Shown here: in pieces, positions 1 to 64,000 of the stretch
Layout of the letters: every line of letters starts with the position of its first letter
How positions within the stretch are numbered: position 1 is the first letter of the stretch
Source of the DNA: Amycolatopsis echigonensis
GTDB lineage: Bacteria; Actinomycetota; Actinomycetes; Mycobacteriales; Pseudonocardiaceae
Length of the DNA: 64,000 nucleotides
Direction: 5' to 3'
Assembly: GCF_014174495.1 (NCBI RefSeq)
Contig: NZ_JACJHR010000001.1
Location: 1-64,000, forward strand
Notes under the pieces: model-generated
Databases searched by the model: none
What the model saw: only the letters and a program-made list of their open reading frames with translations
What the model was told of the DNA's origin: nothing
Position numbers and translations under genes: made by a program

Positions 1-187
1 AACCCAGGGGGGGGGGGGCGGGCCCCCCCCCGCCGCCGCAGCGAACACCGCGACGCGATGCGAACGTGGTCCTCTCCGCCGCGGGCGGCATCGCGTTCGA
101 CGCCGGGCCGCCCGACCTTTCGTCGCACGGCTGCCTCCACCCGGCCGGGAGCAGGCCGAGGCGGAGGTGGACAGCCGCCGGAACGGC

Positions 188-601
188 TCAGCCGGGCTGG
201 CCGATGTTGACCATCCAAGAGATGCCGAACCGGTCGGTGCAGGCGCCGAATTCGTCGCCCCACATCTGCTTTTCCAGCGGAACCGCCACGGTTCCGCCGT
301 CGGACAGCTTTTCCCAGCAGCGGCGGAGCAGGTCGCCGTCGTCGCCGCTGAGACTGATCGAGATGTTCGTGCCCGGGTTGTGCTCCATGCCGGGCGGCAC
401 GTCGGAGGCCATGAGCGTGAACCCGTGGTCGCCCTCCAGCATCGCGTGCATGATCTGGTCCGCGTTGCCCCCTTCCGCGGGTGCGCCGGACTCCCCGTAG
501 GTGTTCAGCGCGAGATTCCCGCCGAACAGGTCGTGGTAGTACTCCATCGCTTCCCGCGCGTTGCCCGCGAAGCTGATGTACGGGTTGAGTTTCGAGGCCA
601 T
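188..601 (-). CDS. VOC-family (PhnB-like) protein
   Basis: A 137-residue protein of the vicinal-oxygen-chelate superfamily, close to the PhnB/3-demethylubiquinone-methyltransferase-like branch: it begins with KLNPYISFAGNAREAMEYYH, has a central GFTLMASD strand and ends with the typical DRFGISWMVN signature. These proteins are single-domain and usually dimeric; the substrate is unknown. The ATG at 601 is chosen over an in-frame start 60 bases upstream because GAGGAGG lies just before it and family members begin at this point. It ends 100 bases before the sigma-factor gene and reads the same way, but nothing shows co-transcription. Confidence 0.85.
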   Translation of the reverse strand: MASKLNPYISFAGNAREAMEYYHDLFGGNLALNTYGESGAPAEGGNADQIMHAMLEGDHGFTLMASDVPPGMEHNPGTNISISLSGDDGDLLRRCWEKLSDGGTVAVPLEKQMWGDEFGACTDRFGISWMVNIGQPG

Positions 602-703
602 CGGGCCCTCCTCAGCTGATGGACGGGCCCGAATCGTCGCAGATCCGCGGGGGTGCGACAACGGGGTCAGGCCCGGTCGGGCGACCCCCCGTCGCGGGCG
701 TGC

Positions 704-1489
704 TCAGGGGTCGCCGGTGAGTTTGTCGCGCAGCTGCTCGAGGGTCTGCGACAGCAGCCGGGACACGTGCATCTGGGAAATCCCGACCTGCTCGGCGATC
801 TGCGTCTGGGTGAGGCCGCCGAAGAACCGCATCACCAGGATCGCGCGCTCCCGTTTGGGCAGTTCGCGCAGCAGCGGCTGCAGGGCCTCGTGGTTCTCGA
901 TGTGCTCGATCTCCGGGTCGTCGCTGCCGAGCGTGTCGGCGAGCAGCAGCGGCTCGGCGTCGTCGTGGACCGGCTTGTCCACCGACAACGTCTGGTACGC
1001 GTGGCCCGCGACCAGCCCTTCGTGCACCTCGGAGAGTTCGAGGCCGAGGTGCTCGGCGAGCTCGGTGGGCGTCGGCGCGCGGCCGAGCGACTGCGACAGG
1101 GTCGCCGAACCGCGGCTCAGCGCGAGATGCAGTTCCTTGAGCCGCCGCGGGACGCGGACCGACCAGCCCGTGTCGCGGAAGTAGCGGCGGATCTCGCCCA
1201 TGATCGTCGGCACGGCGAAGGACAGGAAGTCCGGGCCGCGGTCGGGGGTGAACCGGTCGATCGCGTTGATCAGGCCGATCCGGGCGACCTGGACCAGGTC
1301 CTCGCGGGGTTCGCCGCGTCCGGTGAACCGGGTCGCGATGTGCTCGGCGACCGGCAGGAATTCGGTGACGAGCTGTTCGCGCAGGCGCGGCCGCCGCTCG
1401 TCGTCGGCGGGCAGGGCGGCGAGCTCCTCGAACAGCGGCGCGGTGTGCGCGTATTCGTCCCGGTGGCGGGTGACGGGCTGCTGGTTCAC
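704..1489 (-). CDS. SigB/SigF-type RNA polymerase sigma factor
   Basis: A 261-residue group-3 sigma-70 factor of the SigB/SigF/SigG type. Region 2 reads HIATRFTGRGEPREDLVQVA and continues into an IGLINAIDRF helix; region 3 follows, and the C-terminal region 4 has the helix-turn-helix LTQTQIAEQVGISQMHVSRL. The GTG start at 1489 overlaps the anti-sigma stop in a GTGA junction, so the two are translationally coupled. Such factors direct RNA polymerase to general-stress or sporulation promoters (GTTT-N15-GGGTAT type). Candidate target promoters of this type are seen before its own operon (1948-1974) and before the ATP-grasp gene (15799-15823). Confidence 0.93.
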   Translation of the reverse strand: MNQQPVTRHRDEYAHTAPLFEELAALPADDERRPRLREQLVTEFLPVAEHIATRFTGRGEPREDLVQVARIGLINAIDRFTPDRGPDFLSFAVPTIMGEIRRYFRDTGWSVRVPRRLKELHLALSRGSATLSQSLGRAPTPTELAEHLGLELSEVHEGLVAGHAYQTLSVDKPVHDDAEPLLLADTLGSDDPEIEHIENHEALQPLLRELPKRERAILVMRFFGGLTQTQIAEQVGISQMHVSRLLSQTLEQLRDKLTGDP

Positions 1490-1938
1490 CCGCTCGCCTC
1501 CCGATGCAGGTCGAGGTCGAGGGTCAGCGCGTAGCCGTCCTCCGCGGGGTCGGGGACGCAGCGCGCCGACACGTTCGCGGCCAGCGTGGTCAGCACGTGC
1601 CATCCGAAACTTCGCTCGCTCGGCGGCTCCGGCTGCCGGGTGCGGGTCCGGACGCTGAACCGGATCCCGTCGGGCGAAACGGTGAACTGGCAGGTCATCG
1701 CCGCCCCCGGGGCGGCCGTGGAGACGACCTGGGCGCACGCCTCGTCGACGGCCATTTTGGCGTCGGCGATCGCGTCGAGCCCGTAATCGGCCCGCGCGGC
1801 GACAGCCTGCGCGAGCATGCGGACAAGCGGGATCTGGTAGGTCTCCGCCGGAAGCCGCAGCTCGATCACCTCGTCGAGCAAACGGTCCACGGCTGGCATG
1901 CCGCCGCTGGCGCGGCCGCCGGGTCCCTCGTCGTTCAT
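1486..1938 (-). CDS. RsbW-type anti-sigma factor (HATPase kinase)
   Basis: A 150-residue anti-sigma factor with a GHKL/HATPase fold. The helix AKMAVDEACAQVV carries the N-box Glu-Ala pair, although the usual following Asn is Gln here, and the C-terminal strand ends in a FGWHVLTTLA segment. Family members hold a SigB/SigF factor inactive and release it when a STAS antagonist competes; many also phosphorylate that antagonist. The gene directly precedes and overlaps the sigma-factor gene by 4 bases, the standard arrangement. The ATG at 1938 follows GGGAG, and a SigB-type promoter lies 10 bases upstream, which suggests autoregulation. Confidence 0.9.
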   Translation of the reverse strand: MNDEGPGGRASGGMPAVDRLLDEVIELRLPAETYQIPLVRMLAQAVAARADYGLDAIADAKMAVDEACAQVVSTAAPGAAMTCQFTVSPDGIRFSVRTRTRQPEPPSERSFGWHVLTTLAANVSARCVPDPAEDGYALTLDLDLHREASG

Positions 1939-1947
1939 GGCTCCCGC

Positions 1948-1974
1948 ATACCCAGGCGAGGCCCGATCGACACC
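1948..1974 (-). promoter_or_regulatory. Candidate SigB-type promoter of the anti-sigma/sigma operon
   Basis: On the minus strand GGTGT is followed after 16 bases by GGGTAT, fitting the actinobacterial SigB/SigF consensus GNNT-N14-16-GGGTAY. The -10 element ends 9 bases before the anti-sigma ATG, so the transcript leader would be very short. The position implies that the sigma factor drives its own operon, as is known for SigF and SigB loci in related organisms. Confidence 0.6.
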
Positions 1975-2146
1975 TCCGGCCGGGATTCCGGCGGTGTGCG
2001 CAGCGGCACGTTTGCGGCCGGGATCCGCTGGTTCGGGGCACCGCCCGGAGTGAATCCGGCGTGATGCGGACGGCGATTTCGCGTGACAAACCGGCGGCGG
2101 TTGGGTAGTCAGCAGTGAGAACCTTTTCGGAAGCGGGGTGACCCCC

Positions 2147-2692
2147 ATGGTGCAGGTGCGGGTGCAGGGGCTGGCCGTGGTGGCGCAGGAGTCGGCGCCG
2201 GTCGTGCTGCTGCGCGAGGAATCCGGCTCGCGCCGGTGGCTCGCCATCACCATCGGCGCGCCGGAAGCGCAGGAACTGGCCGCCGCGCAGGAACACGTGG
2301 TGTCGGCGCGGCCGGGGACGGTCGAACTGATCATCGAGGTGATGGCGGCGCTGGGCCAGCGCGTGGAACGGGTCGAAATCACCCAGCTGCTGGACAGCAT
2401 CTTCCACGCGGACCTCGTCCTGTCCGGCGGCGTGCGAGTCTCGGCCCGCCCGAGCGACGCGATCGCGATCGGCCTGCGGACCCACGCCCCGCTGGAAGTC
2501 GCGGAGGCGGTGCTGGACGAGGCGGCGGTCGACGTGACCGTGGCGGCGGGCGACGAAACCGCCCTCGGCTCGGCGCTCGACGCGGCTGCCGACCTGGACG
2601 AACCGGCGGAGGCCACCGAGGACGAGATCCGCCGCTTCCGGGACCTGCTGGACGACGTGAGCCCGGAGGATTTCCGCGACCCGGACGCTTGA
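2147..2692 (+). CDS. DUF151 bifunctional nuclease family protein
   Basis: A 181-residue protein of the BFN/DUF151 family. It opens with VQVRVQGLAVV, has the characteristic WLAITIGAPEAQELAAA stretch and a HADLVLS - SARPSDAIAIGLRT core, followed by an acidic C-terminal tail containing the usual EEI/F..FRDLLDDVSPEDF segment. Plant and bacterial homologues have been reported to cleave RNA and DNA; in actinomycetes the gene is often near merR or ftsR regulators, which is not the case here. The ATG at 2147 fits the family start; an in-frame GTG three codons upstream is possible. It is divergent from the sigma operon. Confidence 0.88.
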   Translation: MVQVRVQGLAVVAQESAPVVLLREESGSRRWLAITIGAPEAQELAAAQEHVVSARPGTVELIIEVMAALGQRVERVEITQLLDSIFHADLVLSGGVRVSARPSDAIAIGLRTHAPLEVAEAVLDEAAVDVTVAAGDETALGSALDAAADLDEPAEATEDEIRRFRDLLDDVSPEDFRDPDA

Positions 2693-2857
2693 TGCCGGGA
2701 TGAGCCTCGCTCGGTTCGCGCTCGCGCGAGTGACGGGCTCGCCCGGTGCGCCGGTTCGGCTTACGCGGTCGCGGACCGCTGCCGGACCGTTCGCTTCAGC
2801 GCCAGTTCGCCGCCGCGCGGCTCTTGGCTCCCGGCCTGCGGTGTCCTCAGTGGAGGG

Positions 2858-3274
2858 TCAAGCCTTCTGCGCGGGCCGCGGCAGCGGGATCTCGGTGAGT
2901 CCCTCGGCGGCGCCGGACCGGATGCAGTCGAGCGGGAACAGCGAGAACAACCGCCGGACCGCGGGCGCGGTGCCCGGGTCGACGTAGAAATCCTTGTCCG
3001 CTCCGGCGGCCAGCAGTTTCAGCCGGATCAGGACGCGCAGGCCCGCGACGCCGAGGAAGGTCGTCCGGCGCAGGTCGACGATCACGAGGCTGACGGTGCT
3101 GCGCAGCCTCGCCTCGACAACCTCGGCCAGCCGGGGCGCGGTGGCGAGGTCGACCTCTCCGGAAACCTCGACGACGGCGGTTCCCGGGGCGGGGTGGCGG
3201 ACACGCAGCCGGAGCATCCCCGTCGGGTCCGACGAGGGCAGTGCGGGCAGTCGGGCAGTATGCGCGGCGGTCAT
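2858..3274 (-). CDS. STAS-domain anti-sigma-factor antagonist-like protein
   Basis: A 138-residue STAS-domain protein: VVEVSGEVDLATAPRL, then LVIVDLRRTTFLGVAGLRVL, matching the SpoIIAA/RsbV fold. In classical antagonists the loop after the DL strand reads like FLDSSGL and its Ser is phosphorylated by the RsbW kinase; here the loop is LGVAGL and the phospho-acceptor position is Val. The protein may therefore be constitutively active, or a binding module that is not phospho-regulated. Its location within 1 kb of an anti-sigma/sigma pair makes it the likely partner. The ATG at 3274 is immediately preceded by an in-frame GTG, so either could be used. Confidence 0.85.
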   Translation of the reverse strand: MTAAHTARLPALPSSDPTGMLRLRVRHPAPGTAVVEVSGEVDLATAPRLAEVVEARLRSTVSLVIVDLRRTTFLGVAGLRVLIRLKLLAAGADKDFYVDPGTAPAVRRLFSLFPLDCIRSGAAEGLTEIPLPRPAQKA

Positions 3275-3925
3275 CACGGCACTCTCTCTGAGCCGCGCAC
3301 AGGGCTGCGGAATGCCGGACCGGCCGTGCACCGGGCATCCCGGCGCGCGGGACGAATCGCGGTGGCTGGAGACTCAACCGCCCTCTACCGTAGCTCTCCT
3401 CGGCCGCTCAGGGAAGCCGCCGAAGGGGGACGACCGCCTCCGGAGGCCGGACGCGCGGGCGAGGCGGGCAGTGGTTGAACGGTCAGGCAACTCTGGGAAG
3501 AGCGCTGCTGCGTGCGCCGGAAACGGTGGTGGGAAAGAACAATCCGGGCGCGGCGTGGAATTCTTGCCGATGGATGGCGGAGATTGCGCACCGCGCTCGT
3601 GATGACTGGTGCGCCGACCGGATCTTTTTCGCCGCCAACGGGAACTCTTCCAGGTTTGGCATGGAGGTCAGCGCACGCGCATTGGGGTTTCTCAGTAGCG
3701 CGGTGCCGAGGCTTCGCCGTCGCGATGCTGGCCAGGCCGCTGCGGAGCACCGGCTGAGACGGCGCTGCCCTTCGGCGTCGCGCCGGGCCCGTCGGCAGAG
3801 GCGAGAACCGGCGCATTGCTGAGGAACCTCACTGGGCTCGGCTATGCCGCGATCCGACAGCACCCCCGGCGGTGGCTGCCCGGCAACCGTGAGTTCTGCT
3901 GCCGCACGCGACTTCACCGGCCCGC
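3275..3925. other. Gene-poor interval, no recognisable gene
   Basis: About 650 bases without a supported gene. Open frames exist on both strands but show none of the codon pattern or protein motifs of the neighbours. The right part is slightly lower in GC than its surroundings, which could mean old decayed coding sequence. I see no tRNA, terminator with a T-run, or repeat in it. Confidence 0.5.
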
Positions 3926-4753
3926 CTAACTCCCGATCCGAGGCGGACCGGCGTCCACGACCGACAGCGAAAGATCCAGCGGATCGAAGTGGATCAGCGA
4001 TTCCATCCACCACGTCATCCCCGCCTCCGCGAGCGCCGCGAGATCCACCGCGGCCGGTTCCTCCCAGGCCGGGCTCGCATTTCCGGACACCGCGACGTCG
4101 TACGGGCAGTCCGTCGGCCGGACTTGAGCGACCAGGCCGGCCAACGCCTCGGGCGGCAACGGCTGAGGACCTGGATTCGGGAAAATCCCGTCGCTGCCCG
4201 CGGCACGGCGCAGAACCCGTTCATGCCGGGTCGTGCAGGCAGTCCACACCGGAAGGGGATACGGCTCCGGATCAGCGGATTCCAGGTTCACGCGATAGTG
4301 CGACCCCTCGTGCCGCACGGCCTTCCCGGCCCACATCGCGCGGACGACCTCCAGCGCCTCGTCGGTCCGCGACGACAACTCGGCGGGCGAGGACGGATCT
4401 CCGAACCGGCTGAAGTCGCCCGATTCGTCGGAGCCGATGCCGGTGCCCAGGATCAACCGGCCGCGGGACAGGCGCGCGACAGTCGCGGCCTGCCGGGCCA
4501 AGACCCACGGACGGCGGCGGCTCGGCGGCGTGACCATCGGCCCCAGCAACACCTTGCTCGTCGCCTGGGCGATCGCGGCCAGCGCGGTCCACGCATCGGC
4601 GATCGGCGCCGCGGCGGGCACGACGTGGTCCCACAGGAACACGCCGTCCCAGCCGGCGGCTTCGGCTCGGACCGCGAGGTCGACGAGCACCGCCGGATCC
4701 CCGAACGGGCCGAAAGGCGGCAGGTACAGGCCGTAGCGAACGTGGTCAGCCAT
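3926..4753 (-). CDS. LLM-class flavin-dependent oxidoreductase
   Basis: A 275-residue luciferase-like monooxygenase (bacterial luciferase fold). Recognisable pieces are the N-terminal [29 protein letters not shown], a [13 protein letters not shown] barrel strand, [19 protein letters not shown] and a [13 protein letters not shown] helix. In actinomycetes many of these use coenzyme F420 rather than FMN; the substrate here cannot be told. ATG 4753 is preferred to an in-frame start 54 bases upstream because GGGGGAT lies 5 bases before it and the protein then starts like its relatives. Divergent from the PadR-P450 pair. Confidence 0.88.
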
Positions 4754-4854
4754 GCGAGATCCCCCTCCGGATCGGTCGAACGCGACCGTATCGGGAGGGA
4801 CCGACAAAAACCGGGCGGAGATCGTGGTCCGGCATCCGCCGTTCGGCCGTTGCC

Positions 4855-4874
4855 GGGTTACCGGAACCTAGGTT
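4855..4874. promoter_or_regulatory. Candidate operator of the PadR gene
   Basis: The 20 bases just before the PadR GTG contain the perfect palindrome AACCTAGGTT and two GGTTAC copies in direct order, with GTGAC following inside the start. Only 3 bases separate the palindrome from the start codon, so binding here would block initiation. PadR proteins bind dyads of this size and are usually autoregulated; assignment to this protein is an inference. Confidence 0.45.
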
Positions 4875-4877
4875 ACT

Positions 4878-5393
4878 GTGACCTATGTGTGGATCGACGT
4901 GCTCCTCCTCTCGAAGCTCGCCAACGGACCGCGGCACGGCTACGAACTGCGCAAGCAGATCGAGGAATCCACCGGCCGCACGCTGTCGAACAACTCGCTC
5001 TACCCGGCGCTGCGGCGATTCGCCGAAGCGGGCGCGGTGACCCGGACCGCCGAGCCGCAGGAGGGACGGCCGCCGCGGCACGTGTACACGATCACCGACG
5101 TCGGACGGGAACTGCTGCACGATCTGCTCGCCGACCTGCCGCCGGAGCTCGCGGGCGACCCGGCCGAGTTCCTGGCGCGCCTGGCGGGATTCGGCAGGCT
5201 CACCCCGGAGGAACGGCTGCGGGTGCTGGACGCCCGCGAAGCCGCCGTCGCGGCGCAGCGGGACCGGCTGGCCAAGCTCGGCTCGGGGCAGCCCGATCCG
5301 TGGAGCCGGCTCGTGCTGGCGGAGGTCAAGCGCCGCGCCGAAAACGAACAGGACTGGCTCGCGTCGTTGCGCACGCGAGCGGGCTTACCCTAG
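4878..5393 (+). CDS. PadR-family transcriptional regulator
   Basis: A 171-residue PadR regulator. The winged helix covers roughly residues 5-85, with [20 protein letters not shown], the recognition region [17 protein letters not shown] and a wing ending [18 protein letters not shown]. The C-terminal half is a Vir-like helical dimerisation region. PadR proteins repress genes for phenolic or drug-like compounds and usually act on an adjacent operon. The stop lies 11 bases before the P450 start, so the pair is co-transcribed. The GTG at 4878 has no good Shine-Dalgarno and may be used on a leaderless transcript. Confidence 0.9.
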
Positions 5394-5404
5394 AGAGGAC
5401 CTCG

Positions 5405-6595
5405 ATGCCCACCACCGCCCAGCTGCCGTTCGCGAGGCCGAACGTCCTGGACATCGCGCCGCTGTACGAAGTCCTGCGCCGCGAAGGCCCGATCGTCCCG
5501 GTGACCACCCCGGCGGGCGACCCCGCCTGGCTCGTCACCTCCTACGACCAAGCGCGGGAAGTGTTCGCGGACAACCGGTTCGGCCGCTCCCACCCGCATC
5601 CCGAGGACGCCTCGGCGGTCTCCGACGCCGCGGTGCTGAACGGGCCGCAGGGCGATTTCGAGACCGAGGACCGGGAACACGCCCGGCTGCGCCGCCTGCT
5701 GGTCCCGGCGTTCTCGGCGAACCGGATGCGCCGGCTCGGCAGCCGGATCCAGGAACTCGCCGACCGGTGCCTCGACGGGATGGAAGCGGCGGGCTCGCCG
5801 GCGAATCTGCACGAGCACCTGTCGTTTCCCTTGCCGGTGCTGGTGATCTGCGAACTCCTCGGCGTCCCGTACGACGACCGCGAGAAGTTCCGCGCCCTGT
5901 CCGACCGCATCGGCGTGCTCGACAGCGGCGGCGACGCCGAGGCGGCGATGACCGAGTTCACCGCCTACATGTCCGGCCTCGCCGACGCGAAACGCGCCAA
6001 CCCGGGCCAGGACGTGGTGTCGGATCTGGTCGCCGCGCAGGCCGAGGACCCGACGTTCACCGACGACGACCTCGGCAGGCTCGCCGCCGGGCTGCTGTTC
6101 GCCGGCCACGAGACCACGTCGAACCGGATCGACCTCGGCGTCCTGTTCCTCCTCGCCGACCTCTCCCGCCGCGACGCGCTGGCCGCGGACCCGGAAGGGC
6201 GCGTGCACGGCACCGTCGAGGAGATCCTGCGGATGTCCGCGCCGGGCGGGCTCGGGCTGCTCCGGTACGCGCACGAGGACGTCGAGATCGGCGGCGTCCG
6301 CATCTCGCGCGGCGACGCGGTGATGATCTCGACCGCGTCGGCCAACCGCGACCCGTCGGTGTTCGCGGACGCGCACGAGTTCGACGCGGACCGCAAACCC
6401 AACTCCCACCTCGCCTTCGGCCACGGCGGCCACTTCTGCATCGGCGCGAGCCTCGCGCGCACGGAACTGTGCATCGTGTTCACGACGCTGTTCCGCCGCT
6501 TCCCGAACCTCCGGCTGGCCGTGCCCGTCGACGAGCTGGAAGTGCGGGCCAACCGGCTCACCGGAGGGGTTTCGCGGGTCCCGGTCGTCTGGTGA
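5405..6595 (+). CDS. Cytochrome P450
   Basis: A 396-residue soluble bacterial P450. The I-helix oxygen-activation motif is AGHETTSN, the K-helix ExxR is EEILR, and the haem-binding loop is [15 protein letters not shown] with the thiolate ligand at C345. The N-terminus [19 protein letters not shown] is typical of actinomycete CYP105/CYP107-like enzymes that hydroxylate secondary metabolites or xenobiotics; ferredoxin partners are not adjacent. The ATG at 5405 follows GAGAGGAC. It forms a two-gene operon with the PadR regulator. The stop codon is 2 bases from the stop of the convergent GH2 gene. Confidence 0.93.
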
Positions 6596-6597
6596 CG

Positions 6598-9000
6598 TCA
6601 GACTGACTCGATCGTGGCGGTTCCGGTGTTGACGAACGGATGCGTGGCGCTCACGGTGATCGTGCCGGGGGTGCCGCGCATCGACCGGATCCACACCGCG
6701 GCCGCGCCGCCGAGCGCGCCGAAATCGAGGTAGGGATCGCCGATCAGCACGCCCGGCCCCTGCACCGAGACGGCCAGCACTCCGCGGGCATGCGGCCGCG
6801 GGGCGCCGTAGCGGTCGAGCGAGCGCAACGCGACCCGGGTGGTGTCCGCACCGTCGGCGACGATCTGCTCGTCGTCGGCGGTCACCGCGATCGTGTCGTA
6901 CGCGGGATCCGCGCTGAATCGCCTGCGCAGCACGGTTTGCCCGCCGATCTTGCCTTCGATGGTCAGCTCTGGGCGCGCCCGGCCGTTCACCCGCAGGTCC
7001 ACCGAGAACGGCGGATACGCCAGGTGCGGGAATCGCGCGCGGTCCGGCTGCACGGTGACCGGACGCTTGCCCTCGACCGTCACCACGAGCTCCTCGCAGT
7101 TCGACCAGACGATCGCGTCGCGGCCTGGCCCGCCCGGCGGCGAGCCCGGGCCGAAATCCCAGTAGAAAGCCGGTTCGATCACCGCGCCGCGAGACGGATC
7201 GCGCTGCGCCCGGTAGAACGCCGCGCCCAGTTTGGGGATGCGGAAGAAGTCCATCACGCCGGGGTATTTCACGCCGCGATAGTGGTGGTACCAGCCGGAG
7301 GGATAGTCGAAACCGCACCAGCCGAGCAGGCCGCTGTAGCGCGGATCGGACGCGGCGTGGTCGTGCACCCAGGCGTGCAGCATGCTCTGTTCCCGTTGCA
7401 CGGCAAGGGAATCCGTCCGGCGGAAATACGCGGAGCCGACCAGGGTGCCGATCGCTTCGCTGACCAGGTACGGAATCCCGCGCCGCGGCGGGCGCAGCGG
7501 AGGCGGCGAACCTGGCGGATGCGGACGGCTGTAGTCGTTGAACGAGAACACCCCGCCTGCCGCTTTCACCGGGTACAGCGGCGAAACGTAGCCGCGCTCG
7601 CCCGCGACGGCGCCGGTGCACGGCCGCATCGGGTCGAGTTCCGCGGCGAGCTGGTCCGTTCTCCCGTACAGCGCGTATTGGCCGAGTGTCTCGTTCACCC
7701 GGGTGCCCCACACGATGATCGACGGATGGTTGCGGTCGCGCACGATCATGTCGTGCACGTCGCGCACCGCCAGCTCCTGCCATGCCGTGTCGCCGACGTG
7801 GTCCCAGCCCGGCAGTTCCTCCCACACCAGGATGCCGAGTTCGTCGCAGGCGTCGAGAAACGCCGTCGCCTGCGGATAATGCGAGCAGCGCACCATCGTG
7901 CAGTTCAGCTCTTCTTTCAGCAGCTGAGCGTCACGGCGCTGCACCCGGTCCGGCATCGCGCCGCCGACGAACGGGTACCACTGGTGCCGGTTGAGGCCGA
8001 ACAGTTTCAGCGGCCGCCCGTTCAGCCGGAAACCGTCCACAGTGAACTGAGCGTCTCGGAGCCCGGTCCGCACCGCGTAGGTGTGCACTTTCCGGCCGCC
8101 GACCGCGAGCGTGACGAGGATGTCGCACAAAGCCGGATCGTCCAGGTCCCACAGCTGCACTGATTCGAGGCCCTGCAGCGACACAGTGGCCTGGGTGTTG
8201 CCCTTCGGCAGCCCGGTGAGGTCGGTGGAGGAGGTCGCGATCTCGGCGCCGTGCTGGCTGAGCGTGGCGGTGAGCCGGACCGGGCCTTTGACCGCCTTCG
8301 CCGAATCCACCGTGCAGTGCAGCAGCACCTCGCGGTTCGGCGTCAGCACGGCGACCTGCTGCGCGTACACATCGGACAGATAGGTCTGGGGCACGCCAGT
8401 CAGCCGGACTTCGCGGTACATCCCGGCCGGCTGATAGAAGTCGATGGCCGTCGGGTGCGGGAATTCCGGCAGATCCGGCGGGGTGTTCTGCTGCCACCGG
8501 CCGTCGACGACCACCGCGAGCACGTTGTCCTTTTCGGTCAGCAGGCCGGTGACCTCGCAGCGCAGCGGGAGGTAACCGCCGCTGCGCATGGCGACGCGGC
8601 GGCCGTTGAGATACACGGTCGCCGCGCTGAGCACCCCGTCGAACTGCAGGAACACCCGGTTCCGGCGCAGCTGCGCGGGCGCGAGGAAATGCTGCCGGTA
8701 CACCCAGACCTGCTGCCAGTCCGTCGGATCCCAGTCCTGCCAGGACAGCGGGACGACGCAGTGCGGCACCGACACCAGCGCCATCCCGCTGTCGTCGAAG
8801 TCCGGATCGGTGCTGCCGGGAACGAACGGCCCGAAAAGCCAGTCCGCGCCGAACCCGTCCCGCGCCACCGGGGGCGCGGGACGGGAGAGCGCGGCGGCGA
8901 GCGCGCCGGAACCGGCGAGCACCGCACCGGCCCCCAGCAGGAAGCTTCGCCGGGGGTGCGCGGCGAGCCAGGAGGCTCGCTCGGAAGGCTCGCCGGTCAT
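6598..9000 (-). CDS. Tat-exported glycoside hydrolase family 2 protein
   Basis: An 800-residue GH2 enzyme. The N-terminus has a twin-arginine signal (RRSFLLGAGAVLAGSGALAA). Domain order is the GH2 sugar-binding jelly roll (WVYRQHFLAPAQLRRNRVFL), an immunoglobulin-like domain, the TIM barrel beginning FTVDGFRLNGRPLKLFGLNR, and a C-terminal accessory domain. The expected acid/base is E437 in RVNETLG and the nucleophile E515 in LVSEAIG. Specificity could be beta-galactoside, glucuronide or mannoside. The protein likely works outside the membrane. No sugar transporter adjoins it; its start is 90 bases from the end of the LLM gene on the same strand. Confidence 0.9.
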   Translation of the reverse strand: MTGEPSERASWLAAHPRRSFLLGAGAVLAGSGALAAALSRPAPPVARDGFGADWLFGPFVPGSTDPDFDDSGMALVSVPHCVVPLSWQDWDPTDWQQVWVYRQHFLAPAQLRRNRVFLQFDGVLSAATVYLNGRRVAMRSGGYLPLRCEVTGLLTEKDNVLAVVVDGRWQQNTPPDLPEFPHPTAIDFYQPAGMYREVRLTGVPQTYLSDVYAQQVAVLTPNREVLLHCTVDSAKAVKGPVRLTATLSQHGAEIATSSTDLTGLPKGNTQATVSLQGLESVQLWDLDDPALCDILVTLAVGGRKVHTYAVRTGLRDAQFTVDGFRLNGRPLKLFGLNRHQWYPFVGGAMPDRVQRRDAQLLKEELNCTMVRCSHYPQATAFLDACDELGILVWEELPGWDHVGDTAWQELAVRDVHDMIVRDRNHPSIIVWGTRVNETLGQYALYGRTDQLAAELDPMRPCTGAVAGERGYVSPLYPVKAAGGVFSFNDYSRPHPPGSPPPLRPPRRGIPYLVSEAIGTLVGSAYFRRTDSLAVQREQSMLHAWVHDHAASDPRYSGLLGWCGFDYPSGWYHHYRGVKYPGVMDFFRIPKLGAAFYRAQRDPSRGAVIEPAFYWDFGPGSPPGGPGRDAIVWSNCEELVVTVEGKRPVTVQPDRARFPHLAYPPFSVDLRVNGRARPELTIEGKIGGQTVLRRRFSADPAYDTIAVTADDEQIVADGADTTRVALRSLDRYGAPRPHARGVLAVSVQGPGVLIGDPYLDFGALGGAAAVWIRSMRGTPGTITVSATHPFVNTGTATIESV

Positions 9001-9091
9001 CCCCGGAGGAGGGCGGTTCCGGGACGGGGCGCGGAAGATCCGCCGGGAAGCGTCGACGCCTGCATGAGCGCGAGCTTACTTCCCGTGCTGT

Positions 9092-9955
9092 TCAGGAGTT
9101 GTCAGCTGTTCCGCAGAGGTCGGCGAGCCGGTCGACCTGGCCGGGATCGCTGCCCCAGCAGTACAGCATCACCTCGTCCGCGCCGAGGTCGCGGTACGCG
9201 CGGATCGCGCCCCGGATGTCGTCGGCGGTGGTGAGCATCCCGCTCACCATGTGCTCCGCCGCTCCGGTGAACGCGTAGTACGCCCGCATCGCTGTTTTCG
9301 CTTCGTCCGCGACGGAATCCGGGCCGAGCGCGACGTTGACCTGCGCGACGAGCCGCGGCTTGCCTTCGCGGCCGTGCTCCTGCCAGTCGCGGCGCACGGT
9401 GTCGAACAGCCCGCCGGCCCAGGACGGGGGAGCGGCGGCGAGCAGCCCGTCGCCCCAGCGGGCGACGCGGGCCAGTGCCTTGGGCTTGAACGCGCCGATC
9501 AGGATCTCCGGGCCGCCTTCGCGGGCCGGGGCCGGGCCGATCGGACCCGCTTCGGCGCTGTGCGGTTCGCCCGACCAGAGCCGGCGCAGGTCGGCGAGCT
9601 GCTGGTCGAAGCGGCGGCCGCGGTCGCGCAGCGGGGTCCCGGCGGCGTGGTGGTCGTCCTCGCGGCCGCCGACGCCGAGGCCGAGCACGAACCGGCCGCC
9701 GCTCATCCGGTCGAGCGTGGCGGCCTGTTTGGCGAGCAGCGCGGTCTCGCGCAACGGAGCGAGCAGGACCTCGGTCTGCAGCCGGACGCGGGTGGTCGCG
9801 CCGGCCAGCACGGCGAGCGCGGTGAGCGGTTCGGGATTGTGGTAGACGAGCCGGTCGAGCAGCCCGAGCGTGCTGAACGGGCCGGCGTCCGCGCGCCGCG
9901 CCCACTCGAGCAGGGCGGCGGGGTCGCTGACGGGCAGGCCAATGCCGATGGACAT
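9092..9955 (-). CDS. LLM-class flavin-dependent oxidoreductase
   Basis: A 287-residue luciferase-like oxidoreductase, only distantly similar to the one at 3926-4753. It begins MSIGIGLPVSDPAALLEWAR, then LTALAVLAGATTRVRLQTEV, KQAATLDRMSGGRFVLGLGVGGRE in pieces, and LRRLWSGE. The glycine-rich barrel strand and the following basic loop are where F420 or FMN phosphate binds in the family. The ATG at 9955 follows GGAGGTTCTCCG on the minus strand. Function beyond a flavin/F420 redox reaction cannot be given. It is followed by the GH2 gene. Confidence 0.88.
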   Translation of the reverse strand: MSIGIGLPVSDPAALLEWARRADAGPFSTLGLLDRLVYHNPEPLTALAVLAGATTRVRLQTEVLLAPLRETALLAKQAATLDRMSGGRFVLGLGVGGREDDHHAAGTPLRDRGRRFDQQLADLRRLWSGEPHSAEAGPIGPAPAREGGPEILIGAFKPKALARVARWGDGLLAAAPPSWAGGLFDTVRRDWQEHGREGKPRLVAQVNVALGPDSVADEAKTAMRAYYAFTGAAEHMVSGMLTTADDIRGAIRAYRDLGADEVMLYCWGSDPGQVDRLADLCGTADNS

Positions 9956-10083
9956 CGGAGAACCTCCGGGAAAACGGGTCGGCAACAAGGGTTGCCGCCC
10001 GCTCCTGCGCCTGGATGCGTTCAGGCTGGCCGGTCCGCTCTGCGGCGTGCTTCCGGGGACCGTTCCTTCGGAGTGCCCGAAGC

Positions 10084-10986
10084 CTATCCGGCGGGCGTCG
10101 GGCTCGGCAACGAGGTTTCCAGCACCGTCAGCAGTTCGGTGAGCGCCGGGCCGAGCGGCAGGTCGGCGCGGACGGTCGCGTGCTCGTCGCCGCGGGTCCG
10201 GCCGCGGTTGACGATCGCGACGGGTTTGCCGGATTTCGCGGCCCGCCGGACGAAGCGCAAGCCGGACATGACGGTGAGCGAAGATCCCAGCACCAACACC
10301 GCGGACGCCTCGTCGACCATCCGGTAGCACCGCTCCACGCGGGCGCGCGGCACGTTCTCGCCGAAGAACACCACGTCCGGCTTCAGCACGCCGGAACAGC
10401 TCGTGCAGGGCACGGTGCGGAAGGTGCGGACGACGTCCTCGGCGAGCTCGACGTCGCCGTCCGGGTTGATCCGCGTCGCCGTGCCGCCGAAATCCGGATT
10501 GGCCGCTCGCAGCCGGGCGTCGAGCTCCTCGCGCGCGGTGACGCGGCGGCAGCCGAGGCAGACGACGCGGTCGAGGTTGCCGTGCAGTTCGACCACGCCG
10601 GGGGTGCCGGCCGCGCGGTGCAGGCCGTCGACGTTCTGCGTGATGACGCCGGAGAGCCAGCCGCCTGCGCGCAGCGCGGAAACGGCGCGGTGCCCGTCGT
10701 TCGGCTCGGCCCGCGCGATGGTGCGCCACCCGAGGTGGCTGCGCGCCCAGTACCGCTGGCGGCCCGCCTCGCTGGCGACGAATTCGCCGTAGGTCATCGG
10801 CGTGTGTTTGCGAAGACTGCCGGTTTCGCCGCGGTAATCGGGTATGCCGGATTCGGTGGAGAGGCCCGCGCCGCTGAGCACGAGCACCCGCCGCCCGGCG
10901 ACGATCTCCGCCACGTCCGCGACCGTGCCCGTGCGCGGCAGCGGTTCGCCAGGTCCGGCCCAGGTCAGCGTCGGTCGCGTGCGCAC
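10084..10986 (-). CDS. Sir2-family NAD-dependent protein deacetylase
   Basis: A 300-residue sirtuin. Diagnostic motifs are the NAD-binding GAGLSTESGIPDYRG, TQNVDGLH, the catalytic His in VELHGN, two zinc CxxC pairs (CLGC and CTSC) and the C-terminal GSSLTVMSGLRF and AIVNRG segments that close the Rossmann fold. It removes acetyl or other acyl groups from lysines in the cytoplasm using NAD+. Unlike most sirtuins it carries a 20-residue N-terminal extension before the core. The start is GTG at 10986. It stands alone, 128 bases upstream of the LLM gene. Confidence 0.93.
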   Translation of the reverse strand: MRTRPTLTWAGPGEPLPRTGTVADVAEIVAGRRVLVLSGAGLSTESGIPDYRGETGSLRKHTPMTYGEFVASEAGRQRYWARSHLGWRTIARAEPNDGHRAVSALRAGGWLSGVITQNVDGLHRAAGTPGVVELHGNLDRVVCLGCRRVTAREELDARLRAANPDFGGTATRINPDGDVELAEDVVRTFRTVPCTSCSGVLKPDVVFFGENVPRARVERCYRMVDEASAVLVLGSSLTVMSGLRFVRRAAKSGKPVAIVNRGRTRGDEHATVRADLPLGPALTELLTVLETSLPSPTPAG

Positions 10987-11023
10987 GCCGCCAGTCTAAC
11001 GGCCCCCCGTCCGGGGAAAGGGC

Positions 11024-11049
11024 GATTGGTTCTCGCCGCGGCTGGGTAC
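11024..11049 (+). promoter_or_regulatory. Possible SigB-type promoter
   Basis: GATT followed after 16 bases by GGGTAC fits the loose GNNT-N14-16-GGGTAY pattern of SigB-type promoters. It ends 10 bases before the ATG of the small membrane protein. The -35 half is weak, so the call depends mainly on the GGGTAC box. Confidence 0.35.
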
Positions 11050-11059
11050 CAAAGCAACC

Positions 11060-11248
11060 ATGTGGTTCGCGCTGGCTACGCCCGTGGTCGTGATGGTCGC
11101 CGCCGTGCTGATGGAATCCGTGGAGCGATATTGCGTGCGGACTCCGAACGGGACGGTCCGGCGGCCGGTCGAACGGGCGGCGCTGCGGGAAGCGTCGATG
11201 CCGGTCGTAGCCGTCGAGGCGGCTCGGCTCAGGCAGCGGACCGCCTGA
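11060..11248 (+). CDS. Small single-pass membrane protein, unknown function
   Basis: A 62-residue protein with an N-terminal hydrophobic segment (MWFALATPVVVMVAAVLM) and a basic, cytoplasm-type tail rich in Arg and Ala. I do not recognise a family. Support for a real gene comes from the signal-anchor composition, a possible SigB-type promoter immediately upstream, and two hairpins just downstream, the second a strong terminator. No Shine-Dalgarno is evident, so the transcript may be nearly leaderless. It lies alone between the sirtuin (divergent) and the first M-box leader. Confidence 0.5.
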   Translation: MWFALATPVVVMVAAVLMESVERYCVRTPNGTVRRPVERAALREASMPVVAVEAARLRQRTA

Positions 11249-11314
11249 GGTCGCTCATCGACCGGAGGGGCCGGTGTTCTTGGGAGGAACACCGACCCTC
11301 CAGCCGGTGGGCGA

Positions 11315-11363
11315 GGCCCTCGCTCCACCCGTCGGGGTGGTGGAGCGAGGGCCCTTTCTCTTT
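11315..11363 (+). terminator. Strong intrinsic terminator
   Basis: A perfect 15-bp stem, GGCCCTCGCTCCACC at 11315-11329 against its complement at 11339-11353 with a 9-base loop, is followed by the pyrimidine-rich CTTTCTCTTT. A smaller hairpin (GGTGTTC/GAACACC, 11273-11292) lies just upstream. It ends transcription of the small membrane protein gene and insulates the riboswitch region. Confidence 0.85.
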
Positions 11364-11629
11364 GTGCGGTCAGTCAAACCGCACGCGAGGGCTCTGCGCT
11401 CGATGCCCGCCGGCGGCTCCTGGCGTGCCGCGCCAACGGCAGATCCTGAACGGGCCGCGTCGAATCGCCTCGTTCGCCAATTCCGGCAAGGAACGCCGCG
11501 AAGTTCGCGACGAACGGCGAATGCATAACACCGGACATTCCACGGAAATCTGTTCCGGCCGGCGAATAGATCGCCGCCTGGCTGCGATGTGGCGTGCGTC
11601 TAATTCGGGATCGTTGACCCGTTCGCTGG

Positions 11630-11658
11630 TTGACAGTGCGTGACGATGAGGGTCTACT
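11630..11658 (+). promoter_or_regulatory. Promoter of the first M-box leader
   Basis: TTGACA at 11630-11635 and TCTACT at 11653-11658 are separated by 17 bases, a near-consensus housekeeping promoter. Transcription would begin about where the riboswitch begins, so the M-box would be the first structure made. Confidence 0.7.
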
Positions 11659-11664
11659 TGCTCC

Positions 11665-11841
11665 CTGGCTGGCACCTCGTTCGGTGAGGCGTCTGCACGG
11701 AAACAGGCCACTGACCCTACGACGTCGAGAGACGCCCCGGGTCAGGACAGGTCTCCTCGGACTAAGGGGTGACCCAAAGTGGCTTCCCGCAAGGGATTAC
11801 GCCGTGCAGTGCTGAAGCTCTTACGTGGGGGTGCGGGCCAG
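11665..11841 (+). promoter_or_regulatory. M-box (ykoK) Mg2+ riboswitch
   Basis: The segment has the conserved M-box landmarks in order: GGTGAGGC at 11683, the internal GACGTCGAGAGACGCC helix, ACTAAGGGGTGACC, and the 3' signature CAGTGCTGAAGCTCTTACG at 11807-11825. The ends pair through CTGGC/GCCAG and CACC/GGTG. M-box RNAs fold on binding Mg2+ and shut off magnesium transport genes. No U-run terminator follows; a short ORF with a very strong ribosome site begins 98 bases later, so control through translation or Rho is more likely. The regulated gene is the Nramp-like transporter at 12162. Confidence 0.9.
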
Positions 11842-11938
11842 TTCGCATGGGCAGGAATTCACGCCGGATCCGTGCCCGCGCAATGGTGTCCGGCGTGGGA
11901 AGCGGCACTGCGGTGCCCGGTCGCGAGGAGGTGACGGG

Positions 11939-12004
11939 ATGAGTCCCGGACTCAGTAGGTCAGCCAGCGCACACCCCGTCCGCCGCACCGCGGCCGGCGG
12001 CTGA
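11939..12004 (+). CDS. Leader ORF of the Nramp gene
   Basis: A 21-codon ORF (beginning MSPGLSRSAS) between the M-box and the transporter gene. Its ribosome site GAGGAGGTGA ends 4 bases before the ATG and is among the best matches to the 16S tail in the window. The second M-box leader carries a short ORF with the same layout and a similar N-terminus (MSPSHSRSS). It ends 157 bases before the transporter start. A regulatory leader peptide, comparable in role to MgtL of Salmonella, is the likeliest reading; this is inference from position and conservation. Confidence 0.6.
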   Translation: MSPGLSRSASAHPVRRTAAGG

Positions 12005-12161
12005 CCCAGCCGACCCGAGAAGCCTGAGGCCCCGCGCCCGTCTGACGTGAGCGCCGGGGTCGCTCCGTCGCGCCCTGTTCCGGCGTGCACACCACCACGT
12101 ATCGATTCGGCGTGCCCGTTCCCCGAACGTCGCGCGCTTCTCTCACCTTGGGGGAAGACCC

Positions 12162-13943
12162 ATGGCATTCAAAATGACCCGGCCCACACGCAAGACCGTC
12201 GCTCCCGCCTCGTCGGCGGTGGCCGACACCGCGCACGAGGGCGACATCGTCGGTGCGCTGGGCACGATCAAACAGCACGACCACGGCGCCCGCAGGTCGT
12301 TCTGGCAGCGGCTGCGGACCTTCCTGGTGATCATGGGGCCGGGCCTGGTCGTCATGGTCGGGGACAACGACGCGGGCGGGGTGCAGACCTATGCCCAGGC
12401 CGGCCAGCAGCACGGCACCGGTCTGATGTGGACACTGCTGCTGCTCGTCCCGGTGCTGTATGTCAACCAGGAGATGGTGGTCCGGCTCGGCGCGGTCGCC
12501 CGGGTCGGGCACGCCAAGCTGATCTTCCAGCGGTTCGGGAAATTCTGGGGCGCGTTCAGCGTCGCGGACCTGTTCCTCCTTAACACGCTGACGATCATCA
12601 CCGAGTTCATCGGCGTCACCTACGCGCTGCGCTACTTCGGCATCCCGGACTACCTCTCCGTGCCCGCCGCGGCGGTGCTGCTGTTCACCGTGGTCGCGGG
12701 CGGCTCGTTCCGTCGGTGGGAGCGGTTCCTGTTCGTCCTCATCGCGGCGAACCTGGTGCTCGTCCCGCTGGCGATCATGGTGGGTCCTGACCTCGGCCGG
12801 ATCGGCGGCGGTTTCCTGCCGCAGCTGCCCGGCGGGCTCAACTCGGACCTGCTGCTGCTCGTCGTCAGCATCGTCGGCACGACCGTCGCCCCGTGGCAGC
12901 TGTTCTTCCAGCAGTCCAATGTGGTCGACAAGCGCATCACCCCGCGCTGGATGCGCTACTCCAAGGCCGACTTGTGGGCCGGCATCGTGATCGTGGTCCT
13001 CGGCGCGGTCGCCATCATGGCCGTCACCGCGTTCGGGCTCGCCGGCACCGGCGCCGCCGGAAACTGGGGAGACAACTCCAACGCGGGCACCGTCGCCAGC
13101 GCGCTGGCGAGCTCTCCGCACGCCGGGCACGTCGTGGGCGCCCTGTTCGCGGTGCTGCTGCTGGACGCCTCGCTGATCGGCGCCAACGCGGTCGGCCTCG
13201 CCACCACCTACACCCTCGGCGACGTGTTCAAGAAGCGTCACTCGCTGCACTGGAAGATCAGCCAGGCGCCCGGGTTCTTCATCGGCTACGGCGTCGTGCT
13301 GGCCGTCTCCGCCGGGGTGGTGCTGATCCCCGGCTTCAACGCCGGCCTGATCACCCAGGGCGTGCAGATCCTCGCCGGGGTCCTGCTGCCCTCGGCGACG
13401 GTGTTCCTGGTGCTGCTGTGCAACGACAAAGCCGTTCTCGGCCCGTGGGTCAACACCGTCCGGCAGAACATCGCCGCGGGCATCATCGTGTGGGCACTGG
13501 TCCTGCTGTCGCTGGCCATGACCGCCTCTACGCTGTTCCCCAAAGGATCGGCCTGGTTCCCCGACGGCATCTCCTCCGCCCAGTGGGTCGCCTTCTTCAC
13601 CGTCGGCGCCGGTGTCGGCGCGCTGGGCGGGCTGGCCGTCTTGCTCGCCTCGCGCGTCAAGGCCCGGAAGGAAGCGGCAGCCACCGCCCGGCGCCTCGGC
13701 GGACTGGATCCCGAGCAGGTCGAGGACATCGACGAAGACGCCCAGGACGCCCTCTCCCGCACCGAACGCCAGGCCCTGCTGCGCGCCGATCGGGACACCT
13801 GGCAGACCCCAGCCCTGGACACCTTGCCGCGTCCGGTGTTCTCGCCGCTGCGGAAGGCAGGCATGCTCGCCCTGCGCGGCTACCTCGCCATCGCCGTCGT
13901 CCTCGTCGTCATCACCATCGTCCAAATGGCCACCGGCGGCTGA
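12162..13943 (+). CDS. Nramp-related divalent metal (probably Mg2+) transporter
   Basis: A 593-residue Nramp/SLC11-superfamily carrier with about eleven membrane helices after a 50-residue cytoplasmic N-terminus. The TM1 metal motif, DPGN in canonical Nramp, is D70-A-G-G here (GDNDAGGVQTYAQAG), and the TM6 MPH motif is A243-P-W (GTTVAPWQLFFQQS), so the soft methionine ligand is missing. Loss of that ligand and an M-box riboswitch in the leader fit the Nramp-related magnesium transporters described in Clostridium rather than Mn2+ or Fe2+ uptake. The C-terminal 100 residues form a charged cytoplasmic segment plus a last helix. ATG 12162 follows GGGGGAAG. Substrate is inferred from the riboswitch. 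Confidence 0.88.
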   Translation: MAFKMTRPTRKTVAPASSAVADTAHEGDIVGALGTIKQHDHGARRSFWQRLRTFLVIMGPGLVVMVGDNDAGGVQTYAQAGQQHGTGLMWTLLLLVPVLYVNQEMVVRLGAVARVGHAKLIFQRFGKFWGAFSVADLFLLNTLTIITEFIGVTYALRYFGIPDYLSVPAAAVLLFTVVAGGSFRRWERFLFVLIAANLVLVPLAIMVGPDLGRIGGGFLPQLPGGLNSDLLLLVVSIVGTTVAPWQLFFQQSNVVDKRITPRWMRYSKADLWAGIVIVVLGAVAIMAVTAFGLAGTGAAGNWGDNSNAGTVASALASSPHAGHVVGALFAVLLLDASLIGANAVGLATTYTLGDVFKKRHSLHWKISQAPGFFIGYGVVLAVSAGVVLIPGFNAGLITQGVQILAGVLLPSATVFLVLLCNDKAVLGPWVNTVRQNIAAGIIVWALVLLSLAMTASTLFPKGSAWFPDGISSAQWVAFFTVGAGVGALGGLAVLLASRVKARKEAAATARRLGGLDPEQVEDIDEDAQDALSRTERQALLRADRDTWQTPALDTLPRPVFSPLRKAGMLALRGYLAIAVVLVVITIVQMATGG

Positions 13944-14125
13944 TCGCGCCGCCCGGCAACCCCGCCGGTGCGGGAAAACCCGGTCGCGGTGCGGACGAGG
14001 TCGGTCGCGCCTGGGTCGGCGACCGGGCAGGTCCGGCGCTTGCCCTCATGATCCGCAGCCGGGGCGCACCCGTCCGCGCGGGACATAGTCGGGCGCGAAG
14101 GTTCCCCGGCTTCTTGAAGCTCGCG

Positions 14126-14163
14126 ACAACCGTCAAACAGTTGTACAAATGCTTGACAGTTGT
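14126..14163. promoter_or_regulatory. Dyad operator before the second M-box
   Basis: ACAACCGTCAA (14126-14136) and TTGACAGTTGT (14153-14163) form an inverted repeat with one mismatch around an inner near-palindrome CAGTTGTACAAATG (14138-14151). The inner element abuts the -35 TTGACA. The same 14-base element, CAGTTGCACAAGTG in the reading direction, sits in the same place before the mgtA -35. It is a candidate site for the ArsR-family sensor at 38038. Confidence 0.6.
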
Positions 14164-14182
14164 CGGACCGGTGGCGTTCACT
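14153..14182 (+). promoter_or_regulatory. Promoter of the second M-box leader
   Basis: TTGACA at 14153-14158 and a weak TTCACT -10 at 14177-14182, spacer 18. The start of transcription would fall at the beginning of the M-box. The -35 hexamer lies inside the dyad described at 14126-14163. Confidence 0.5.
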
Positions 14183-14187
14183 GGAGG

Positions 14188-14371
14188 GCGGCACCTCGTG
14201 AGGTGAGGCGTCTGTTCGGACATCGGCCACTGACCTGACGACGTCGAGAGACTCCCACGGTCAGGACACCTCTCCCCGGGTTAAGGAGTGAGGCCAAGCG
14301 GCTTCCCGCGCGATGTGCGCGGATACGCCGGGCAGTGCCAAAGCCCTTACGGACTCGCAGGGGTGCGCCGC
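14188..14371 (+). promoter_or_regulatory. Second M-box (ykoK) Mg2+ riboswitch
   Basis: Second copy of the M-box architecture: GGTGAGGC at 14202, GACGTCGAGAGACTCC helix, GGTTAAGGAGTGAGGCC, and the 3' signature CAGTGCCAAAGCCCTTACG at 14333-14351. GCGGC/GCCGC and ACC/GGT close the basal helix. Core positions match the first copy, while stems carry compensatory changes, so it is not a recent identical duplication. It precedes a short leader ORF and a 58-residue protein rather than a transporter. Confidence 0.88.
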
Positions 14372-14477
14372 ACGCGGATCCCTGTGCCAGCACGGCATCG
14401 ACCTGCTCGGTTCCCGAGGCGGCGACCCGAGGACGTGCTGAACGGAGCAGCGGGAATCGGCCGGAGGAGGTGAGGAC

Positions 14478-14576
14478 ATGAGTCCGTCGCACAGTCGCAG
14501 CTCGACCGTGATCGACCAACCTTCGGGAGGACCTCATGACCAGCATCCTGACCGGCGCCCGGCAGTGGCGGGCTGA
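14478..14576 (+). CDS. Leader ORF in the second M-box transcript
   Basis: A 32-codon ORF starting MSPSHSRSST with ribosome site GGAGGAGGTGA 4 bases before the ATG. It overlaps the first 14 codons of the 58-residue gene in another frame, so ribosomes on it pass over that gene's start. Its second half is proline-rich (QPSGGPHDQHPDRRP), a feature of Mg2+-sensing leader peptides in enterobacteria. N-terminal similarity to the leader ORF at 11939 supports a conserved role. Confidence 0.55.
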   Translation: MSPSHSRSSTVIDQPSGGPHDQHPDRRPAVAG

Positions 14577-14712
14577 CCCGGCCGTCGAGGCGACCGCACC
14601 GGCCCCCCGCCGTCCGCTCGAGCAGCCCCGGCGGCTGCGGATGACCTGGGAGCCGGTGCTCGACGAGCACGGCACGCGGCGGCTGCGTGCCCGCTGGCGC
14701 GCCGAGCGCTGA
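14536..14712 (+). CDS. 58-residue protein under M-box control, unknown function
   Basis: A small, arginine-rich soluble protein; the C-terminal half reads RLRMTWEPVLDEHGTRRLRA, a strand-turn-strand pattern with a central Trp. GGGAGGACCTC places a good ribosome site before ATG 14536. A 14-bp hairpin follows the stop by 11 bases, so the M-box, leader ORF and this gene form one short transcript. In Mycobacterium tuberculosis an M-box RNA also precedes a short protein of unknown function (Rv1535); whether the two are related cannot be decided here. A role in low-Mg2+ adaptation is inferred only from the riboswitch. Confidence 0.65.
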   Translation: MTSILTGARQWRADPAVEATAPAPRRPLEQPRRLRMTWEPVLDEHGTRRLRARWRAER

Positions 14713-14723
14713 TGCGGACCCGA

Positions 14724-14755
14724 CCCGGTTCCTGCGCCGCCGGCGCGGAGCCGGG
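14724..14755 (+). terminator. Hairpin terminator
   Basis: CCCGGTTCC-T-GCGCC at 14724-14738 pairs with 14742-14755 around a 3-base loop, with one bulged T, giving 14 base pairs. There is no T-run, which is common for actinomycete terminators. It lies 11 bases after the 58-codon gene. Confidence 0.55.
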
Positions 14756-14966
14756 TACGAGCAGCTGCTCGCGCGGGCCTGCCGGGAATTCGAGTGCGAT
14801 CTGTTGTGCGTCGCGGCGAAGACGGTGTCGGAGAAGGGCTGCGCGGCGTTCGCGGGTGCGACGCCGAGCGCGATAGTGCGGAAACGATGCATGCATAACC
14901 CCAGGCTGGCCGGACAACCGGCGAAAAACGGGCGATCTTGACCGAGATTCATGGCATGTTCTGGGG

Positions 14967-15734
14967 ATGCGGGAAAACGACGAGGAAACGTTCGCCGAGC
15001 ACGTGGCCGATCTGCTGTCCGGTTTGCCCGGGGTCGAGGCGGTGGCCCTGGGCGGTTCACGGGCGCGCGGCACCCACCGCCCGGACAGCGACTGGGATTT
15101 CGCGCTGTACTACCGCGGCGCGTTCGACCCGGCCGACCTGCGCGCGCTCGGCCTGCCGGGGTCGGTGTCGGACCTGGGCGAATGGGGTGGCGGGGTCTTC
15201 AACGGCGGCGCGTGGCTGACCGTCCAGGGGCGGGCGGTGGACGTGCACTACCGTGATCTGGACGTGGTCTCGCACGAGCTGGCCGAGGCGGAGAAGGGAC
15301 GGTTCCGCTGGGAGCCGCTGGCCTTCCACCTGGCCGGGATCCCGAGCTATCTGGTGGTGGCGGAGCTGGCGCTGAACCGGGTGCTGCGCGGGGAGCTGCC
15401 GCGGCCGGAGTATCCGGAGCTGTTGCGGGAGAACGCCCCCAAGTTCTGGCGTGCTTCGGCGGCGCGGACGCTGGACTACGCGAAGTCGGCGTATGTGCGG
15501 CACGGGCGGGTCGCGGAGACCGCGGCTTCGGTGGGGGTGGCGGCGATGCAGGCCGGGCACGCGGTGCTGGCCGCGCGGGGAGAGTGGGTGACGAACGAGA
15601 AAACCTTGCTGGAACGGGCGGAGTTGCGCGGGCTGGACGACGTGGTGGCGGGGATGGGACACGATCTGGCGGGGGCGTTCGCGACCGCTGGCGCGTTGCT
15701 CGGTCAGGCGGCCGGTGTCGGGCAGTCCGGATAA
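14967..15734 (+). CDS. Nucleotidyltransferase-domain protein
   Basis: A 255-residue protein with an N-terminal Pol-beta-type nucleotidyltransferase core: VEAVALGGSRARGTHRPDSD followed by WDFALYY gives the GGS and D-x-D metal triad, and VDVHYRD supplies the third acidic residue. The rest is helical, like kanamycin-nucleotidyltransferase-related or DUF4037-type enzymes. Such proteins transfer a nucleotide to small molecules or proteins, or act as antitoxin-like MNT partners; no HEPN partner is adjacent. ATG 14967 follows TGGGG. It stands alone before the ATP-grasp operon, which has its own promoter. Confidence 0.85.
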   Translation: MRENDEETFAEHVADLLSGLPGVEAVALGGSRARGTHRPDSDWDFALYYRGAFDPADLRALGLPGSVSDLGEWGGGVFNGGAWLTVQGRAVDVHYRDLDVVSHELAEAEKGRFRWEPLAFHLAGIPSYLVVAELALNRVLRGELPRPEYPELLRENAPKFWRASAARTLDYAKSAYVRHGRVAETAASVGVAAMQAGHAVLAARGEWVTNEKTLLERAELRGLDDVVAGMGHDLAGAFATAGALLGQAAGVGQSG

Positions 15735-15798
15735 GTCCCGGAAAGCGTTGCGGCGCAATGGTTTTCGCGCGCTGACCCTCGCCGGACGGCGTGGATCC

Positions 15799-15823
15799 GT
15801 TTGATTCCGCGGAGTTCGGGTAT
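15799..15823 (+). promoter_or_regulatory. SigB-type promoter of the ATP-grasp operon
   Basis: GTTT (15799-15802), 15 bases, then GGGTAT (15818-15823): an exact match to the actinobacterial SigB/SigF consensus. It leaves a leader of about 60 bases to ATG 15891. The likely driver is the stress sigma factor encoded at 704-1489. No competing TTGACA promoter is seen in this gap. Confidence 0.7.
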
Positions 15824-15890
15824 ATGGCTTCAGCACGGTTGTGGCCGCCACGCCGTGGCGAGTCGCACCTGCTGAACGGAGGAACGGTCT

Positions 15891-17132
15891 ATGCCACAGT
15901 CCGAGCCGATCGCGAAGGACCCGGACAAGGGATATGTAGCGCTGCTCGGCTGGTCGCTCAACGCGGTCGAGGCGCTCGACCGGTTCGACCGGCGCTATGT
16001 CGTGGTCGCCCCGGATTGGGCGGAGAAATACTGCGTCGAGCACGACATCCCGTACATGTCGTGGAATTTCGAGCGGCTCAACGACCGTTCGATGGAGATC
16101 GCCGAGATGCTGCACGAGGAAGGCGTCGACGTCGCCATCCCGCTGTTCGAGGAGACCGTCGAATGGGCCGGGGCGATCAACTCGGTGCTGCTGGACAATC
16201 CGCGCCTGTTCGGCCAGGCGATGCTGCTGCGGGACAAGGCCCTGATGAAGCGGCGCGCGCAGCTCGGCGGCATCCGGGTGGGGATCTTCGAGGAGGCGCA
16301 CGACCGCGAAGACGTCGTCCGTTTCCTCAAGCGGGTCAACCAGACGCTGCTCAAGCTCGACGGCGACCCGAACGATCCCATCCACCTCAAGGCGTTCGAC
16401 AAGGCGGGCTGCCTCGGGCACCGCGTCATCCGCACCCCGGACGAGATCGACTCGATCCCGGAGGAGGAGTTCCCGGTCCTGATGGAGTCGCATCTGGACG
16501 GATGGGAGTTCGCCGTCGAGGCGTGGATCCACCGCGGCAAGGTCAAGTTCCTGAACATCTCGGAGTACGTCACGCTCGGGTACTCGGTGTTCGTCCCGGC
16601 GACCCCGGAGCTGGAGAAGTACCGGCCGCAGATCACCGCGCAGATCGAGAAGCTCGTCAAGACCTTCGACATCGAGTTCGGCTTCGTGCATCCGGAGTAC
16701 TTCGTCACCAGCGACGGCGAGATGTACTTCGGCGAGGTCGCCTACCGCCCGCCGGGCTTCAAGGTCTTCGAACTGCTCGAGCGCGCCTACGGTTTCAACG
16801 CCTACCAGGCGCTCGTCCTGTCCTTCGACCCGAAGACGACCGAGGAGGAGATCGACGCCTTCTTCCCCCGGGAAGTCGTCGACGCGACCGGAGTCGCCGG
16901 CTGCTTCGGCGTGTACCCGCGCCGCCGGGTGGTCAGCGAGTTGCGGATCCCGCAGCAGACCGAGGACGATGACTACTACGAGTCACACGACCTGACCGCG
17001 CCCCTGGAGGAGACAGTCACGAAGAGGACCGCGTTCGGCACGCACTGGGGTCTGCTGTACTTCTTCGGGGACGATCCCTACCGGATGCGAGACCTGCTGA
17101 AGGAGCAGGAAGAACTGGACTTCTACGTCTGA
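15891..17132 (+). CDS. ATP-grasp family ligase
   Basis: A 413-residue ATP-grasp enzyme. The N-terminal pre-ATP-grasp domain opens KGYVALLGWSLNAVEALDRF, followed by VVAPDWAEKYCVEHDIPYMS. The ATP-grasp core includes MLLRDKALMKRRAQLGGI, the acidic EEFPVLMESHLDGWEFAVEAW and metal-binding FGFVHPEYFVTSDGEMYFGEVAYRPPG. A conserved-looking C-terminal GTHWGLLYFFGDD extension follows. Such ligases form an acyl phosphate and join it to an amine or thiol. The next gene begins 37 bases later on the same strand and has protease-like residues, so the pair may build and trim or load a peptide or amino-acid conjugate; the substrate is unknown. Confidence 0.85.
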   Translation: MPQSEPIAKDPDKGYVALLGWSLNAVEALDRFDRRYVVVAPDWAEKYCVEHDIPYMSWNFERLNDRSMEIAEMLHEEGVDVAIPLFEETVEWAGAINSVLLDNPRLFGQAMLLRDKALMKRRAQLGGIRVGIFEEAHDREDVVRFLKRVNQTLLKLDGDPNDPIHLKAFDKAGCLGHRVIRTPDEIDSIPEEEFPVLMESHLDGWEFAVEAWIHRGKVKFLNISEYVTLGYSVFVPATPELEKYRPQITAQIEKLVKTFDIEFGFVHPEYFVTSDGEMYFGEVAYRPPGFKVFELLERAYGFNAYQALVLSFDPKTTEEEIDAFFPREVVDATGVAGCFGVYPRRRVVSELRIPQQTEDDDYYESHDLTAPLEETVTKRTAFGTHWGLLYFFGDDPYRMRDLLKEQEELDFYV

Positions 17133-17169
17133 CCCCGGACGAGTCCGCCACCCCGACCGAAGGACGCAC

Positions 17170-19194
<2,025 letters not shown>

Positions 19195-19230
19195 CGACGG
19201 CTCCGCTGGTGTCCACAGTGGACTTGTGAG

Positions 19231-19536
19231 GTGGTCCGGCTTTCCTGGCCCCGGTTTTTGTCGGTGCTGGGTGCCATCATGGCTCTCGTCGAGTCACGGA
19301 GCGAGTGGGCAGGGCTGGACGGTTACGGGCTGGGGGATGGCTTCTGCGGTTTGTTCGTGGGCGGGCTTGATCCGCCGGAGGTGGTGCGGCGGTTCGGAAC
19401 CGCCGGTGGGGAGCGGATGACCTTTGGGGAGATGAACGGGCTGGTCGCGGAATACGTCGCGCACACCAGGTGCGCCGCCGCGTGCCTGCGGGAAGGCTCG
19501 CGTGTCGAGAAGCGGGACACTGCGGTGGGGAAGTGA
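19231..19536 (+). pseudogene. Truncated DUF6461-like protein
   Basis: The 101-codon frame contains LFVGGLDPPEVVRRFG, the hallmark of the DUF6461 family found in many actinomycetes, but it stops where the family normally continues for another 60-100 residues. No start with a ribosome site is evident. I read it as a decayed fragment; a shortened functional version cannot be excluded. Confidence 0.45.
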
Positions 19537-19805
19537 TGGGCGGGCAGCCGACTGTGCGGTGGTTGTCGGGACGGGCGGTTCGTGGTGTGCGCCTGCTGAG
19601 ACTTCGCTGCCGAGGACGTGACCGCGGACGCGCTGCTGATTGGTGATGTGCGCCTGCTGAGACGTGGTCGAGGATCTCGGGCTGGCATTGGTGCCGATTC
19701 CGGTCGATGGCGGGAAATGCGGAGTGTTCCACAGCAGCCGGGTCGGTGGCCGGTGCGGTTCTGCTGTGGTGGTGATGCCGTGTGGGCGATACGTGAGTGG
19801 CTGGC
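19537..19805. other. Non-coding interval between the DUF6461 fragment and pqqB
   Basis: About 270 bases with no supported gene. The only structure I see is a pair of 17-bp direct repeats (19586-19663). It contains the 3' ends of the convergent pqq operon but no clear terminator. Confidence 0.5.
19586..19663. repeat. Two-copy 17-bp direct repeat with 61-bp period
   Basis: TGTGCGCCTGCTGAGAC occurs at 19586-19602 and 19647-19663. The 61-bp period equals a type I-E CRISPR unit, but only two copies exist, the identity covers 17 bases, and no cas gene is near. Confidence 0.6.
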
Positions 19806-20675
19806 TCAGAGGGTGAACTCCGTTCCGTCCGGTGGCAGTTCCGCGCCAGCGCCCACCACCGCGGCGTGCTCTGGGCCAGCTGGGTCGACGGCTGGGTTCG
19901 TGTTGTTCAGGTGCGTGTATGCCCACCGAGTGGTGCCCGGGCGGTTGGTGAGCATCGGCAGCGTCGTGGTGATCGGCAGATGGCCCATCGACTGCTGGAC
20001 AGTCAGGTCGGCGTTGTCGGTGGCGGTCGTGAATTCGCTGCCGCGGTAGAAGGTGCCGTCCAGCAGGACGACGTTCGCGCCGTTGGCGAACGCGTCGAAG
20101 CCGGGCGGCCAGGTGCGCAGGCAGGGCGCGTAGACGAGCGTGCCGCCGGTTGCCGGGTCGTGGATGCGGTAGGCGACGACCCACGGGCCGGGATGAGTGG
20201 AGGAGCGGGCGTATTTCGGTTGTTTGTCGCTCACCGGAAGCGAGGTGATCCGCAGGCCGTCGATGGTGGTCTCGGTGGAGGGGAGCCAGGTCCAGTCGTG
20301 GTACTCGCTGATGACGGGGCGGGCGGGGAAGTGGTCGGTCAGCGCGCGCAGCGCGGCGGCGGGGGCGTGGACAGTGAGGGCCGCCGCCTCACGGAGCATG
20401 AGCAGGCCGAGCGTGTGGTCCAGTTCGGCGTCGGTGAGCAGGACTGTGCGCAGCGGCGTCTCGCGCGGGCCTGGGCCGGCGCGCAGGGCCGGGGTCGCCA
20501 GGATTTGGGCGCGGATGTCGGGCGAGGCGTTGAGAAGGTGCCAGGAGTGGCCGTCCGCACTGAAGGCGACGCTGTCTTGCGTACGCGGGGGCGAGTCGGA
20601 CGTGCAGGTGGGGCAGGCGCAATTCCACTGCGGGAAGCCGCCCCCGGCCGCGGTGCCTAGGAGGATGACTTTCAC
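19806..20675 (-). CDS. pqqB: PQQ biosynthesis protein PqqB
   Basis: A 289-residue metallo-beta-lactamase-fold protein of the PqqB type. It starts MKVILLGTAAGGGFPQWNCA with the Cys pair WNCACPTC that is typical of PqqB, and has SVAFSADG, NASPDIRAQI, LLTDAELDHTLGLL and the C-terminal TLPMLTNRPGTTRWAYTHLNNTNP. Characterised PqqB hydroxylates the tyrosine moiety of the Glu-Tyr intermediate. GTG 20675 overlaps the pqqE stop by 4 bases. It is the last gene of the pqqA-C-D-E-B operon and acts in the cytoplasm. Confidence 0.94.
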   Translation of the reverse strand: MKVILLGTAAGGGFPQWNCACPTCTSDSPPRTQDSVAFSADGHSWHLLNASPDIRAQILATPALRAGPGPRETPLRTVLLTDAELDHTLGLLMLREAAALTVHAPAAALRALTDHFPARPVISEYHDWTWLPSTETTIDGLRITSLPVSDKQPKYARSSTHPGPWVVAYRIHDPATGGTLVYAPCLRTWPPGFDAFANGANVVLLDGTFYRGSEFTTATDNADLTVQQSMGHLPITTTLPMLTNRPGTTRWAYTHLNNTNPAVDPAGPEHAAVVGAGAELPPDGTEFTL

Positions 20676-21745
20676 CGGGCTGGGCCACGCAGGACTAAGT
20701 CCGAAGTGGACGGTGCGGCGAGGATGAGGTCGACGGTGCCGCGGTGTGGGGACCGGGAGCAGACGGGGTCGGCGTTGGCTGCGTCGCCGGTGAGCTGGAA
20801 CGCCTGGCAGCGGCAGCCGCCGAAGTCGGTGGTGCGGCGGTCGCAGGTGCGGCACGGATCGCGCATCCACTCCTCGCCGCGGTAGGCGGCGAAGGACTCC
20901 GAGCGGTACCAGATGTCGGCCAAGGCGGTGTCGCGGACATTGTCGAGGGTGACCGTGGTGATCGCGCTGGCGGCGGGACAGGGAAGAACGGTGCCGTCGG
21001 GCGCGATGGTGAGTTGCCGCGCGCCCCAGCCGTGCATGCAGGGCTTCGGGAACGGCTCATAGTAGTCGGCGACGACGTAGATGATCTCCATCGTGCCCCG
21101 GAGACGTTCGACGGCCGCGCGGACCACGGGTTCCGCGGCGGCGAGTTGCGCGCGGGTGGGCATCAGTGCGTCGCGGTTGCGCAGGGCCCAGCCGTAGTAC
21201 TGCGTGTTAGCCAGTTCGAGGCGATCTGCGCCCATGGACTCTGCCAGGGCGATGATCTCGCCTAGCTGGTCATGGTTTTGCCGGTGCAGTACCACGTTGA
21301 CCGTCAGGGGAAGGCCCGCGTTCTTCACGAGTTCGGCGGCGGCCAGTTTTCGGTCGAAGGCCTTCGCTCCGGCGAGCAGGTTCGCGCGCTTGGGGGTGGC
21401 GGCTTGCGCGGAGAGTTGGACGTGGGCCAGGCCCCGTTCGACGAGGTCGTGCAGTCGCGGTTCGGTGAGGCCGAGGCCGGAGGTGACGAGGTTGACGTAG
21501 CAGCCAAGGCCGCTCGCGTGCGTGACCAGCTGCGGAAGGTCCGAGCGCGCCAGTGGTTCACCGCCGGAGAGATGGACCTGGAGCACGCCCAGTTCTCGCG
21601 CTTGGGACAGCGCGCTGGTCCATTCCACTGTGGACATTTCCGCGGAACGGGTCACGAGTTCCAGCGGATTTGAGCAGTACGGGCAGTGCAGGGGGCACCG
21701 GTGCGTCAGTTCCGCGAGCAACCCGAGCGGTGCGGTTACGTCCAT
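20672..21745 (-). CDS. pqqE: PqqA peptide cyclase (radical SAM) PqqE
   Basis: A 357-residue radical SAM/SPASM enzyme. The SAM-cluster motif is C17-x3-C21-x2-C24 (RCPLHCPYC); the SPASM cysteines lie in the C-terminal third (KPCMHGWG, VLPCPAAS, DPCRTCDRR, GGCRCQAF). It forms the carbon-carbon link between Glu and Tyr of PqqA bound by PqqD. The ATG at 21745 overlaps the pqqD stop by 10 bases, indicating coupled translation. All residues needed for activity appear intact. Confidence 0.95.
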   Translation of the reverse strand: MDVTAPLGLLAELTHRCPLHCPYCSNPLELVTRSAEMSTVEWTSALSQARELGVLQVHLSGGEPLARSDLPQLVTHASGLGCYVNLVTSGLGLTEPRLHDLVERGLAHVQLSAQAATPKRANLLAGAKAFDRKLAAAELVKNAGLPLTVNVVLHRQNHDQLGEIIALAESMGADRLELANTQYYGWALRNRDALMPTRAQLAAAEPVVRAAVERLRGTMEIIYVVADYYEPFPKPCMHGWGARQLTIAPDGTVLPCPAASAITTVTLDNVRDTALADIWYRSESFAAYRGEEWMRDPCRTCDRRTTDFGGCRCQAFQLTGDAANADPVCSRSPHRGTVDLILAAPSTSDLVLRGPAR

Positions 21746-22008
21746 TCGATCACCCGCCGTTGTCCGAACCGGGTCAGCACGGCCAGGACCTCACTCTCTT
21801 GGACGCCTTGGTACCGGCTGCGCAATGCCGTCACGATGCCGGAGACCGGGGCTGTGCCGTCGCAGAGTTCGAGGACTGCGGTGGCGGTGGAGTTCGGCAC
21901 CAGCACCCCTTCCGGGAACAACAGCACGGGCACCCCGCGCACGTGATCGAACGTCAGGCGCACGCCGAGACGCAGTTTCGGCACCGACTCGGCGGTGATG
22001 GTGTCCAT
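21736..22008 (-). CDS. pqqD: PQQ biosynthesis peptide chaperone PqqD
   Basis: A 90-residue RiPP recognition element of the PqqD family: VPKLRLGVRLTFDHVRGVPV, LLFPEGVLVPNSTATAVLEL, then ALRSRY and a C-terminal LTRFGQRRVIEW. It binds the PqqA precursor peptide and presents it to PqqE. Here it is free-standing, not fused to PqqC as in some organisms. Its start lies 4 bases after the pqqC stop and its end overlaps pqqE. Confidence 0.93.
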   Translation of the reverse strand: MDTITAESVPKLRLGVRLTFDHVRGVPVLLFPEGVLVPNSTATAVLELCDGTAPVSGIVTALRSRYQGVQESEVLAVLTRFGQRRVIEWT

Positions 22009-22012
22009 CGGC

Positions 22013-22711
22013 TCACTCCTTGGCCGCGGCGCGTTCGATGGCGTCGAGCATCGACCACAGGACGTCGCATTTGAACGACAGCGCGGACACCGCCTTCTCC
22101 TGCTGCTCGCGGGTGACGGAGTGCCGCACGACAATGTCCAAAGTGTCCTTGCCCTCGCCGGAGACCTTGTCGATCCGGTTGGTGAAATACGCCAGGTCGG
22201 CGTGGGAGATCCACGAATAGTTGGCCAGGACGTCGGCCACGCGCTGCTGCATCAGGTGCCCGGCGAACATCTCGGTCAGTCCGGAGGCGACGGCTTCGAC
22301 CCAGGGTTTGGTGCGCGCGAAGGTGAGGTAGGCGTCGACGGCGAACCGGACGCCCGGCGCGACATGCCGTTCGTCGAGGACTTCGGTGCGGTCCAGCCCG
22401 ACGGCGGTGCACAACCGCAGCCATCGTTCGGCTCCGCCTTCGCCTTCGACAGCACCGTCGTGGTAAACAATGCGGTCCAGCCAGATTCTGCGGATCTCCG
22501 GGATCGGACAGTTGCTGATAATGGCCGCGTCTTTTCGCGGCAGCACGCATTGGTAATACCAGCGATTGGCGGCCCAGAGTTTCAGTTCGTGCTCGGTGAG
22601 TTCGCCGGCGTGCATCCGCTGGTGGAACGGATGGCTGCCCCAGTACCGGCGGGCGAGGCCGCGCAGGGCTCCGGTGAACTCCGCCGGGCTCATCGGGTGC
22701 ACAGTGGACAT
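22013..22711 (-). CDS. pqqC: Pyrroloquinoline-quinone synthase PqqC
   Basis: A 232-residue cofactorless oxidase that performs the final ring closure and eight-electron oxidation to PQQ. Sequence marks are the YWGSHPFHQRMHAGELT start, LKLWAANRWYYQ, the active-site stretch PRKDAAIISNC, GLTEMFAGHLMQQRV and the C-terminal CDVLWSMLDAIE helix. ATG 22711 is the family start. It lies 80 bases after pqqA, a gap in which a partial terminator could raise the amount of precursor peptide over enzyme, though none is obvious. Confidence 0.95.
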   Translation of the reverse strand: MSTVHPMSPAEFTGALRGLARRYWGSHPFHQRMHAGELTEHELKLWAANRWYYQCVLPRKDAAIISNCPIPEIRRIWLDRIVYHDGAVEGEGGAERWLRLCTAVGLDRTEVLDERHVAPGVRFAVDAYLTFARTKPWVEAVASGLTEMFAGHLMQQRVADVLANYSWISHADLAYFTNRIDKVSGEGKDTLDIVVRHSVTREQQEKAVSALSFKCDVLWSMLDAIERAAAKE

Positions 22712-22791
22712 TCTCGTACTCCGGGATTCTCGCTGAGCGGCACAGTTTCCGGGAAGGACGGGACCGCGGCGGGCCGGTCCCGTCCCGCGGG

Positions 22792-22887
22792 TCACTCCTC
22801 CCGGCGGGCCGCGTAGGCGGTGACCTCCATCGGCGTTTCGTACTCGACGAAGTCGGGCGCGGTCCACGTTTCGACGGGTTCGGGCAT
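22792..22887 (-). CDS. pqqA: PQQ precursor peptide PqqA
   Basis: A 31-residue peptide. The core WTAPDFVEY followed by EVTAY carries the Glu and Tyr, separated by three residues, that become PQQ; Glu21 and Tyr25 are the crosslinked pair. A GGGAG ribosome site lies 7 bases before ATG 22887. It is the first gene of the operon, transcribed leftward, and completes the set needed for PQQ; a dedicated protease (PqqF/G) is absent here. Confidence 0.93.
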   Translation of the reverse strand: MPEPVETWTAPDFVEYETPMEVTAYAARREE

Positions 22888-23119
22888 GGGAAAACTCCCT
22901 TTCCTTCGGTGGTGCACCGGTGAGCGGGGCATTCGTCCCCGCCGCGAACGCCGTCACCCTAAAAGCGCGAGGCGGCCGGTCGCCAGAGGTGCGGGCCGAT
23001 TTCCCGCCTAGTTTGTAAATATTCCTTCCTATGGCGCAGCGGTGCTCACTCTCGGGCGCCGCCGCCGGTTGTCCGCCCGACAGAAAGCCTGCCGGGACGC
23101 GGAAACCTCCGGATGTCGG

Positions 23120-23150
23120 TTGACACCGGGACCGCGCGCGGCCGAATAAT
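23120..23150 (+). promoter_or_regulatory. Candidate promoter of the second GH2 gene
   Basis: TTGACA at 23120-23125 and an AT-rich GAATAAT at 23144-23150 stand out in otherwise GC-rich sequence. The spacing is 18 bases. The transcript would start within 10 bases of the first possible start codon of the GH2 gene. Confidence 0.45.
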
Positions 23151-23198
23151 AGGGTTCAAGTGCGGTTGACAACGATGTCAGAGGCTTTTGGGAGCGAC

Positions 23199-25979
23199 GT
23201 GACCCAGGTGAATCGCAGGCGTTTCCTGTCCGGCGGGATTGCTGTCGCGGGCGGTGGTGTGCTCGGTGCGTTCGGGGTTTCCGGTACCGCCGACGCCGCG
23301 TCGGACGCCGGCCCGCGGCAACTCGGCGGCGGGGAGATCGGCAGCGGCTGGACATTCGTCGCGGCGGACGGCACGGCTGCGGACGGGAGTGCGCTGGCCA
23401 GTGCGGAAAGCGTTGCCGGGCTGAAGCCCGCCGTCGTTCCGGGGACGCCGCTGACGAGCATGATCGCCAACGGCGAGTATCCCGATCCGCTGTACGGCCA
23501 CATCGTGACCGACACGGTTCCGGACAGTCTCAAGGACACCGGCTACTGGTACCGGGTCGCGTTCCGAGTCCCGAAGCTCATCCCGGGGCAGCGGTTCTGG
23601 CTGCAGTTCGACGGGATCAACTACCTCGGGACCGTCTGGCTCAACGGCAGCAAGGTCGGCACGGTCGAAGGTGCGTTCAAGCGGGCGGTCTTCGAGGTCA
23701 CGGACATCGTGGCCAAGGCGGACGGCGTGGCTTGGCTGGCGGTGCTGGTCGGGAAGCTCGAGTACACCGACCCGCCCGCGTTGCCCAGTTACGCCAGCGG
23801 GGTGACGCGGGGCGGGCGCAACGGCGGTCCGACCGGGGTGACGTTGAAGAACGGGCCGACGTTCTTCTGCACCGCTGGGTGGGACTGGCTGCCCACCATC
23901 CCGGACCGGGATCTGGGGATCTGGCAGCCGGTCACCTGGCGTACCACCGGGCCGGTCCGGGTCGCTGACGTACAGGTCACCTCGACGCTGTCGCCGGACT
24001 TGCGCACGGCGGAGGTCGCGGTCGAGCTTGCGCTGGACAGTGCGGCCGAGAAGTCCGTGGTGGTGACGGGGTCGCTCGACGGGCGGGAGTTTCGGCGGAC
24101 GGTCAGTGTCCCGGCCGGGGCGTCGTCGGTGACGCTGACGTCGAAGGAGATCGCGTGCTTGCGGCTGGATCGGCCGAAGTTGTGGTGGCCCAACGGGTAC
24201 GGGGAGCCGTATCGGTATCGCTTGCAAGTCGGGGTCGAGGCCGGCGGGCAGGTGTGCGACGAGCGGTCGGTCGACTTCGGGGTCCGGCGGATCGAGTACA
24301 CCACGCCGATGCGGTCGCCGTCCGGGACGGTGAGCCAGTGTTTGGCGATCACGGTCAACAATCAGCCGATCCTGGTGATGGGCGGCAACTGGGGGCTGGA
24401 CGAGGCGCTGAAGCGGATTCCCCGGGAACGGCTGCGGGCGCAGGTCCGGTTGCATCGGGACGCGAACCTCAACTTGATCCGCAACTGGAACGGGCAGAGC
24501 AGTACCGAGGACTTCTACGCCGAGTGCGACGAGTACGGGATTCTGGTCTGGCAGGATTTCTTCTGCTCGACCGAGGGGCCGCCTCCGGAGAATGTCGCGA
24601 GGGATCTCGCCAACATCCGCGATTGCATTGTCCGGTTCCGCAATCATCCGTCGATCCTGCTGTGGTGCGGCGGGAACGAGGGGCCGCCGCCGCAGCCGCT
24701 CATCGACGGGCTGGACGCGCTGGTCGCCGAGCTCGACCCGCAGCGAGTCGTGCTGACCAGCTCCGCCGGGGATACCGGGGCGAATCCGGTCGACGGGTAC
24801 CGGTCCGGCGGGCCGTACCACTGGGTGCCGCCCGCGAAGCATTTCTCGCTCAACGACGGGACGCAGTGGCCGCCGTTTCACAACGAGGTCGGCTCCTATT
24901 CGATTCCGACCCTGGAGTTCATGCGGAAGATGCTGCCGGAGGCTTCGTGGGAGCATCCGGACGATTTCTGGGCCGACCGGGATGTGAACGGCAACGGAGG
25001 CAACGGGGGCGGGGCCGGGTATCTTCGGCTGACTGCCGAGCGGTATGGGGAAGTGCGGAATCTTCCCGATTTCGCGCGCAAGTCGCAGTTGATGAATTAC
25101 GAGTGCATCAAGGCGATCTACGAGGCTCCGGTGGCTCATATGCGGAGCGCCGGGCCTTATCCGCGCACTGGGGTCATCATGTGGATGACCAATCCCGCGC
25201 AGCCCAGTTTTGTCTGGCAGATGTACAGCCACGATCTGGAGGCGCATTCGTCGTTCTACGCGGTTCAGCACGCTTGCCGGCGGATCAATGCGGTGCTGGA
25301 TGCGCAGAATTTCGACGTGGTGGTGGCGAATCATTCCCGGACGGTGGTGCGGGGCACCGTCGAAGCCACGCTCTACGGGCTGGACGGCGCGGAATTCGCC
25401 AGTACCACGGTGCGGGTGGACGGAGTGGCCGGTTCCGATCGTGCTGTCGTCGGGAGCCTCGCTTCGCAGGTGAAGGGTGTGCCGTCCGATATTGCCTTCG
25501 TTCGCCTCGTGTTCCGGGACCCGCGGGGCGCGGAGGTGGTCCGGAACTTCTACTGGGTCGAGAATCCCGAGCGGGCGGCGGGGTTCGCCGGGCTGGACGG
25601 GATGCCCGCGGCTGCTGTTTCGGTGATCGCTGGCGTTTCGCGCGAGCCGGACGGGCTCGAGGTGGCCGTCGACGTGCGGAACATCGGCAAGTCCGTGGCG
25701 TTGATGCTGCATTTGCAGGTGTACGACGTCCGGACCGGGGAGCGGGTTCTTCCGGCGACGTTCAGCGACAACTATCTGAATCTGATCGGCGGGGAAGCGG
25801 CGACCGTGCGCGTGCGGCTGGACGGCGAGCAGGTGCGGCGGCATCCGGAGGTCGGGGTCCGGATCGACGGGTGGAAGATCGACCAGCGGGCGTCCCGGCT
25901 TCGGGGGAGGGGAGTGGCGGTGACGTTCAATCAGGAGGCGCTGGCGACCCGCCCCGCGGTCAGCACGTTCGGGCGGTGA
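23199..25979 (+). CDS. Tat-exported glycoside hydrolase family 2 protein
   Basis: A 926-residue GH2 enzyme with a Tat signal (NRRRFLSGGIAVAGGGVLGA). The sugar-binding domain includes GYWYRVAFRVPKLIPGQRFW; the catalytic barrel holds acid/base E494 in WCGGNEG and nucleophile E563 in FHNEVGSY. Overall layout resembles exo-beta-glucosaminidase or beta-mannosidase relatives, but CsxA-type enzymes have Asp at the acid/base position, so chitosan cleavage should not be assumed. GTG 23199 is chosen for its GGGAG site; ATG 23175 and GTG 23160 are in-frame alternatives. Secreted, solitary, and not a close copy of the GH2 protein at 6598. Confidence 0.88.
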   Translation: MTQVNRRRFLSGGIAVAGGGVLGAFGVSGTADAASDAGPRQLGGGEIGSGWTFVAADGTAADGSALASAESVAGLKPAVVPGTPLTSMIANGEYPDPLYGHIVTDTVPDSLKDTGYWYRVAFRVPKLIPGQRFWLQFDGINYLGTVWLNGSKVGTVEGAFKRAVFEVTDIVAKADGVAWLAVLVGKLEYTDPPALPSYASGVTRGGRNGGPTGVTLKNGPTFFCTAGWDWLPTIPDRDLGIWQPVTWRTTGPVRVADVQVTSTLSPDLRTAEVAVELALDSAAEKSVVVTGSLDGREFRRTVSVPAGASSVTLTSKEIACLRLDRPKLWWPNGYGEPYRYRLQVGVEAGGQVCDERSVDFGVRRIEYTTPMRSPSGTVSQCLAITVNNQPILVMGGNWGLDEALKRIPRERLRAQVRLHRDANLNLIRNWNGQSSTEDFYAECDEYGILVWQDFFCSTEGPPPENVARDLANIRDCIVRFRNHPSILLWCGGNEGPPPQPLIDGLDALVAELDPQRVVLTSSAGDTGANPVDGYRSGGPYHWVPPAKHFSLNDGTQWPPFHNEVGSYSIPTLEFMRKMLPEASWEHPDDFWADRDVNGNGGNGGGAGYLRLTAERYGEVRNLPDFARKSQLMNYECIKAIYEAPVAHMRSAGPYPRTGVIMWMTNPAQPSFVWQMYSHDLEAHSSFYAVQHACRRINAVLDAQNFDVVVANHSRTVVRGTVEATLYGLDGAEFASTTVRVDGVAGSDRAVVGSLASQVKGVPSDIAFVRLVFRDPRGAEVVRNFYWVENPERAAGFAGLDGMPAAAVSVIAGVSREPDGLEVAVDVRNIGKSVALMLHLQVYDVRTGERVLPATFSDNYLNLIGGEAATVRVRLDGEQVRRHPEVGVRIDGWKIDQRASRLRGRGVAVTFNQEALATRPAVSTFGR

Positions 25980-26166
25980 TCCGGTCCGGGAGGGACGCCG
26001 CGGCTGTGCGGGATCCCGCGCGGAACAGCTGCCCGGCGGCGAAGGCGGGGTAGCGCAGTGTCCGGTGTGGACGGTGTGCGCGGCGGCGGGTTGCCGTGTC
26101 CGCGGGACTGGCGGATGATGGGCGGCCAGTCCCCGTCCCGTTCCACCGCAGCCCCGGAGGCACGCG

Positions 26167-26922
26167 ATCGCCGGCAACGCCGCCGAACCCGGGCGCACGG
26201 TCCTCAGCCGCGCGTTCGCGGTGCTGGATTCCTTCCTGTCCGGCCGCCCCGAGCAGACTCACGGCGAGATCACCCGGGCGACCGGGCTCGCGCCCGCCAC
26301 GGTGCACCGGCTGCTGGCCGAATTGACCGGATGGGGCGCGCTGGAGCGCACCGGCCGGGGCCGGTACCGGATCGGGCTCCGGCTGTGGCAGCTCGGGGCG
26401 CAGGCGCCGGGCGGGCGCGAGCTGCGGGACGTCGCGCTTCCGTTCCTGCAGGATCTGCTCCAGGTGACGCACGAGGTCGTGCATCTGGTCGTGCTCGACG
26501 GGGACCGCGCGCTGTACCTGGAAAAGCTCGAGGCGCATCCGGACGTCGTCGTCACGTCGCGGGTCGGGCTGCGGCTTCCGCTGCACGCGGCGGGACCGGG
26601 CAAGGTGCTGCTCGCGCACGCGCCGCCGGACTGCGTCGAACGCGTTCTGGCCGCCGGGCTGGAACGGCGGGCCAGCGGGACGATCACCGACCCGGCGCGG
26701 CTGCGGCAGGTGCTCGCGGAGGTGCGGCTGCAGGGGTTCTGCATCTCCCGCGACGAGATGACCGAGGGCGCGTCGTCGGTCGCGGCTCCGGTGCGCGGGC
26801 CGGGCGATCAGGTCGTGGCGGCCATTTCCGTGGTGGTGCCCAGCGGCACGCCGAATCTGTCGCCGCTCGTGCCGGTGGTCCGGATGGCCGCGCTGGGGGT
26901 CACGCGGGCATTGCAAGGCTGA
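26167..26922 (+). CDS. IclR-family transcriptional regulator
   Basis: A 251-residue IclR regulator. The winged helix includes EITRATGLAPATVHRLLAEL, and the ligand domain has VALPFLQDLLQVTHEVVHLV, RLPLHAAGPGKVLLA and GFCISRDEMTEGASSVAAPV. The first usual start codon, GTG 26221, would cut off the RTVLSRAFAVLDSF helix present in all relatives. The frame stays open to 26119 without ATG, GTG or TTG, but ATC at 26167 lies 6 bases after a perfect GGAGG, so an ATC start is proposed. It likely controls the downstream benzoylformate operon. Confidence 0.82.
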   Translation: MAGNAAEPGRTVLSRAFAVLDSFLSGRPEQTHGEITRATGLAPATVHRLLAELTGWGALERTGRGRYRIGLRLWQLGAQAPGGRELRDVALPFLQDLLQVTHEVVHLVVLDGDRALYLEKLEAHPDVVVTSRVGLRLPLHAAGPGKVLLAHAPPDCVERVLAAGLERRASGTITDPARLRQVLAEVRLQGFCISRDEMTEGASSVAAPVRGPGDQVVAAISVVVPSGTPNLSPLVPVVRMAALGVTRALQG

Positions 26923-26929
26923 CGAACTT

Positions 26930-26944
26930 TTCCGCTGAGTGGAA
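26930..26944. promoter_or_regulatory. Candidate IclR operator
   Basis: TTCC-GCTGAGT-GGAA is an inverted repeat of the size and sequence recognised by many actinobacterial IclR proteins (TTCCGN5CGGAA type). It lies between the regulator's stop and the benzoylformate decarboxylase gene. Confidence 0.5.
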
Positions 26945-27019
26945 GAGGGGCTGGGCGGCCGGGAACCGAGCCGGAACACTCCGGACCGCCCGCTGCCGCT
27001 CTGCCGGAGGAGAAAGTCC

Positions 27020-28636
27020 GTGAGCCCTGCCCCGACCGTTCGCGACGCCGCGTTCGACGTGCTCCGCCGGTTCGGCGCCACGACGGTGTTCGCCAATCCC
27101 GGGTCGACCGAGATCGCGCTGCTCACCGACCTTCCCGACGACCTCGAGTTCGTCCTGGCGCTGCACGAGGGTTCGGTCGTCGGGATGGCGACCGGCTGGG
27201 CGCTCGCGAACGACCGGCCCGCGGTCGCGATCCTGCACACCACCGCGGGGCTCGGGAACGCGGTCGGCGCGCTCGCGACCGCGCGGGTCAACCGCGCCCC
27301 GCTGGTCGTGCTCGTCGGTCAGCAGGACCGACGGCACCTCGCGCTGGAGCCGTTCCTCACCGGCCACCGGCTCGACGACCTCGCCCGGCCCACGCCGGTG
27401 TGGATCGCGGAACCGCCGCGCCCGCAGGACGTTCCGGGCGCGCTGGCCCGCGCCTGGCACGAGGCGCGCGAGCACCGCGGCCCGGCGCTGGTGATCGTGC
27501 CGATGGACGACTGGTCGCAGCCGGCGGACGCGGACGAGCCGCTGCCCGCCCCGGCCAAGCTGGTCCGCGCGAGCGCCGCCGAGCCCGCGGTGCTGGTCGA
27601 GCTGGCGGAATTCCTCAGTACCGCAAGCAATCCGGTGCTCGTGGCGGGCGCCGGGGCCGACGACGCCGAATCGTGGCGCGGGCTGACCGCGCTGGCGGAG
27701 AAGCTCGCGTGCCCGGTGTGGCAGGAGGCGTTCGGCGCCCGTGCCGGCTTCCCGCAGGACCATCCGCAGTTCGCCGGACATCTGCCGCCGGGCCGCGAGG
27801 AACTGCGGAAAGCGTTGTCCGGGCACGACGCGGTGCTCTCGGTCGGCGCCCCGGTTTTCCGGCAGTACCCGCGGGAACCGGGACAGCTGACCGAGCCGGG
27901 CACGCGCCTCGCGGTGGTCACCGACGATCCGGACGAAGCGCACCGCAGCCCGGTGGACCTCGCGGTGCTGGCGCGGCCCTCGGCGGTGTGCGGTGCGCTG
28001 GCGGAGCTGGTCCCGGCGCGCAAAGCGGGCGCGGAAAAGATCGGCCGGATGGTCGAGCTGCCGGGAGCGCCGGAGGACGGCGCGCCATTGGCGCCGCAGC
28101 ACGTGTTCGGGTTGCTCGCGCGGCAGCTGCCCAAGGACACGGTGCTGGTCGAGGAATCCCCGTCGAGCCGTCCGTTGCTGCACGCACTCGTCCCGGCGCG
28201 CGAGCCGCTCGGGTTCCTCAGCGCGGCCATGGGCGGGCTGGGCTTCGGCATCCCGGCGGCGATCGGGCTGCGGATGGGCGGATTGAAGCGCCCGGTGGTG
28301 GCGGTGATCGGGGACGGCTCGTCGCTGTATTCGATCCAGGCGTTGTGGAGCGCCGCGCATTACGGCGTGGGCGTCCTCGTGCTCGTGCTGTCCAACGGCG
28401 GATACGCGATCATGGACAAACTCGCCCGGGGGCACGGCGAACGTACTGCCGGGGGCGGGAAAGCGCCGTGGCCCGGGTTCGACGAGATCAGCGTGAGCGG
28501 GCTCGCGAAGTCGCTCGGCTGCCCGGCGCGGCGCGCGGAAACCTACGAGGAGCTGGAGTCGGTGTTGAACGAGGTGCTGCCGACCTTGGCCGCGCGCACG
28601 GAGCCGCTGGTGCTCGAAGTGGCGGTGACGGCATGA
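27020..28636 (+). CDS. mdlC: Benzoylformate decarboxylase-like ThDP enzyme
   Basis: A 538-residue thiamine-diphosphate enzyme that should turn benzoylformate into benzaldehyde and CO2. Compared with the Pseudomonas putida enzyme it keeps Ser26 (S29, NPGSTE), Glu47 (E50, LHEGS) and His70 (H73, ILHTTAGLGNA), and the ThDP motif GDGSSLYSIQALW ending in NGGYAI. The segment APVFRQYPREPG has Tyr283 where the Pseudomonas protein has the second catalytic His281. GTG 27020 follows GGAGGAGAAAG. Its stop overlaps the next start (ATGA). Related 2-oxo acid decarboxylases cannot be excluded. Confidence 0.85.
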   Translation: MSPAPTVRDAAFDVLRRFGATTVFANPGSTEIALLTDLPDDLEFVLALHEGSVVGMATGWALANDRPAVAILHTTAGLGNAVGALATARVNRAPLVVLVGQQDRRHLALEPFLTGHRLDDLARPTPVWIAEPPRPQDVPGALARAWHEAREHRGPALVIVPMDDWSQPADADEPLPAPAKLVRASAAEPAVLVELAEFLSTASNPVLVAGAGADDAESWRGLTALAEKLACPVWQEAFGARAGFPQDHPQFAGHLPPGREELRKALSGHDAVLSVGAPVFRQYPREPGQLTEPGTRLAVVTDDPDEAHRSPVDLAVLARPSAVCGALAELVPARKAGAEKIGRMVELPGAPEDGAPLAPQHVFGLLARQLPKDTVLVEESPSSRPLLHALVPAREPLGFLSAAMGGLGFGIPAAIGLRMGGLKRPVVAVIGDGSSLYSIQALWSAAHYGVGVLVLVLSNGGYAIMDKLARGHGERTAGGGKAPWPGFDEISVSGLAKSLGCPARRAETYEELESVLNEVLPTLAARTEPLVLEVAVTA

Positions 28637-30093
28637 CGCTGCTCGGAAGCGGATGGCAGGGCCGGATCTTCTCCGGCGGCTGGATCCCCGGCGGGGGCGG
28701 GGAATACGACGCGGTCGAGCCGGCCACCGGGAACGCGCTCGCCCGGGTCGGGGCAGCGGCCCCGGAGGACGTCGCGAAGGCTGCTGCCGCCGCACAGGAA
28801 GCGCAGCGCGAGTGGGCTGCTCAGCCGTACGACCAGCGGGCCAGGGTTTTGCGTCGGGCAGCGCGGCTTTTCGAAGACCACGGCGACGAGATCGACGAAT
28901 GGCTCGTGCGGGAATCCGGGGCCACGCGGGCATTCGCGCAGTTCCAGACCCGCGCGGTCGCGGCCGAGGAATGCCACGAAGCCGCCGCGCTCGCCGCGCA
29001 TCCCTACGGGGAACTGTTGCGCTCCAGCCAGCCCCGGCTGTCGATGGCGCGCCGGGTGCCCGCCGGAGTGGTCGGCGTGATCTCGCCGTTCAACGCGCCG
29101 GTGATCCTGTCTATCCGCGCGATCGCCCCCGCGTTGGCGCTCGGCAACGCGGTGCTGGCGAAGCCCGACCCGCGCACCGCGGTGTGCGGCGGCGTCGTGC
29201 TGGCCCGGATCTTCGAGGAAGCCGGTCTGCCCGAAGGTCTGTTCCACCTCCTGCCCGGCGGTGCGGACGTCGGTGCGGCGCTGGTCGAGGACCCGCTGGT
29301 GCGCGTCATCGCGTTCACCGGTTCGACGAGCGCGGGTCGCCGGATCGCCGCGGCGGCGGGGGAGCGGCTCAAGCGCGTGCATCTCGAACTCGGCGGCAAC
29401 TCGGCGCTGGTCGTGCTCGCGGACGCGGATGTCGAGCAGGCCGCGTCGGTCGGCGCGTTCGGTTCGTTCAACCACTCCGGGCAAATCTGCATGGCGACCG
29501 GACGCCACCTGGTCGCGGCGGAAATCGCTGACGATTACGCGGCCGCGCTCGCCGAGCACGCGGCCAAGCTGACCGTCGGCGACCCGGCGAAGGGCGACGT
29601 CGCGCTCGGTCCGCTGATCGACGCGGGACAGCGCGACCGCGTGCACTCGGTGGTCGCCGGCAGCGTCGACGCCGGGGCGAAGATCGCCACCGGCGGCACC
29701 TACGAGGACCTGTTCTACCGGCCGACCGTGCTCACCGACGTCCCGCTCGCCGCGCCCGCCTACGCCCAGGAGGTGTTCGGTCCGGTCGCACCGGTCGTGC
29801 CGTTCTCCACAGTGGACGAAGCAGTGCGCCTGGCCGGCGGTACCGAATACGGCCTGTCGCTGGGCATCCTGACCCGGGACGTCGCGCGGGGGCTGGCTCT
29901 CGCCGAGCGGATCCCGTCCGGCCTGGTGCACATCAACGACCAGACAGTCAACGACGAAGCCCTCGCGCCGTTCGGCGGGGTGGGGGATTCGGGAACCGGC
30001 TCCCGGCACGGCGGCGCGCAGGCCAACCTGGAGGCGTTCACCGAAACCCAGTGGGTCACCGTGCGCGGCGACCTTCCGCAGTACCCATTCTGA
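28633..30093 (+). CDS. Benzaldehyde dehydrogenase (aldehyde dehydrogenase family)
   Basis: A 486-residue NAD(P)-dependent aldehyde dehydrogenase. The general base is E252 in HLELGGNSALV and the nucleophile C286 in HSGQICMATGR; FTGSTSAGRRIA is the cofactor-binding turn, and PAGVVGVISPFNAPV is the N-terminal signature. It resembles benzaldehyde dehydrogenases of the XylC/MdlD role. Coupled by a 4-base overlap to the decarboxylase, it would oxidise the benzaldehyde to benzoate. Benzoate degradation genes are not in the window. Confidence 0.9.
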   Translation: MTLLGSGWQGRIFSGGWIPGGGGEYDAVEPATGNALARVGAAAPEDVAKAAAAAQEAQREWAAQPYDQRARVLRRAARLFEDHGDEIDEWLVRESGATRAFAQFQTRAVAAEECHEAAALAAHPYGELLRSSQPRLSMARRVPAGVVGVISPFNAPVILSIRAIAPALALGNAVLAKPDPRTAVCGGVVLARIFEEAGLPEGLFHLLPGGADVGAALVEDPLVRVIAFTGSTSAGRRIAAAAGERLKRVHLELGGNSALVVLADADVEQAASVGAFGSFNHSGQICMATGRHLVAAEIADDYAAALAEHAAKLTVGDPAKGDVALGPLIDAGQRDRVHSVVAGSVDAGAKIATGGTYEDLFYRPTVLTDVPLAAPAYAQEVFGPVAPVVPFSTVDEAVRLAGGTEYGLSLGILTRDVARGLALAERIPSGLVHINDQTVNDEALAPFGGVGDSGTGSRHGGAQANLEAFTETQWVTVRGDLPQYPF

Positions 30094-30136
30094 AGCAGTA
30101 TCCGGCCCGGTCCCCTCCGATGACGCAGGTGATGAC

Positions 30137-31393
30137 ATGACGGTCTCGACAGATCCGCGGGCGCGCCACGCCCGGTGGGTGGCCCCGCTGTGCTGGACGG
30201 CGGTGGCGCTCGAAGGGTTCGACCTGGTGGTGCTGGGCGTCGTCCTGCCCGCGCTGCTCAAGGACAAAGCGTGGGGGCTCGACCCCAACACGGCGTCGCT
30301 GATCTCCGCGGTCGGTCTGCTCGGCGTCGCGGTCGGCGCGTTCGCGATCGGCCCGCTCAGCGACCTGTTCGGCCGCCGCGGGATGATGCTCCTGACCGTG
30401 ACCAGCTTTTCGGTCTGCACGTTGCTCTGCGCCTTCGCGAACGGACCGTGGCTGTTCGGCGTGCTGCGCTTCCTTGCCGGGCTCGGACTCGGCGGTGTGC
30501 TCCCGACCGCGCTGGCGCTGATCACCGAGTACGCGCGGATCGGCCGCGGCGGCAGTGCGACCACCGTGCTGATGACCGGCTACCACGTCGGCGCGGTGCT
30601 CACCGCGCTGCTCGGAATCCTCGTGCTGCAGCAGTTCGGCTGGCAGTGGATGTTCGTCATCGGAGCCGCGCCCGCGCTGGTCCTGGTGCCGCTGATGATG
30701 AAGTTCCTGCCCGAGTCGAAGGCGCTGGAGCGGGCGAAGGAAGCCCGGCGGAACCGCAACCCGCTCGGAGTGCTGTTCCGGCACGGCTACGGCCGCGCGA
30801 CGATCGCGTTCTGGGTGACGTCGTTCATGGGGCTGCTGCTGGTGTACGGCCTGAACACCTGGCTGCCGCAGATCATGCGCGCGGCGGGCTACGAACTCGG
30901 CGCGGCGCTGGCCCTGCTGCTGGTGCTGAACGTCGGCGCGGTGCTCGGACTGCTGGTCGGCGGCCGGGTGGCGGACCGGATCGGCTATCGGCGCTCCAGC
31001 ATCGTGTGGTTCGCCGCGGCGGCGGTGTTCCTGGCGCTGCTGAGCATCAAGCTGCCCGGGGCGAGCGTGTACGCCGGCGTGCTGCTGGCGGGGATCTTCA
31101 CGTTCAGTTCGCAGGTGCTGGTCTACGTGTACATCGCCCGCGTGTACCCCGCCGAGGCGCGCGGCACCGGCCTCGGCGCGGCGAGCGGGATCGGCCGGTT
31201 CGGCGCGATGTCCGGGCCGCTGGTGACCGGGCTGCTGCTGTCGGCGGGGCTGGCGTATCCGTGGGGCTTCTACCTTTTCGCGGTGGTGGCGGTGATCGGG
31301 GCGCTCGCGATCGCGGTGGTGAACCGGGATCCGGCCCCGGACGCCCCGGCGGACAGCCCGGCGCCGGACGCGGTTCCGGCGCCGGAGAGCTGA
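30137..31393 (+). CDS. Aromatic acid:H+ symporter (AAHS family, MFS)
   Basis: A 418-residue 12-helix transporter. The N-terminal EGFDLVVLGVVLPALL is the aromatic-acid symporter signature with the essential Asp in helix 1; GPLSDLFGRRGMM and GRVADRIGYRRSS are the MFS loop motifs of each half. Located 43 bases after the aldehyde dehydrogenase on the same strand, it probably brings in mandelate, benzoylformate or benzoate. Its stop codon is one base from the stop of the convergent ABC ATPase gene. Confidence 0.9.
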   Translation: MTVSTDPRARHARWVAPLCWTAVALEGFDLVVLGVVLPALLKDKAWGLDPNTASLISAVGLLGVAVGAFAIGPLSDLFGRRGMMLLTVTSFSVCTLLCAFANGPWLFGVLRFLAGLGLGGVLPTALALITEYARIGRGGSATTVLMTGYHVGAVLTALLGILVLQQFGWQWMFVIGAAPALVLVPLMMKFLPESKALERAKEARRNRNPLGVLFRHGYGRATIAFWVTSFMGLLLVYGLNTWLPQIMRAAGYELGAALALLLVLNVGAVLGLLVGGRVADRIGYRRSSIVWFAAAAVFLALLSIKLPGASVYAGVLLAGIFTFSSQVLVYVYIARVYPAEARGTGLGAASGIGRFGAMSGPLVTGLLLSAGLAYPWGFYLFAVVAVIGALAIAVVNRDPAPDAPADSPAPDAVPAPES

Positions 31394-31394
31394 G

Positions 31395-32675
31395 TCAGTC
31401 GGCGGTCGTCTGGGCGATCCGGTCGCTGTCGGTGTCGTAGTCGAAGAGTTCCGCGTATCGGCCCCAGTCGATCGCCGTGTCCAGCTGCTGCCGGGCGTCG
31501 GCGGCGGAGAAGCCGCGGCGGAGCAGGTCGAGGAAGAACTCCGCGCGCAGCGTGCCGTCCGAACTGGCGGTGAGCGCGTTGACGATCGTGCGCACCAGCG
31601 GCGCCCGGTCGCGGACCTGACCGGCGAAGATCTTCTTGCTCGTCTGGATGTCCGCGGTGGTGAACGCGGTGCCGACCGGCGTCAGGTGCAGGTCGCCGCC
31701 CGCCACGAAGAGGAGATCGAGCAGGGCAGCGGCGTCGACGAGCGGCAGCAGGTCGTCGACCTCGAAGCTCAGCTCGGCGGCGAGGTCCGGCAGGTCGGCG
31801 TGCCCGCCGCGGGCGTGCACGAGTTCGACCAGACCGGCGAGGCCGCCGACCGACGCGTGCGGCAGCGGCCGTGCGGTGGGCGTGGCCTGCGCGGGTTCGA
31901 CGGCCGCTAGGTCGCGTCCGGTCAGCAGGTCGTAGAGCCGCTCGACTAGCGCGGCGAAGGCGGGGGACTTGCGGTCGCGCGGCCGGGCGAGGTCGACCTC
32001 CACTTCCGCGCGCACGTTGCCCGGGTTGGTGCCGAGGACCAGCACCCGGTCCGCGAGCAGCACCGCCTCCTCGATGTTGTGCGTGACGATGCAGACCGCC
32101 TTCGTGGGGAAATCGTGGCGCTGCCACAGGCTCATCAGCTCGGTGCGCAGGTTCTCCGCGGTCAGCACGTCGAGCGCGGAGAACGGTTCGTCCATCAGCA
32201 GCACGTCCGGTTCGAGCACGAGCGCGCGGGCGAAGCCGACGCGCTGCCGCATCCCGCCGGAAAGCTCCTTGGGGTAAGCGGATTCGAAGCCGTCGAGCCC
32301 GATCAGGTCGATCGCCCGCAGCGCGCGCTCCCGGCGGGCTTTCGGCGGGACCCCGCGGGCGGCGAGGCCGAGTTCGACGTTGTCCTGCACGGTCAGCCAC
32401 GGCATCAGCGCGAAGGTCTGGAACACCATGGCGGTGCCCGGATTCGCGCCGTCGAGTTCGTCGCCGCGGTAGCGCACGGTGCCGCGGGTCGGGCCGATCA
32501 GCCCGGCGATCGTGCGCAGCAACGTCGATTTCCCGCTGCCGGACCGGCCAAGCAGCGCGACGATCTCGCCCTCGCGCAGGTCGAGGGTGATGTCGTCGAG
32601 GACGCGCAGTTCGTCGCCCGCAGACCCGGGGAAGCTTTTGCTGACGTGCTCGACGGACACGAGGACTTCGGACAT
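31395..32675 (-). CDS. ABC transporter ATPase (NitT/TauT-like) with C-terminal extra domain
   Basis: A 426-residue ABC ATPase: Walker A GRSGSGKST, Q-loop VFQTFALMPWL, signature LSGGMRQRVGFARAL, Walker B VLLMDEPFSALD, and H-loop VTHNIEEA. After residue 250 an AAA-associated C-terminal winged-helix-like domain follows (SDGTLRAEFFLDLLRRGFSA), as in a subset of nitrate/sulfonate-type systems. It energises the permease encoded 24 bases upstream. No substrate-binding protein is nearby. The genes above it in the apparent operon are mgtA and mgtC, so its expression may be tied to metal status. Confidence 0.9.
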   Translation of the reverse strand: MSEVLVSVEHVSKSFPGSAGDELRVLDDITLDLREGEIVALLGRSGSGKSTLLRTIAGLIGPTRGTVRYRGDELDGANPGTAMVFQTFALMPWLTVQDNVELGLAARGVPPKARRERALRAIDLIGLDGFESAYPKELSGGMRQRVGFARALVLEPDVLLMDEPFSALDVLTAENLRTELMSLWQRHDFPTKAVCIVTHNIEEAVLLADRVLVLGTNPGNVRAEVEVDLARPRDRKSPAFAALVERLYDLLTGRDLAAVEPAQATPTARPLPHASVGGLAGLVELVHARGGHADLPDLAAELSFEVDDLLPLVDAAALLDLLFVAGGDLHLTPVGTAFTTADIQTSKKIFAGQVRDRAPLVRTIVNALTASSDGTLRAEFFLDLLRRGFSAADARQQLDTAIDWGRYAELFDYDTDSDRIAQTTAD

Positions 32676-32699
32676 GGGGACACCTCTCGCGGAAACGGG

Positions 32700-34433
32700 T
32701 CAGGACAGGGAGAACCGGCGTTCGGCGAGGCGGTACAGCCGTCGCCAGAAGAGCCGGTTGAGGCCGACGACGTACAGGCTCATCACCGCGACGCCGAGCA
32801 GGATCCGCCCGGCGTCGCCGGAGCCGGTCGCGTCCGCGATGTACGCGCCGAGGCCGGTCGCGGTGAGCGTGACGCCGTTGTAGGACACGATTTCCGCGAC
32901 GATGGAGGCATTCCACGCTCCGCCCGCCGCGGTGATCCCGCCGGTGACGTAGCTCGGGAAGATCGCGGGCAGCACCAGCCGCCGCCACCACAGCGCCCGC
33001 GGCAGCCGGAGGTTCGCGGCGGCCTCGCGCAGGTCGTGCGGGATGGCCGAAGCGCCCGCGATGACGTTGAACAGGATGTACCACTGCGCGCCGAGGCTCA
33101 TCAGCAGGATCCCGCCCCAGTCCAGGGAAATCCCGGTGGCCACGAGCGCGGCGGTGATCAGCGGGAACAGGAAGTTCGCCGGGAACGACGCGAGCACCTG
33201 CACGACCGGCTGGGCGAGCCGCGACACCCGTGGGTTCATCCCGATCCACACGCCGATCGGCACCCACACGAGCGTGCCGACGACCACCAGCGTCACCACT
33301 CGCGCGAACGTGATCAGCCCGAGCAGCAGCACGTGGCCGATCTCGCCGTAGCCGGTGGTCTCGCCGACGAACAGCACCGCGCGCACGGTGCCGTAGAGGA
33401 TCAACCCGAAGACCACGACGCTGAACACGATGTCCGCGGCGCGCCTGCGGGCGGGGGAGAACCGCAGCGGGTACTCGGCGAGGCCGAAGATCGCCAGCGC
33501 GCGGTCGAGCGGGAACACCAGTTTGCCGAGCACCCGGCCGAGCAGCGTCGGGATCCGCGAGCGGCGCAGCAGGTCGAGCACCAGGCTGCGGGGTGCTTCG
33601 GCGGCTTCGGAGTTCTCGATGCGGAACCGCTCCGACCACGCCGTGAGCGGCCGCCAGAACAGCACGTTCACGCCGACGACCATGACCACCATGACGCCGA
33701 CGGCCATCAGCACCTTGCCGAGATCGCCCTGTGCGGAGGCGGTCGCGACGTACGCGCCGATGCCGGGCAGCGCGAACTTCTGGTTGTTCACGCTGAGCGC
33801 TTCGGAGGCGGTGAGGAAGAACCAGCCGCCGCCGAAGCTCATCATCCCGTTCCAGACGAGCGGGATCATGCCGCTCGGCACGTCGACGCGCCAGAACCGC
33901 TGCCAGCGCGACAGCCGCAGCAGCCGGGACGCCTCGTCCAGATCGCGCGGCTGCGACACGAGCGAGTGGTGGAAGGCGAACGTCATGTTCCACGCTTGCG
34001 AGGTGAAGATCGCGAAGATCGACGCGCATTCCAGGCCGAGCTGCGAGCCGGGGAACAGCGCGATGAAGCCGGTGATCGTCACCGAAAGGAACCCGAGCAC
34101 CGGCACCGATTGGAGGATGTCGAGCGCGGGCAGGAGGATCTTTTCGGTACGCCGCAAACGCGCCGCGGCGGTCGCGTAGACGAAGGTGAATCCGACCGAC
34201 AGCACGAGCGCGACGAACATCCGCAGGAGCGAACGTCCGGCGTAGTAGGGGAGTTCGGCCGGATCAGTGGACACTGTGGACGGTGCGGTCGCCGGAGTCC
34301 ACGCGGTGGCGGCCCCGTGCGCGAGCCGCACGATCAGCCACAGTGCCGCGGCGGCGCCGAGGAACACCGCCACGTCGGCGATCGTGCGGCGGGGCCGGAC
34401 GAGCGCGCCGCGGGTGGGGAAGGTACGCAGCAT
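32700..34433 (-). CDS. ABC transporter permease with two fused membrane domains
   Basis: A 577-residue protein made of two BPD-type permease domains, each with about six helices and its own EAA-like loop (DEASRLLRLSRWQRFWRVDV in the first half, REAAANLRLPRALWWRRLVL in the second). One chain therefore supplies both halves of the channel, as in NitT/TauT-like systems of lactic acid bacteria and actinomycetes. Its ATG lies 3 bases after the mgtC stop, strong evidence for one transcript. The transported solute is unknown. Confidence 0.9.
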   Translation of the reverse strand: MLRTFPTRGALVRPRRTIADVAVFLGAAAALWLIVRLAHGAATAWTPATAPSTVSTDPAELPYYAGRSLLRMFVALVLSVGFTFVYATAAARLRRTEKILLPALDILQSVPVLGFLSVTITGFIALFPGSQLGLECASIFAIFTSQAWNMTFAFHHSLVSQPRDLDEASRLLRLSRWQRFWRVDVPSGMIPLVWNGMMSFGGGWFFLTASEALSVNNQKFALPGIGAYVATASAQGDLGKVLMAVGVMVVMVVGVNVLFWRPLTAWSERFRIENSEAAEAPRSLVLDLLRRSRIPTLLGRVLGKLVFPLDRALAIFGLAEYPLRFSPARRRAADIVFSVVVFGLILYGTVRAVLFVGETTGYGEIGHVLLLGLITFARVVTLVVVGTLVWVPIGVWIGMNPRVSRLAQPVVQVLASFPANFLFPLITAALVATGISLDWGGILLMSLGAQWYILFNVIAGASAIPHDLREAAANLRLPRALWWRRLVLPAIFPSYVTGGITAAGGAWNASIVAEIVSYNGVTLTATGLGAYIADATGSGDAGRILLGVAVMSLYVVGLNRLFWRRLYRLAERRFSLS

Positions 34434-34436
34434 GGT

Positions 34437-35156
34437 CTAGTTCTCGCTGTCCTGGTCGGAGTAGGAGTGCTCGGCCTGCCAGCGCACGCTGGTCACCGAC
34501 GGCTCCATCGACAGCCGGCTCACCGCCGACTCCATCTGCTTGTCGTCACGCTGATCGGCGGACAGTTCGGCGCGCACCTGCACCTGCCCGTCGGTGTCGG
34601 TATTGGTGCTGGTGACCGACTGCAGCGCGAAATCGGTGCGCGCCAGCGCCTGGACGAGCAACGCGCGCACGTGTGCTTCGGCGTCGTCCTTGGTCACCGC
34701 CAGGAAGGTGTACGACGTCGGGGTCTCGCGGCCGGTCGCCGGACGGCGGTCGACCACCCGGCCGAGCGGGCGCAGCGCGATGTTCACCGCCATCACCACG
34801 GCGGTGCCCGCGACCGCGGCCGGGTACAGCCCGGCTCCGGCCAGCGCGCCCACCGCCGCGGAACACCACAGCGTCGCGGCCGTGTTGAGCCCGCGCACGG
34901 TCAGGCCTTCGCGCAGAATCACGCCGGCGCCGAGAAAACCGATTCCGGAAACGATTTGCGCGGCGACCCGGGTCGGGTCGGCGCTCGCTCCGCTGAATCC
35001 GTGCGCGGACAGCAGCACGAACAGCGTCGCACCGGCCGCGACCAGTGCGTTGGTGCGCAGTCCTGCCATCCGGGCGCGGTATTGGCGTTCAAATCCGATC
35101 ACTGTGCCGAGGCCCACTCCGGTGCCCAGGCGCAGCAACATCTCCGCAGTCGTCAT
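34437..35156 (-). CDS. mgtC: MgtC/SapB-family membrane protein
   Basis: A 239-residue protein with four to five helices at the N-terminus carrying the MgtC signature (GVGLGTVIGFERQYRARMAG, then IGFLGAGVILREG and RGLNTAATLWCSAAVGALAG) and a cytoplasmic ACT-like C-terminal domain. MgtC supports growth in low Mg2+ and in host cells, and in Salmonella it is encoded with an MgtA/B ATPase as here. ATG 35156 follows GGGAGCGC; a GTG four codons upstream is in frame. Gap to mgtA is 64 bases. Confidence 0.9.
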   Translation of the reverse strand: MTTAEMLLRLGTGVGLGTVIGFERQYRARMAGLRTNALVAAGATLFVLLSAHGFSGASADPTRVAAQIVSGIGFLGAGVILREGLTVRGLNTAATLWCSAAVGALAGAGLYPAAVAGTAVVMAVNIALRPLGRVVDRRPATGRETPTSYTFLAVTKDDAEAHVRALLVQALARTDFALQSVTSTNTDTDGQVQVRAELSADQRDDKQMESAVSRLSMEPSVTSVRWQAEHSYSDQDSEN

Positions 35157-35220
35157 CTGCGCTCCCACTGATTGTCGCTAAAAGTTCAGAAATGGTCGGG
35201 AAAAGCCGGAAAAAGGACAG

Positions 35221-37788
35221 TTACCACCACGCACGCCGGCGTGCGTAGCCGCGTTTCGCCACCTGAGCTGCCAGCGCGTACCCGGCCAGCACGAGCACCA
35301 GCCACAACAGGTAGCCGGCGGGCAGCGCCTGCATCCGCAGCGGTTCGGCCAATGGCGACAGCGGCACCAGCAGGCCGGCGAGCGCCGCGGCTGCCGTGGC
35401 CAGCACGACCGGTCGGCTGGCGCGCAACGGCGTGCCGCGACCGCGCAGGACGAGCACGACCAGCAACTGCGAGAGCAGCCCTTCGACGAACCAGCCGGTC
35501 TGGAACAGCAGCGGGTCCGCGGCCGCGCCGAAGACGTGCCACAGCACCGCAAAGGTCGCGAGGTCGAACAGCGACGACAACGGGCCGAACACGAGCATGA
35601 AGCCGGTCAGCCCGCGTGCGTCCCAGCGGCGCGGCTTGCTGAGGTAGTCGTCGTCCACCCGGTCCCACGCCAGCGCGAGCTGAGCCAGGTCGTAGAGCAG
35701 GTTCGACACCACGAGCTGGATCGGCAGAATGGGCAGGAACGGGAGGAACGCGCTGGCCGCGAGCACTGACAACACGTTGCCGAAGTTCGACGCGGCGGTG
35801 ATGTTGACGTACTTCAGCGTGTTCCCGAGCGTCCGCCGCCCCTCCGCCACGCCACGAGCGAGCACGCCGAGGTCGCGTTCCAGCAGCACCAGGTCCGCAG
35901 CGTCCTTCGCCGCGTCGGTGGCGGTGTCCGGGGCGATCCCGACGTCGGCGGTGCGCAGCGCGGTGACGTCGTTGACGCCGTCGCCGACGAAGCCGACCGC
36001 ACGTCCGTTCTCGCGCAACGCAGTGACGACTCGGGCCTTGTGCGCCGGCGTGAGCTTCGCGAAGACGGTGGTGTCCTTGACGATCTCGCGCAATTCCGCG
36101 TCGTCCGCTGCTTCGACCTGGCGGCCGAGCACGACTTCGCCGACCGGGATGCCGGCCGAATCCGCGACGCGCGCGGCGACATGCCGGTTGTCCCCGGTCA
36201 GCACTTTCAGCGCGACGCCTTGCTCGCCAAGGGCTTCCACCGCGTTCACGACGCCGTCGCGGACCGGGTCGACGAATCCCACGAAACCGACGAGGATCAT
36301 CTCGTTCTCGTCAGTTTCGTCGTATCCGTCGAGCCGGGCGTCGACTTCCCGTGCGGCGACCGCGAGCACCCGCATGCCGTGTTCGGCGTACGCGCGCACC
36401 AGTTCGTCCGCGCCGATCCGGGCCGCGTGGTCGAATTCGGTGACGACACCGTCGCGGCGCGCGTGGCTGCAGCGCGGCAGGATCTCGTCCGGGTCGCCCT
36501 TGCTGATCAGCAGGTGCTCGCTGCCGCGCCGGACCACGACGCTGGCCCGGCGGCGCGCGTGGTCGAACCCGATCTCGGCGACGCCGGTGAACAGCGCTTC
36601 GGCGACCAGGTCGTCCTCGCCGTCGAACAAGGTCTCGATCGCCTCGTCCAGCCGGTTGTTCCGGTCAGTCTGGAAGCGCACCGCCAGTCCGGCGTATTCG
36701 GCGGCCTCGCCGTCTGGGCTGCCGGAGTAGTCGATGCTGTGCGCGTAGGCGATCCGGTCCTCGGTGAGGGTGCCGGTCTTGTCGACGCACAGCACGTCCA
36801 TCGCGGCGAGGTCCTGGATGGCGTTGAGCCGCTTGACAATCACCTGCCGCCGGGACAACGCGGCCGCGCCCCGGGCGAGGTTCGTGGTGACGATGACCGG
36901 CAGCATCTCCGGCGTGAGGCCGACGGCGACGGCGACCGCGAACATCCCGGCCTGCGCCCAGTCGCCGGTGACCGTGCCGTTGACGACGAGCACGATCGGC
37001 ACCATCACGAGCATGAACCGCACGAGCGTCCAGCCGACGCGGCGCACCCCGGCGTCGAAGCTGGATTCCGCGCGCGGTTCGGCGGATTGCCGGGCCAGCA
37101 CGCCGAAGTACGTGTCGCTGCCGGTCGCGGCTACGACCGCGGTGGCGGTTCCGCTGACCACCGACGTGCCCGCGAAGCCGAGCGCGGGCGTCTCGACGAG
37201 TTCGTGCTCCTCGGGCTTGCCTGGCTGGGGCGCCCGCTTGGCGACCGGCATCGCCTCGCCGGACAGCGCGGACTGGTCGACCACGAAGTCTTTCGCCGCG
37301 ACGATGCGCACGTCAGCCGGGATCACGTCGCCGGGTCCGAGCAGCACGACGTCGCCGGGCACGAGATCTGCTGTGGGCACTTCGCGCTCGGTGCCGGGAA
37401 AGTCCGCCGCAGCGCGCCGACGCACGGTGACGGTCGTGGTGATCTGGTCGCGGACTGCGCTGATCGCGCGCTCGGACCGGGCGTGCTGCCAGTAACGCAG
37501 ACCGATGCTGAGCACGACCATCACGCCGACGGTCACCGCGCCGCGGATGTCGCCGACGCCAGCGAAGACCACGCCGAGGGCGGTCAGCAACGCGACGAAC
37601 GGACTGCGCGCGGCGGCCCAGATGCGGACGGGCGCGTGGACCGTGCCGTCGATGCGGTTGTCGCCGAAGCGGCGCAACCGTTCGGCCGCCTCGTTCTCGG
37701 TGAGGCCTTTGGGCGAGCTGTCGAGATTCCGGAAAAGGGTCAGCACCGGCGCGTCGCCGTGGGCGCGCAGGGCGGGAAAGCGGGTCAT
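35221..37788 (-). CDS. mgtA: Magnesium-type P3B-ATPase MgtA
   Basis: An 855-residue P-type ATPase with ten membrane helices. The phosphorylation motif is D336KTGT, the actuator loop has SALSGEAMPV, the helix-4 motif is GLTPEMLPVIVTTNLARG (type IIIB), and the hinge is GDGVNDVTALRTADVGIA. The C-terminal six-helix half is present and the length fits MgtA/MgtB. It imports Mg2+ across the membrane. The promoter lies 170 bases upstream with an operator-like element, and the leader has a short ORF. First gene of a probable mgtA-mgtC-permease-ATPase operon. Confidence 0.92.
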   Translation of the reverse strand: MTRFPALRAHGDAPVLTLFRNLDSSPKGLTENEAAERLRRFGDNRIDGTVHAPVRIWAAARSPFVALLTALGVVFAGVGDIRGAVTVGVMVVLSIGLRYWQHARSERAISAVRDQITTTVTVRRRAAADFPGTEREVPTADLVPGDVVLLGPGDVIPADVRIVAAKDFVVDQSALSGEAMPVAKRAPQPGKPEEHELVETPALGFAGTSVVSGTATAVVAATGSDTYFGVLARQSAEPRAESSFDAGVRRVGWTLVRFMLVMVPIVLVVNGTVTGDWAQAGMFAVAVAVGLTPEMLPVIVTTNLARGAAALSRRQVIVKRLNAIQDLAAMDVLCVDKTGTLTEDRIAYAHSIDYSGSPDGEAAEYAGLAVRFQTDRNNRLDEAIETLFDGEDDLVAEALFTGVAEIGFDHARRRASVVVRRGSEHLLISKGDPDEILPRCSHARRDGVVTEFDHAARIGADELVRAYAEHGMRVLAVAAREVDARLDGYDETDENEMILVGFVGFVDPVRDGVVNAVEALGEQGVALKVLTGDNRHVAARVADSAGIPVGEVVLGRQVEAADDAELREIVKDTTVFAKLTPAHKARVVTALRENGRAVGFVGDGVNDVTALRTADVGIAPDTATDAAKDAADLVLLERDLGVLARGVAEGRRTLGNTLKYVNITAASNFGNVLSVLAASAFLPFLPILPIQLVVSNLLYDLAQLALAWDRVDDDYLSKPRRWDARGLTGFMLVFGPLSSLFDLATFAVLWHVFGAAADPLLFQTGWFVEGLLSQLLVVLVLRGRGTPLRASRPVVLATAAAALAGLLVPLSPLAEPLRMQALPAGYLLWLVLVLAGYALAAQVAKRGYARRRAWW

Positions 37789-37843
37789 GGTCGTCCCCTC
37801 GAGGTCAGCTGGGCATCAGCGGACCGCGCGGGTTCGTCCGGAC

Positions 37844-37900
37844 CTACCTGGCTGCCGGGGTTCCCGCACGGTCGTGCTGACTACTTCCTTCGCCGGTCAC
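37844..37900 (-). CDS. Short leader ORF before mgtA
   Basis: Eighteen codons, MTGEGSSQHDRAGTPAAR, from GTG 37900 to TAG, in the mgtA leader. Its ribosome site GGAGGAGGTGA (37906-37916) matches those of the two M-box leader ORFs. It ends 55 bases before the mgtA ATG. A regulatory peptide is inferred; no M-box is present in this leader. Confidence 0.45.
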   Translation of the reverse strand: MTGEGSSQHDRAGTPAAR

Positions 37901-37956
37901 CCGGCTCACCTCCTCCGCAAGACTCATCGACCGGCGTTGCGCGCCGGCCGGGCACC

Positions 37957-38000
37957 AGTAGAGCGCAGATCACGGAAACAGTCAAACACTTGTGCAACTG
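37957..38000 (-). promoter_or_regulatory. mgtA promoter and adjoining operator
   Basis: Minus strand: near-palindrome CAGTTGCACAAGTG (plus 37987-38000), then TTGACT (37980-37985), 17 bases, TCTACT (37957-37962). Aligned with the promoter at 14138-14158, 21 of the first 27 bases agree. The element is also 37 bases before the ArsR start, so one site can serve both directions. Confidence 0.7.
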
Positions 38001-38037
38001 ATGGGGGCTAGGTCACGCTGGAGGCCCACCCGAGAGG

Positions 38038-38394
38038 ATGTCCGTCGTGTCCACCCCTTCCCAGCCCCCGCCAGAACCTCTCCCCGCCGGTCTGCTGCAG
38101 GACGCGGCCGCGACGTTCGGCCTGCTGTCCGCGACCGTGCGGCTGCACCTGCTCTGGCTCCTGTCGCACGGAGAACGCGACGTCGGCACGCTCGCCGAGG
38201 AGACCGGCCAGACCGTGCCGACCGCGAGCCACCACCTGGGCAAACTGAAACTCGCCGGTCTCGTGCGGGCTCGCCGGGAGGGGAAGCGGCAGGTGTACGT
38301 GCTGGAAGACCCGCACGTGCGGCACATCGTCCAGCTGGCCGTGCAGCATCACCAGGAGCTGTCCGGCGACGTCCGGCAGACCAAAGGCGCTTGA
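38038..38394 (+). CDS. ArsR/SmtB-family alpha5-site metal sensor
   Basis: A 118-residue ArsR-family repressor. The recognition region is LAEETGQTVPTASHHLGKLKLAGLV, in pieces, followed by the wing RREGKRQVYVL. In the last helix D91, H93, H104 and E107 fall exactly in the D-x-H-x10-H-x2-E spacing of the SmtB/CzrA/NmtR alpha5 site, so a divalent metal ligand is expected (Zn2+, Ni2+ or Co2+ in known members); no alpha3 CxC motif is present. It is divergent from mgtA and probably represses it and itself. ATG 38038 has GAGAGG directly upstream; GTG 38047 is an alternative with better spacing. Confidence 0.88.
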   Translation: MSVVSTPSQPPPEPLPAGLLQDAAATFGLLSATVRLHLLWLLSHGERDVGTLAEETGQTVPTASHHLGKLKLAGLVRARREGKRQVYVLEDPHVRHIVQLAVQHHQELSGDVRQTKGA

Positions 38395-38419
38395 TCCTTC
38401 GCGGACGTAGAGTTGGGCC

Positions 38420-39142
38420 ATGGCCGAGCTGAACTTCTACTTCGATCCGGTGTGCCCGTTCGCGTGGATGACCAGCAAATGGGTCCGCCAGGTCGCCCGC
38501 CAGCGCTCGTACGACGTGGACTGGCGGTTCATCTCGCTGCGCTTGCTGAACGCGCACGTGGACTACGCGACGCACTTCCCGCCGGAGTACGACGCTTCGC
38601 ACACGGCCGGTCTGCGCCTGCTCCGCCTGGCGGCCGCAGTGCGCGCGAAGCACGGCCGGGAAGCGGTCGGTCCGCTGTACGAGGCGCTGGGGGAGCAGAA
38701 CTTCGAGAGCGGTCTGGTCGAGGACACCGCCTCGGCACGCGCTGCACACGGCACTCGTTCGGCCGCTTCGACGGCTTTGTCGCGGGCTGGCCTTCCGGCG
38801 GACCTTGCCGATGCGGTCGACGACTCTCAGTGGGATGCCGAAATCCAGCGTGAGACCGACGAAGCCCTTTTGCTGACCGGAAAGGACGTCGGGACGCCGA
38901 TCCTGCACTTCCGGCCGCCCGAGGGAGTAGCGTTCTTCGGCCCGGTGATCAGCCGGCTGCCGTCGGACGAGGAGGCGGTGGAGCTGTGGGACCACGTGGT
39001 GGGATTGGCGGCGTTCCCGGGTTTCGCCGAGCTGAAGCGGAGTTTGCGGGAGATGCCGCAGCTCCCGTCGTTCGGGGTGGAGGCGGGGGAGACCGGGAAA
39101 GAACAGGATTGGCACGGCGGGAGCAGGCGGTTGAAGAAGTAG
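38420..39142 (+). CDS. DsbA-family (Rv2466c-like) thioredoxin-fold protein
   Basis: A 240-residue thioredoxin-fold protein with inserted helical domain, similar to the mycothiol-dependent nitroreductase Rv2466c. The redox motif, CPWC in Rv2466c, is C12-P-F-A15 (FYFDPVCPFAW), so only the N-terminal Cys remains. GTPILHF provides the cis-Pro loop. A monothiol mechanism using mycothiol is plausible. It follows the ArsR gene by 25 bases and may be co-transcribed with it. Confidence 0.82.
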   Translation: MAELNFYFDPVCPFAWMTSKWVRQVARQRSYDVDWRFISLRLLNAHVDYATHFPPEYDASHTAGLRLLRLAAAVRAKHGREAVGPLYEALGEQNFESGLVEDTASARAAHGTRSAASTALSRAGLPADLADAVDDSQWDAEIQRETDEALLLTGKDVGTPILHFRPPEGVAFFGPVISRLPSDEEAVELWDHVVGLAAFPGFAELKRSLREMPQLPSFGVEAGETGKEQDWHGGSRRLKK

Positions 39143-39323
39143 GCGAGCGGGGCGGTCGGGCTGTGGATCAGGATCGGCCGGTTGAGGCCACCAAATGGGC
39201 CCATCCACGGAGGACGTTCAATCGCGGCTCGCGACTGACCTGTTCCGGGCCGCAGCCCGCGCCTCGCTGTTGAGCAGTGCGCAAACCTGCTCAGGTGCCT
39301 ATCGCATCTGGTCGCGACAGCTG

Positions 39324-39352
39324 TTGACTCCGTTACACCGCCGGGGTATTTC
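39324..39352 (+). promoter_or_regulatory. Candidate promoter of the alpha/beta hydrolase gene
   Basis: TTGACT (39324) and TATTTC (39347) with a 17-base spacer suggest a housekeeping promoter; the overlapping GACT-N14-GGGTAT would also fit the SigB type. It lies 60 bases before the ATG. The rest of the 270-base gap holds nothing I recognise. Confidence 0.4.
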
Positions 39353-39411
39353 CGTCCCCCGAGAGCGCGAACCTGACACACTGGGACTTGACGACAACTC
39401 CGGGAGTGTCC

Positions 39412-40227
39412 ATGTCGCGCGACAGCTGTCGGACAGTTCGTACACCGGACGGCCTCGATCTGGCCAGCACCTTGACCGAGCCGGACGGCGAGGCTCGCCG
39501 TGCGGTGGTGCTCGTTCAGGGTGCGAGCGTCACCCGCGAGGAAGGCGGGTTCTTCACCCGTCTTGCCGACAATCTGGCTCAGGCGGGCATCGCCTCCCTG
39601 AGGATCGACCTTCCCGGCCACGGCGAAAGCGAAGGCCGCCAAGAGGATCTGACCCTTTCCGCGCTGCTCAACGTGATCCGCGGCAGCATCGAGCACCTGT
39701 CCGCTGCCGTCCCGGGCGTGCGCACTTCGCTCGCGGCGGCCAGTTTCTCCGGCGGTGCCGCGGCGTACTACGCGGCCAAGCGACCGGACGACGTCGAGCG
39801 GCTCGTCCTGTTCAACCCTCTCCTCGACTACCGCCGGCGGTTCATCGAAGAGAAGCCCGAGTGGTCGGCCGACGATTACCTCAACGACAAGGCTTCCGCC
39901 GACCTCAAGGCGCGGAACTACCTCGGGCACGGGACCGGTTTCCGGCTCGGCCGCGGCTTGCTCAACGAGGCGTTCTGGTTCGAGGCGCGCGAAAACCTCC
40001 CGCGCATCACCGCGCCTACGCTGATCGTGCACGGCACCGAGGACACGTTCGTCCCCGTCGAGTCGTCGCGGGCGGCTGATCGGGAGCTGACCTGCGAACA
40101 CCGGCTGCTCCAGCTCCACGGCGCACAACACGGCTTCGCGGTCCACGACGACCCCGGGTACGCCGATCCGCAGACGCAGGCATGGCAACGCCAGGTGATC
40201 CGCGAAGTCCGGGAATGGCTTCTCTGA
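39412..40227 (+). CDS. Alpha/beta hydrolase
   Basis: A 271-residue alpha/beta-hydrolase-fold protein resembling acylaminoacyl-peptidase-like or BAAT-like hydrolases. VVLVQGASVTREEGGFF provides the oxyanion region, LRIDLPGHGESEG the early strand, AASFSGGAAAYYA the nucleophile elbow (the first Gly of GxSxG is Ser/Ala here), VHGTEDTFVP the acid and LHGAQHGFAV the His. ATG 39412 follows CGGGAG. Its stop is 3 bases from that of the convergent XRE regulator. Substrate unknown. Confidence 0.8.
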   Translation: MSRDSCRTVRTPDGLDLASTLTEPDGEARRAVVLVQGASVTREEGGFFTRLADNLAQAGIASLRIDLPGHGESEGRQEDLTLSALLNVIRGSIEHLSAAVPGVRTSLAAASFSGGAAAYYAAKRPDDVERLVLFNPLLDYRRRFIEEKPEWSADDYLNDKASADLKARNYLGHGTGFRLGRGLLNEAFWFEARENLPRITAPTLIVHGTEDTFVPVESSRAADRELTCEHRLLQLHGAQHGFAVHDDPGYADPQTQAWQRQVIREVREWLL

Positions 40228-40230
40228 CGG

Positions 40231-41610
40231 TCAGCTGTTCAGCGCCTCGCGCAATTCCTGAACATCCGGGCGGTTGTGCCATGGCTTCAGCACTCCGACG
40301 ACCCGGCGGAGTTCTTCCTTGGTCCGGCGGGAGTTCGTTTCCGCGGCCCGCCTGGCGGAGACGAGGGCGGTTTTGGCTGCTTGGTCCGGTTCGCCGGAAA
40401 GGGCTAGAGAGTTTGCCATGAGGGACAGAAAAAACCCGTAGTCGCGACGGGAGAAGTGCGTTTCCTTCAACGTTTTCTCGTACAGTTCGACCGACCGGCG
40501 CGGTTCGCCCGCTTCGGTGTAGCAGATCGCGGTCTGCATATTCAGGAGAGTCGCGTTGAAGTGCGCGCCCAGCGGCGATTCGGCCGGTCCGGCCCCGTCC
40601 AGCAGTTTCCAGGCGACGTCGAGGTTGCGGTTCACCTGGTCCGCCGACGCGCCGAGCATCGCCTCCGCGCGGGCTTCCTGCTGGGCGGCCTCGGCTCGCA
40701 GCCGCTGGGGGAGCGACCAGGGACCGTTGCGCACCGCTCTGGTGAGGATGAGCATGCGCCGCGGATCGCGTTCGTCGTAGGCGACCTGGGCTTTTTTGAG
40801 CAGAATGTAGCCCTGCATCGTGCTGTCGCCCGCCGCCTGCGCCCATTCCATCGCGCGGTCGTGCCAGTACAGCGAATCTTCCCGCTGCCGGCGGTCCCGG
40901 CAGAGCCATCCGGCGAACTCCGCGCCCTCCGAACCGATGCGCAGAAGCTCGCGCTGATCCTCGGCAGTCGCGTCGCGGGCGAGCCGGTCGATGATGTTCA
41001 GCACGCCCAGCGTCATCGGCAGCGTGGTGGCCGGACCTCGTTCGCCGTCCTCGTATTTGTACTGGTCGAGCTGTCGCCGGAAATACTGCGTGACGGTTTT
41101 GTCCAGGTACCGCCGGGGATTCTCCAGCGCCCGCGCGACATGCTCGGCACTGCCTATCCCCAACGCGGGCAAGGCCGCGACCGGCAGGCCGTTTTTGAGC
41201 AGTGAGCGGCGACTGAGCGGGCTCATGGCGTCCCATTCTGTGGTCGGAACCGCGGGCTGGGCCGCGTCGCCGGGCACGAGCCGGGCGAGGACGCTGGCCG
41301 CGACGGTGGCCCGGTCCAGCGGCAGCGCGACGGGCCGCCCGTCCACGACGACGGGCAGCAGCACGCTCGGCGCGCCCCGCTGCCTCGGGAGGTCCGCCGC
41401 GGTGCCTTCCCGGAGCAGTTCCTCCAGCCGGGCGGGGCTGATGCGCAGCAGTCGCGCGAGCCGGTCGCGCCGGTGCGGACGCGGCTCGGAACGGCCGGAT
41501 TCCCAGGCACGGATGCTTTTTTCGTCAGCGGGGAGCAGCGCGGCGAGCTTTTCTTGCGTCAGGTTCGCCGCTCTGCGTGCCCGGACAAGTCCTTCTCGCC
41601 GTTCGCCCAT
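40231..41610 (-). CDS. XRE-family regulator with TPR-like C-terminal domain
   Basis: A 459-residue protein: an N-terminal XRE helix-turn-helix (RRAANLTQEKLAALLPADEK, then IRAWESGRSEP), a basic linker and a long alpha-helical TPR-like region from about residue 180 to the end. Such architecture is common in actinomycete regulators that respond to peptides or partner proteins. Around residue 130 there is SRRSLLKNGLPVAALPALGI, which looks like a Tat motif but lies in the middle of the chain. It is divergent from a small membrane protein (41794) that may be its target. Confidence 0.82.
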   Translation of the reverse strand: MGERREGLVRARRAANLTQEKLAALLPADEKSIRAWESGRSEPRPHRRDRLARLLRISPARLEELLREGTAADLPRQRGAPSVLLPVVVDGRPVALPLDRATVAASVLARLVPGDAAQPAVPTTEWDAMSPLSRRSLLKNGLPVAALPALGIGSAEHVARALENPRRYLDKTVTQYFRRQLDQYKYEDGERGPATTLPMTLGVLNIIDRLARDATAEDQRELLRIGSEGAEFAGWLCRDRRQREDSLYWHDRAMEWAQAAGDSTMQGYILLKKAQVAYDERDPRRMLILTRAVRNGPWSLPQRLRAEAAQQEARAEAMLGASADQVNRNLDVAWKLLDGAGPAESPLGAHFNATLLNMQTAICYTEAGEPRRSVELYEKTLKETHFSRRDYGFFLSLMANSLALSGEPDQAAKTALVSARRAAETNSRRTKEELRRVVGVLKPWHNRPDVQELREALNS

Positions 41611-41793
41611 GGGCGACACCCCTTCGCCACAACCCGGGGTCGCTAGATTACCGCAGGTCACCCTGTGCCGGGCAAGGCGATTCCCTCGGTTGCCGCCCGC
41701 TTTTCTCCCGGTTTGCTGGCTGGTCCAGGCCACTGCCCGGCCCCATCGTGGTGGGGAACGCGAAGACACTTCCGAAGCTGAGGGGTGGATCGC

Positions 41794-42126
41794 ATGAAAG
41801 CGGCGGAGACGCTCGGCGAGGCGACCCGCACCGGCCGTCCCGCAGTGGTCATCGGGTGTTGCGTGCTCCTGCTGTTGGTCCTGGTCTCGATGTGGCTGTG
41901 GCGGGCGCGCCGGGCGGTCCCGCCGCCGCGCGGAAAACTGACCGCCCGCGACCTCCAGGCCCGGCTGGACTACGAGGTCCAAGCCGAGATCGAACAGGCC
42001 CGGCTGGCCGCATTCCGCCGGACGGCCGAAGAGGCCGCCGCCGAACGCGCGGAGAAGGAAACCGTCTTTCCGGAGGCCGGGCAATCGCGAAAAGGGGAGA
42101 AACCCGATAAAGCTCGGTGCGGTTAG
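41794..42126 (+). CDS. Small membrane-anchored protein, unknown function
   Basis: A 110-residue protein with one strong membrane helix (PAVVIGCCVLLLLVLVSMWL) followed by a cytoplasmic, charged helix rich in Ala, Arg and Glu that could form a coiled coil (QARLDYEVQAEIEQARLAA). ATG 41794 has GAGGGG 8 bases upstream. No family recognised. It is divergent from the XRE-TPR regulator and ends in a 13-bp hairpin, so it is a single-gene transcript. Confidence 0.65.
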   Translation: MKAAETLGEATRTGRPAVVIGCCVLLLLVLVSMWLWRARRAVPPPRGKLTARDLQARLDYEVQAEIEQARLAAFRRTAEEAAAERAEKETVFPEAGQSRKGEKPDKARCG

Positions 42127-42159
42127 GAGCGTCCCGCCCATCGCTCACCGCACCGTCAT

Positions 42160-42209
42160 GCCTGCCCCAGCCTGGCGCGGCACGCCACCTCCCCTGGGCT
42201 GGGGCAGGC
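42160..42209. terminator. Hairpin terminator
   Basis: GCCTGCCCCAGCC (42160-42172) pairs perfectly with GGCTGGGGCAGGC (42197-42209) across a 24-base loop. It follows the small membrane protein gene by 33 bases. No T-run follows. Confidence 0.6.
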
Positions 42210-42282
42210 CTGAACCAATCCGGAGCAGCGTGGCGGCGCGTCTCTTAGTGTCCACGGCCGCTCGCTGCGGAGCGTAGGCACG

Positions 42283-42501
42283 ATGATGGCCGACGTCTTC
42301 CCGACCCGGACCCGCGCGACGGGACTGTCGGTCAGCTACCGCATCACGGCTTCGGTGTTCGGCGGGTTCGCCCCGTGGGTGGTGATTTGGCTGATTCGGG
42401 CGACCGGGGAGCAATCTCGCGCCGAGCTCTACGTGATGGCGCTGGCGGTGCTGAGCCTCAGCGCGCTGGCTTTCGCCCGGCGTCGGCTGCGGGTGCGCTG
42501 A
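42283..42501 (+). pseudogene. 3' fragment of an MHS-family MFS transporter gene
   Basis: Seventy-two codons that match only the end of metabolite:H+ symporters of the proline/betaine type (FPTRTRATGLSVSYRI, FGGFAPWVVIWLI and a last helix). The first 350 or so residues are missing and no ribosome site precedes the ATG. A deletion remnant is the simplest reading. Confidence 0.75.
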
Positions 42502-42605
42502 TGCGTCCTATGTAGACAGACGAGGGGCTGGCAACCTTTCGGAAGGTTGCGCGTCCTCCTTCCCATAGCCGGACTGCGAAGCTCCGGTCTGGGAGGGGAT
42601 TTGTC

Positions 42606-43175
42606 ATGACTGAGTTGAGAAACCGAAGATCACTGCTTGGTTCGGGCGCACTCGTGTTGATCATTGCGGCGGCTACGGCATGCACCTCGGACCACGGGGG
42701 CGTGCCGGTGGCTTCGGGCTCGGGGGCTGCCGCCAGCGAACCCGCGACCGCGGCACCGGCCACCTCGACGGCCCCGTCGGCAGCACCGCGAACCACAGTC
42801 GCCGCCGTGCCTGCCGCGGCACCGCCTGTGAAGCGTTCCGCCGCTGCTAAGCCGTCGCCGACCGTCTATCGCTGCGAAGGCAACGCTGTCGCCGAGCCTT
42901 CGTGGCTGAACTTGGCTTGTGCGGACCAGAAAATGGGGGTCGACCGGCTGCACTGGTCGGGCTGGGGCGAGGAGAACGCCCACGCTACCGGCAGGTTCTG
43001 GGAGGACGACTGCGTACCCAATTGCGCGTCCGGGAAACTGATCTCAGTTCCGACCTCGGTGACGGTCAGCGGATTGGCCGACGGTCATTACAGCCGTATG
43101 CACGTCACGGCGACGCCGCCCCCGGCGCAGCCGCACGACTATCGCCTGACGAAGACGGGTCCTCTCGCGGAATAG
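42606..43175 (+). CDS. Predicted lipoprotein, unknown function
   Basis: A 189-residue exported protein. The signal peptide RSLLGSGALVLIIAAATAC ends in a lipobox with Cys26; then comes a Ser/Ala/Pro/Thr-rich linker of about 60 residues and a small C-terminal domain with three Cys (VYRCEGNAV, NLACADQ, DDCVPNCASGK) and several Trp. The C-terminal piece resembles other short actinomycete surface proteins I cannot name. ATG 42606 lies 5 bases after GGGAGGGGA. A hairpin follows the stop. Confidence 0.75.
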   Translation: MTELRNRRSLLGSGALVLIIAAATACTSDHGGVPVASGSGAAASEPATAAPATSTAPSAAPRTTVAAVPAAAPPVKRSAAAKPSPTVYRCEGNAVAEPSWLNLACADQKMGVDRLHWSGWGEENAHATGRFWEDDCVPNCASGKLISVPTSVTVSGLADGHYSRMHVTATPPPAQPHDYRLTKTGPLAE

Positions 43176-43180
43176 GAAGA

Positions 43181-43221
43181 TGCCGTGCGCGCGACGCCGG
43201 TAAGGCGCCATGCGCACGGCA
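43181..43221. terminator. Hairpin terminator of the lipoprotein gene
   Basis: TGCCGTGCGC (43181-43190) pairs with GCGCACGGCA (43212-43221); an inner GGCGCC-type stem extends it. It begins 6 bases after the stop codon. No T-run. Confidence 0.5.
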
Positions 43222-43429
43222 CGTCCGGGTGAGTTACGGATGAGTCCGGAGAGTGTCCCCGATGTCGAGCAAGTTTCCCGGACGTCGGCCTCCCGAGGCT
43301 AGGGGCGCGTTCGCCGCGCACCCGAAGCTGCAGATTGCCGTGTGCCTCCAGGTTGGCCGTCGCGGATACGTTCGTTTTCTGCGCGGGCGGACCGTCCCGA
43401 GGCGAAATCGCAGCTGAATGTATAACGAC

Positions 43430-44287
43430 CTATACAGCACCCCGGGAAAGCGTCGCGATCTCCATCCCGGTCAACCGCTCGGGACTCACCACCACTTCAT
43501 ACGCCTGGAGCAGACCGCCCCGGACCTCGATCCGCAGCACCCCCGCCAGCCGCCCAGCGGGAGCGAGCACCAGTCCGACATCGCCGTCGATCAGGGCGAG
43601 TTCGGCCAGGCGAGCAGTCCCCGCGAACAGCTTCGTGCCCCGCGCGACCTCGTCCGCTCCGCGCAACACCGCAGCCGCGCCTGGGGGCAGCATTGCCGGC
43701 TCGGTGTGCCGCACGACATCCGGCGCCAGCACGGTCAGCAGCGTCGCCATATCCCCGCCGCGGGCCGCGGACAGGAACGCCGTCACCACTTCCCGGTGCT
43801 CGGCCAGTTCCGCAGCAGGCACCGCCGGTTCCCCGCGTACCCGCAGCCGCGCGCGGCTGGCGAGTTTCTTCGCGGTCGCGGGCGTGCGGTCGAGGATCGG
43901 GCCGACCGCGTCGAACGGCACCGCGAACAGGTCGTGCAGCACGAAGGCGACCCGTTCGGGCGGGGCGAGCCGGTCCAAGACCACCAGCAGCGCCCGCCCG
44001 ACCTCCCCGGCCAGCAGGACTTCGTCCTCGGGAACGGCGCCACCGGCGGCATCAGGCACCGACGAGACCGGGGTTTCCCGCCGCGCTCGCAGGGCGTCCA
44101 GGCACAGCCGGGAGACGACCGTGGTCAGCCAGCCGCCCAGGTTGTCGACGCCGGAGGTGCGGTTCAGCCGCAGCCACGACTCCTGCACGACGTCCTCGGC
44201 CTCGGCCGCGGAGCCCAGCATGCGGTAGGCCAGCGCGTGCAGCCGCGGACGCTCGTTTTCGAAGCGCCGCGCCAGTGCGTCGTCCAT
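43430..44287 (-). CDS. ECF41-type sigma factor with SnoaL-like C-terminal domain
   Basis: A 285-residue extracytoplasmic-function sigma factor. Region 2 reads RLHALAYRMLGSAAEAEDVV, region 4 has LAPPERVAFVLHDLFAVPFD, and residues 170-285 form a SnoaL/NTF2-like domain with the conserved pattern typical of ECF41 (SigJ-like) factors, where this extension replaces an anti-sigma factor. ECF41 factors normally drive a divergent oxidoreductase gene from a TGTCACA/CGTC promoter; exactly such an element precedes the azoreductase gene next door. Confidence 0.9.
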   Translation of the reverse strand: MDDALARRFENERPRLHALAYRMLGSAAEAEDVVQESWLRLNRTSGVDNLGGWLTTVVSRLCLDALRARRETPVSSVPDAAGGAVPEDEVLLAGEVGRALLVVLDRLAPPERVAFVLHDLFAVPFDAVGPILDRTPATAKKLASRARLRVRGEPAVPAAELAEHREVVTAFLSAARGGDMATLLTVLAPDVVRHTEPAMLPPGAAAVLRGADEVARGTKLFAGTARLAELALIDGDVGLVLAPAGRLAGVLRIEVRGGLLQAYEVVVSPERLTGMEIATLSRGAV

Positions 44288-44288
44288 C

Positions 44289-44315
44289 GGTCACCTTTTC
44301 CCGTCTCGATCCGTC
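44289..44315 (+). promoter_or_regulatory. ECF41-type promoter of the azoreductase gene
   Basis: GGTCACC, 16 bases, CGTC. This fits the published ECF41 promoter form (TGTCACA-N16-CGTC) with matching spacing. It begins 2 bases from the divergent sigma-factor start and leaves a leader of about 40 bases to ATG 44360. Confidence 0.65.
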
Positions 44316-44359
44316 ATGGGAGTGCCGGCCCGAGGACCAAGGACGAGGAGAGGAACCGG

Positions 44360-45052
44360 ATGACCGTCATGCTAGCGCCTTTGCTGCACGTCGATTCGAG
44401 CGCCGACGGCGAGGCGTCGGTGAGCAGGCAGCTGGGCACGCTGTTCGCCGACGAGTGGCGGAGAGGCGGCGGAATCGTGCGGCACCGCGACGTGTCCGCC
44501 GAGCCGGTGGCACCGCTGCGTGAGGCGTACGCGCGGCTCGGCCGTCGCGTGGAACGCAAGGGCGTGCTGTCGCTGGAGGACATCGCGACGCTGATCGCGG
44601 ACGACGACGAACAGCGCGAATGGGACCTGACGCTGCCGCTGGTGAACGAGGTGCGCGAAGCCCGCGCCGTGCTGCTCGGGGTCCCGATGTACAACTTCGG
44701 AGTGCCCGCGACTCTCAAGGCGTGGATCGACCGGATCAGCTTTCCCGGCGTGTTCGTCGACCCGGAGACCGGCCGGAAACTGCTGGCGGACAAGGATTTC
44801 GTGGTCGTCACCGCCCGCGGCGGCGGATACGGACCCGGCACGCCGCGGGAGAAGTTCGAGTTCCAGGAGTCGTATCTGCGCGCCTACCTGGGCGACAAGG
44901 GCGTCGACCCGGAACGGCTGACGTTCGTGTCCCAGGAGTTCACCCGCGTCGGCGACGTCCCGGCGCTGGACGGGCTCGAAGACCTGGCCGCCGCGTCGCG
45001 CACGGCGGCCAGGTCCCGGGTCGTCGAACTCGCCGGACGACTTACCCGGTGA
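44360..45052 (+). CDS. azoR: FMN-dependent NADH-azoreductase-like protein
   Basis: A 230-residue flavodoxin-fold quinone/azo reductase. LLHVDSSADGEASVSRQLG is the FMN-phosphate loop, VLLGVPMYNFGVPATLKAWI the second flavin segment with the characteristic PMYNF, and VVVTARGGGYGPGTP the third. It reduces quinones or azo compounds using NADH. ATG 44360 follows GAGGAGAGGA. Divergent from and probably controlled by the ECF41 sigma factor. Its last 11 bases overlap the end of the convergent GH3 gene. Confidence 0.88.
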   Translation: MTVMLAPLLHVDSSADGEASVSRQLGTLFADEWRRGGGIVRHRDVSAEPVAPLREAYARLGRRVERKGVLSLEDIATLIADDDEQREWDLTLPLVNEVREARAVLLGVPMYNFGVPATLKAWIDRISFPGVFVDPETGRKLLADKDFVVVTARGGGYGPGTPREKFEFQESYLRAYLGDKGVDPERLTFVSQEFTRVGDVPALDGLEDLAAASRTAARSRVVELAGRLTR

Positions 45053-47684
45053 GGTCGGAGCACTTCCGCGCGTCCGGATCCTTCGCCCCGCCAGGCGACC
45101 ACCGCACATTCGCGAAGGACGCCGAGAACGGGCCGTCGGTGTAGACGAGGAACGGCGTGTCGATGCTCTCGAAGTCCAGCCCGCTCGCGAAGCAGGACAA
45201 CGGGATCTTCACCGTCGACTTCTGCCCGGCAGGCAGATCGCCGAACAGCTTCGTGGCGTTGACCTCGGACGAGCACGGGTAGACGCAATGCAGGCTGACC
45301 ACCGTCCGGTTCACCGGCGGCGAATGCACGATCACGTCGAACTCGAGCGCGCCGTCCGCGTTGAGATATCCGCGCAGGTCATCAGTGCCGCCGGGATGCT
45401 GCGAGTACAGCTGTGCCGCGCCGGTGCCGGTCCACGTCGCTTTCAGGCCGTCGCCCTGGACGTTGACGTCGGCCGGCACCACGTTGATCTCCGGATGCGA
45501 AGCGGTGCCGTCCGGGCCGATCTCGGTGCCGCCCCAGTTCGACGCCGAGCCGATGAAGCTCTTGTACGGCGCGACGTCCGTGCGGTCGTAGATCGGCAGG
45601 TCCTCGGTCGCGGTGCCGCCGCCTCCGGTCGATCCGCAGCGGGACGGGCCTTCGGTCTCGTCGAGCTTGCCGACGGTGGTCCGCTGGTTCGAGGTGAGGC
45701 CGTAGCCGAGCGTGAACAGCGGGTCGTAGCCGGGACTCCACGGGTTGAGCGGCGTCTGGCAGGCGCTCTTGGGCCACGAATAGGACAGCTTGCCGCGGTA
45801 GCCGCCGTGGTCCTTGCCGCGCACCAGCATGTCCGCGACGCCGCCGCCTTCGGTGCCGGGCAGCCACGCGGCGACGAACGCGTCGGAACGGTTGAGTTCC
45901 TTGTTGACGTACAGCGGACGCCCGCTGACGTACACGGTCACCACCGGAGTGCCCTTGCCGCTGACTTTGTCCAGCACCGCAAGGTCTTCCGGATACAGCT
46001 TCGCCGCTTCCAGGCTCTTCCGCTGCAGATCGCCGACGCCTTCCGCGTACGGAGTCTCGCCGATGACTGCGATGACCGCGTCGTAACCCTTCGGATCGGC
46101 GGTGCCAGTGGGATCGAAGGTGACGTTAGCGGTGCCGAGATCCTCCTTGAGCCCGGCGAGGATCGACGTGGCGCCCGGGAAGTCCGCGTTGGTGTTCCCG
46201 GTGCCTTGCCAGGTCAGCGTCCAGCCGCCGGTCTGGTTCTGGATGCTGTCCGCGCTCTTGCCGACCACGAGCACCTTCGCGTCGCGCGCCAAGGGAAGCA
46301 CGTTGCCGTTGTTCTTCAGCAGCGTCTGCGACTTGCGCACCGCTTCGCGGCCGAGCGCCTTGTCCGTCAGCGCGTCCGGCGAACCGGCGTACCACCGCTC
46401 CGAAGGCTTGCGCTCCTCGAAAAGCCCAGCGCGCATCTTCACCCGCAGGATCCGCGTAACCGCGTCGTCGATGCGGGACATCGGGATTTCGCCGTCGCGC
46501 ACTTGCGAGACGGTGTTGGCGATGAAGGCTTTCCAGTCGTTCGGGACCATCACGACGTCGATGCCCGCGTTGATCGCGCGCGGGCAGCTGGCGTTCGTGC
46601 AGCCGGTCACCTGGCCGATGCCGTTCCAGTCCGACACCACCAGGCCGTCGAAGCCCATCTTGCCCTTGAGGATCTGGTTGAGGACCTTGTCGCTGCCGTG
46701 GATCTTTCCCTCGTTGATGCCGAGGTCGGGGTTGGTCCAGCTGTTGAACGACGCCATGACCGTCTGCGCACCCGCCGCGAGCGCGCCGTAGTAGCCCTGG
46801 CCGTGGATGTTGATCATGTCCGCTTCCGAGGAAGCGTTCACGCCCTGGTCCTGGCCGTCGGTGGTGCCGCCGTCGCCGATGAAGTGCTTGGCGGTGCCGA
46901 TCACGCCGTTCGCTCCGATGCGCAGCCGCGCGCCGGCCTGAAGACCGTTCATGGCCTCGTAGCCGTAGGCGCGGGTGATGCGCGGGTCCTCGGAGAAGCC
47001 TTCGTAAGTGCGCCCCCAGCGGTCGTCCTGCACGACGGCGAGGGTCGGCGCGAACGCCCAGTCCTGGCCGGTCGACCGGATCTGCCGCGCGGTGGAATTC
47101 TCGACGTCGCGCACGAGGCACGGGTCGTGCGCCGCGCCGAGCGCGATGTTCTGCGGGAAAACGGTAGCGCCGTACACATTGTTATTTCCGTGCACGGCAT
47201 CTATGCCCCAAATTACCGGAATCTTTGCCCTCGTGGCCCTTGCCGCGTCCCAATAGGAGTCCGCGAGCTTGAGCCAGTCCTGCTGGCTGGCGTGCTTGTT
47301 CCCGCCCGGCCACGAGCCGCCGCCGTTGAGCACGGACCCGATCGAGTACTGGGTCACCTCGGCGGGCGTGATCGCGGCGATCTCGGGCTGGGTCATCTGC
47401 CCGACTTTTTCCTCGAGCGACATGCCGGACACGAGCTGCTTGATCCGCCGTTCGTCGACCGGGTTCGGCGGCATCGCGCTGTGCACTTTCGGCCAGTCCG
47501 ACAGCGTTGGCAGCGAGTTTTCGACGCGGGCGCAGCCGTTGTGGTCGAGCGCGGGGCGGCCGATGTCCGGCTGGCGCGGGGGAGCGGCCTGTGCGGCCTG
47601 GGCAGGGACGAGCCCGCCCAGGAGGACGAGCGCGGCGAGGGCGACCCGGTTCCGGGCGCGCGGGGAGCGAGGAGGTCTGGCCAT
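45042..47684 (-). CDS. Secreted GH3 exo-beta-glucosidase
   Basis: An 880-residue glycoside hydrolase family 3 enzyme with a Sec-type signal (RVALAALVLLGGLVPAQAAQA). The barrel domain contains VGQMTQPEI, PVIWGIDAVHGNNNVYGATV, GTAKHFIGDGGT and the nucleophile Asp in FDGLVVSDWNG; the second domain holds EGVGDLQR with the acid residue. After residue 690 an ExoP-like carbohydrate-binding domain follows. Relatives are exo-1,4-beta-glucan glucohydrolases of marine bacteria and actinomycetes. It digests cello- or laminari-oligosaccharides outside the cell. No neighbouring sugar transporter. Confidence 0.93.
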   Translation of the reverse strand: MARPPRSPRARNRVALAALVLLGGLVPAQAAQAAPPRQPDIGRPALDHNGCARVENSLPTLSDWPKVHSAMPPNPVDERRIKQLVSGMSLEEKVGQMTQPEIAAITPAEVTQYSIGSVLNGGGSWPGGNKHASQQDWLKLADSYWDAARATRAKIPVIWGIDAVHGNNNVYGATVFPQNIALGAAHDPCLVRDVENSTARQIRSTGQDWAFAPTLAVVQDDRWGRTYEGFSEDPRITRAYGYEAMNGLQAGARLRIGANGVIGTAKHFIGDGGTTDGQDQGVNASSEADMINIHGQGYYGALAAGAQTVMASFNSWTNPDLGINEGKIHGSDKVLNQILKGKMGFDGLVVSDWNGIGQVTGCTNASCPRAINAGIDVVMVPNDWKAFIANTVSQVRDGEIPMSRIDDAVTRILRVKMRAGLFEERKPSERWYAGSPDALTDKALGREAVRKSQTLLKNNGNVLPLARDAKVLVVGKSADSIQNQTGGWTLTWQGTGNTNADFPGATSILAGLKEDLGTANVTFDPTGTADPKGYDAVIAVIGETPYAEGVGDLQRKSLEAAKLYPEDLAVLDKVSGKGTPVVTVYVSGRPLYVNKELNRSDAFVAAWLPGTEGGGVADMLVRGKDHGGYRGKLSYSWPKSACQTPLNPWSPGYDPLFTLGYGLTSNQRTTVGKLDETEGPSRCGSTGGGGTATEDLPIYDRTDVAPYKSFIGSASNWGGTEIGPDGTASHPEINVVPADVNVQGDGLKATWTGTGAAQLYSQHPGGTDDLRGYLNADGALEFDVIVHSPPVNRTVVSLHCVYPCSSEVNATKLFGDLPAGQKSTVKIPLSCFASGLDFESIDTPFLVYTDGPFSASFANVRWSPGGAKDPDARKCSDLTG

Positions 47685-47888
47685 CGACAGTCCGTTCTGC
47701 GGAGGGCGGCCCGGAGCGGGCCCCGGTGATCCTGACCGGGCAAACCGGACTCCGTCAATCCGCCGACCGGCAGTGGTTCAGTCCACTGACCGGACAGGAA
47801 ACGCGACATTCGCGCGGAGCGGCGGCCCGGAGCGGGACCGGGATAGATTTGCTCTCGTACGCACCGAATTCGATGGAGGACAAAGCGG

Positions 47889-48632
47889 ATGCGCAAGGAA
47901 ATGGTGGACGTTCCGGCCGCCGACGGGACCGCGGACGCGTACCTGGCCGTGCCGGAAGGCGGGCCGCATCCCGGGGTGCTGCTCTTCCCGGACGCGTTCG
48001 GGCTCCGGCCGCGGATCGAGGAGATGGCCGACCGCATCGCCGAGGCGGGCTACGCCGTGCTGGCCCCGAACCTGCTCTACCGCGGCGGCCGGTCGCCGCT
48101 CGTGGACTTCGCCGCGCTGGAGGACCCGGAGAAGCGCGGCGCGGTGTTCGGCAAGCTGATGCCGATGATCGAGGCTCTCGACACCGACGCGATCACCCGG
48201 GACGCGGAGAAGTATCTCGACTGGTTCGCCGCGCAGGACGGCGTAGCGGACGGCCCAGTCGTGATCACCGGCTACTGCATGGGCGGCCTGAACGCTTTGC
48301 GCGTGATCGAGGCGTTCCCGGACCGGGTCAAGGCGATCGCGTCGTTCCACGGCGGCCGCCTCGCCACCGACCAGCCGGACAGCCCGCACCGGCGGGTCGG
48401 GTCGATCACCGGCGAGGTGTACTTCGGGCACGCCGACCAGGACCCGTCGGCCACCGCCGAGCAGATCAAGACGCTGGAGCACGCTCTCGACGAAGCCGGG
48501 GTGACCTACCGGTCGGAGGTCTACGAGGGCGCGTCGCACGGCTTCACGATGTCGGACACGGCGGCGTACCACGAGGAGGGCGAGAAGCGGCACTGGGAGA
48601 ACCTGTTCGCGCTCCTGGAGCGGGTGCGCTGA
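47889..48632 (+). CDS. Dienelactone hydrolase family protein
   Basis: A 247-residue alpha/beta hydrolase. The nucleophile is Cys130 in TGYCMGGLNAL, characteristic of dienelactone hydrolases; FGHADQDPSA carries the Asp and GASHGFTM the His. The N-terminal GGPHPGVLLFPDAFGLRP supplies the oxyanion hole. It could act on dienelactones from aromatic breakdown or on other lactones. ATG 47889 has GGAGGACAAAG upstream. Divergent from the GH3 gene and followed by a hairpin terminator. Confidence 0.9.
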   Translation: MRKEMVDVPAADGTADAYLAVPEGGPHPGVLLFPDAFGLRPRIEEMADRIAEAGYAVLAPNLLYRGGRSPLVDFAALEDPEKRGAVFGKLMPMIEALDTDAITRDAEKYLDWFAAQDGVADGPVVITGYCMGGLNALRVIEAFPDRVKAIASFHGGRLATDQPDSPHRRVGSITGEVYFGHADQDPSATAEQIKTLEHALDEAGVTYRSEVYEGASHGFTMSDTAAYHEEGEKRHWENLFALLERVR

Positions 48633-48646
48633 CCTCCGAACGACAG

Positions 48647-48682
48647 GGGCCCGGCACGCGGGACGCGCTCGCGGCCGGGCCC
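48647..48682 (+). terminator. Hairpin terminator
   Basis: GGGCCCGGC (48647-48655) pairs with GCCGGGCCC (48674-48682) 14 bases after the dienelactone hydrolase stop. No T-run follows. Confidence 0.55.
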
Positions 48683-48720
48683 TGCGCGCGGAATCGGCGG
48701 CGGCCGTTTACGCTGGCCGC

Positions 48721-49077
48721 ATGGCCGATGGTGCGCTGTGCCGCGAACCGGTGGAGCTGACCGGGCGCGAGCGCTCGGTCCTGCGGAGCGTCGCGGTCCG
48801 CGGGACGGAGCCCGAGCTGTTCTGCGAGCTGGAGGCCGGGCACGGCCACGAGCACGCGACTCCGGTCGGCGGACGCGGCGAGGAGCGGCTGATGTGGCTG
48901 CGCTGGTGGCCGGGTCGCCGGGTGCTGGAGACGCGCGCGCTGTGCGGCGCGGAGTCCGACGAGGGCGTTTTCTGCCGCGTGCCCGGCGGGCACGAGGGCA
49001 GCCACAGCTACGAGCTGGCCGAGCCGGAACCGGCCTGGCCGCTGGCCGACGCGGGCCTGCCCGCCGGCCGCCGGTAA
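48721..49077 (+). CDS. Small Cys/His-rich protein, unknown function
   Basis: A 118-residue protein with two similar motifs, FCELEAGHGHEH and FCRVPGGHEGSHSYEL, each with one Cys and several His, plus two further Cys near the ends. Such CxxxxGHxGxH pieces could bind zinc; the pattern recurs in short actinomycete proteins without known function. The start has no clear ribosome site. It is followed 11 bases later by the PhoU-like gene and may be co-transcribed with it. Confidence 0.6.
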   Translation: MADGALCREPVELTGRERSVLRSVAVRGTEPELFCELEAGHGHEHATPVGGRGEERLMWLRWWPGRRVLETRALCGAESDEGVFCRVPGGHEGSHSYELAEPEPAWPLADAGLPAGRR

Positions 49078-49088
49078 AGTCGCCCGAC

Positions 49089-49733
49089 ATGCGCGAAGGC
49101 TTCCACGACGACCTGAAACAGCTCAACGGGCGTCTGGCGGCGATGGCCGAGGCGGCGGCGGAGGCGATGCGCCGGGCCACCCGGGCCCTGCTGGCCGTGG
49201 ACCTGCCGCTGGCCGAGCAGGTGCTCAGCGGCGACGCCGACCTCGACGACCTGCGGGCCACCTGCGAGGACGAGGCGTATTCGCTCCTCGCCCTGCAAGC
49301 CCCGGTGGCCGGCGACCTGCGCGCCGTGCTGGCGGTGGTGTACTGCGCGGAGAAGCTCGAGCGGATGGGCGACCTCGCGGCGCACGTGGCGGGCACCGCC
49401 CGGCGGGGCCACCCGGAGCCGACCGTGTCCGCCGACCTGGAGCCGGTGTTCGCCGAACTCGGCGAGGTCACCTCGGCGATGGCGGACCGGCTCGCCGACC
49501 TCGTGCGCGGCGATGCCCGCGGCGGCTACGCCGAGCTGAGCCGCGCCGACGAACGCGTGGACGCGCTGCACGCCCGCGTGATGGCGACGGTCACCTCTCC
49601 GGACTGGACGCACGACCAGCGGATCGCGGTCGCGCTCAGCCTGCTCACCCGTTTCTACGAGCGTTTCGCCGACCAGGCGGTGTCGGTCGCGAAGCGCCTG
49701 GAGTTCGCCGCGACGGGCGATCTCCCGGGCTGA
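49089..49733 (+). CDS. PhoU-domain phosphate signalling protein
   Basis: A 214-residue protein with two PhoU three-helix repeats. The first includes the acidic metal-binding helix ending EDEAYSLLALQAPVAGDLRA, then VVYCAEKLERMGDLAAHVA, the E-x-x-D motif of PhoU; the second includes LTRFYERFADQAVSVAKRL. PhoU proteins dampen signalling from the PstSCAB phosphate transporter to the PhoR kinase. No pst genes are adjacent, so this may be a secondary copy. Its 3' end overlaps the convergent PAP2 gene by 89 bases. Confidence 0.88.
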   Translation: MREGFHDDLKQLNGRLAAMAEAAAEAMRRATRALLAVDLPLAEQVLSGDADLDDLRATCEDEAYSLLALQAPVAGDLRAVLAVVYCAEKLERMGDLAAHVAGTARRGHPEPTVSADLEPVFAELGEVTSAMADRLADLVRGDARGGYAELSRADERVDALHARVMATVTSPDWTHDQRIAVALSLLTRFYERFADQAVSVAKRLEFAATGDLPG

Positions 49734-51000
49734 CCTCCGGCGGCGGACCGGCCTGGGCCTGGTTCGACGGACGCGCTGGCGGCGAACCCGCGGTGCGGGC
49801 CTGCGGCGGACCTGCCGGGCGGGGCTGGAGCGAACGCGCCGGACGAACAGGCGGCTGGATAGCGCCGCGGGCCGGTGGTTGCGCGGGCGGACGCGCCTGG
49901 TCCTGCGGCGGGGCCTCGGCGGGCCGGGGCTGGGGCATCGGCTGGGAGTGCTGTCGCCGCGGCGCCGGGGAGTCGGCCGCGCCGGGTCGCGGGGCTGCGG
50001 TGCGGATCGGTTGGGAGTTTTGCCGTCCGGGAGCTGAGGCGTCGGCCGCGCGCGGCTGCGGGGTGACAGTACGGATCGGTTGCGAATTTTGCCGCCGGGG
50101 CGGCGGGGCACTCGCGCCGCGGGCTTGCGGCGACTCCGGCTGCGGCCGGGCGGGTTGGCCGCTGGCGTCGGGCCCCTCCGGCGGACCGGCCCGGCGCGCG
50201 GGCGGAGCAGGTTGACCGGCGGCTCCGGGCAGACCGACGCGGCGAGTGGGCGGTGCACCCGCGTCCCGGTCAGCTGGCCGCGGAGCCCGCGGCGGACGAG
50301 AGGCCCGGACCGGAGCTCCGTCCGGGAGCGAAGCGTCGCCGTCTGGACCTGGGCGGGCAGCGCGCGCGTCCGAACGCACCGCCTCCGCGCCTTCCGGTAC
50401 CACACCCAGCAATCCGAACGGCACCTTGCCCGCGAACCGCCGCACGAGCTCGGCAGTCGGAGCCAGCGCGTATCGCTGCAGCAGCAACGCCATCCCGGCC
50501 CCGAGCGCGAGCCCGATCAGCACGTCGTGCGGATAGTGCGCGCCCACGAACACCCGCGAGAAACCCATCGTCGCCGCGAAGGCCGCCAGCCAGGGCGCGC
50601 CCTTGCGCCACGCGAAGGCTCCGCCGAGGGCGACCGCGGCCGCGATGGTGGAGTGGTTGCTGGGGAACGACCAGTCGCCGGGCGGCGGGCAGGCGCCGAC
50701 GATCGCCCCGGGCGGCAGCCCCCGGCACGGCCGCTGCTCGTGCACGAAGGCTTTCACGATCTCGCTGAGCACGTAGGCGACCACGGTGGCCGCCGGGACC
50801 AGCAGCGCCGACGCCATCCGCTCGGGCGAGCCGGTCTGCCGCGCGCGCCACCAGAGCCAGGCGAAGAACGGAGCCACGAGGACCAGGCCGTAGGACGTGT
50901 ACGCCAGCACGAGAGCCTGCACCCAGCCCGGCATCGCCAGGCCGAAATGGGTGATCGCGTCGTACGTCTCGCTGCTGGAAGCTCCGGCCGCGGTCGCCAT
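49645..51000 (-). CDS. PAP2-family phosphatase with long proline-rich tail
   Basis: A 451-residue membrane protein. Residues 1-210 are a type 2 phosphatidic acid phosphatase domain with five or six helices and the three catalytic motifs KAFVHEQRP, FPSNHST and SRVFVGAHYPHDV. Residues 215-451 form a low-complexity cytoplasmic or cell-wall tail rich in Pro, Ala and Arg with imperfect repeats around RQNSQPIRT. The substrate may be undecaprenyl pyrophosphate or phosphatidate. ATG 51000 is preferred to an in-frame start 39 bases earlier. The tail-coding region runs antisense into the PhoU gene. Confidence 0.85.
   Translation of the reverse strand: MATAAGASSSETYDAITHFGLAMPGWVQALVLAYTSYGLVLVAPFFAWLWWRARQTGSPERMASALLVPAATVVAYVLSEIVKAFVHEQRPCRGLPPGAIVGACPPPGDWSFPSNHSTIAAAVALGGAFAWRKGAPWLAAFAATMGFSRVFVGAHYPHDVLIGLALGAGMALLLQRYALAPTAELVRRFAGKVPFGLLGVVPEGAEAVRSDARAARPGPDGDASLPDGAPVRASRPPRAPRPADRDAGAPPTRRVGLPGAAGQPAPPARRAGPPEGPDASGQPARPQPESPQARGASAPPPRRQNSQPIRTVTPQPRAADASAPGRQNSQPIRTAAPRPGAADSPAPRRQHSQPMPQPRPAEAPPQDQARPPAQPPARGAIQPPVRPARSLQPRPAGPPQARTAGSPPARPSNQAQAGPPPEVSPGDRPSRRTPGASRPTPPGRRNARRNG
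49940..50100 (-). repeat. Coding tandem repeat in the PAP2 tail
   Basis: Three imperfect copies of a 69-base unit encode RQNSQPIRT, RQNSQPIRT and RQHSQPM, separated by Pro/Ala-rich stretches of 14 residues. The unit is locally A/T-richer than the flanking codons. Confidence 0.7.
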
Positions 51001-51140
51001 ACAACCCCTCTCCGGTCCGCCGGTTCGCCTGGCGGCCATCTCGCGTTCACCCGAAGGTCACGAGGGTACCGAGCGGCGGAGGGGAGCCCGCGACGCCCCG
51101 GCTCGGGCCCGGGAGTCCATTGAGGACTCTCCGGCGCGGG

Positions 51141-51287
51141 TCAGGGACTGGCGGGGTACTCGCAGGTCACCGGCTTGCCGGGAGTGCTCGCGTTGGCGGG
51201 TTCTTTCTTCTCGCCGGGCAGGATCCGGCAGCGCGGCGTCGCGGTGACCGTGGTCTCGAAGGCAGCGGAGAGTGCCTTCTTGATCAC
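51141..51287 (-). CDS. 48-residue protein coupled to the FtsW paralogue
   Basis: GTG 51287 overlaps the ftsW-like stop in a GTGA junction, and the frame runs 48 codons to TGA 51141. The product begins MIKKALSAAFETTVTATPRC and has two Cys, with a lysine- and proline-rich second half. No known family. Translational coupling is the main support; without it the ORF would not be called. Confidence 0.5.
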   Translation of the reverse strand: MIKKALSAAFETTVTATPRCRILPGEKKEPANASTPGKPVTCEYPASP

Positions 51288-52492
51288 GCTCGGACTGTAC
51301 CGGAGGCCTTGGTCCGCAGGCCGGCCAGGAACGTCTGCGCGGCCGGTTCCTCCCGTGCGGCCTGGGCGAGGATGCCGAACTGCAGCATGGTGATCACGAG
51401 CGAAGTGCCGCCCGCGGAGACCAGGGGCAGCGTCACCCCGGTCACCGGAAGCGCGCCGGCGACGTAACCGATGTTGATCAGCGCCTGTGCCACCAGCAGC
51501 AAGGTGGTCGTCCCGGCGACGAGCCGCACCCACGGATCGGCGACCCGGGCGGCGGTGCGCAGGCCGATGACGGCGAGGAAGCCGAACAGCCCGAGCACCA
51601 GGAGGCAGCCGGCGAACCCGAGTTCCTCGCCGACGAGCGCGAAGACGAAGTCGTTCTGGACGTCCGGCAGGTAGCTCCACTTCGCCGCGCCCTGGCCGAG
51701 CCCGACGCCGAACCAGCCGCCGTCGGCGAGGGCGTATTGCGCCTGCTGTGCCTGGTAGCCGCTGCCGCTCGCGTCGGGATTCGGCGAAAGAAAGGAAAGG
51801 ATGCGCGCGAGGCGATAACTGGCGAAAAGGGCGAGGACGACGATTCCGGCGACCCCGCCGGCGAGAATGGCGGCGAACAAGCGCTTCGGCGCTCCGGCGA
51901 ACCACAGCAAGCCCAAAGTGATGAGCGCGAGCGTGACCGTGCCGCTGAGATTCGGCTGGGCCAGCAACAGCGCGCACAGCGCGAGCGTCACCGGGATCAG
52001 CGGCACCAGGAGGTGCCGCCAATGGTGCAGCACCTTCTGCTTCGACACCAGCAAATGCGCGCCCCAGAACACGAGCGCGACCTTCGCGATTTCCACTGGC
52101 TGCAAGGTGATCGGCCCGGCGGAGAGCCAGCGTTGCGCGCCGCCGTGGTCGGAACCCAGCGGGGTCAGCACCAGAAGCAGCAGCACGACGGCCGCGGCCA
52201 GTGCTGGGGTGGCTGCCTTGCGCAGCCGCGAAAACGGGATGCGCAAGCCGAGCACGAACGCGACCCCGCCGAGTGCGACGAAGGTCAGATGCCGGAAAAA
52301 GGCTTGGTACACCCCGGTTCCGGCGGCCGGATTGGCCGCGGCGGCCGAGGACGACAGCGCCATCACCGCGCCGAGCAGCGTCAGCGACGCCCAAATCGCG
52401 ACGATGATCCGGAACGACGCGAGCGGATGCGCGAAGAACTGTCCGATTGCGTGCCGTGCGGGTTTGCTGTCCCGTTCGGTTGGCGACTCCAC
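51284..52492 (-). CDS. FtsW/RodA-family (SEDS) peptidoglycan polymerase
   Basis: A 402-residue membrane protein with about ten helices. Family marks include GAQRWLSAGPITLQPVEIAK, PNLSGTVTLALI, the extracellular GSGYQAQQAQYALADGGWFG loop with GLGQGAAKWSYLPDVQNDF (the SEDS catalytic Asp region) and LPLVSAGGTSLVITM near the end. SEDS proteins polymerise lipid II. No division genes or cognate transpeptidase surround it, so it is probably a paralogue of the dcw-cluster ftsW rather than the essential copy. A 48-residue ORF is coupled downstream. Confidence 0.9.
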   Translation of the reverse strand: MESPTERDSKPARHAIGQFFAHPLASFRIIVAIWASLTLLGAVMALSSSAAAANPAAGTGVYQAFFRHLTFVALGGVAFVLGLRIPFSRLRKAATPALAAAVVLLLLVLTPLGSDHGGAQRWLSAGPITLQPVEIAKVALVFWGAHLLVSKQKVLHHWRHLLVPLIPVTLALCALLLAQPNLSGTVTLALITLGLLWFAGAPKRLFAAILAGGVAGIVVLALFASYRLARILSFLSPNPDASGSGYQAQQAQYALADGGWFGVGLGQGAAKWSYLPDVQNDFVFALVGEELGFAGCLLVLGLFGFLAVIGLRTAARVADPWVRLVAGTTTLLLVAQALINIGYVAGALPVTGVTLPLVSAGGTSLVITMLQFGILAQAAREEPAAQTFLAGLRTKASGTVRA

Positions 52493-52553
52493 AGCGGGAG
52501 TGTGTGCCGTTTTCGCTTCGCGGTGGCTGACCGACTCGCCAGGGTGGGGAAAA

Positions 52554-52925
52554 TTACTGCCCGGATTTCTGATTGGCCTGGTCGACGTCGGCCATGTGCT
52601 CTTCCGCCCACGTCCGCAACACCGCGAGCGCGGATTCCAGCGACGTGCCCAGCGCGGTGAGCCGGTAATGCACCCGGGGCGGCACGGTCGCTTCGACCCG
52701 CCGCGTGGCGAGGCCGTCGCGGACCAGGCTCTGCAGGGTGACCGAAAGCATTTTCTGCGACACCCCGGGGATGCGCCGGCGGAGGTCGGCGAACCGCACC
52801 TCGTCCGGCGCGGCCTCGGCGAGGATCTTGACGGTCATCGACGTCCACTTCGTGCCGATCCGGTCGAGCAGCCGGCGCGTCGGGCAGGCCGGGTCGAACA
52901 GATCGCCGCGGGGGGAGGGGGTCAC
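52554..52925 (-). CDS. HxlR-family transcriptional regulator
   Basis: A 123-residue HxlR winged-helix regulator. It begins with the typical CPTRRLLDRIGTKWTSMTVK, has RFADLRRRIPGVSQKMLSVT as the recognition region and ATVPPRVHYRLTALGTSLES as wing and following helix. The N-terminal Cys17 is the position that senses electrophiles or disulfide stress in several HxlR proteins. Starts with GTG at 52925. Divergent from an alpha/beta hydrolase, with three GGTWACC sites in the gap. Confidence 0.9.
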   Translation of the reverse strand: MTPSPRGDLFDPACPTRRLLDRIGTKWTSMTVKILAEAAPDEVRFADLRRRIPGVSQKMLSVTLQSLVRDGLATRRVEATVPPRVHYRLTALGTSLESALAVLRTWAEEHMADVDQANQKSGQ

Positions 52926-52974
52926 CTCGGGCTCACCACCTGTCGGGAAAGTGCCGTCTTGGCGGCACCGTTGG

Positions 52975-53009
52975 GGTTACCTACCGTGTGCTGGTAACCA
53001 ATGGTAACC
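52975..53009. promoter_or_regulatory. Triple GGTWACC operator
   Basis: GGTTACC at 52975 and GGTAACC at 52993 and 53003; each is a palindrome with a single variable centre, spaced 18 and 10 bases apart. They sit between the divergent HxlR and hydrolase genes, directly before the AGGAGG of the latter. The likely binder is the HxlR protein. Confidence 0.6.
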
Positions 53010-53021
53010 ACAGGAGGTTCG

Positions 53022-53849
53022 ATGGACGCGGTGCGGCAGGTCGAAGCGAACGGGGTCCGGCTGAACGTCGCCGTCGCGGGGAGCGGTCCGGCGCTCGTGT
53101 TGCTGCACGGGTTTCCGCACACCTGGCAGCTGTGGAGCGCAGTGCTCCCGACGCTCGCCGAGCGGTACCGGGTGCTCGCGCCGGACCTCCGCGGACTGGG
53201 CGCGAGCAGCCGTCCGGAGAGCGGGTTCGACGCTGGAACGGTCGTCGCCGACGTCACGTCCCTGCTCGACGCGCTGGGGGAGCCGGACGCGGACGTGGTG
53301 GCGATCGACCTGTCCGTCCAGAGTGCGTTGCTGCTGGCGTTGCGGCAGCCGGAGCGGGTGCGGCGCCTGGTGCTGATGGAGTCGCTGCCCTGGGGCTTCC
53401 CGGCCGGCCCGCCGTGGTGGTTCGGCTTTCACGCGGTGCCGGGACTGGCGGAGACTGTCCTTAATGGACACGAGGCGGAATACGTCGGGTGGTTCCTCGA
53501 CCAGGGCACGCTCGGCCGGGGCGTTCCGGCGGAGGTCCAAGCAGCCTTCGCCGAGGCGTACACCGGCACCGGAGCGCTCCGCTGCGCCTTCGAGCACTAC
53601 CGGGCAATGCCGGAAAGCGTCCGTCAGCTGACCGAAGCGGCGGAGAAGCGGCTGACCGTGCCGACGATGGCGATCGGCGCGCATCCGGTGGGCGACGCGC
53701 TGGAGCAGCAGCTGCGTCCGATCGCCGACGACCTCGCCGGCCGCGTGCTGCCGGACTGCGGGCACCTGATCCCGCTGGACCGTCCGCGCGCGTTCCTCGA
53801 TCTCCTGCTGCCCTTCCTGTCCCGGGAGATACTGGCCGGGTGTCGTTGA
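53022..53849 (+). CDS. Alpha/beta hydrolase with altered nucleophile elbow
   Basis: A 275-residue protein of the epoxide hydrolase/haloalkane dehalogenase-like branch: ALVLLHGFPHTWQLWSAVLP, RVLAPDLRGLGASSRPES, and a C-terminal PDCGHLIPLDRPRAF with the His. Where relatives have GHDWGG, this protein reads AIDLSVQS, so the tight turn glycines are gone and the Asp is the only candidate nucleophile. Activity may be lost or changed. ATG 53022 follows AGGAGG. Likely regulated by the divergent HxlR. The next gene overlaps its end by 10 bases. Confidence 0.82.
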   Translation: MDAVRQVEANGVRLNVAVAGSGPALVLLHGFPHTWQLWSAVLPTLAERYRVLAPDLRGLGASSRPESGFDAGTVVADVTSLLDALGEPDADVVAIDLSVQSALLLALRQPERVRRLVLMESLPWGFPAGPPWWFGFHAVPGLAETVLNGHEAEYVGWFLDQGTLGRGVPAEVQAAFAEAYTGTGALRCAFEHYRAMPESVRQLTEAAEKRLTVPTMAIGAHPVGDALEQQLRPIADDLAGRVLPDCGHLIPLDRPRAFLDLLLPFLSREILAGCR

Positions 53850-54964
53850 CGTCCGAGCTGGCCGACCCGCGAGGGAAGCTCGCGCGCTGGTGCGCCCGGG
53901 TCTTCACCGGCACGGCCGCGGCCGCGCGGCGGATCGAGGAAACGACGAACGGCGTGCGCCCGGTCCGTCCGGCGCTCGCGCGTCCGCCCCGGCAGCACTG
54001 GGCCGAAATCGGCGGGGCGTTCGGCCAGCGGATCGCGGACCTCGTGCAGCCCGCGCCGCCGTACTACGCACTGCTCGGCATGGTGCGCGCGCAGTGGGGC
54101 AGCGGCCGGTGGGCGCACGCGCAAGCCGCCCAATACCCGACGCACGACGAGCTTCCGGCGGAGTACCGGGCGCGGGCGCTCGGCATCCGTCCGGCGGCCG
54201 CGACCTGGCTCGACCTCGGAGACGGATTGCCGCACGGCGAGGCGATCCCGGGCGCCGAAGAGCTGTGGGGAGAACTGCTGGGACGCGCTCGCCGGTACCA
54301 AGCGCAGCACGCCCCGCCCGGCGTGCTCGGCGGGCCGGGTGCGGAGGCCGGGCTGGCCCGGACGAACTGGGTGCTGTCCGCGTGCGAGGACATCTACCGC
54401 TCCGGCCGCGTCGATCCCCGGCTCGCGCGGGTCGTCGACGGCGGCGGCACGATCGCGGACCTGCGCGCCCTTCCCGCCGACGCACAGGTGACCGAACTGG
54501 CGGAACTCGCGAAACGCTTGCACGACAACGGCGCGCTCTGGGAACTGCGGCGGCTCGGCGGCGCTCCGCCGGAGGGGTATCCGCTCGGGATCGCCGGGCC
54601 GACCATCGTGCCCGGCTGGGCGGACGGCGACCTCCTGCTCGGACGGCTAGACCCCGAGCAGGGGATCGCCGACGGCACGCTGCTGGACGTGAAGACCGTG
54701 CTGACCGTCGGCGATCCGGACCGGGCTGGGCGCTGGCTGTGGCAGATCCTGCTGTACGCCTGGCTCGACGTGGCGGACCTGTACCGGATCCGGGAGGTCG
54801 GGCTGCTGCTGGGGCGGCACGGCAAGCTGGTCCGCTGGCCGGTCGACGAGCTGGCCGCCGACCTGCTCGGCGGGGACGGGCTGGTCGATCACCGCCGCGA
54901 CGAGTTCAGGGACATGGCGCGCGGGCTGCTCGACGCGGTCGGGCTGAGCCTGGCCGACGACTGA
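53840..54964 (+). CDS. Unknown protein with PD-(D/E)xK nuclease-like motif
   Basis: A 374-residue protein without a recognised family. The C-terminal half has D262/D264 in WADGDLLLG, D283-V-K285 in LLDVKT and Q302 with Y306 in WQILLYAWL, the order seen in RecB/Cas4-like PD-(D/E)xK nucleases. The N-terminal half is helical and has WAEIGGAFGQRIADLVQP. GTG 53840 overlaps the hydrolase stop by 10 bases, so translation is coupled. Its end overlaps the convergent transporter by 76 bases. Nuclease function is an inference from four residues and fold order. Confidence 0.7.
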   Translation: MSLTSELADPRGKLARWCARVFTGTAAAARRIEETTNGVRPVRPALARPPRQHWAEIGGAFGQRIADLVQPAPPYYALLGMVRAQWGSGRWAHAQAAQYPTHDELPAEYRARALGIRPAAATWLDLGDGLPHGEAIPGAEELWGELLGRARRYQAQHAPPGVLGGPGAEAGLARTNWVLSACEDIYRSGRVDPRLARVVDGGGTIADLRALPADAQVTELAELAKRLHDNGALWELRRLGGAPPEGYPLGIAGPTIVPGWADGDLLLGRLDPEQGIADGTLLDVKTVLTVGDPDRAGRWLWQILLYAWLDVADLYRIREVGLLLGRHGKLVRWPVDELAADLLGGDGLVDHRRDEFRDMARGLLDAVGLSLADD

Positions 54965-55887
54965 ACCGCGGGCTTCTTCGCCGCGCCGCGTCCGGCGAAA
55001 CACACCGCGGCGAGCACGATCACGCAGCCGACGAGCTGCAGCGCGCCCGGCCGTTCGCTCAGCAGCAGGAACCCGAAGGCGACCGCGCCGACCGGCTGCA
55101 GCAGCATCATCGTCGCGCCGGTCGAGGCCGCCAGCCGCGGCAGGGCTCCGGCGATCAGCAGCCAGCCGACGACCTGCCCGACGATGGCGAGTGCGGCGAA
55201 CCAGCCGAGCGACGGCAGGCTGGGCGCCAGGTCGAGGCGGCCGAACGGCAGCCCGAGCACGACCGACACGAAGCCCGCGGACACGGTGGCCAGCGACAGC
55301 GAGCGGACCTGCGTCGCGGGGCTGCTGCTGAGCCGGAGCAGCAGCAGGTACCCGGAGTAGCCCGCCCCGGCGGCGAGCGCGAAAACCAAACCCAGCACCG
55401 GGTTCGAGCCGGTCGTCGAAGACCCGAACACGCCGCCGGCGAGCACGATGCCGCCGATCAGCGTCGGCGCGACGAACTTGAACCGCGGGTCCGGCCGCTC
55501 CTTGAGGAACACGAACGCCAGCAGCGGCACGATCACCACCTGCACCGAGAGCAGCATGGTCGCGACGCCCGCGCCGACGCGCGGGATCGCCTCGCCCCAC
55601 AGGACGAAGTCGAGCCCGAGGCCGAGCCCGGCCAGCAGCGGCAGCAGGATCTTCGCGCGCACGCGGGTCCGCCGCGCCTCGCTGAACGCCAGGACCGCGA
55701 GCAGCGGCAGCGCGAGGGCGCAGCGCCAGAACGCGCTGGTCGCGCCGCTGGCCCCGGACACCTTGATGAGCACCGAGGTCAGCGCGATGCACAGGCAGCC
55801 GGCGGCGGCCAGCAGCCGGGGGTCGGCGCGGCCGGTGAGCGCGGCGATCGGACCGGCGGTCGGCAACGGAGCGGATTCGGTGGTCAT
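54889..55887 (-). CDS. EamA-family (DMT) transporter
   Basis: A 332-residue ten-helix drug/metabolite transporter built of two EamA repeats: ALTSVLIKVSGASGATSAFWRCA in pieces opens the first, LGWFAALAIVGQVVGWLLIA belongs to the second, and TMMLLQPVGAVAFGFLLLSE is the typical last-but-one signature. Likely an exporter of amino acids or small metabolites. ATG 55887 follows the family start; a longer in-frame start exists 36 bases upstream. Divergent from the LysR gene, which probably regulates it. Confidence 0.88.
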   Translation of the reverse strand: MTTESAPLPTAGPIAALTGRADPRLLAAAGCLCIALTSVLIKVSGASGATSAFWRCALALPLLAVLAFSEARRTRVRAKILLPLLAGLGLGLDFVLWGEAIPRVGAGVATMLLSVQVVIVPLLAFVFLKERPDPRFKFVAPTLIGGIVLAGGVFGSSTTGSNPVLGLVFALAAGAGYSGYLLLLRLSSSPATQVRSLSLATVSAGFVSVVLGLPFGRLDLAPSLPSLGWFAALAIVGQVVGWLLIAGALPRLAASTGATMMLLQPVGAVAFGFLLLSERPGALQLVGCVIVLAAVCFAGRGAAKKPAVQSSARLSPTASSSPRAMSLNSSRR

Positions 55888-55946
55888 GCCTTCTATCGTG
55901 GGGTCGCTAACTATCAAGGACAAGTGAAGATTCCTGCGTAAAACCC

Positions 55947-55961
55947 GGTAGCATCACTACC
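55947..55961. promoter_or_regulatory. Palindrome abutting the LysR start
   Basis: GGTAG-CATCA-CTACC, a perfect 5-5-5 dyad, ends at the base before GTG 55962. It contains a T-N11-A-like core and is a candidate LysR autoregulatory site for the 75-base divergent intergenic region. Confidence 0.5.
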
Positions 55962-56870
55962 GTGTTCAGTGTGGATCGGATGCGCGCCCTGCACGCGGTC
56001 GCGCAGCACGGCTCGGTCGCCGGCGCGGCGGCCGCGCTGCACGTCACGCCGTCTGGCGTGTCGCAGCAGCTGGCGAAACTGGAGCGGGAAGCGGGCCTGG
56101 CGCTTTTGGAGCCGCGCGGCCGGACCGTGCGGCTCACGCGCGCCGGGCAGGTGCTGGTCGGGCACGCCGAACGCGTGCTGGCCCAGCTGGCCGAAGCGCG
56201 CACCGATCTCGAACGGCTTCGCGAGGACGTCTTCGGGCCGTTGCGGATCGGGTCGATCGCGACGTGCGTGCACGCCCTGCTGCCGCCCGCGCTCGCGATG
56301 CTCACCGAACAACACCCGCGGCTGGACGTGACGCTCGGCGAGGGCGAAGCCGAGCAGACGCTCCCGAAGGTGCTCGCCGGGGACCTCGACGTGGCGGTGT
56401 TCGAAAGCTGGGCGGACCGGCCGACCCTGGTGCCGCCGGGGATCACGCAGGTCACGCTGTTCTCCGACGTCGCCGATCTGGCGCTGCCCGCCGGGCACCG
56501 GCTCGCGCACCGCCGCACGGTCGACCTCTCCGAGGTGGACGACGTGTCGTGGATCAGCTGGACCGGCCGCTCCGGCTGCTACGAATGGCTCGTGCACGTG
56601 CTCCGCTCGCAGGAGCTGGAACCGCGGATCAGTTGCACCATCGGGAGTTACGTGACGCAACTGGCGCTCGTCGCGGGCAATGTCGGCGCCGCGCTCGTCC
56701 CGCGGCTCGCCCGCGGACCGATCCCGGACGGCGTCCGGATGCTCGCGACGCGGCCGGTGCTGAACCGCACGATCATCGCCGCGTGCCGGTCCGGCGAGGA
56801 GGCGCACGGCGGGGTCCGGGCGGCGCTGGAGGCGCTCAGCGAAGCGTCGGCGGCTTATGTGAACCGCTGA
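55962..56870 (+). CDS. LysR-family transcriptional regulator
   Basis: A 302-residue LysR regulator. The N-terminal helix-turn-helix is RMRALHAVAQHGSVAGAAAA then HVTPSGVSQQLAKLEREAGL; the effector domain begins at about residue 90 (FGPLRIGSIATCVHALLPPA). The divergent EamA exporter is the expected target, as in ArgP/LysG-exporter pairs that control amino-acid export. GTG 55962 directly follows a palindrome and lacks a Shine-Dalgarno, so the transcript may be leaderless. Confidence 0.9.
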   Translation: MFSVDRMRALHAVAQHGSVAGAAAALHVTPSGVSQQLAKLEREAGLALLEPRGRTVRLTRAGQVLVGHAERVLAQLAEARTDLERLREDVFGPLRIGSIATCVHALLPPALAMLTEQHPRLDVTLGEGEAEQTLPKVLAGDLDVAVFESWADRPTLVPPGITQVTLFSDVADLALPAGHRLAHRRTVDLSEVDDVSWISWTGRSGCYEWLVHVLRSQELEPRISCTIGSYVTQLALVAGNVGAALVPRLARGPIPDGVRMLATRPVLNRTIIAACRSGEEAHGGVRAALEALSEASAAYVNR

Positions 56871-56942
56871 ATCTTGGTGCGCGGCGGGCTTGTGCGGTCG
56901 GTTCGCCCCTAGAGTCGGAACCGACGAGCAGGGGAGCGGCCG

Positions 56943-58247
56943 ATGACTGCCGAGGATGTCTTGCGAGCCCGACTGTCCGCCGGGCAGGTGCACACCTCCG
57001 GCCCGCGGTACGAATCGGCGGCGAGGGTGTGGAACGCCGCGGTCGCCGCGCGTCCGGCGGTGGTGGTGGAATGCCGGAGCACCGCGGACGTCCAAGCCTC
57101 GGTGCGTGCCTCGCGCGAATTGGGCTTGCCGTTGTCGGTGCGAAGCGGCGGCCATGACTGGGCCGGACGCGCGGTGGCCGACGGCGGGATCATGCTCGAT
57201 CTGCGGCCGCTGAACCGCGTCGCGGTCGATGCCGGACGGCGCGCCGCGGTGGTCGGCGGCGGTGCCCGGGCCAACGACGTGCTCGCCGCGGCAGAGGCGC
57301 ACGGGCTGACCGCGGCGGTCGGCACGATCGGCGCGGTCGGGTTCGCCGGACTCGCACTCGGCGGCGGATACGGTCCTTTCCTGGGCAAATACGGGCTCGC
57401 CGCGGACAATCTGCTCGGCGCCGAGATCGTGCTCGCGGACGGCGAGGTCGTGCTCGCCAACGCCTCGCGGCTGCCGGACCTGTGGTGGGCGCTGCGGGGC
57501 GGCGGCGGGAATTTCGGCGTGGTGACGTCGCTCGGGGTGCGGTTGCACGCGGCGCCGCGGATCACCACCGGCCCGGTCTGGTATCCGGCGTCTGACGCGG
57601 CCCGCGTTTTCGCCGCGGTGGCCGAGATCCAGGCCGGTGCGCCGGACGACCTCACCGTGCAGACCGGGATGCTCGCCGGCGCCGACGGTTCGCTGTGCGT
57701 AGTGGTCTGGCCGACCTGGTGCGGTCCCGCTGATCCGGACGGCTTCCTCTCCCGGCTCGGGCCTCCGCTCGCCTCGAACATCGAGCCGGTCTCGTCCTAC
57801 GCCGCGGAGGTCGCGGGCCGGGACGCGATGTTCCCGGACGGCCGATCGGTCGTCATCCGCACGCGGTCGCTTCCGGCGTTCGCTCCGGAGGCCGTCTCTG
57901 CCTTGCTGGCGCAGATGGAAGCGATGGCCTCGCCGTTGTCCGGACTGTCGATCCACCACTTCCACGGCTCGGCCGCCCGGGTTCCGGTGGGAGACACGGC
58001 GTTTCCGCTGCGGGAGGACCATCTGATGGTCGAGGTGCTCGGGATGGGCGAGGGCGCCGACGACCGGGGCTGGGCCGACGCCGTCTCGGAGGCGTTGGCC
58101 CCGTTCGCCTTGCCGGAGGCGTACGCGAACCTGCTCGGCCCGGACGTCCCTTCGGCGAACGTCTTCGGCCGCAACTCGGCCCGGCTGCGGGACGTCAAAC
58201 ACCGCTATGACCCGGACGGGGTTTTCCGCGCCATTCCGCTGGGGTGA
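56943..58247 (+). CDS. FAD-binding berberine-bridge-type oxidoreductase
   Basis: A 434-residue PCMH-fold flavoprotein. H71 in SGGHDWAG is the histidine that binds FAD covalently; the segment VGTIGAVGFAGLALGGGYG has Ile129 where bicovalent relatives carry Cys, so a single covalent link is predicted. The C-terminal NVFGRNSARLRDVKHRYDPD is the family ending. Such enzymes oxidise sugars, alkaloids or antibiotic intermediates with O2. No export signal is present. Monocistronic; the next gene is a decayed reductase. Confidence 0.88.
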   Translation: MTAEDVLRARLSAGQVHTSGPRYESAARVWNAAVAARPAVVVECRSTADVQASVRASRELGLPLSVRSGGHDWAGRAVADGGIMLDLRPLNRVAVDAGRRAAVVGGGARANDVLAAAEAHGLTAAVGTIGAVGFAGLALGGGYGPFLGKYGLAADNLLGAEIVLADGEVVLANASRLPDLWWALRGGGGNFGVVTSLGVRLHAAPRITTGPVWYPASDAARVFAAVAEIQAGAPDDLTVQTGMLAGADGSLCVVVWPTWCGPADPDGFLSRLGPPLASNIEPVSSYAAEVAGRDAMFPDGRSVVIRTRSLPAFAPEAVSALLAQMEAMASPLSGLSIHHFHGSAARVPVGDTAFPLREDHLMVEVLGMGEGADDRGWADAVSEALAPFALPEAYANLLGPDVPSANVFGRNSARLRDVKHRYDPDGVFRAIPLG

Positions 58248-58354
58248 GACGGCTTCGCTCGCACGTGGCGGACCGGCTGGGCGGAAAATTCCCCGCTGTG
58301 CCGGGATTCGCGTCCGGCCGGGGGCGGCGGGGCACGGCTGCTAGGTTCGCGGAC

Positions 58355-58968
58355 GTGACAACAAAAGCGATGCGGGCGGTGGTCCACGAAGGCGCGCCGG
58401 GGATCGCCGGGGTGCGGGTCGCGGAGGTCCCGGCGCCGCGACCGGGTCCGGGCGAGGTGCTGGTCCGGCTGAAGGCGGCCGGGCTGAGCCACCGGGATCT
58501 GTTCATGGTGGACAGTCGCGCTCCGGCTGACCCGTCGACCGTGCTGGGCTCGGACGGGACCGGAATCGTCGTGGCGGCGGGAGCGGACGCCGCCGACGGT
58601 CAGCGTCACCTCGCGCAGTCCCGAAAAGCTCGCCAGGGCAACGGAATCAGGTGCCGACCGGGCGATTGGCAGCCGCGGCGGCTGGGCCGCCGAACTCGGC
58701 GAACCGGTGGACCTGGTCGTGGACAGCATCGGCTCGGCGACGTTCGACGGCTGTCTCTCCGTGCTCCGCTCCGGCGGCCGGATGGTGACTACCGGCCCGC
58801 ACGTCGATGGGCAGCGCGCGGGAGTTCTCGCAGATGGTCGGATTGGTCGTGGAACACCGCGTGCGGCCGGTGGCGCACCACGGCTACGACCTCGCGGACG
58901 GGCCGCGTGCGCTAGCCGAATTGGCGTCGGGAGACCAGTTCGGGAAGCTGGTGGTCGCGATCGGCTGA
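58355..58968 (+). pseudogene. Degraded zinc-type/quinone-oxidoreductase-like MDR gene
   Basis: Three pieces of one medium-chain dehydrogenase/reductase are spread over all three frames: MRAVVHEGAPGIAGVRVAEV to GSDGTGIVVAAG, then VSVTSRSPEKLARATESGA to VDSIGSATFDGCLSVLRSGG, then MVGLVVEHRVRPVAHHGYDL to GKLVVAIG. About 100 residues including the cofactor-binding GxGGVG turn are deleted between the first two. At least two frameshifts and one deletion make it non-functional. Confidence 0.85.
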
Positions 58969-59038
58969 CCCGGCCGGCGAGTTTTTGTCGGTGGCTCGTG
59001 GTGGACTGCGGGCACGAACCGAGGGAGGGGAACACCTG

Positions 59039-59446
59039 ATGAGCAAACGCTGGAATCCGGGGACGGTCGCGGCTCCGGTAGGCCGCTACAGCCACCTCGC
59101 GCAGATTCCGGCCGGCCACGAACTGGTCGTGGTCGCCGGGCAGATCGGCGCACGGCCGGACGGCACGCTCGCCGGGCCGGACGCGGAGGCGCAAACGCGC
59201 GAGGCACTGGCGAACATCGAACGCGTGCTCGCCGCGGCGGGCGCCGGGCCGGAACATCTGGTGAAGGTCTTCAGCATGGTCGCCGGAACCGAACACCTGG
59301 CCGGGTTCCGCACGGCGACCGGCGACGTGTTCAGCCGGTGGTTCCCGGAAAGCGACTGGCCGACACAGTCGCTGATCGTCGTGTCGGCGCTCGCGAAACC
59401 GGAACTGGCCGTGGAAATCGAAGCGATGGCAGCGGTGCCCCGATGA
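59039..59446 (+). CDS. RidA-family protein
   Basis: A 135-residue YjgF/YER057c/UK114 protein: VVVAGQIGARPDGTLAGPDA, QTREALANIERVLAAAGAGP and the C-terminal SLIVVSALAKPELAVEIEAM. The catalytic Arg of true RidA imine deaminases (in the IRPxxE-like C-terminal region) is not found at the expected place, so this is probably one of the Rid subfamilies with another role. ATG 59039 follows GGGAGGGG. The MBL-fold gene starts 34 bases downstream. Confidence 0.85.
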   Translation: MSKRWNPGTVAAPVGRYSHLAQIPAGHELVVVAGQIGARPDGTLAGPDAEAQTREALANIERVLAAAGAGPEHLVKVFSMVAGTEHLAGFRTATGDVFSRWFPESDWPTQSLIVVSALAKPELAVEIEAMAAVPR

Positions 59447-59480
59447 GCGCCGATCCCTTGCCCGGACGACAGGAAGCCCG

Positions 59481-60335
59481 ATGACGATCACGCTCGGACA
59501 GATCCGGATCGACCCGGTCGCCGAACTGGACCACTGGCCGTTTCCCCCGGCCGAGCTGTTCCCGGCGGTCACCCCGGAACAGCTGGGGGACCACCGCGGC
59601 GACCTGGACCTGTCGATCACCACGTACATGGTGCGCACGCCGGACCAGACCGTGCTCCTCGACGCCGGGAACGGCAACGCCAAGGAACGCCCGGTTTTGC
59701 TGGCGCACCACCAGTTCGACACGCCGTACCTGGACCGCCTGGCCGCGGCGGGCGTCGTGCCGGAGGACGTCGACGTCGTCGTGGCCACCCACCTGCACCC
59801 GGACCACTGCGGCGGCTTCACCCAGCTGGTCGATGGTTCGTGGGATCCGACCTTCCCGCGTGCCCGGTACCTGATCGCGAGCGACGAATACGCCTGGCTC
59901 CAGGAGGTGCACGCCGCGGCCCCGGAAGGCGGGGTGGCGGCCGACCTGGCCCGGACGTTCGAGGACAGCGTGCTCCCGGTGGTCGAGGCTGGTCTGGTCG
60001 AACTGATCGACCTCCCGTACGAGGTCACGGACGGCGTCACCCTGCGCGCCTTGCCCGGCCACACCACCGCCCACCTGATCGCCGAACTCAGCGGCGGCGG
60101 CCAGCACGCTGTGGTGAGCGGAGATGTGCTGCACCATCCGTTCCAGTTCTCGGACCTGACGCTGGCCCAAGGCGGCGACGCCGATCCCGCTGTCGCGGCG
60201 GAGTCTCGACGGACCTTGTGCGAGCTGGCCGTCGAACGGGACGCCCTCGTCCTGCCCGCGCACTTCGGGCCCGGACGAATCGACCGAGACGGCGACGGTT
60301 TCCGCTACCGCCCGGTGCAGTTAGGAGTTGCCTGA
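59481..60335 (+). CDS. MBL-fold metallohydrolase
   Basis: A 284-residue metallo-beta-lactamase-fold enzyme. Zinc ligands are in THLHPDHCGG (H104, H106, D108, H109), GHTTAHL and VVSGDVLHHP, with a final His in LPAHFGP. LLDAGNGN precedes them. Resembles N-acyl homoserine lactonase/quorum-quenching-like hydrolases, but substrate cannot be fixed. ATG 59481 lies in an operon-like position after the RidA gene. Confidence 0.9.
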   Translation: MTITLGQIRIDPVAELDHWPFPPAELFPAVTPEQLGDHRGDLDLSITTYMVRTPDQTVLLDAGNGNAKERPVLLAHHQFDTPYLDRLAAAGVVPEDVDVVVATHLHPDHCGGFTQLVDGSWDPTFPRARYLIASDEYAWLQEVHAAAPEGGVAADLARTFEDSVLPVVEAGLVELIDLPYEVTDGVTLRALPGHTTAHLIAELSGGGQHAVVSGDVLHHPFQFSDLTLAQGGDADPAVAAESRRTLCELAVERDALVLPAHFGPGRIDRDGDGFRYRPVQLGVA

Positions 60336-60383
60336 CCGCTTAATCGCGGGGCCATGTCGATTCGGCGGCTGCTCGTTCGACGC

Positions 60384-60917
60384 ATGGGCATGACTGACTA
60401 CGAACCGACCTCGACCCGCAACCTCGACCGTTACGGGAACGCCCCGCTCCCATGGAGTCGCGCCCGCGACATCCTCGCCGCCGACACCCCGACCGCAGAC
60501 TTGACGTTCTTCGTCGCGACCGTCCGCCCGGACGGCCGTCCACACTCGGCGGGCGTCGGGGCGGTCTGGGCGGACGACGCGCTGTACTTCGTCGGCGGAC
60601 CGGACACACGGCGTTCCCGCAACCTCGCGGCGAACGCGGCGTGCAGCATTTCGGTCCGCCTCCGCGGTCTGGACCTGACCCTGGAGGGCGACGCCCACCG
60701 AGTCACGGATGCCGGCACCGTGGCACGGCTAGCCGAGGTCTACCGCTCCGGCGGCTGGCCAGCGACGGCGGACGGCTGCGCTTTGACGGCACCGTTCAGC
60801 GCCCCGAGCGCGGGCCCGCCGCCGTGGCACCTGTACCGGCTCACCCTGCGACGCGCGGTGGGAGTCGCTTCGGCGGCACCGCACGGGGCGACTTGCTGGG
60901 AGTTCGCCGGGTCTTGA
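60384..60917 (+). CDS. Pyridoxamine 5'-phosphate oxidase-family flavin/F420 protein
   Basis: A 177-residue split-barrel protein: FFVATVRPDGRPHSAGVGAV, WADDALYFVGGPDTRRSRNL, then ACSISVRLRGLDLTLEGDAH and a C-terminal WHLYRLTLRRAVGV. The family includes PNPOx-like FMN proteins and F420-dependent reductases (FDOR-B) common in actinomycetes. Starts at 60354, 60384 or 60390 are all in frame; 60384 is a compromise since no ribosome site decides. Follows the MBL gene by about 50 bases on the same strand. Confidence 0.82.
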   Translation: MGMTDYEPTSTRNLDRYGNAPLPWSRARDILAADTPTADLTFFVATVRPDGRPHSAGVGAVWADDALYFVGGPDTRRSRNLAANAACSISVRLRGLDLTLEGDAHRVTDAGTVARLAEVYRSGGWPATADGCALTAPFSAPSAGPPPWHLYRLTLRRAVGVASAAPHGATCWEFAGS

Positions 60918-61409
60918 ACGCGGTGGTTTCGCCGTTCGGGTGCCGTCCCGGGTGCTGATCGTCGTCAGGACGCACGGCGACCCTGGCCGGAATTCGCTGA
61001 CGGGGCATCGTTCTGGCGAAGCACTGTTGGTTGCCGGTCAAGGACGACTTCCGCGAGGCGATCACGGCCTTCGCCGCGCCGGTGAACAGCGAGGGCGGCG
61101 CGTCGTGACGCGCGGGGAGCGGGCCCGGGCGTGCGCCGCGCAGGACCAGCGGCGGCTGCGGGCGGAGATCGAGCAACTCCGGGCCGAGCTCGAGCAGGAG
61201 ACCGCCTGCGCCCGCCGGGGCCCGGCGCCACCGGCCGCTTCTGGACCGCCGCGTTCGCACCGCACCAGCTGCTGGCCCGGATCGAGGACAGAGCAGGAAT
61301 TCCTGGTCCGCGTCGGAGACACCGCCGTGCGGCACCGGGACGTGCGCGGTGCCTGACCTGCTCCGACCGTGCCCGAACCCAAGCGGTCGCACGCCGTTAC
61401 TATCCGCTC
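60918..61409. other. Interval with coding remnants
   Basis: About 490 bases. One frame holds a 36-residue piece without a start (LAKHCWLPVKDDFREAITAF) that ends at 61108. It is followed by the coiled-coil fragment listed separately. No terminator or RNA gene is seen. Confidence 0.45.
61105..61356 (+). pseudogene. Coiled-coil ORF fragment
   Basis: Eighty-three codons from GTG 61105, which overlaps the preceding fragment's stop (GTGA). The first 38 residues form a heptad-like helix (QRRLRAEIEQLRAELEQETA), after which the sequence loses protein-like character while another frame reads RFWTAAFAPHQLLARIED. A frameshifted, decayed gene is likely. Confidence 0.35.
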
Positions 61410-62012
61410 ATGGTGTGGGCGCGGACGCTGCTGACGACATTGGTGATACTCGCGGTCGCCTGGTTCGGGGTGGCGCTGACCGTATTCCATCGCGGAGGCG
61501 GCACTCAGCTGGTCTGGCTCAGCGCCGCGCTGATCGTCGTTCTCCCCGCGATCCTGGGCCGCAGCGGCATCTTCGTCGTGCTGAACCTTTTCGTCGCCGG
61601 TCTTCATCTCGTGATGATCTTCATGACCGGATCGTCCTTGATCGACGGTTACGTACTGGAGACGCGCGGCGTGCCGATGCGGGCGAGCGCGACCGGCTAC
61701 ACCGACCACTGGACGGCGGTGCAATTCACGCCGCCGGACAAATACACGAAGAACGCGCTGGTCGTCGTCACTCCGGACGGGCAACACGGCTTGGTGGCAG
61801 TGGAACACGACAAGCCGGGCAGCACCGTCTCTGTCGTCGTGGACCCGAAGAAAGCGGTCGACCTGCACCGGCCGGACGAGGTCGGCTTCGGGGTCGGCGT
61901 CACCTTCGGGATCGTCGACGCGCTGATGGTTCTCGGCTGGAATTTCCACGCCGCCCGCTCGGGGGCGAAGAGCCGCCGGCGTTCCGGCGAGCAGGAGCCC
62001 GCCGCGGCGTAG
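61410..62012 (+). CDS. Membrane protein of unknown function
   Basis: A 200-residue protein with three N-terminal membrane helices (LLTTLVILAVAWFGVALTVF, VWLSAALIVVLPAIL and IFVVLNLFVAGLHLVMIFM), an extracytoplasmic domain of about 90 residues containing YTDHWTAVQFTPPDKYTKNA, and a last helix near 170. No family recognised. TACTAT at 61398-61403 could be the -10 of a leaderless transcript starting at ATG 61410. Confidence 0.7.
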   Translation: MVWARTLLTTLVILAVAWFGVALTVFHRGGGTQLVWLSAALIVVLPAILGRSGIFVVLNLFVAGLHLVMIFMTGSSLIDGYVLETRGVPMRASATGYTDHWTAVQFTPPDKYTKNALVVVTPDGQHGLVAVEHDKPGSTVSVVVDPKKAVDLHRPDEVGFGVGVTFGIVDALMVLGWNFHAARSGAKSRRRSGEQEPAAA

Positions 62013-62215
62013 ACCTGTCGCCGCGAGATTCGCGGTATCGCACGGCCGTCAAAGCATCCAGCCCACAGGACAACGGCTGTTGCCGGGCGATCTCGGCAGG
62101 GAGAGCGCCGGGTGTCAATCCGCGGTGACCTACGGGCGCAGGGGACGTAGCCGCCAGGCACGTCCGTGCCGGGAGCCGGCCGATGCGTTCGGCTGTCGCC
62201 TGAGCCGCCGGGCGG

Positions 62216-62725
62216 TCATGCCCGTCCGTCCGGCCCCTCCCAGTCCAGCAGCAACGCGCGCAGATCGTCGTTCATCCGGTCCTGTTCCGCACGCGACAGA
62301 ACGCCCAGCAACCGAGCCTCCGTCTGCGTCTTCATCCCGAACACCTCGTGCGCCCGGGCCAGCCCCTCGTCGGTCAGGCTGACCAGGATCTGCCGCCGGT
62401 CGTCCGGGTCGATGTCGCGCCGGACCCAGCCTTTGCGTTCCAGCCCGGCCACGCGTTTGGTCACCCCGCCCGATGTCAGGCGCATGCTGTCCAGCAGTTG
62501 CCCGGCCGAAAGACGGTACGGGGGACCGGCTCGTTTGAGCGCGCCCAGCAGCTCGACTTCCCACAGGCCGACCCCGAAGGCGTCGAATTCGCGGCGCAGT
62601 TCCGTTTCCAGCAGCCGGGCGGCGCGCAGCAGGCGGAAGCTGAGCGCCTTGCTGACCCGGTCGTCCGCGCGCACTCCGGTGATCTGCGCCATGACTCCGT
62701 CGACGTGGTCCCGCTCCGCTGGCAT
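62216..62725 (-). CDS. MarR-family transcriptional regulator
   Basis: A 169-residue MarR regulator: helical dimer region, GLWEVELLGALKRAGPPYRL, recognition helix MRLTSGGVTKRVAGLERKGW and the wing RRDIDPDDRRQILVSLTDEG. The ATG at 62725 is chosen since the minus-strand -10 TAGAAT at 62734-62739 would start RNA within a few bases of it; an in-frame TTG at 62743 would then lie upstream of the transcript. It is divergent from the DHA2 exporter gene and most likely represses it. Confidence 0.88.
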   Translation of the reverse strand: MPAERDHVDGVMAQITGVRADDRVSKALSFRLLRAARLLETELRREFDAFGVGLWEVELLGALKRAGPPYRLSAGQLLDSMRLTSGGVTKRVAGLERKGWVRRDIDPDDRRQILVSLTDEGLARAHEVFGMKTQTEARLLGVLSRAEQDRMNDDLRALLLDWEGPDGRA

Positions 62726-62733
62726 GGGCGAGT

Positions 62734-62758
62734 ATTCTAACACCAGTAATTATCTTAC
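62734..62758. promoter_or_regulatory. Divergent promoter/operator for MarR and exporter
   Basis: AT-rich stretch with a minus-strand -10 TAGAAT (62734-62739) and the inverted repeat GTAA-N5-TTAC (62746-62758). It lies in the 55-base gap between the MarR gene and the exporter, where MarR operators are normally found. Confidence 0.55.
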
Positions 62759-62780
62759 CGGTCTCGAATCAGGACGGTCC

Positions 62781-64000
62781 GTGGACGCTTCTCCTTCGCC
62801 CGAGCCCGATCCGCAGCGCTGGCGCGCCTTGTGGGTGTGCCTCATCGCGGGGTTCATGACGCTGCTCGACGTGAGCATCGTCAACGTCGCGCTGCCCTCG
62901 ATGGAGCACGGGATCGGCGCGACGCCCGCGGACGTCTCGTGGGTCGTCTCCGGGTACGCGCTCACGTTCGGCCTTGCGCTGGTGCCGTCCGGGCGGCTCG
63001 GCGACGACTACGGCCGCCGCCGGATGTTCCTGCTCGGCCTGGCGTTGTTCGTCGCGACCAGCGTGCTGTGCGGCGCGGCGCCGAACGCGACCTGGCTCGT
63101 CGTCGCGCGGCTGGGCCAGGGTGTCGCGGGCGGGTTGCTGAACCCGCAGATCATCGGCCTGATGCAGCAGCTGTTCTCCGGCCGCGAGCGCGGCAAGGCG
63201 TTCGGCGCGTTCGGCGCGACGGTCGGGCTGTCCACGGCGATCGGGCCGGTGCTGGGCGGCTTGCTGATCCAGGGCATCGGGGTAGAGCAGGGCTGGCGGT
63301 GGGTGTTCTACGTCAATCTGCCGATCGGCATCCTCGCGATCCTGTTCGGGCTGCGGCTGCTGCCGAAGGACGCGCGCAGCGGCCGGAAGCGGACGCCGGA
63401 CCTGCTCGGCAGCGTGCTGCTCGGCGTGGCGGTCGTGCTGGTGATGCTGCCGCTGATCGAGGAAGAGGAACAGGCGACGTCGCCGCGCTGGTGGCTGATG
63501 GGCGTCGCGGCCGGGCTGCTCGTCGTGTTCGTGCTGTGGGAGCGCTGGCTCGGCAACCGCGGCAAGCACCCGCTGGTGAACCTGAAGCTGCTGACCGTGC
63601 GCAGCTACTCGATGGGGTCCGCGCTCGGCATGGTCTATTTCGCCGGGTTCACCGGGATTTTCCTGGTCCTGACGCTGTTCTTCCAGCAGGGCCTCGGCTA
63701 CACCGCGCTGCAGGCGGGCACCGCGATGCTGGCGTTCGCGATCGGCTCGGCGATCTCGCCGACCATCGGCGGGCGGCTCGTGCACCGGTTCGGCAGGCCG
63801 ATGGTCGTCCTCGGCACGCTGCTCGTCGCGATCGGGCTCGCCACGACCGCGTGGCTCGTCCGCGACTACTCCGGCGCGAACACCGCCTTCGTGCTGGCCG
63901 GGCCGTTGTTCGTCGGCGGGTTCGGCAGCGGCCTGGTGATCTCGCCGAACTCGACGCTCACCCTCGAAGAAGTCCCGCCCGCGGAAGGCGGCACGGCAGC
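62781..64000 (+). CDS. DHA2-family MFS multidrug exporter (partial)
   Basis: At least 406 residues of a 14-helix drug:H+ antiporter, continuing beyond the window. The start GTG 62781 follows AGGAC. Landmarks: helix 1 motif LLDVSIVNVALPSM (motif D1), loop motif GRLGDDYGRRRMFLLG, motif C GATVGLSTAIGPVLGGLLIQ and WRWVFYVNLPIGILA. Such exporters remove hydrophobic drugs or metabolites, and many are repressed by an adjacent MarR gene, as here. Confidence 0.92.
   Translation, partial: MDASPSPEPDPQRWRALWVCLIAGFMTLLDVSIVNVALPSMEHGIGATPADVSWVVSGYALTFGLALVPSGRLGDDYGRRRMFLLGLALFVATSVLCGAAPNATWLVVARLGQGVAGGLLNPQIIGLMQQLFSGRERGKAFGAFGATVGLSTAIGPVLGGLLIQGIGVEQGWRWVFYVNLPIGILAILFGLRLLPKDARSGRKRTPDLLGSVLLGVAVVLVMLPLIEEEEQATSPRWWLMGVAAGLLVVFVLWERWLGNRGKHPLVNLKLLTVRSYSMGSALGMVYFAGFTGIFLVLTLFFQQGLGYTALQAGTAMLAFAIGSAISPTIGGRLVHRFGRPMVVLGTLLVAIGLATTAWLVRDYSGANTAFVLAGPLFVGGFGSGLVISPNSTLTLEEVPPAEGGTA

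Follow-up and report, generated by a model that had tools for sequence, protein, structure and literature searches.

ArsR-family repressors are sensors of toxic or trace metals, and members of the SmtB, CzrA, and NmtR type protect cells from transition metals or metalloids, in most cases via efflux genes. For the import of magnesium, the available excerpts of two papers describe the M-box as an off-switch that allows expression at low Mg2+ (PMC12810186, PMC4072509). In mycobacteria, the M-box is followed by a conserved short reading frame, uORF2, whose peptide is described as mycobacteria-specific in the accessible part of PMC12810186. In Salmonella, mgtA is controlled by the two-component activator PhoP together with a leader RNA, as set out in PMC4072509, a text without the word ArsR. 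An ArsR regulator of Mg2+ import was also not found by title in the open-licence literature, where absence is a weak indication. The structure 7QIA represents EleNRMT, a solved magnesium transporter, and NRAMP-related magnesium transporters (NRMTs) carry the motif pair DxxG/TxxA according to the accessible part of PMC8806188.

In the DNA analyzed here (the window, 64,000 nucleotides of Amycolatopsis echigonensis), two magnesium-related promoters are each directly preceded by a palindrome to which a single repressor probably binds. In related bacteria, this repressor marks magnesium-import genes, at times immediately upstream of a magnesium-sensing riboswitch. Comparison of genomes makes it very likely that the two copies, S1 and S2, are operators of a single ArsR/SmtB repressor encoded at 38038-38394, which would govern magnesium import. 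The features concerned are the following:

11669-11837, plus strand: M-box 1, upstream of NRAMP1 and without operator, used as internal contrast
11939-12004, plus strand: upstream ORF MSPGLSRSASAHPVRRTAAGG behind M-box 1
12162-13943, plus strand: NRAMP1, NRMT-type (magnesium) transporter behind M-box 1
14126-14163, no strand assigned: extended dyad around S1 with the core CAGTTGTACAAATG, covering the -35 box of the M-box2 promoter
14153-14182, plus strand: M-box2 promoter, by eye, with -35 box TTGACA (14153-14158), -10 box TTCACT (14177-14182), and 18 bp spacing
14188-14369, plus strand: M-box (Mg2+) riboswitch aptamer 2 (M-box2), RF00380
14479-14577, plus strand: upstream ORF MSPSHSRSS..., 32 aa, with strong Shine-Dalgarno sequence
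14536-14712, plus strand: 58-aa ORF, likely the main product of the M-box2 transcript
34437-35168, minus strand: mgtC-type gene directly downstream of mgtA (PF02308, 128.2 bits)
35221-37788, minus strand: mgtA, magnesium-translocating P-type ATPase (TIGR01524, 954.2 bits, cut-off 610.75)
37844-37900, minus strand: upstream ORF VTGEGSSQHDRAGTPAAR in the mgtA leader
37957-37985, minus strand: mgtA promoter, by eye, with -35 box TTGACT (37980-37985) and -10 box TCTACT (37957-37962)
37987-38000, no strand assigned: operator S2 in the arsR-mgtA intergenic region
38038-38394, plus strand: arsR (PF01022, NF033788), proposed to encode the binder of S1, S2, and S3

The core of S1, CAGTTGTACAAATG, occupies 14138-14151 of the plus strand, one base 5' of the TTGACA box, and S2, CAGTTGCACAAGTG, has the same position relative to the TTGACT box of mgtA on the minus strand. 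The same element had originally been predicted in front of both boxes on the basis of an alignment of 27 bases with 21 matches; it is present at both places, and the alignment is reproduced. The dyad at S1 is wider than in that prediction, with 16 of 19 positions matching across 14126-14163. At one mismatch, the core has 9 further matches in the genome, one of which extends into a third site. This site, S3 (G000:C190:71594), is located on another contig upstream of a second NRAMP gene of the magnesium type, NRAMP2. Neither S3 nor the upstream ORFs nor the mgtC-type gene behind mgtA were part of the original prediction. Another small palindrome, TGACCTGAGTCA-like, is conserved beside S3, at about 2123-2138 of locus L010 and in related loci, where it separates the operator from the gene on the opposite side.

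EleNRMT (7QIA) is the best PDB match for both NRAMP1 and NRAMP2. As described for NRMTs in the available parts of PMC8806188 and PMC4072509, both proteins have T-x-x-A in place of the methionine motif of transition-metal transporters. NRAMP1, with DAGG and TTVA, fits the NRMT motif pair; NRAMP2, with DAGA and TTVA, differs from NRMTs by an A instead of G, so that its first motif is inexact. By family, the recognized transporter targets in this genome thus appear to concern magnesium.

The transcript that starts behind S1 resembles known M-box (ykoK, RF00380) transcripts in opening with a full M-box. This second M-box, also part of the original prediction, is real: it scores 95.9 bits (gathering threshold 44), is of full length, and begins about at the predicted transcription start. 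Unlike the usual M-box, it has a proposed protein operator in front, which is missing at 41 of the 46 M-box promoters compared (29 from an order-wide search that listed more than 70 rows, 14 NRMT leaders, one from G055, and the two of the window). Operators with scores of at least 18.0 were found at the M-box2 promoter, at two promoters of G200, and at one each of G267 and G305, and all others scored 4.7 or less. The combination present at S1 therefore occurs in three other genomes, of which G305 is marginal: with 18.0, its site is near the peak that a comparable matrix reaches in random sequence, and it has a displaced TTGAC. G267 has the NRMT gene, M-box, operator, and arsR in one row, arsR lying beyond the operator. 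This recurrence indicates that the two-layer design at S1 is no single accident, and it supports the earlier proposal that one repressor may control both loci of the window, with the M-box as a second layer at one of them. Within the genus, M-boxes were first expected to be common; this expectation was dropped when they were detected in 2 of 80 genomes, under stricter filters by which weak matches are lost.

It is nevertheless conceivable, though rather improbable, that S1 is a decayed leftover that served a lost transporter and that the M-box2 transcript is now useless. This transcript opens with small ORFs only, and in three other genomes of the genus (G016, G032, G045) the operator promoter has been kept after loss of NRAMP2, with an LCP-type gene now being next to it. 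A leftover is at odds with the nearly perfect dyad of S1 and with the full-length, high-scoring aptamer. In addition, homologs of the 58-aa ORF exist elsewhere. One is encoded behind NRAMP2 in G009 (L074), the only other one of the 80 genus genomes with such an ORF, and another, in a different genus (G219, L160), lies behind an operator promoter of its own. Searches of Pfam and NCBIfam gave no match for the 58-aa protein. At the loci with NRAMP2 loss (L076, L077, L079), the kept operator promoter faces the LCP-type cell-wall gene, an identity established by Pfam for L084 only.

The reading of S1 and S2 as operators of the neighboring ArsR was further examined in 80 genomes of the genus. In 23 of these, an ArsR was detected at E 1e-25 or better; the one of G057 was dropped because it belongs to a different ArsR clade and has no operator (best match with 4 mismatches). 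All 22 remaining orthologs have the operator upstream of arsR with at most two mismatches, and 20 of them are directly divergent from mgtA. Matches to TTGYACAANNGYTTGACWGTT with up to two mismatches are found in 20 genomes, all of which are among the 22 with ArsR, and in none of the other 58. Since much of this co-occurrence is due to the site at arsR itself, sites unlinked to arsR are the fair test. Unlinked copies with at most one mismatch are present in 9 of the 22 genomes with ArsR and in 0 of the 58 without (Fisher 2.1e-6), although values of about 2e-6 overstate the independence of related genomes. NRAMP2 lies downstream of the unlinked site in 6 of these 9 genomes, the other three being G016, G032, and G045, and S1 is a further unlinked site in the genome of the window. 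An mgtA gene with at least 63% identity is present in all 22 genomes with ArsR, and mgtA was also found in 4 of the 58 others (three at 66%, and a distant one at 41%). Upstream of these 4 genes and of 3 distant paralogs in ArsR-bearing genomes, the matrix score is 2.7 at most. Two-mismatch matches in G213, G215, G226, G234, G195, G379, G106:C9, and G046:C38 were rejected as chance, no regulon gene being recognized next to them.

Outside the genus, 40 loci were inspected, mostly those with higher-scoring ArsR matches, and orthologs were chosen by score. In 17 of the 19 arsR-mgtA loci L120-L138, the palindrome (up to three mismatches) is positioned one base before TTGA; the searched stretch of L130 and L137 shows no clear operator at arsR. 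Another nine mgtA-linked loci, from genus g30, have a related but changed palindrome without TTGAC. The operator is still found before mgtA in G058, where arsR is 356 kb away. Unlinked or separate operator sites are located upstream of NRMT genes in G219 and G106, and G200 has operator sites at both mgtA and the NRMT gene around arsR. The exact word CANTTGYRCAAGTGYTTGAC occurs in 14 stretches among 84,980 genomes, of which 8 belong to Amycolatopsis, 3 to Mycobacteriaceae, and 3 to unrelated groups; 10 of the 11 actinobacterial stretches adjoin arsR, mgtA, NRAMP2, or an LCP-like gene. Genes beside the fetched sites were identified partly by eye.

NRMT genes are present in 29 of 390 family genomes (38 rows); NRAMP1 of the window and two fragmentary genes were left out of the count. 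For the first six rows, loci of 6-10 kb were scanned, and for the others loci of 1.0-1.4 kb. With a score of at least 15.8 in the right orientation counted as a promoter site, the operator is present at 13 of 17 NRMT promoters in ArsR-bearing genomes versus 0 of 18 in the others, whose best score is 3.6. This count treats the divergent ArsR of G267 (54% over 59 aa) as present, and the figures become 12 of 16 versus 1 of 19 if it is taken as absent. G180, G196, and G310 were counted as lacking the ArsR, their matches being sister-clade or unplaced proteins. The four misses include G102 and G114, where by coordinates the NRMT gene directly follows mgtA; the match of 16.8 in G102 is not in the right orientation and was not scored as a site. 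In G176, the NRMT gene has an M-box only, and in G361 neither operator nor M-box is present. The search of the whole genome and of related genomes, which had been suggested together with the original prediction, shows that the element co-occurs with the ArsR of the window within the genus and is present at the majority of the arsR-mgtA loci inspected from other genera.

The ArsR of the window has the winged-helix domain PF01022 (HTH_5; 39.7 bits, threshold 22) and matches NF033788 (77.2 bits, threshold 55). Its PDB matches comprise chains of SmtB, CadC, NmtR, and CzrA, the best one being 2KKO, an uncharacterized ArsR-family protein. With the SmtB-type alpha-5 pattern D-x-H-x10-H-x2-E, including all four ligands, and with a putative palindromic operator between divergent genes, the system resembles known ArsR/SmtB sensors such as SmtB, CzrA, and NmtR. 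It differs from them in that the protein appears to mark Mg2+ import genes and in that the alpha-5 ligands are not conserved among the mgtA-linked orthologs: all four are found in 22 of 51, D, H, and H in 30 of 51, and they are lost, for example, in L136, L139, and L143. All 51 mgtA-linked proteins fall on one side of the midpoint-rooted ArsR tree, along with 3 others, and the fork has a support of 93/80.

That a different transcription factor binds the element, the ArsR near mgtA being a mere neighbor, is improbable. This alternative would account for L175 (Mycolicibacterium sp. P9-64), which has the exact pattern without an ArsR detected within its 8 kb, and for L148, L149, and L182, where the element is accompanied by a more distant ArsR. 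Even at these three loci, however, an ArsR adjoins the element; the element also tracks this ArsR across genomes with unlinked copies included, is present at arsR itself in 22 of 22 genus orthologs, and is accompanied by a largely conserved recognition helix in the operator-bearing ArsR rows. The sister-clade ArsRs of L148 and L149 have a palindrome of the same kind before TTGAC, with 1 and 0 mismatches, respectively, divergent from a gene of the sodium/calcium-exchanger family (PF01699). L182 (Mycolicibacterium komossense) has the exact operator, and its ArsR, which forms a long branch, is found on the sister-clade side of the tree and not on the mgtA-linked one. These loci suggest that the operator word may be common to related ArsRs, which may act on other genes for divalent cations. 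The original prediction named the ArsR divergent from mgtA as the binder; cross-genome co-occurrence favors this assignment, while L148 and L149 count against a strict one-to-one pairing of this ArsR with the operator. By eye, arsR of L182 is divergent from an LCP-like gene. Upstream of other sister-clade arsR genes that are unlinked to mgtA (L152-L155, L158-L159, L066), TTGCGAAA-like words replace TTGYRCAA.

It is very improbable that the element, instead of being a repressor operator, extends the promoter as a recognition motif of an alternative sigma factor or an activator. Such a motif would fit the nearly invariable distance of one base to TTGAC or TTGAA at mgtA and NRMT promoters. The element is palindromic, however, the nine g30 loci keep the related palindrome in the absence of TTGAC, and many M-box promoters elsewhere have TTGAC without the element.

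Across the 9,662,876 bases (302 contigs) of the genome, S1 and S2 are the sole exact copies of the core palindrome CANTTGYRCAANTG. A reversed control pattern has 71 places with up to one mismatch versus 11 for the real pattern, which indicates that the core is no common word. A high frequency at random positions, which had been named as an argument against the original prediction, was thus not observed. The eight other one-mismatch sites (L005-L009, L011-L013) were rejected because their flanks, by eye, have no extended match. A matrix was built from 49 sites of other genomes, with the window sites excluded; these sites were picked by best consensus match and are partly self-selected. With this matrix, S2 (46.3) and S1 (37.9, and 35.2 on the other strand) are the top two sites of the window. 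The next scores, -0.1 and -1.0, fall on S2 itself, and the best match overlapping neither site reaches -1.1; in 20 Mb of random sequence generated by a Markov-1 model of the window, the maximum is 17.9. A matrix of the 22 distinct arsR/mgtA-type sites alone gives 31.1 for S1, and unrelated loci from that genome, 31.7 kb in total, peak at 6.6; the random-sequence maximum refers to the 49-site matrix. The likeness of S1 and S2 beyond chance is thereby confirmed. A loose search of the window with up to two mismatches is unconvincing beyond chance (5 matches versus 1.46 expected; 3 of 100 shuffles as high), and a chance resemblance of the two promoters, for which this search would speak, is refuted to near certainty by genome-wide uniqueness and by held-out scores far above background.

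The sites, their rarity and conservation, their association with this ArsR across genomes, and the type of the target genes are observed directly; we infer binding of the ArsR to its operators, repression, autoregulation, and release by a signal. An ArsR dimer on CANTTGYRCAANTG next to the -35 box would block transcription, and most likely it is the apo-repressor that sits on the palindrome and hides the -35 boxes. Occupation of S2 would repress mgtA-mgtC and arsR itself; autoregulation is expected because S2 is close upstream of arsR. Occupation of S1 would repress the M-box2 transcript, and that of S3 the second NRAMP-type magnesium transporter. At S1, the M-box would add a magnesium check at the RNA level. 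The physiology would be coherent if a shortage of Mg2+ or an excess of a competitor released the repressor from the DNA, with the M-box permitting expression at low Mg2+ only. As to the signal, the simplest guess for the protein of the window, a weak one, is a transition metal bound at alpha-5 that reports excess over Mg2+. As in Salmonella mgtA, described in the excerpt of PMC4072509, control at the DNA level and at the RNA level would meet on an Mg2+ transporter gene; unlike there, the proposed DNA-level component is an ArsR repressor, combined in some genomes with an M-box.

In the leaders of mgtA, 29 of 43 contain a short ORF with strong Shine-Dalgarno sequence and a VTGEGSS-like start, a pattern that occurs in the window in the mgtA leader only. 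Leaders of NRMT genes or small ORFs without M-box encode ...SPGRS... in 9 of 15 cases. M-box leaders encode MSSSDSP... in many loci of family f8 (presumably Mycobacteriaceae) and SSPGRS... in several of the family of the window. In our reading, these leaders share a single design whose front ends can be exchanged and whose upstream ORFs are putative; the variation by codon position gives a weak, mixed signal of their translation. The loci with upstream ORFs are L074, L075, L078, L081, L082, L084, L160, L161, and L083. The order of M-box and short ORF with strong Shine-Dalgarno sequence is shared with mycobacterial uORF2 as presented in the accessible part of PMC12810186, whereas similar ORFs are found here also behind a protein operator without M-box; homology to the uORF2 peptide is presumed. 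It is tentatively suggested, with slightly more doubt than belief, that the ArsR is an actinobacterial magnesium-homeostasis repressor whose operator is interchangeable or stackable with the M-box RNA on one conserved leader, in which the short upstream ORF is followed by the Mg2+ transporter, and that it senses the Mg2+ status, either by itself or relative to a competing metal, and is not a toxic-metal guard. An ArsR that marks both P-type and NRAMP-type importers and is placed ahead of a magnesium riboswitch in several genomes would, if true, add a new regulator of Mg2+ import at the protein level. A single genome would then allow comparison of the protein switch with the RNA switch, since NRAMP1 has the M-box alone, mgtA and NRAMP2 the operator alone, and M-box2 both.

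Behind both M-boxes of the window, ORFs of the MSP..SRS type (11939-12004 and 14479-14577) follow with strong Shine-Dalgarno sequences, and SPGRS upstream ORFs, also with strong ones, are seen behind operator-only promoters. Just behind arsR, a gene of the Rv2466c-like mycothiol-dependent nitroreductase family is located at 38420-39142.
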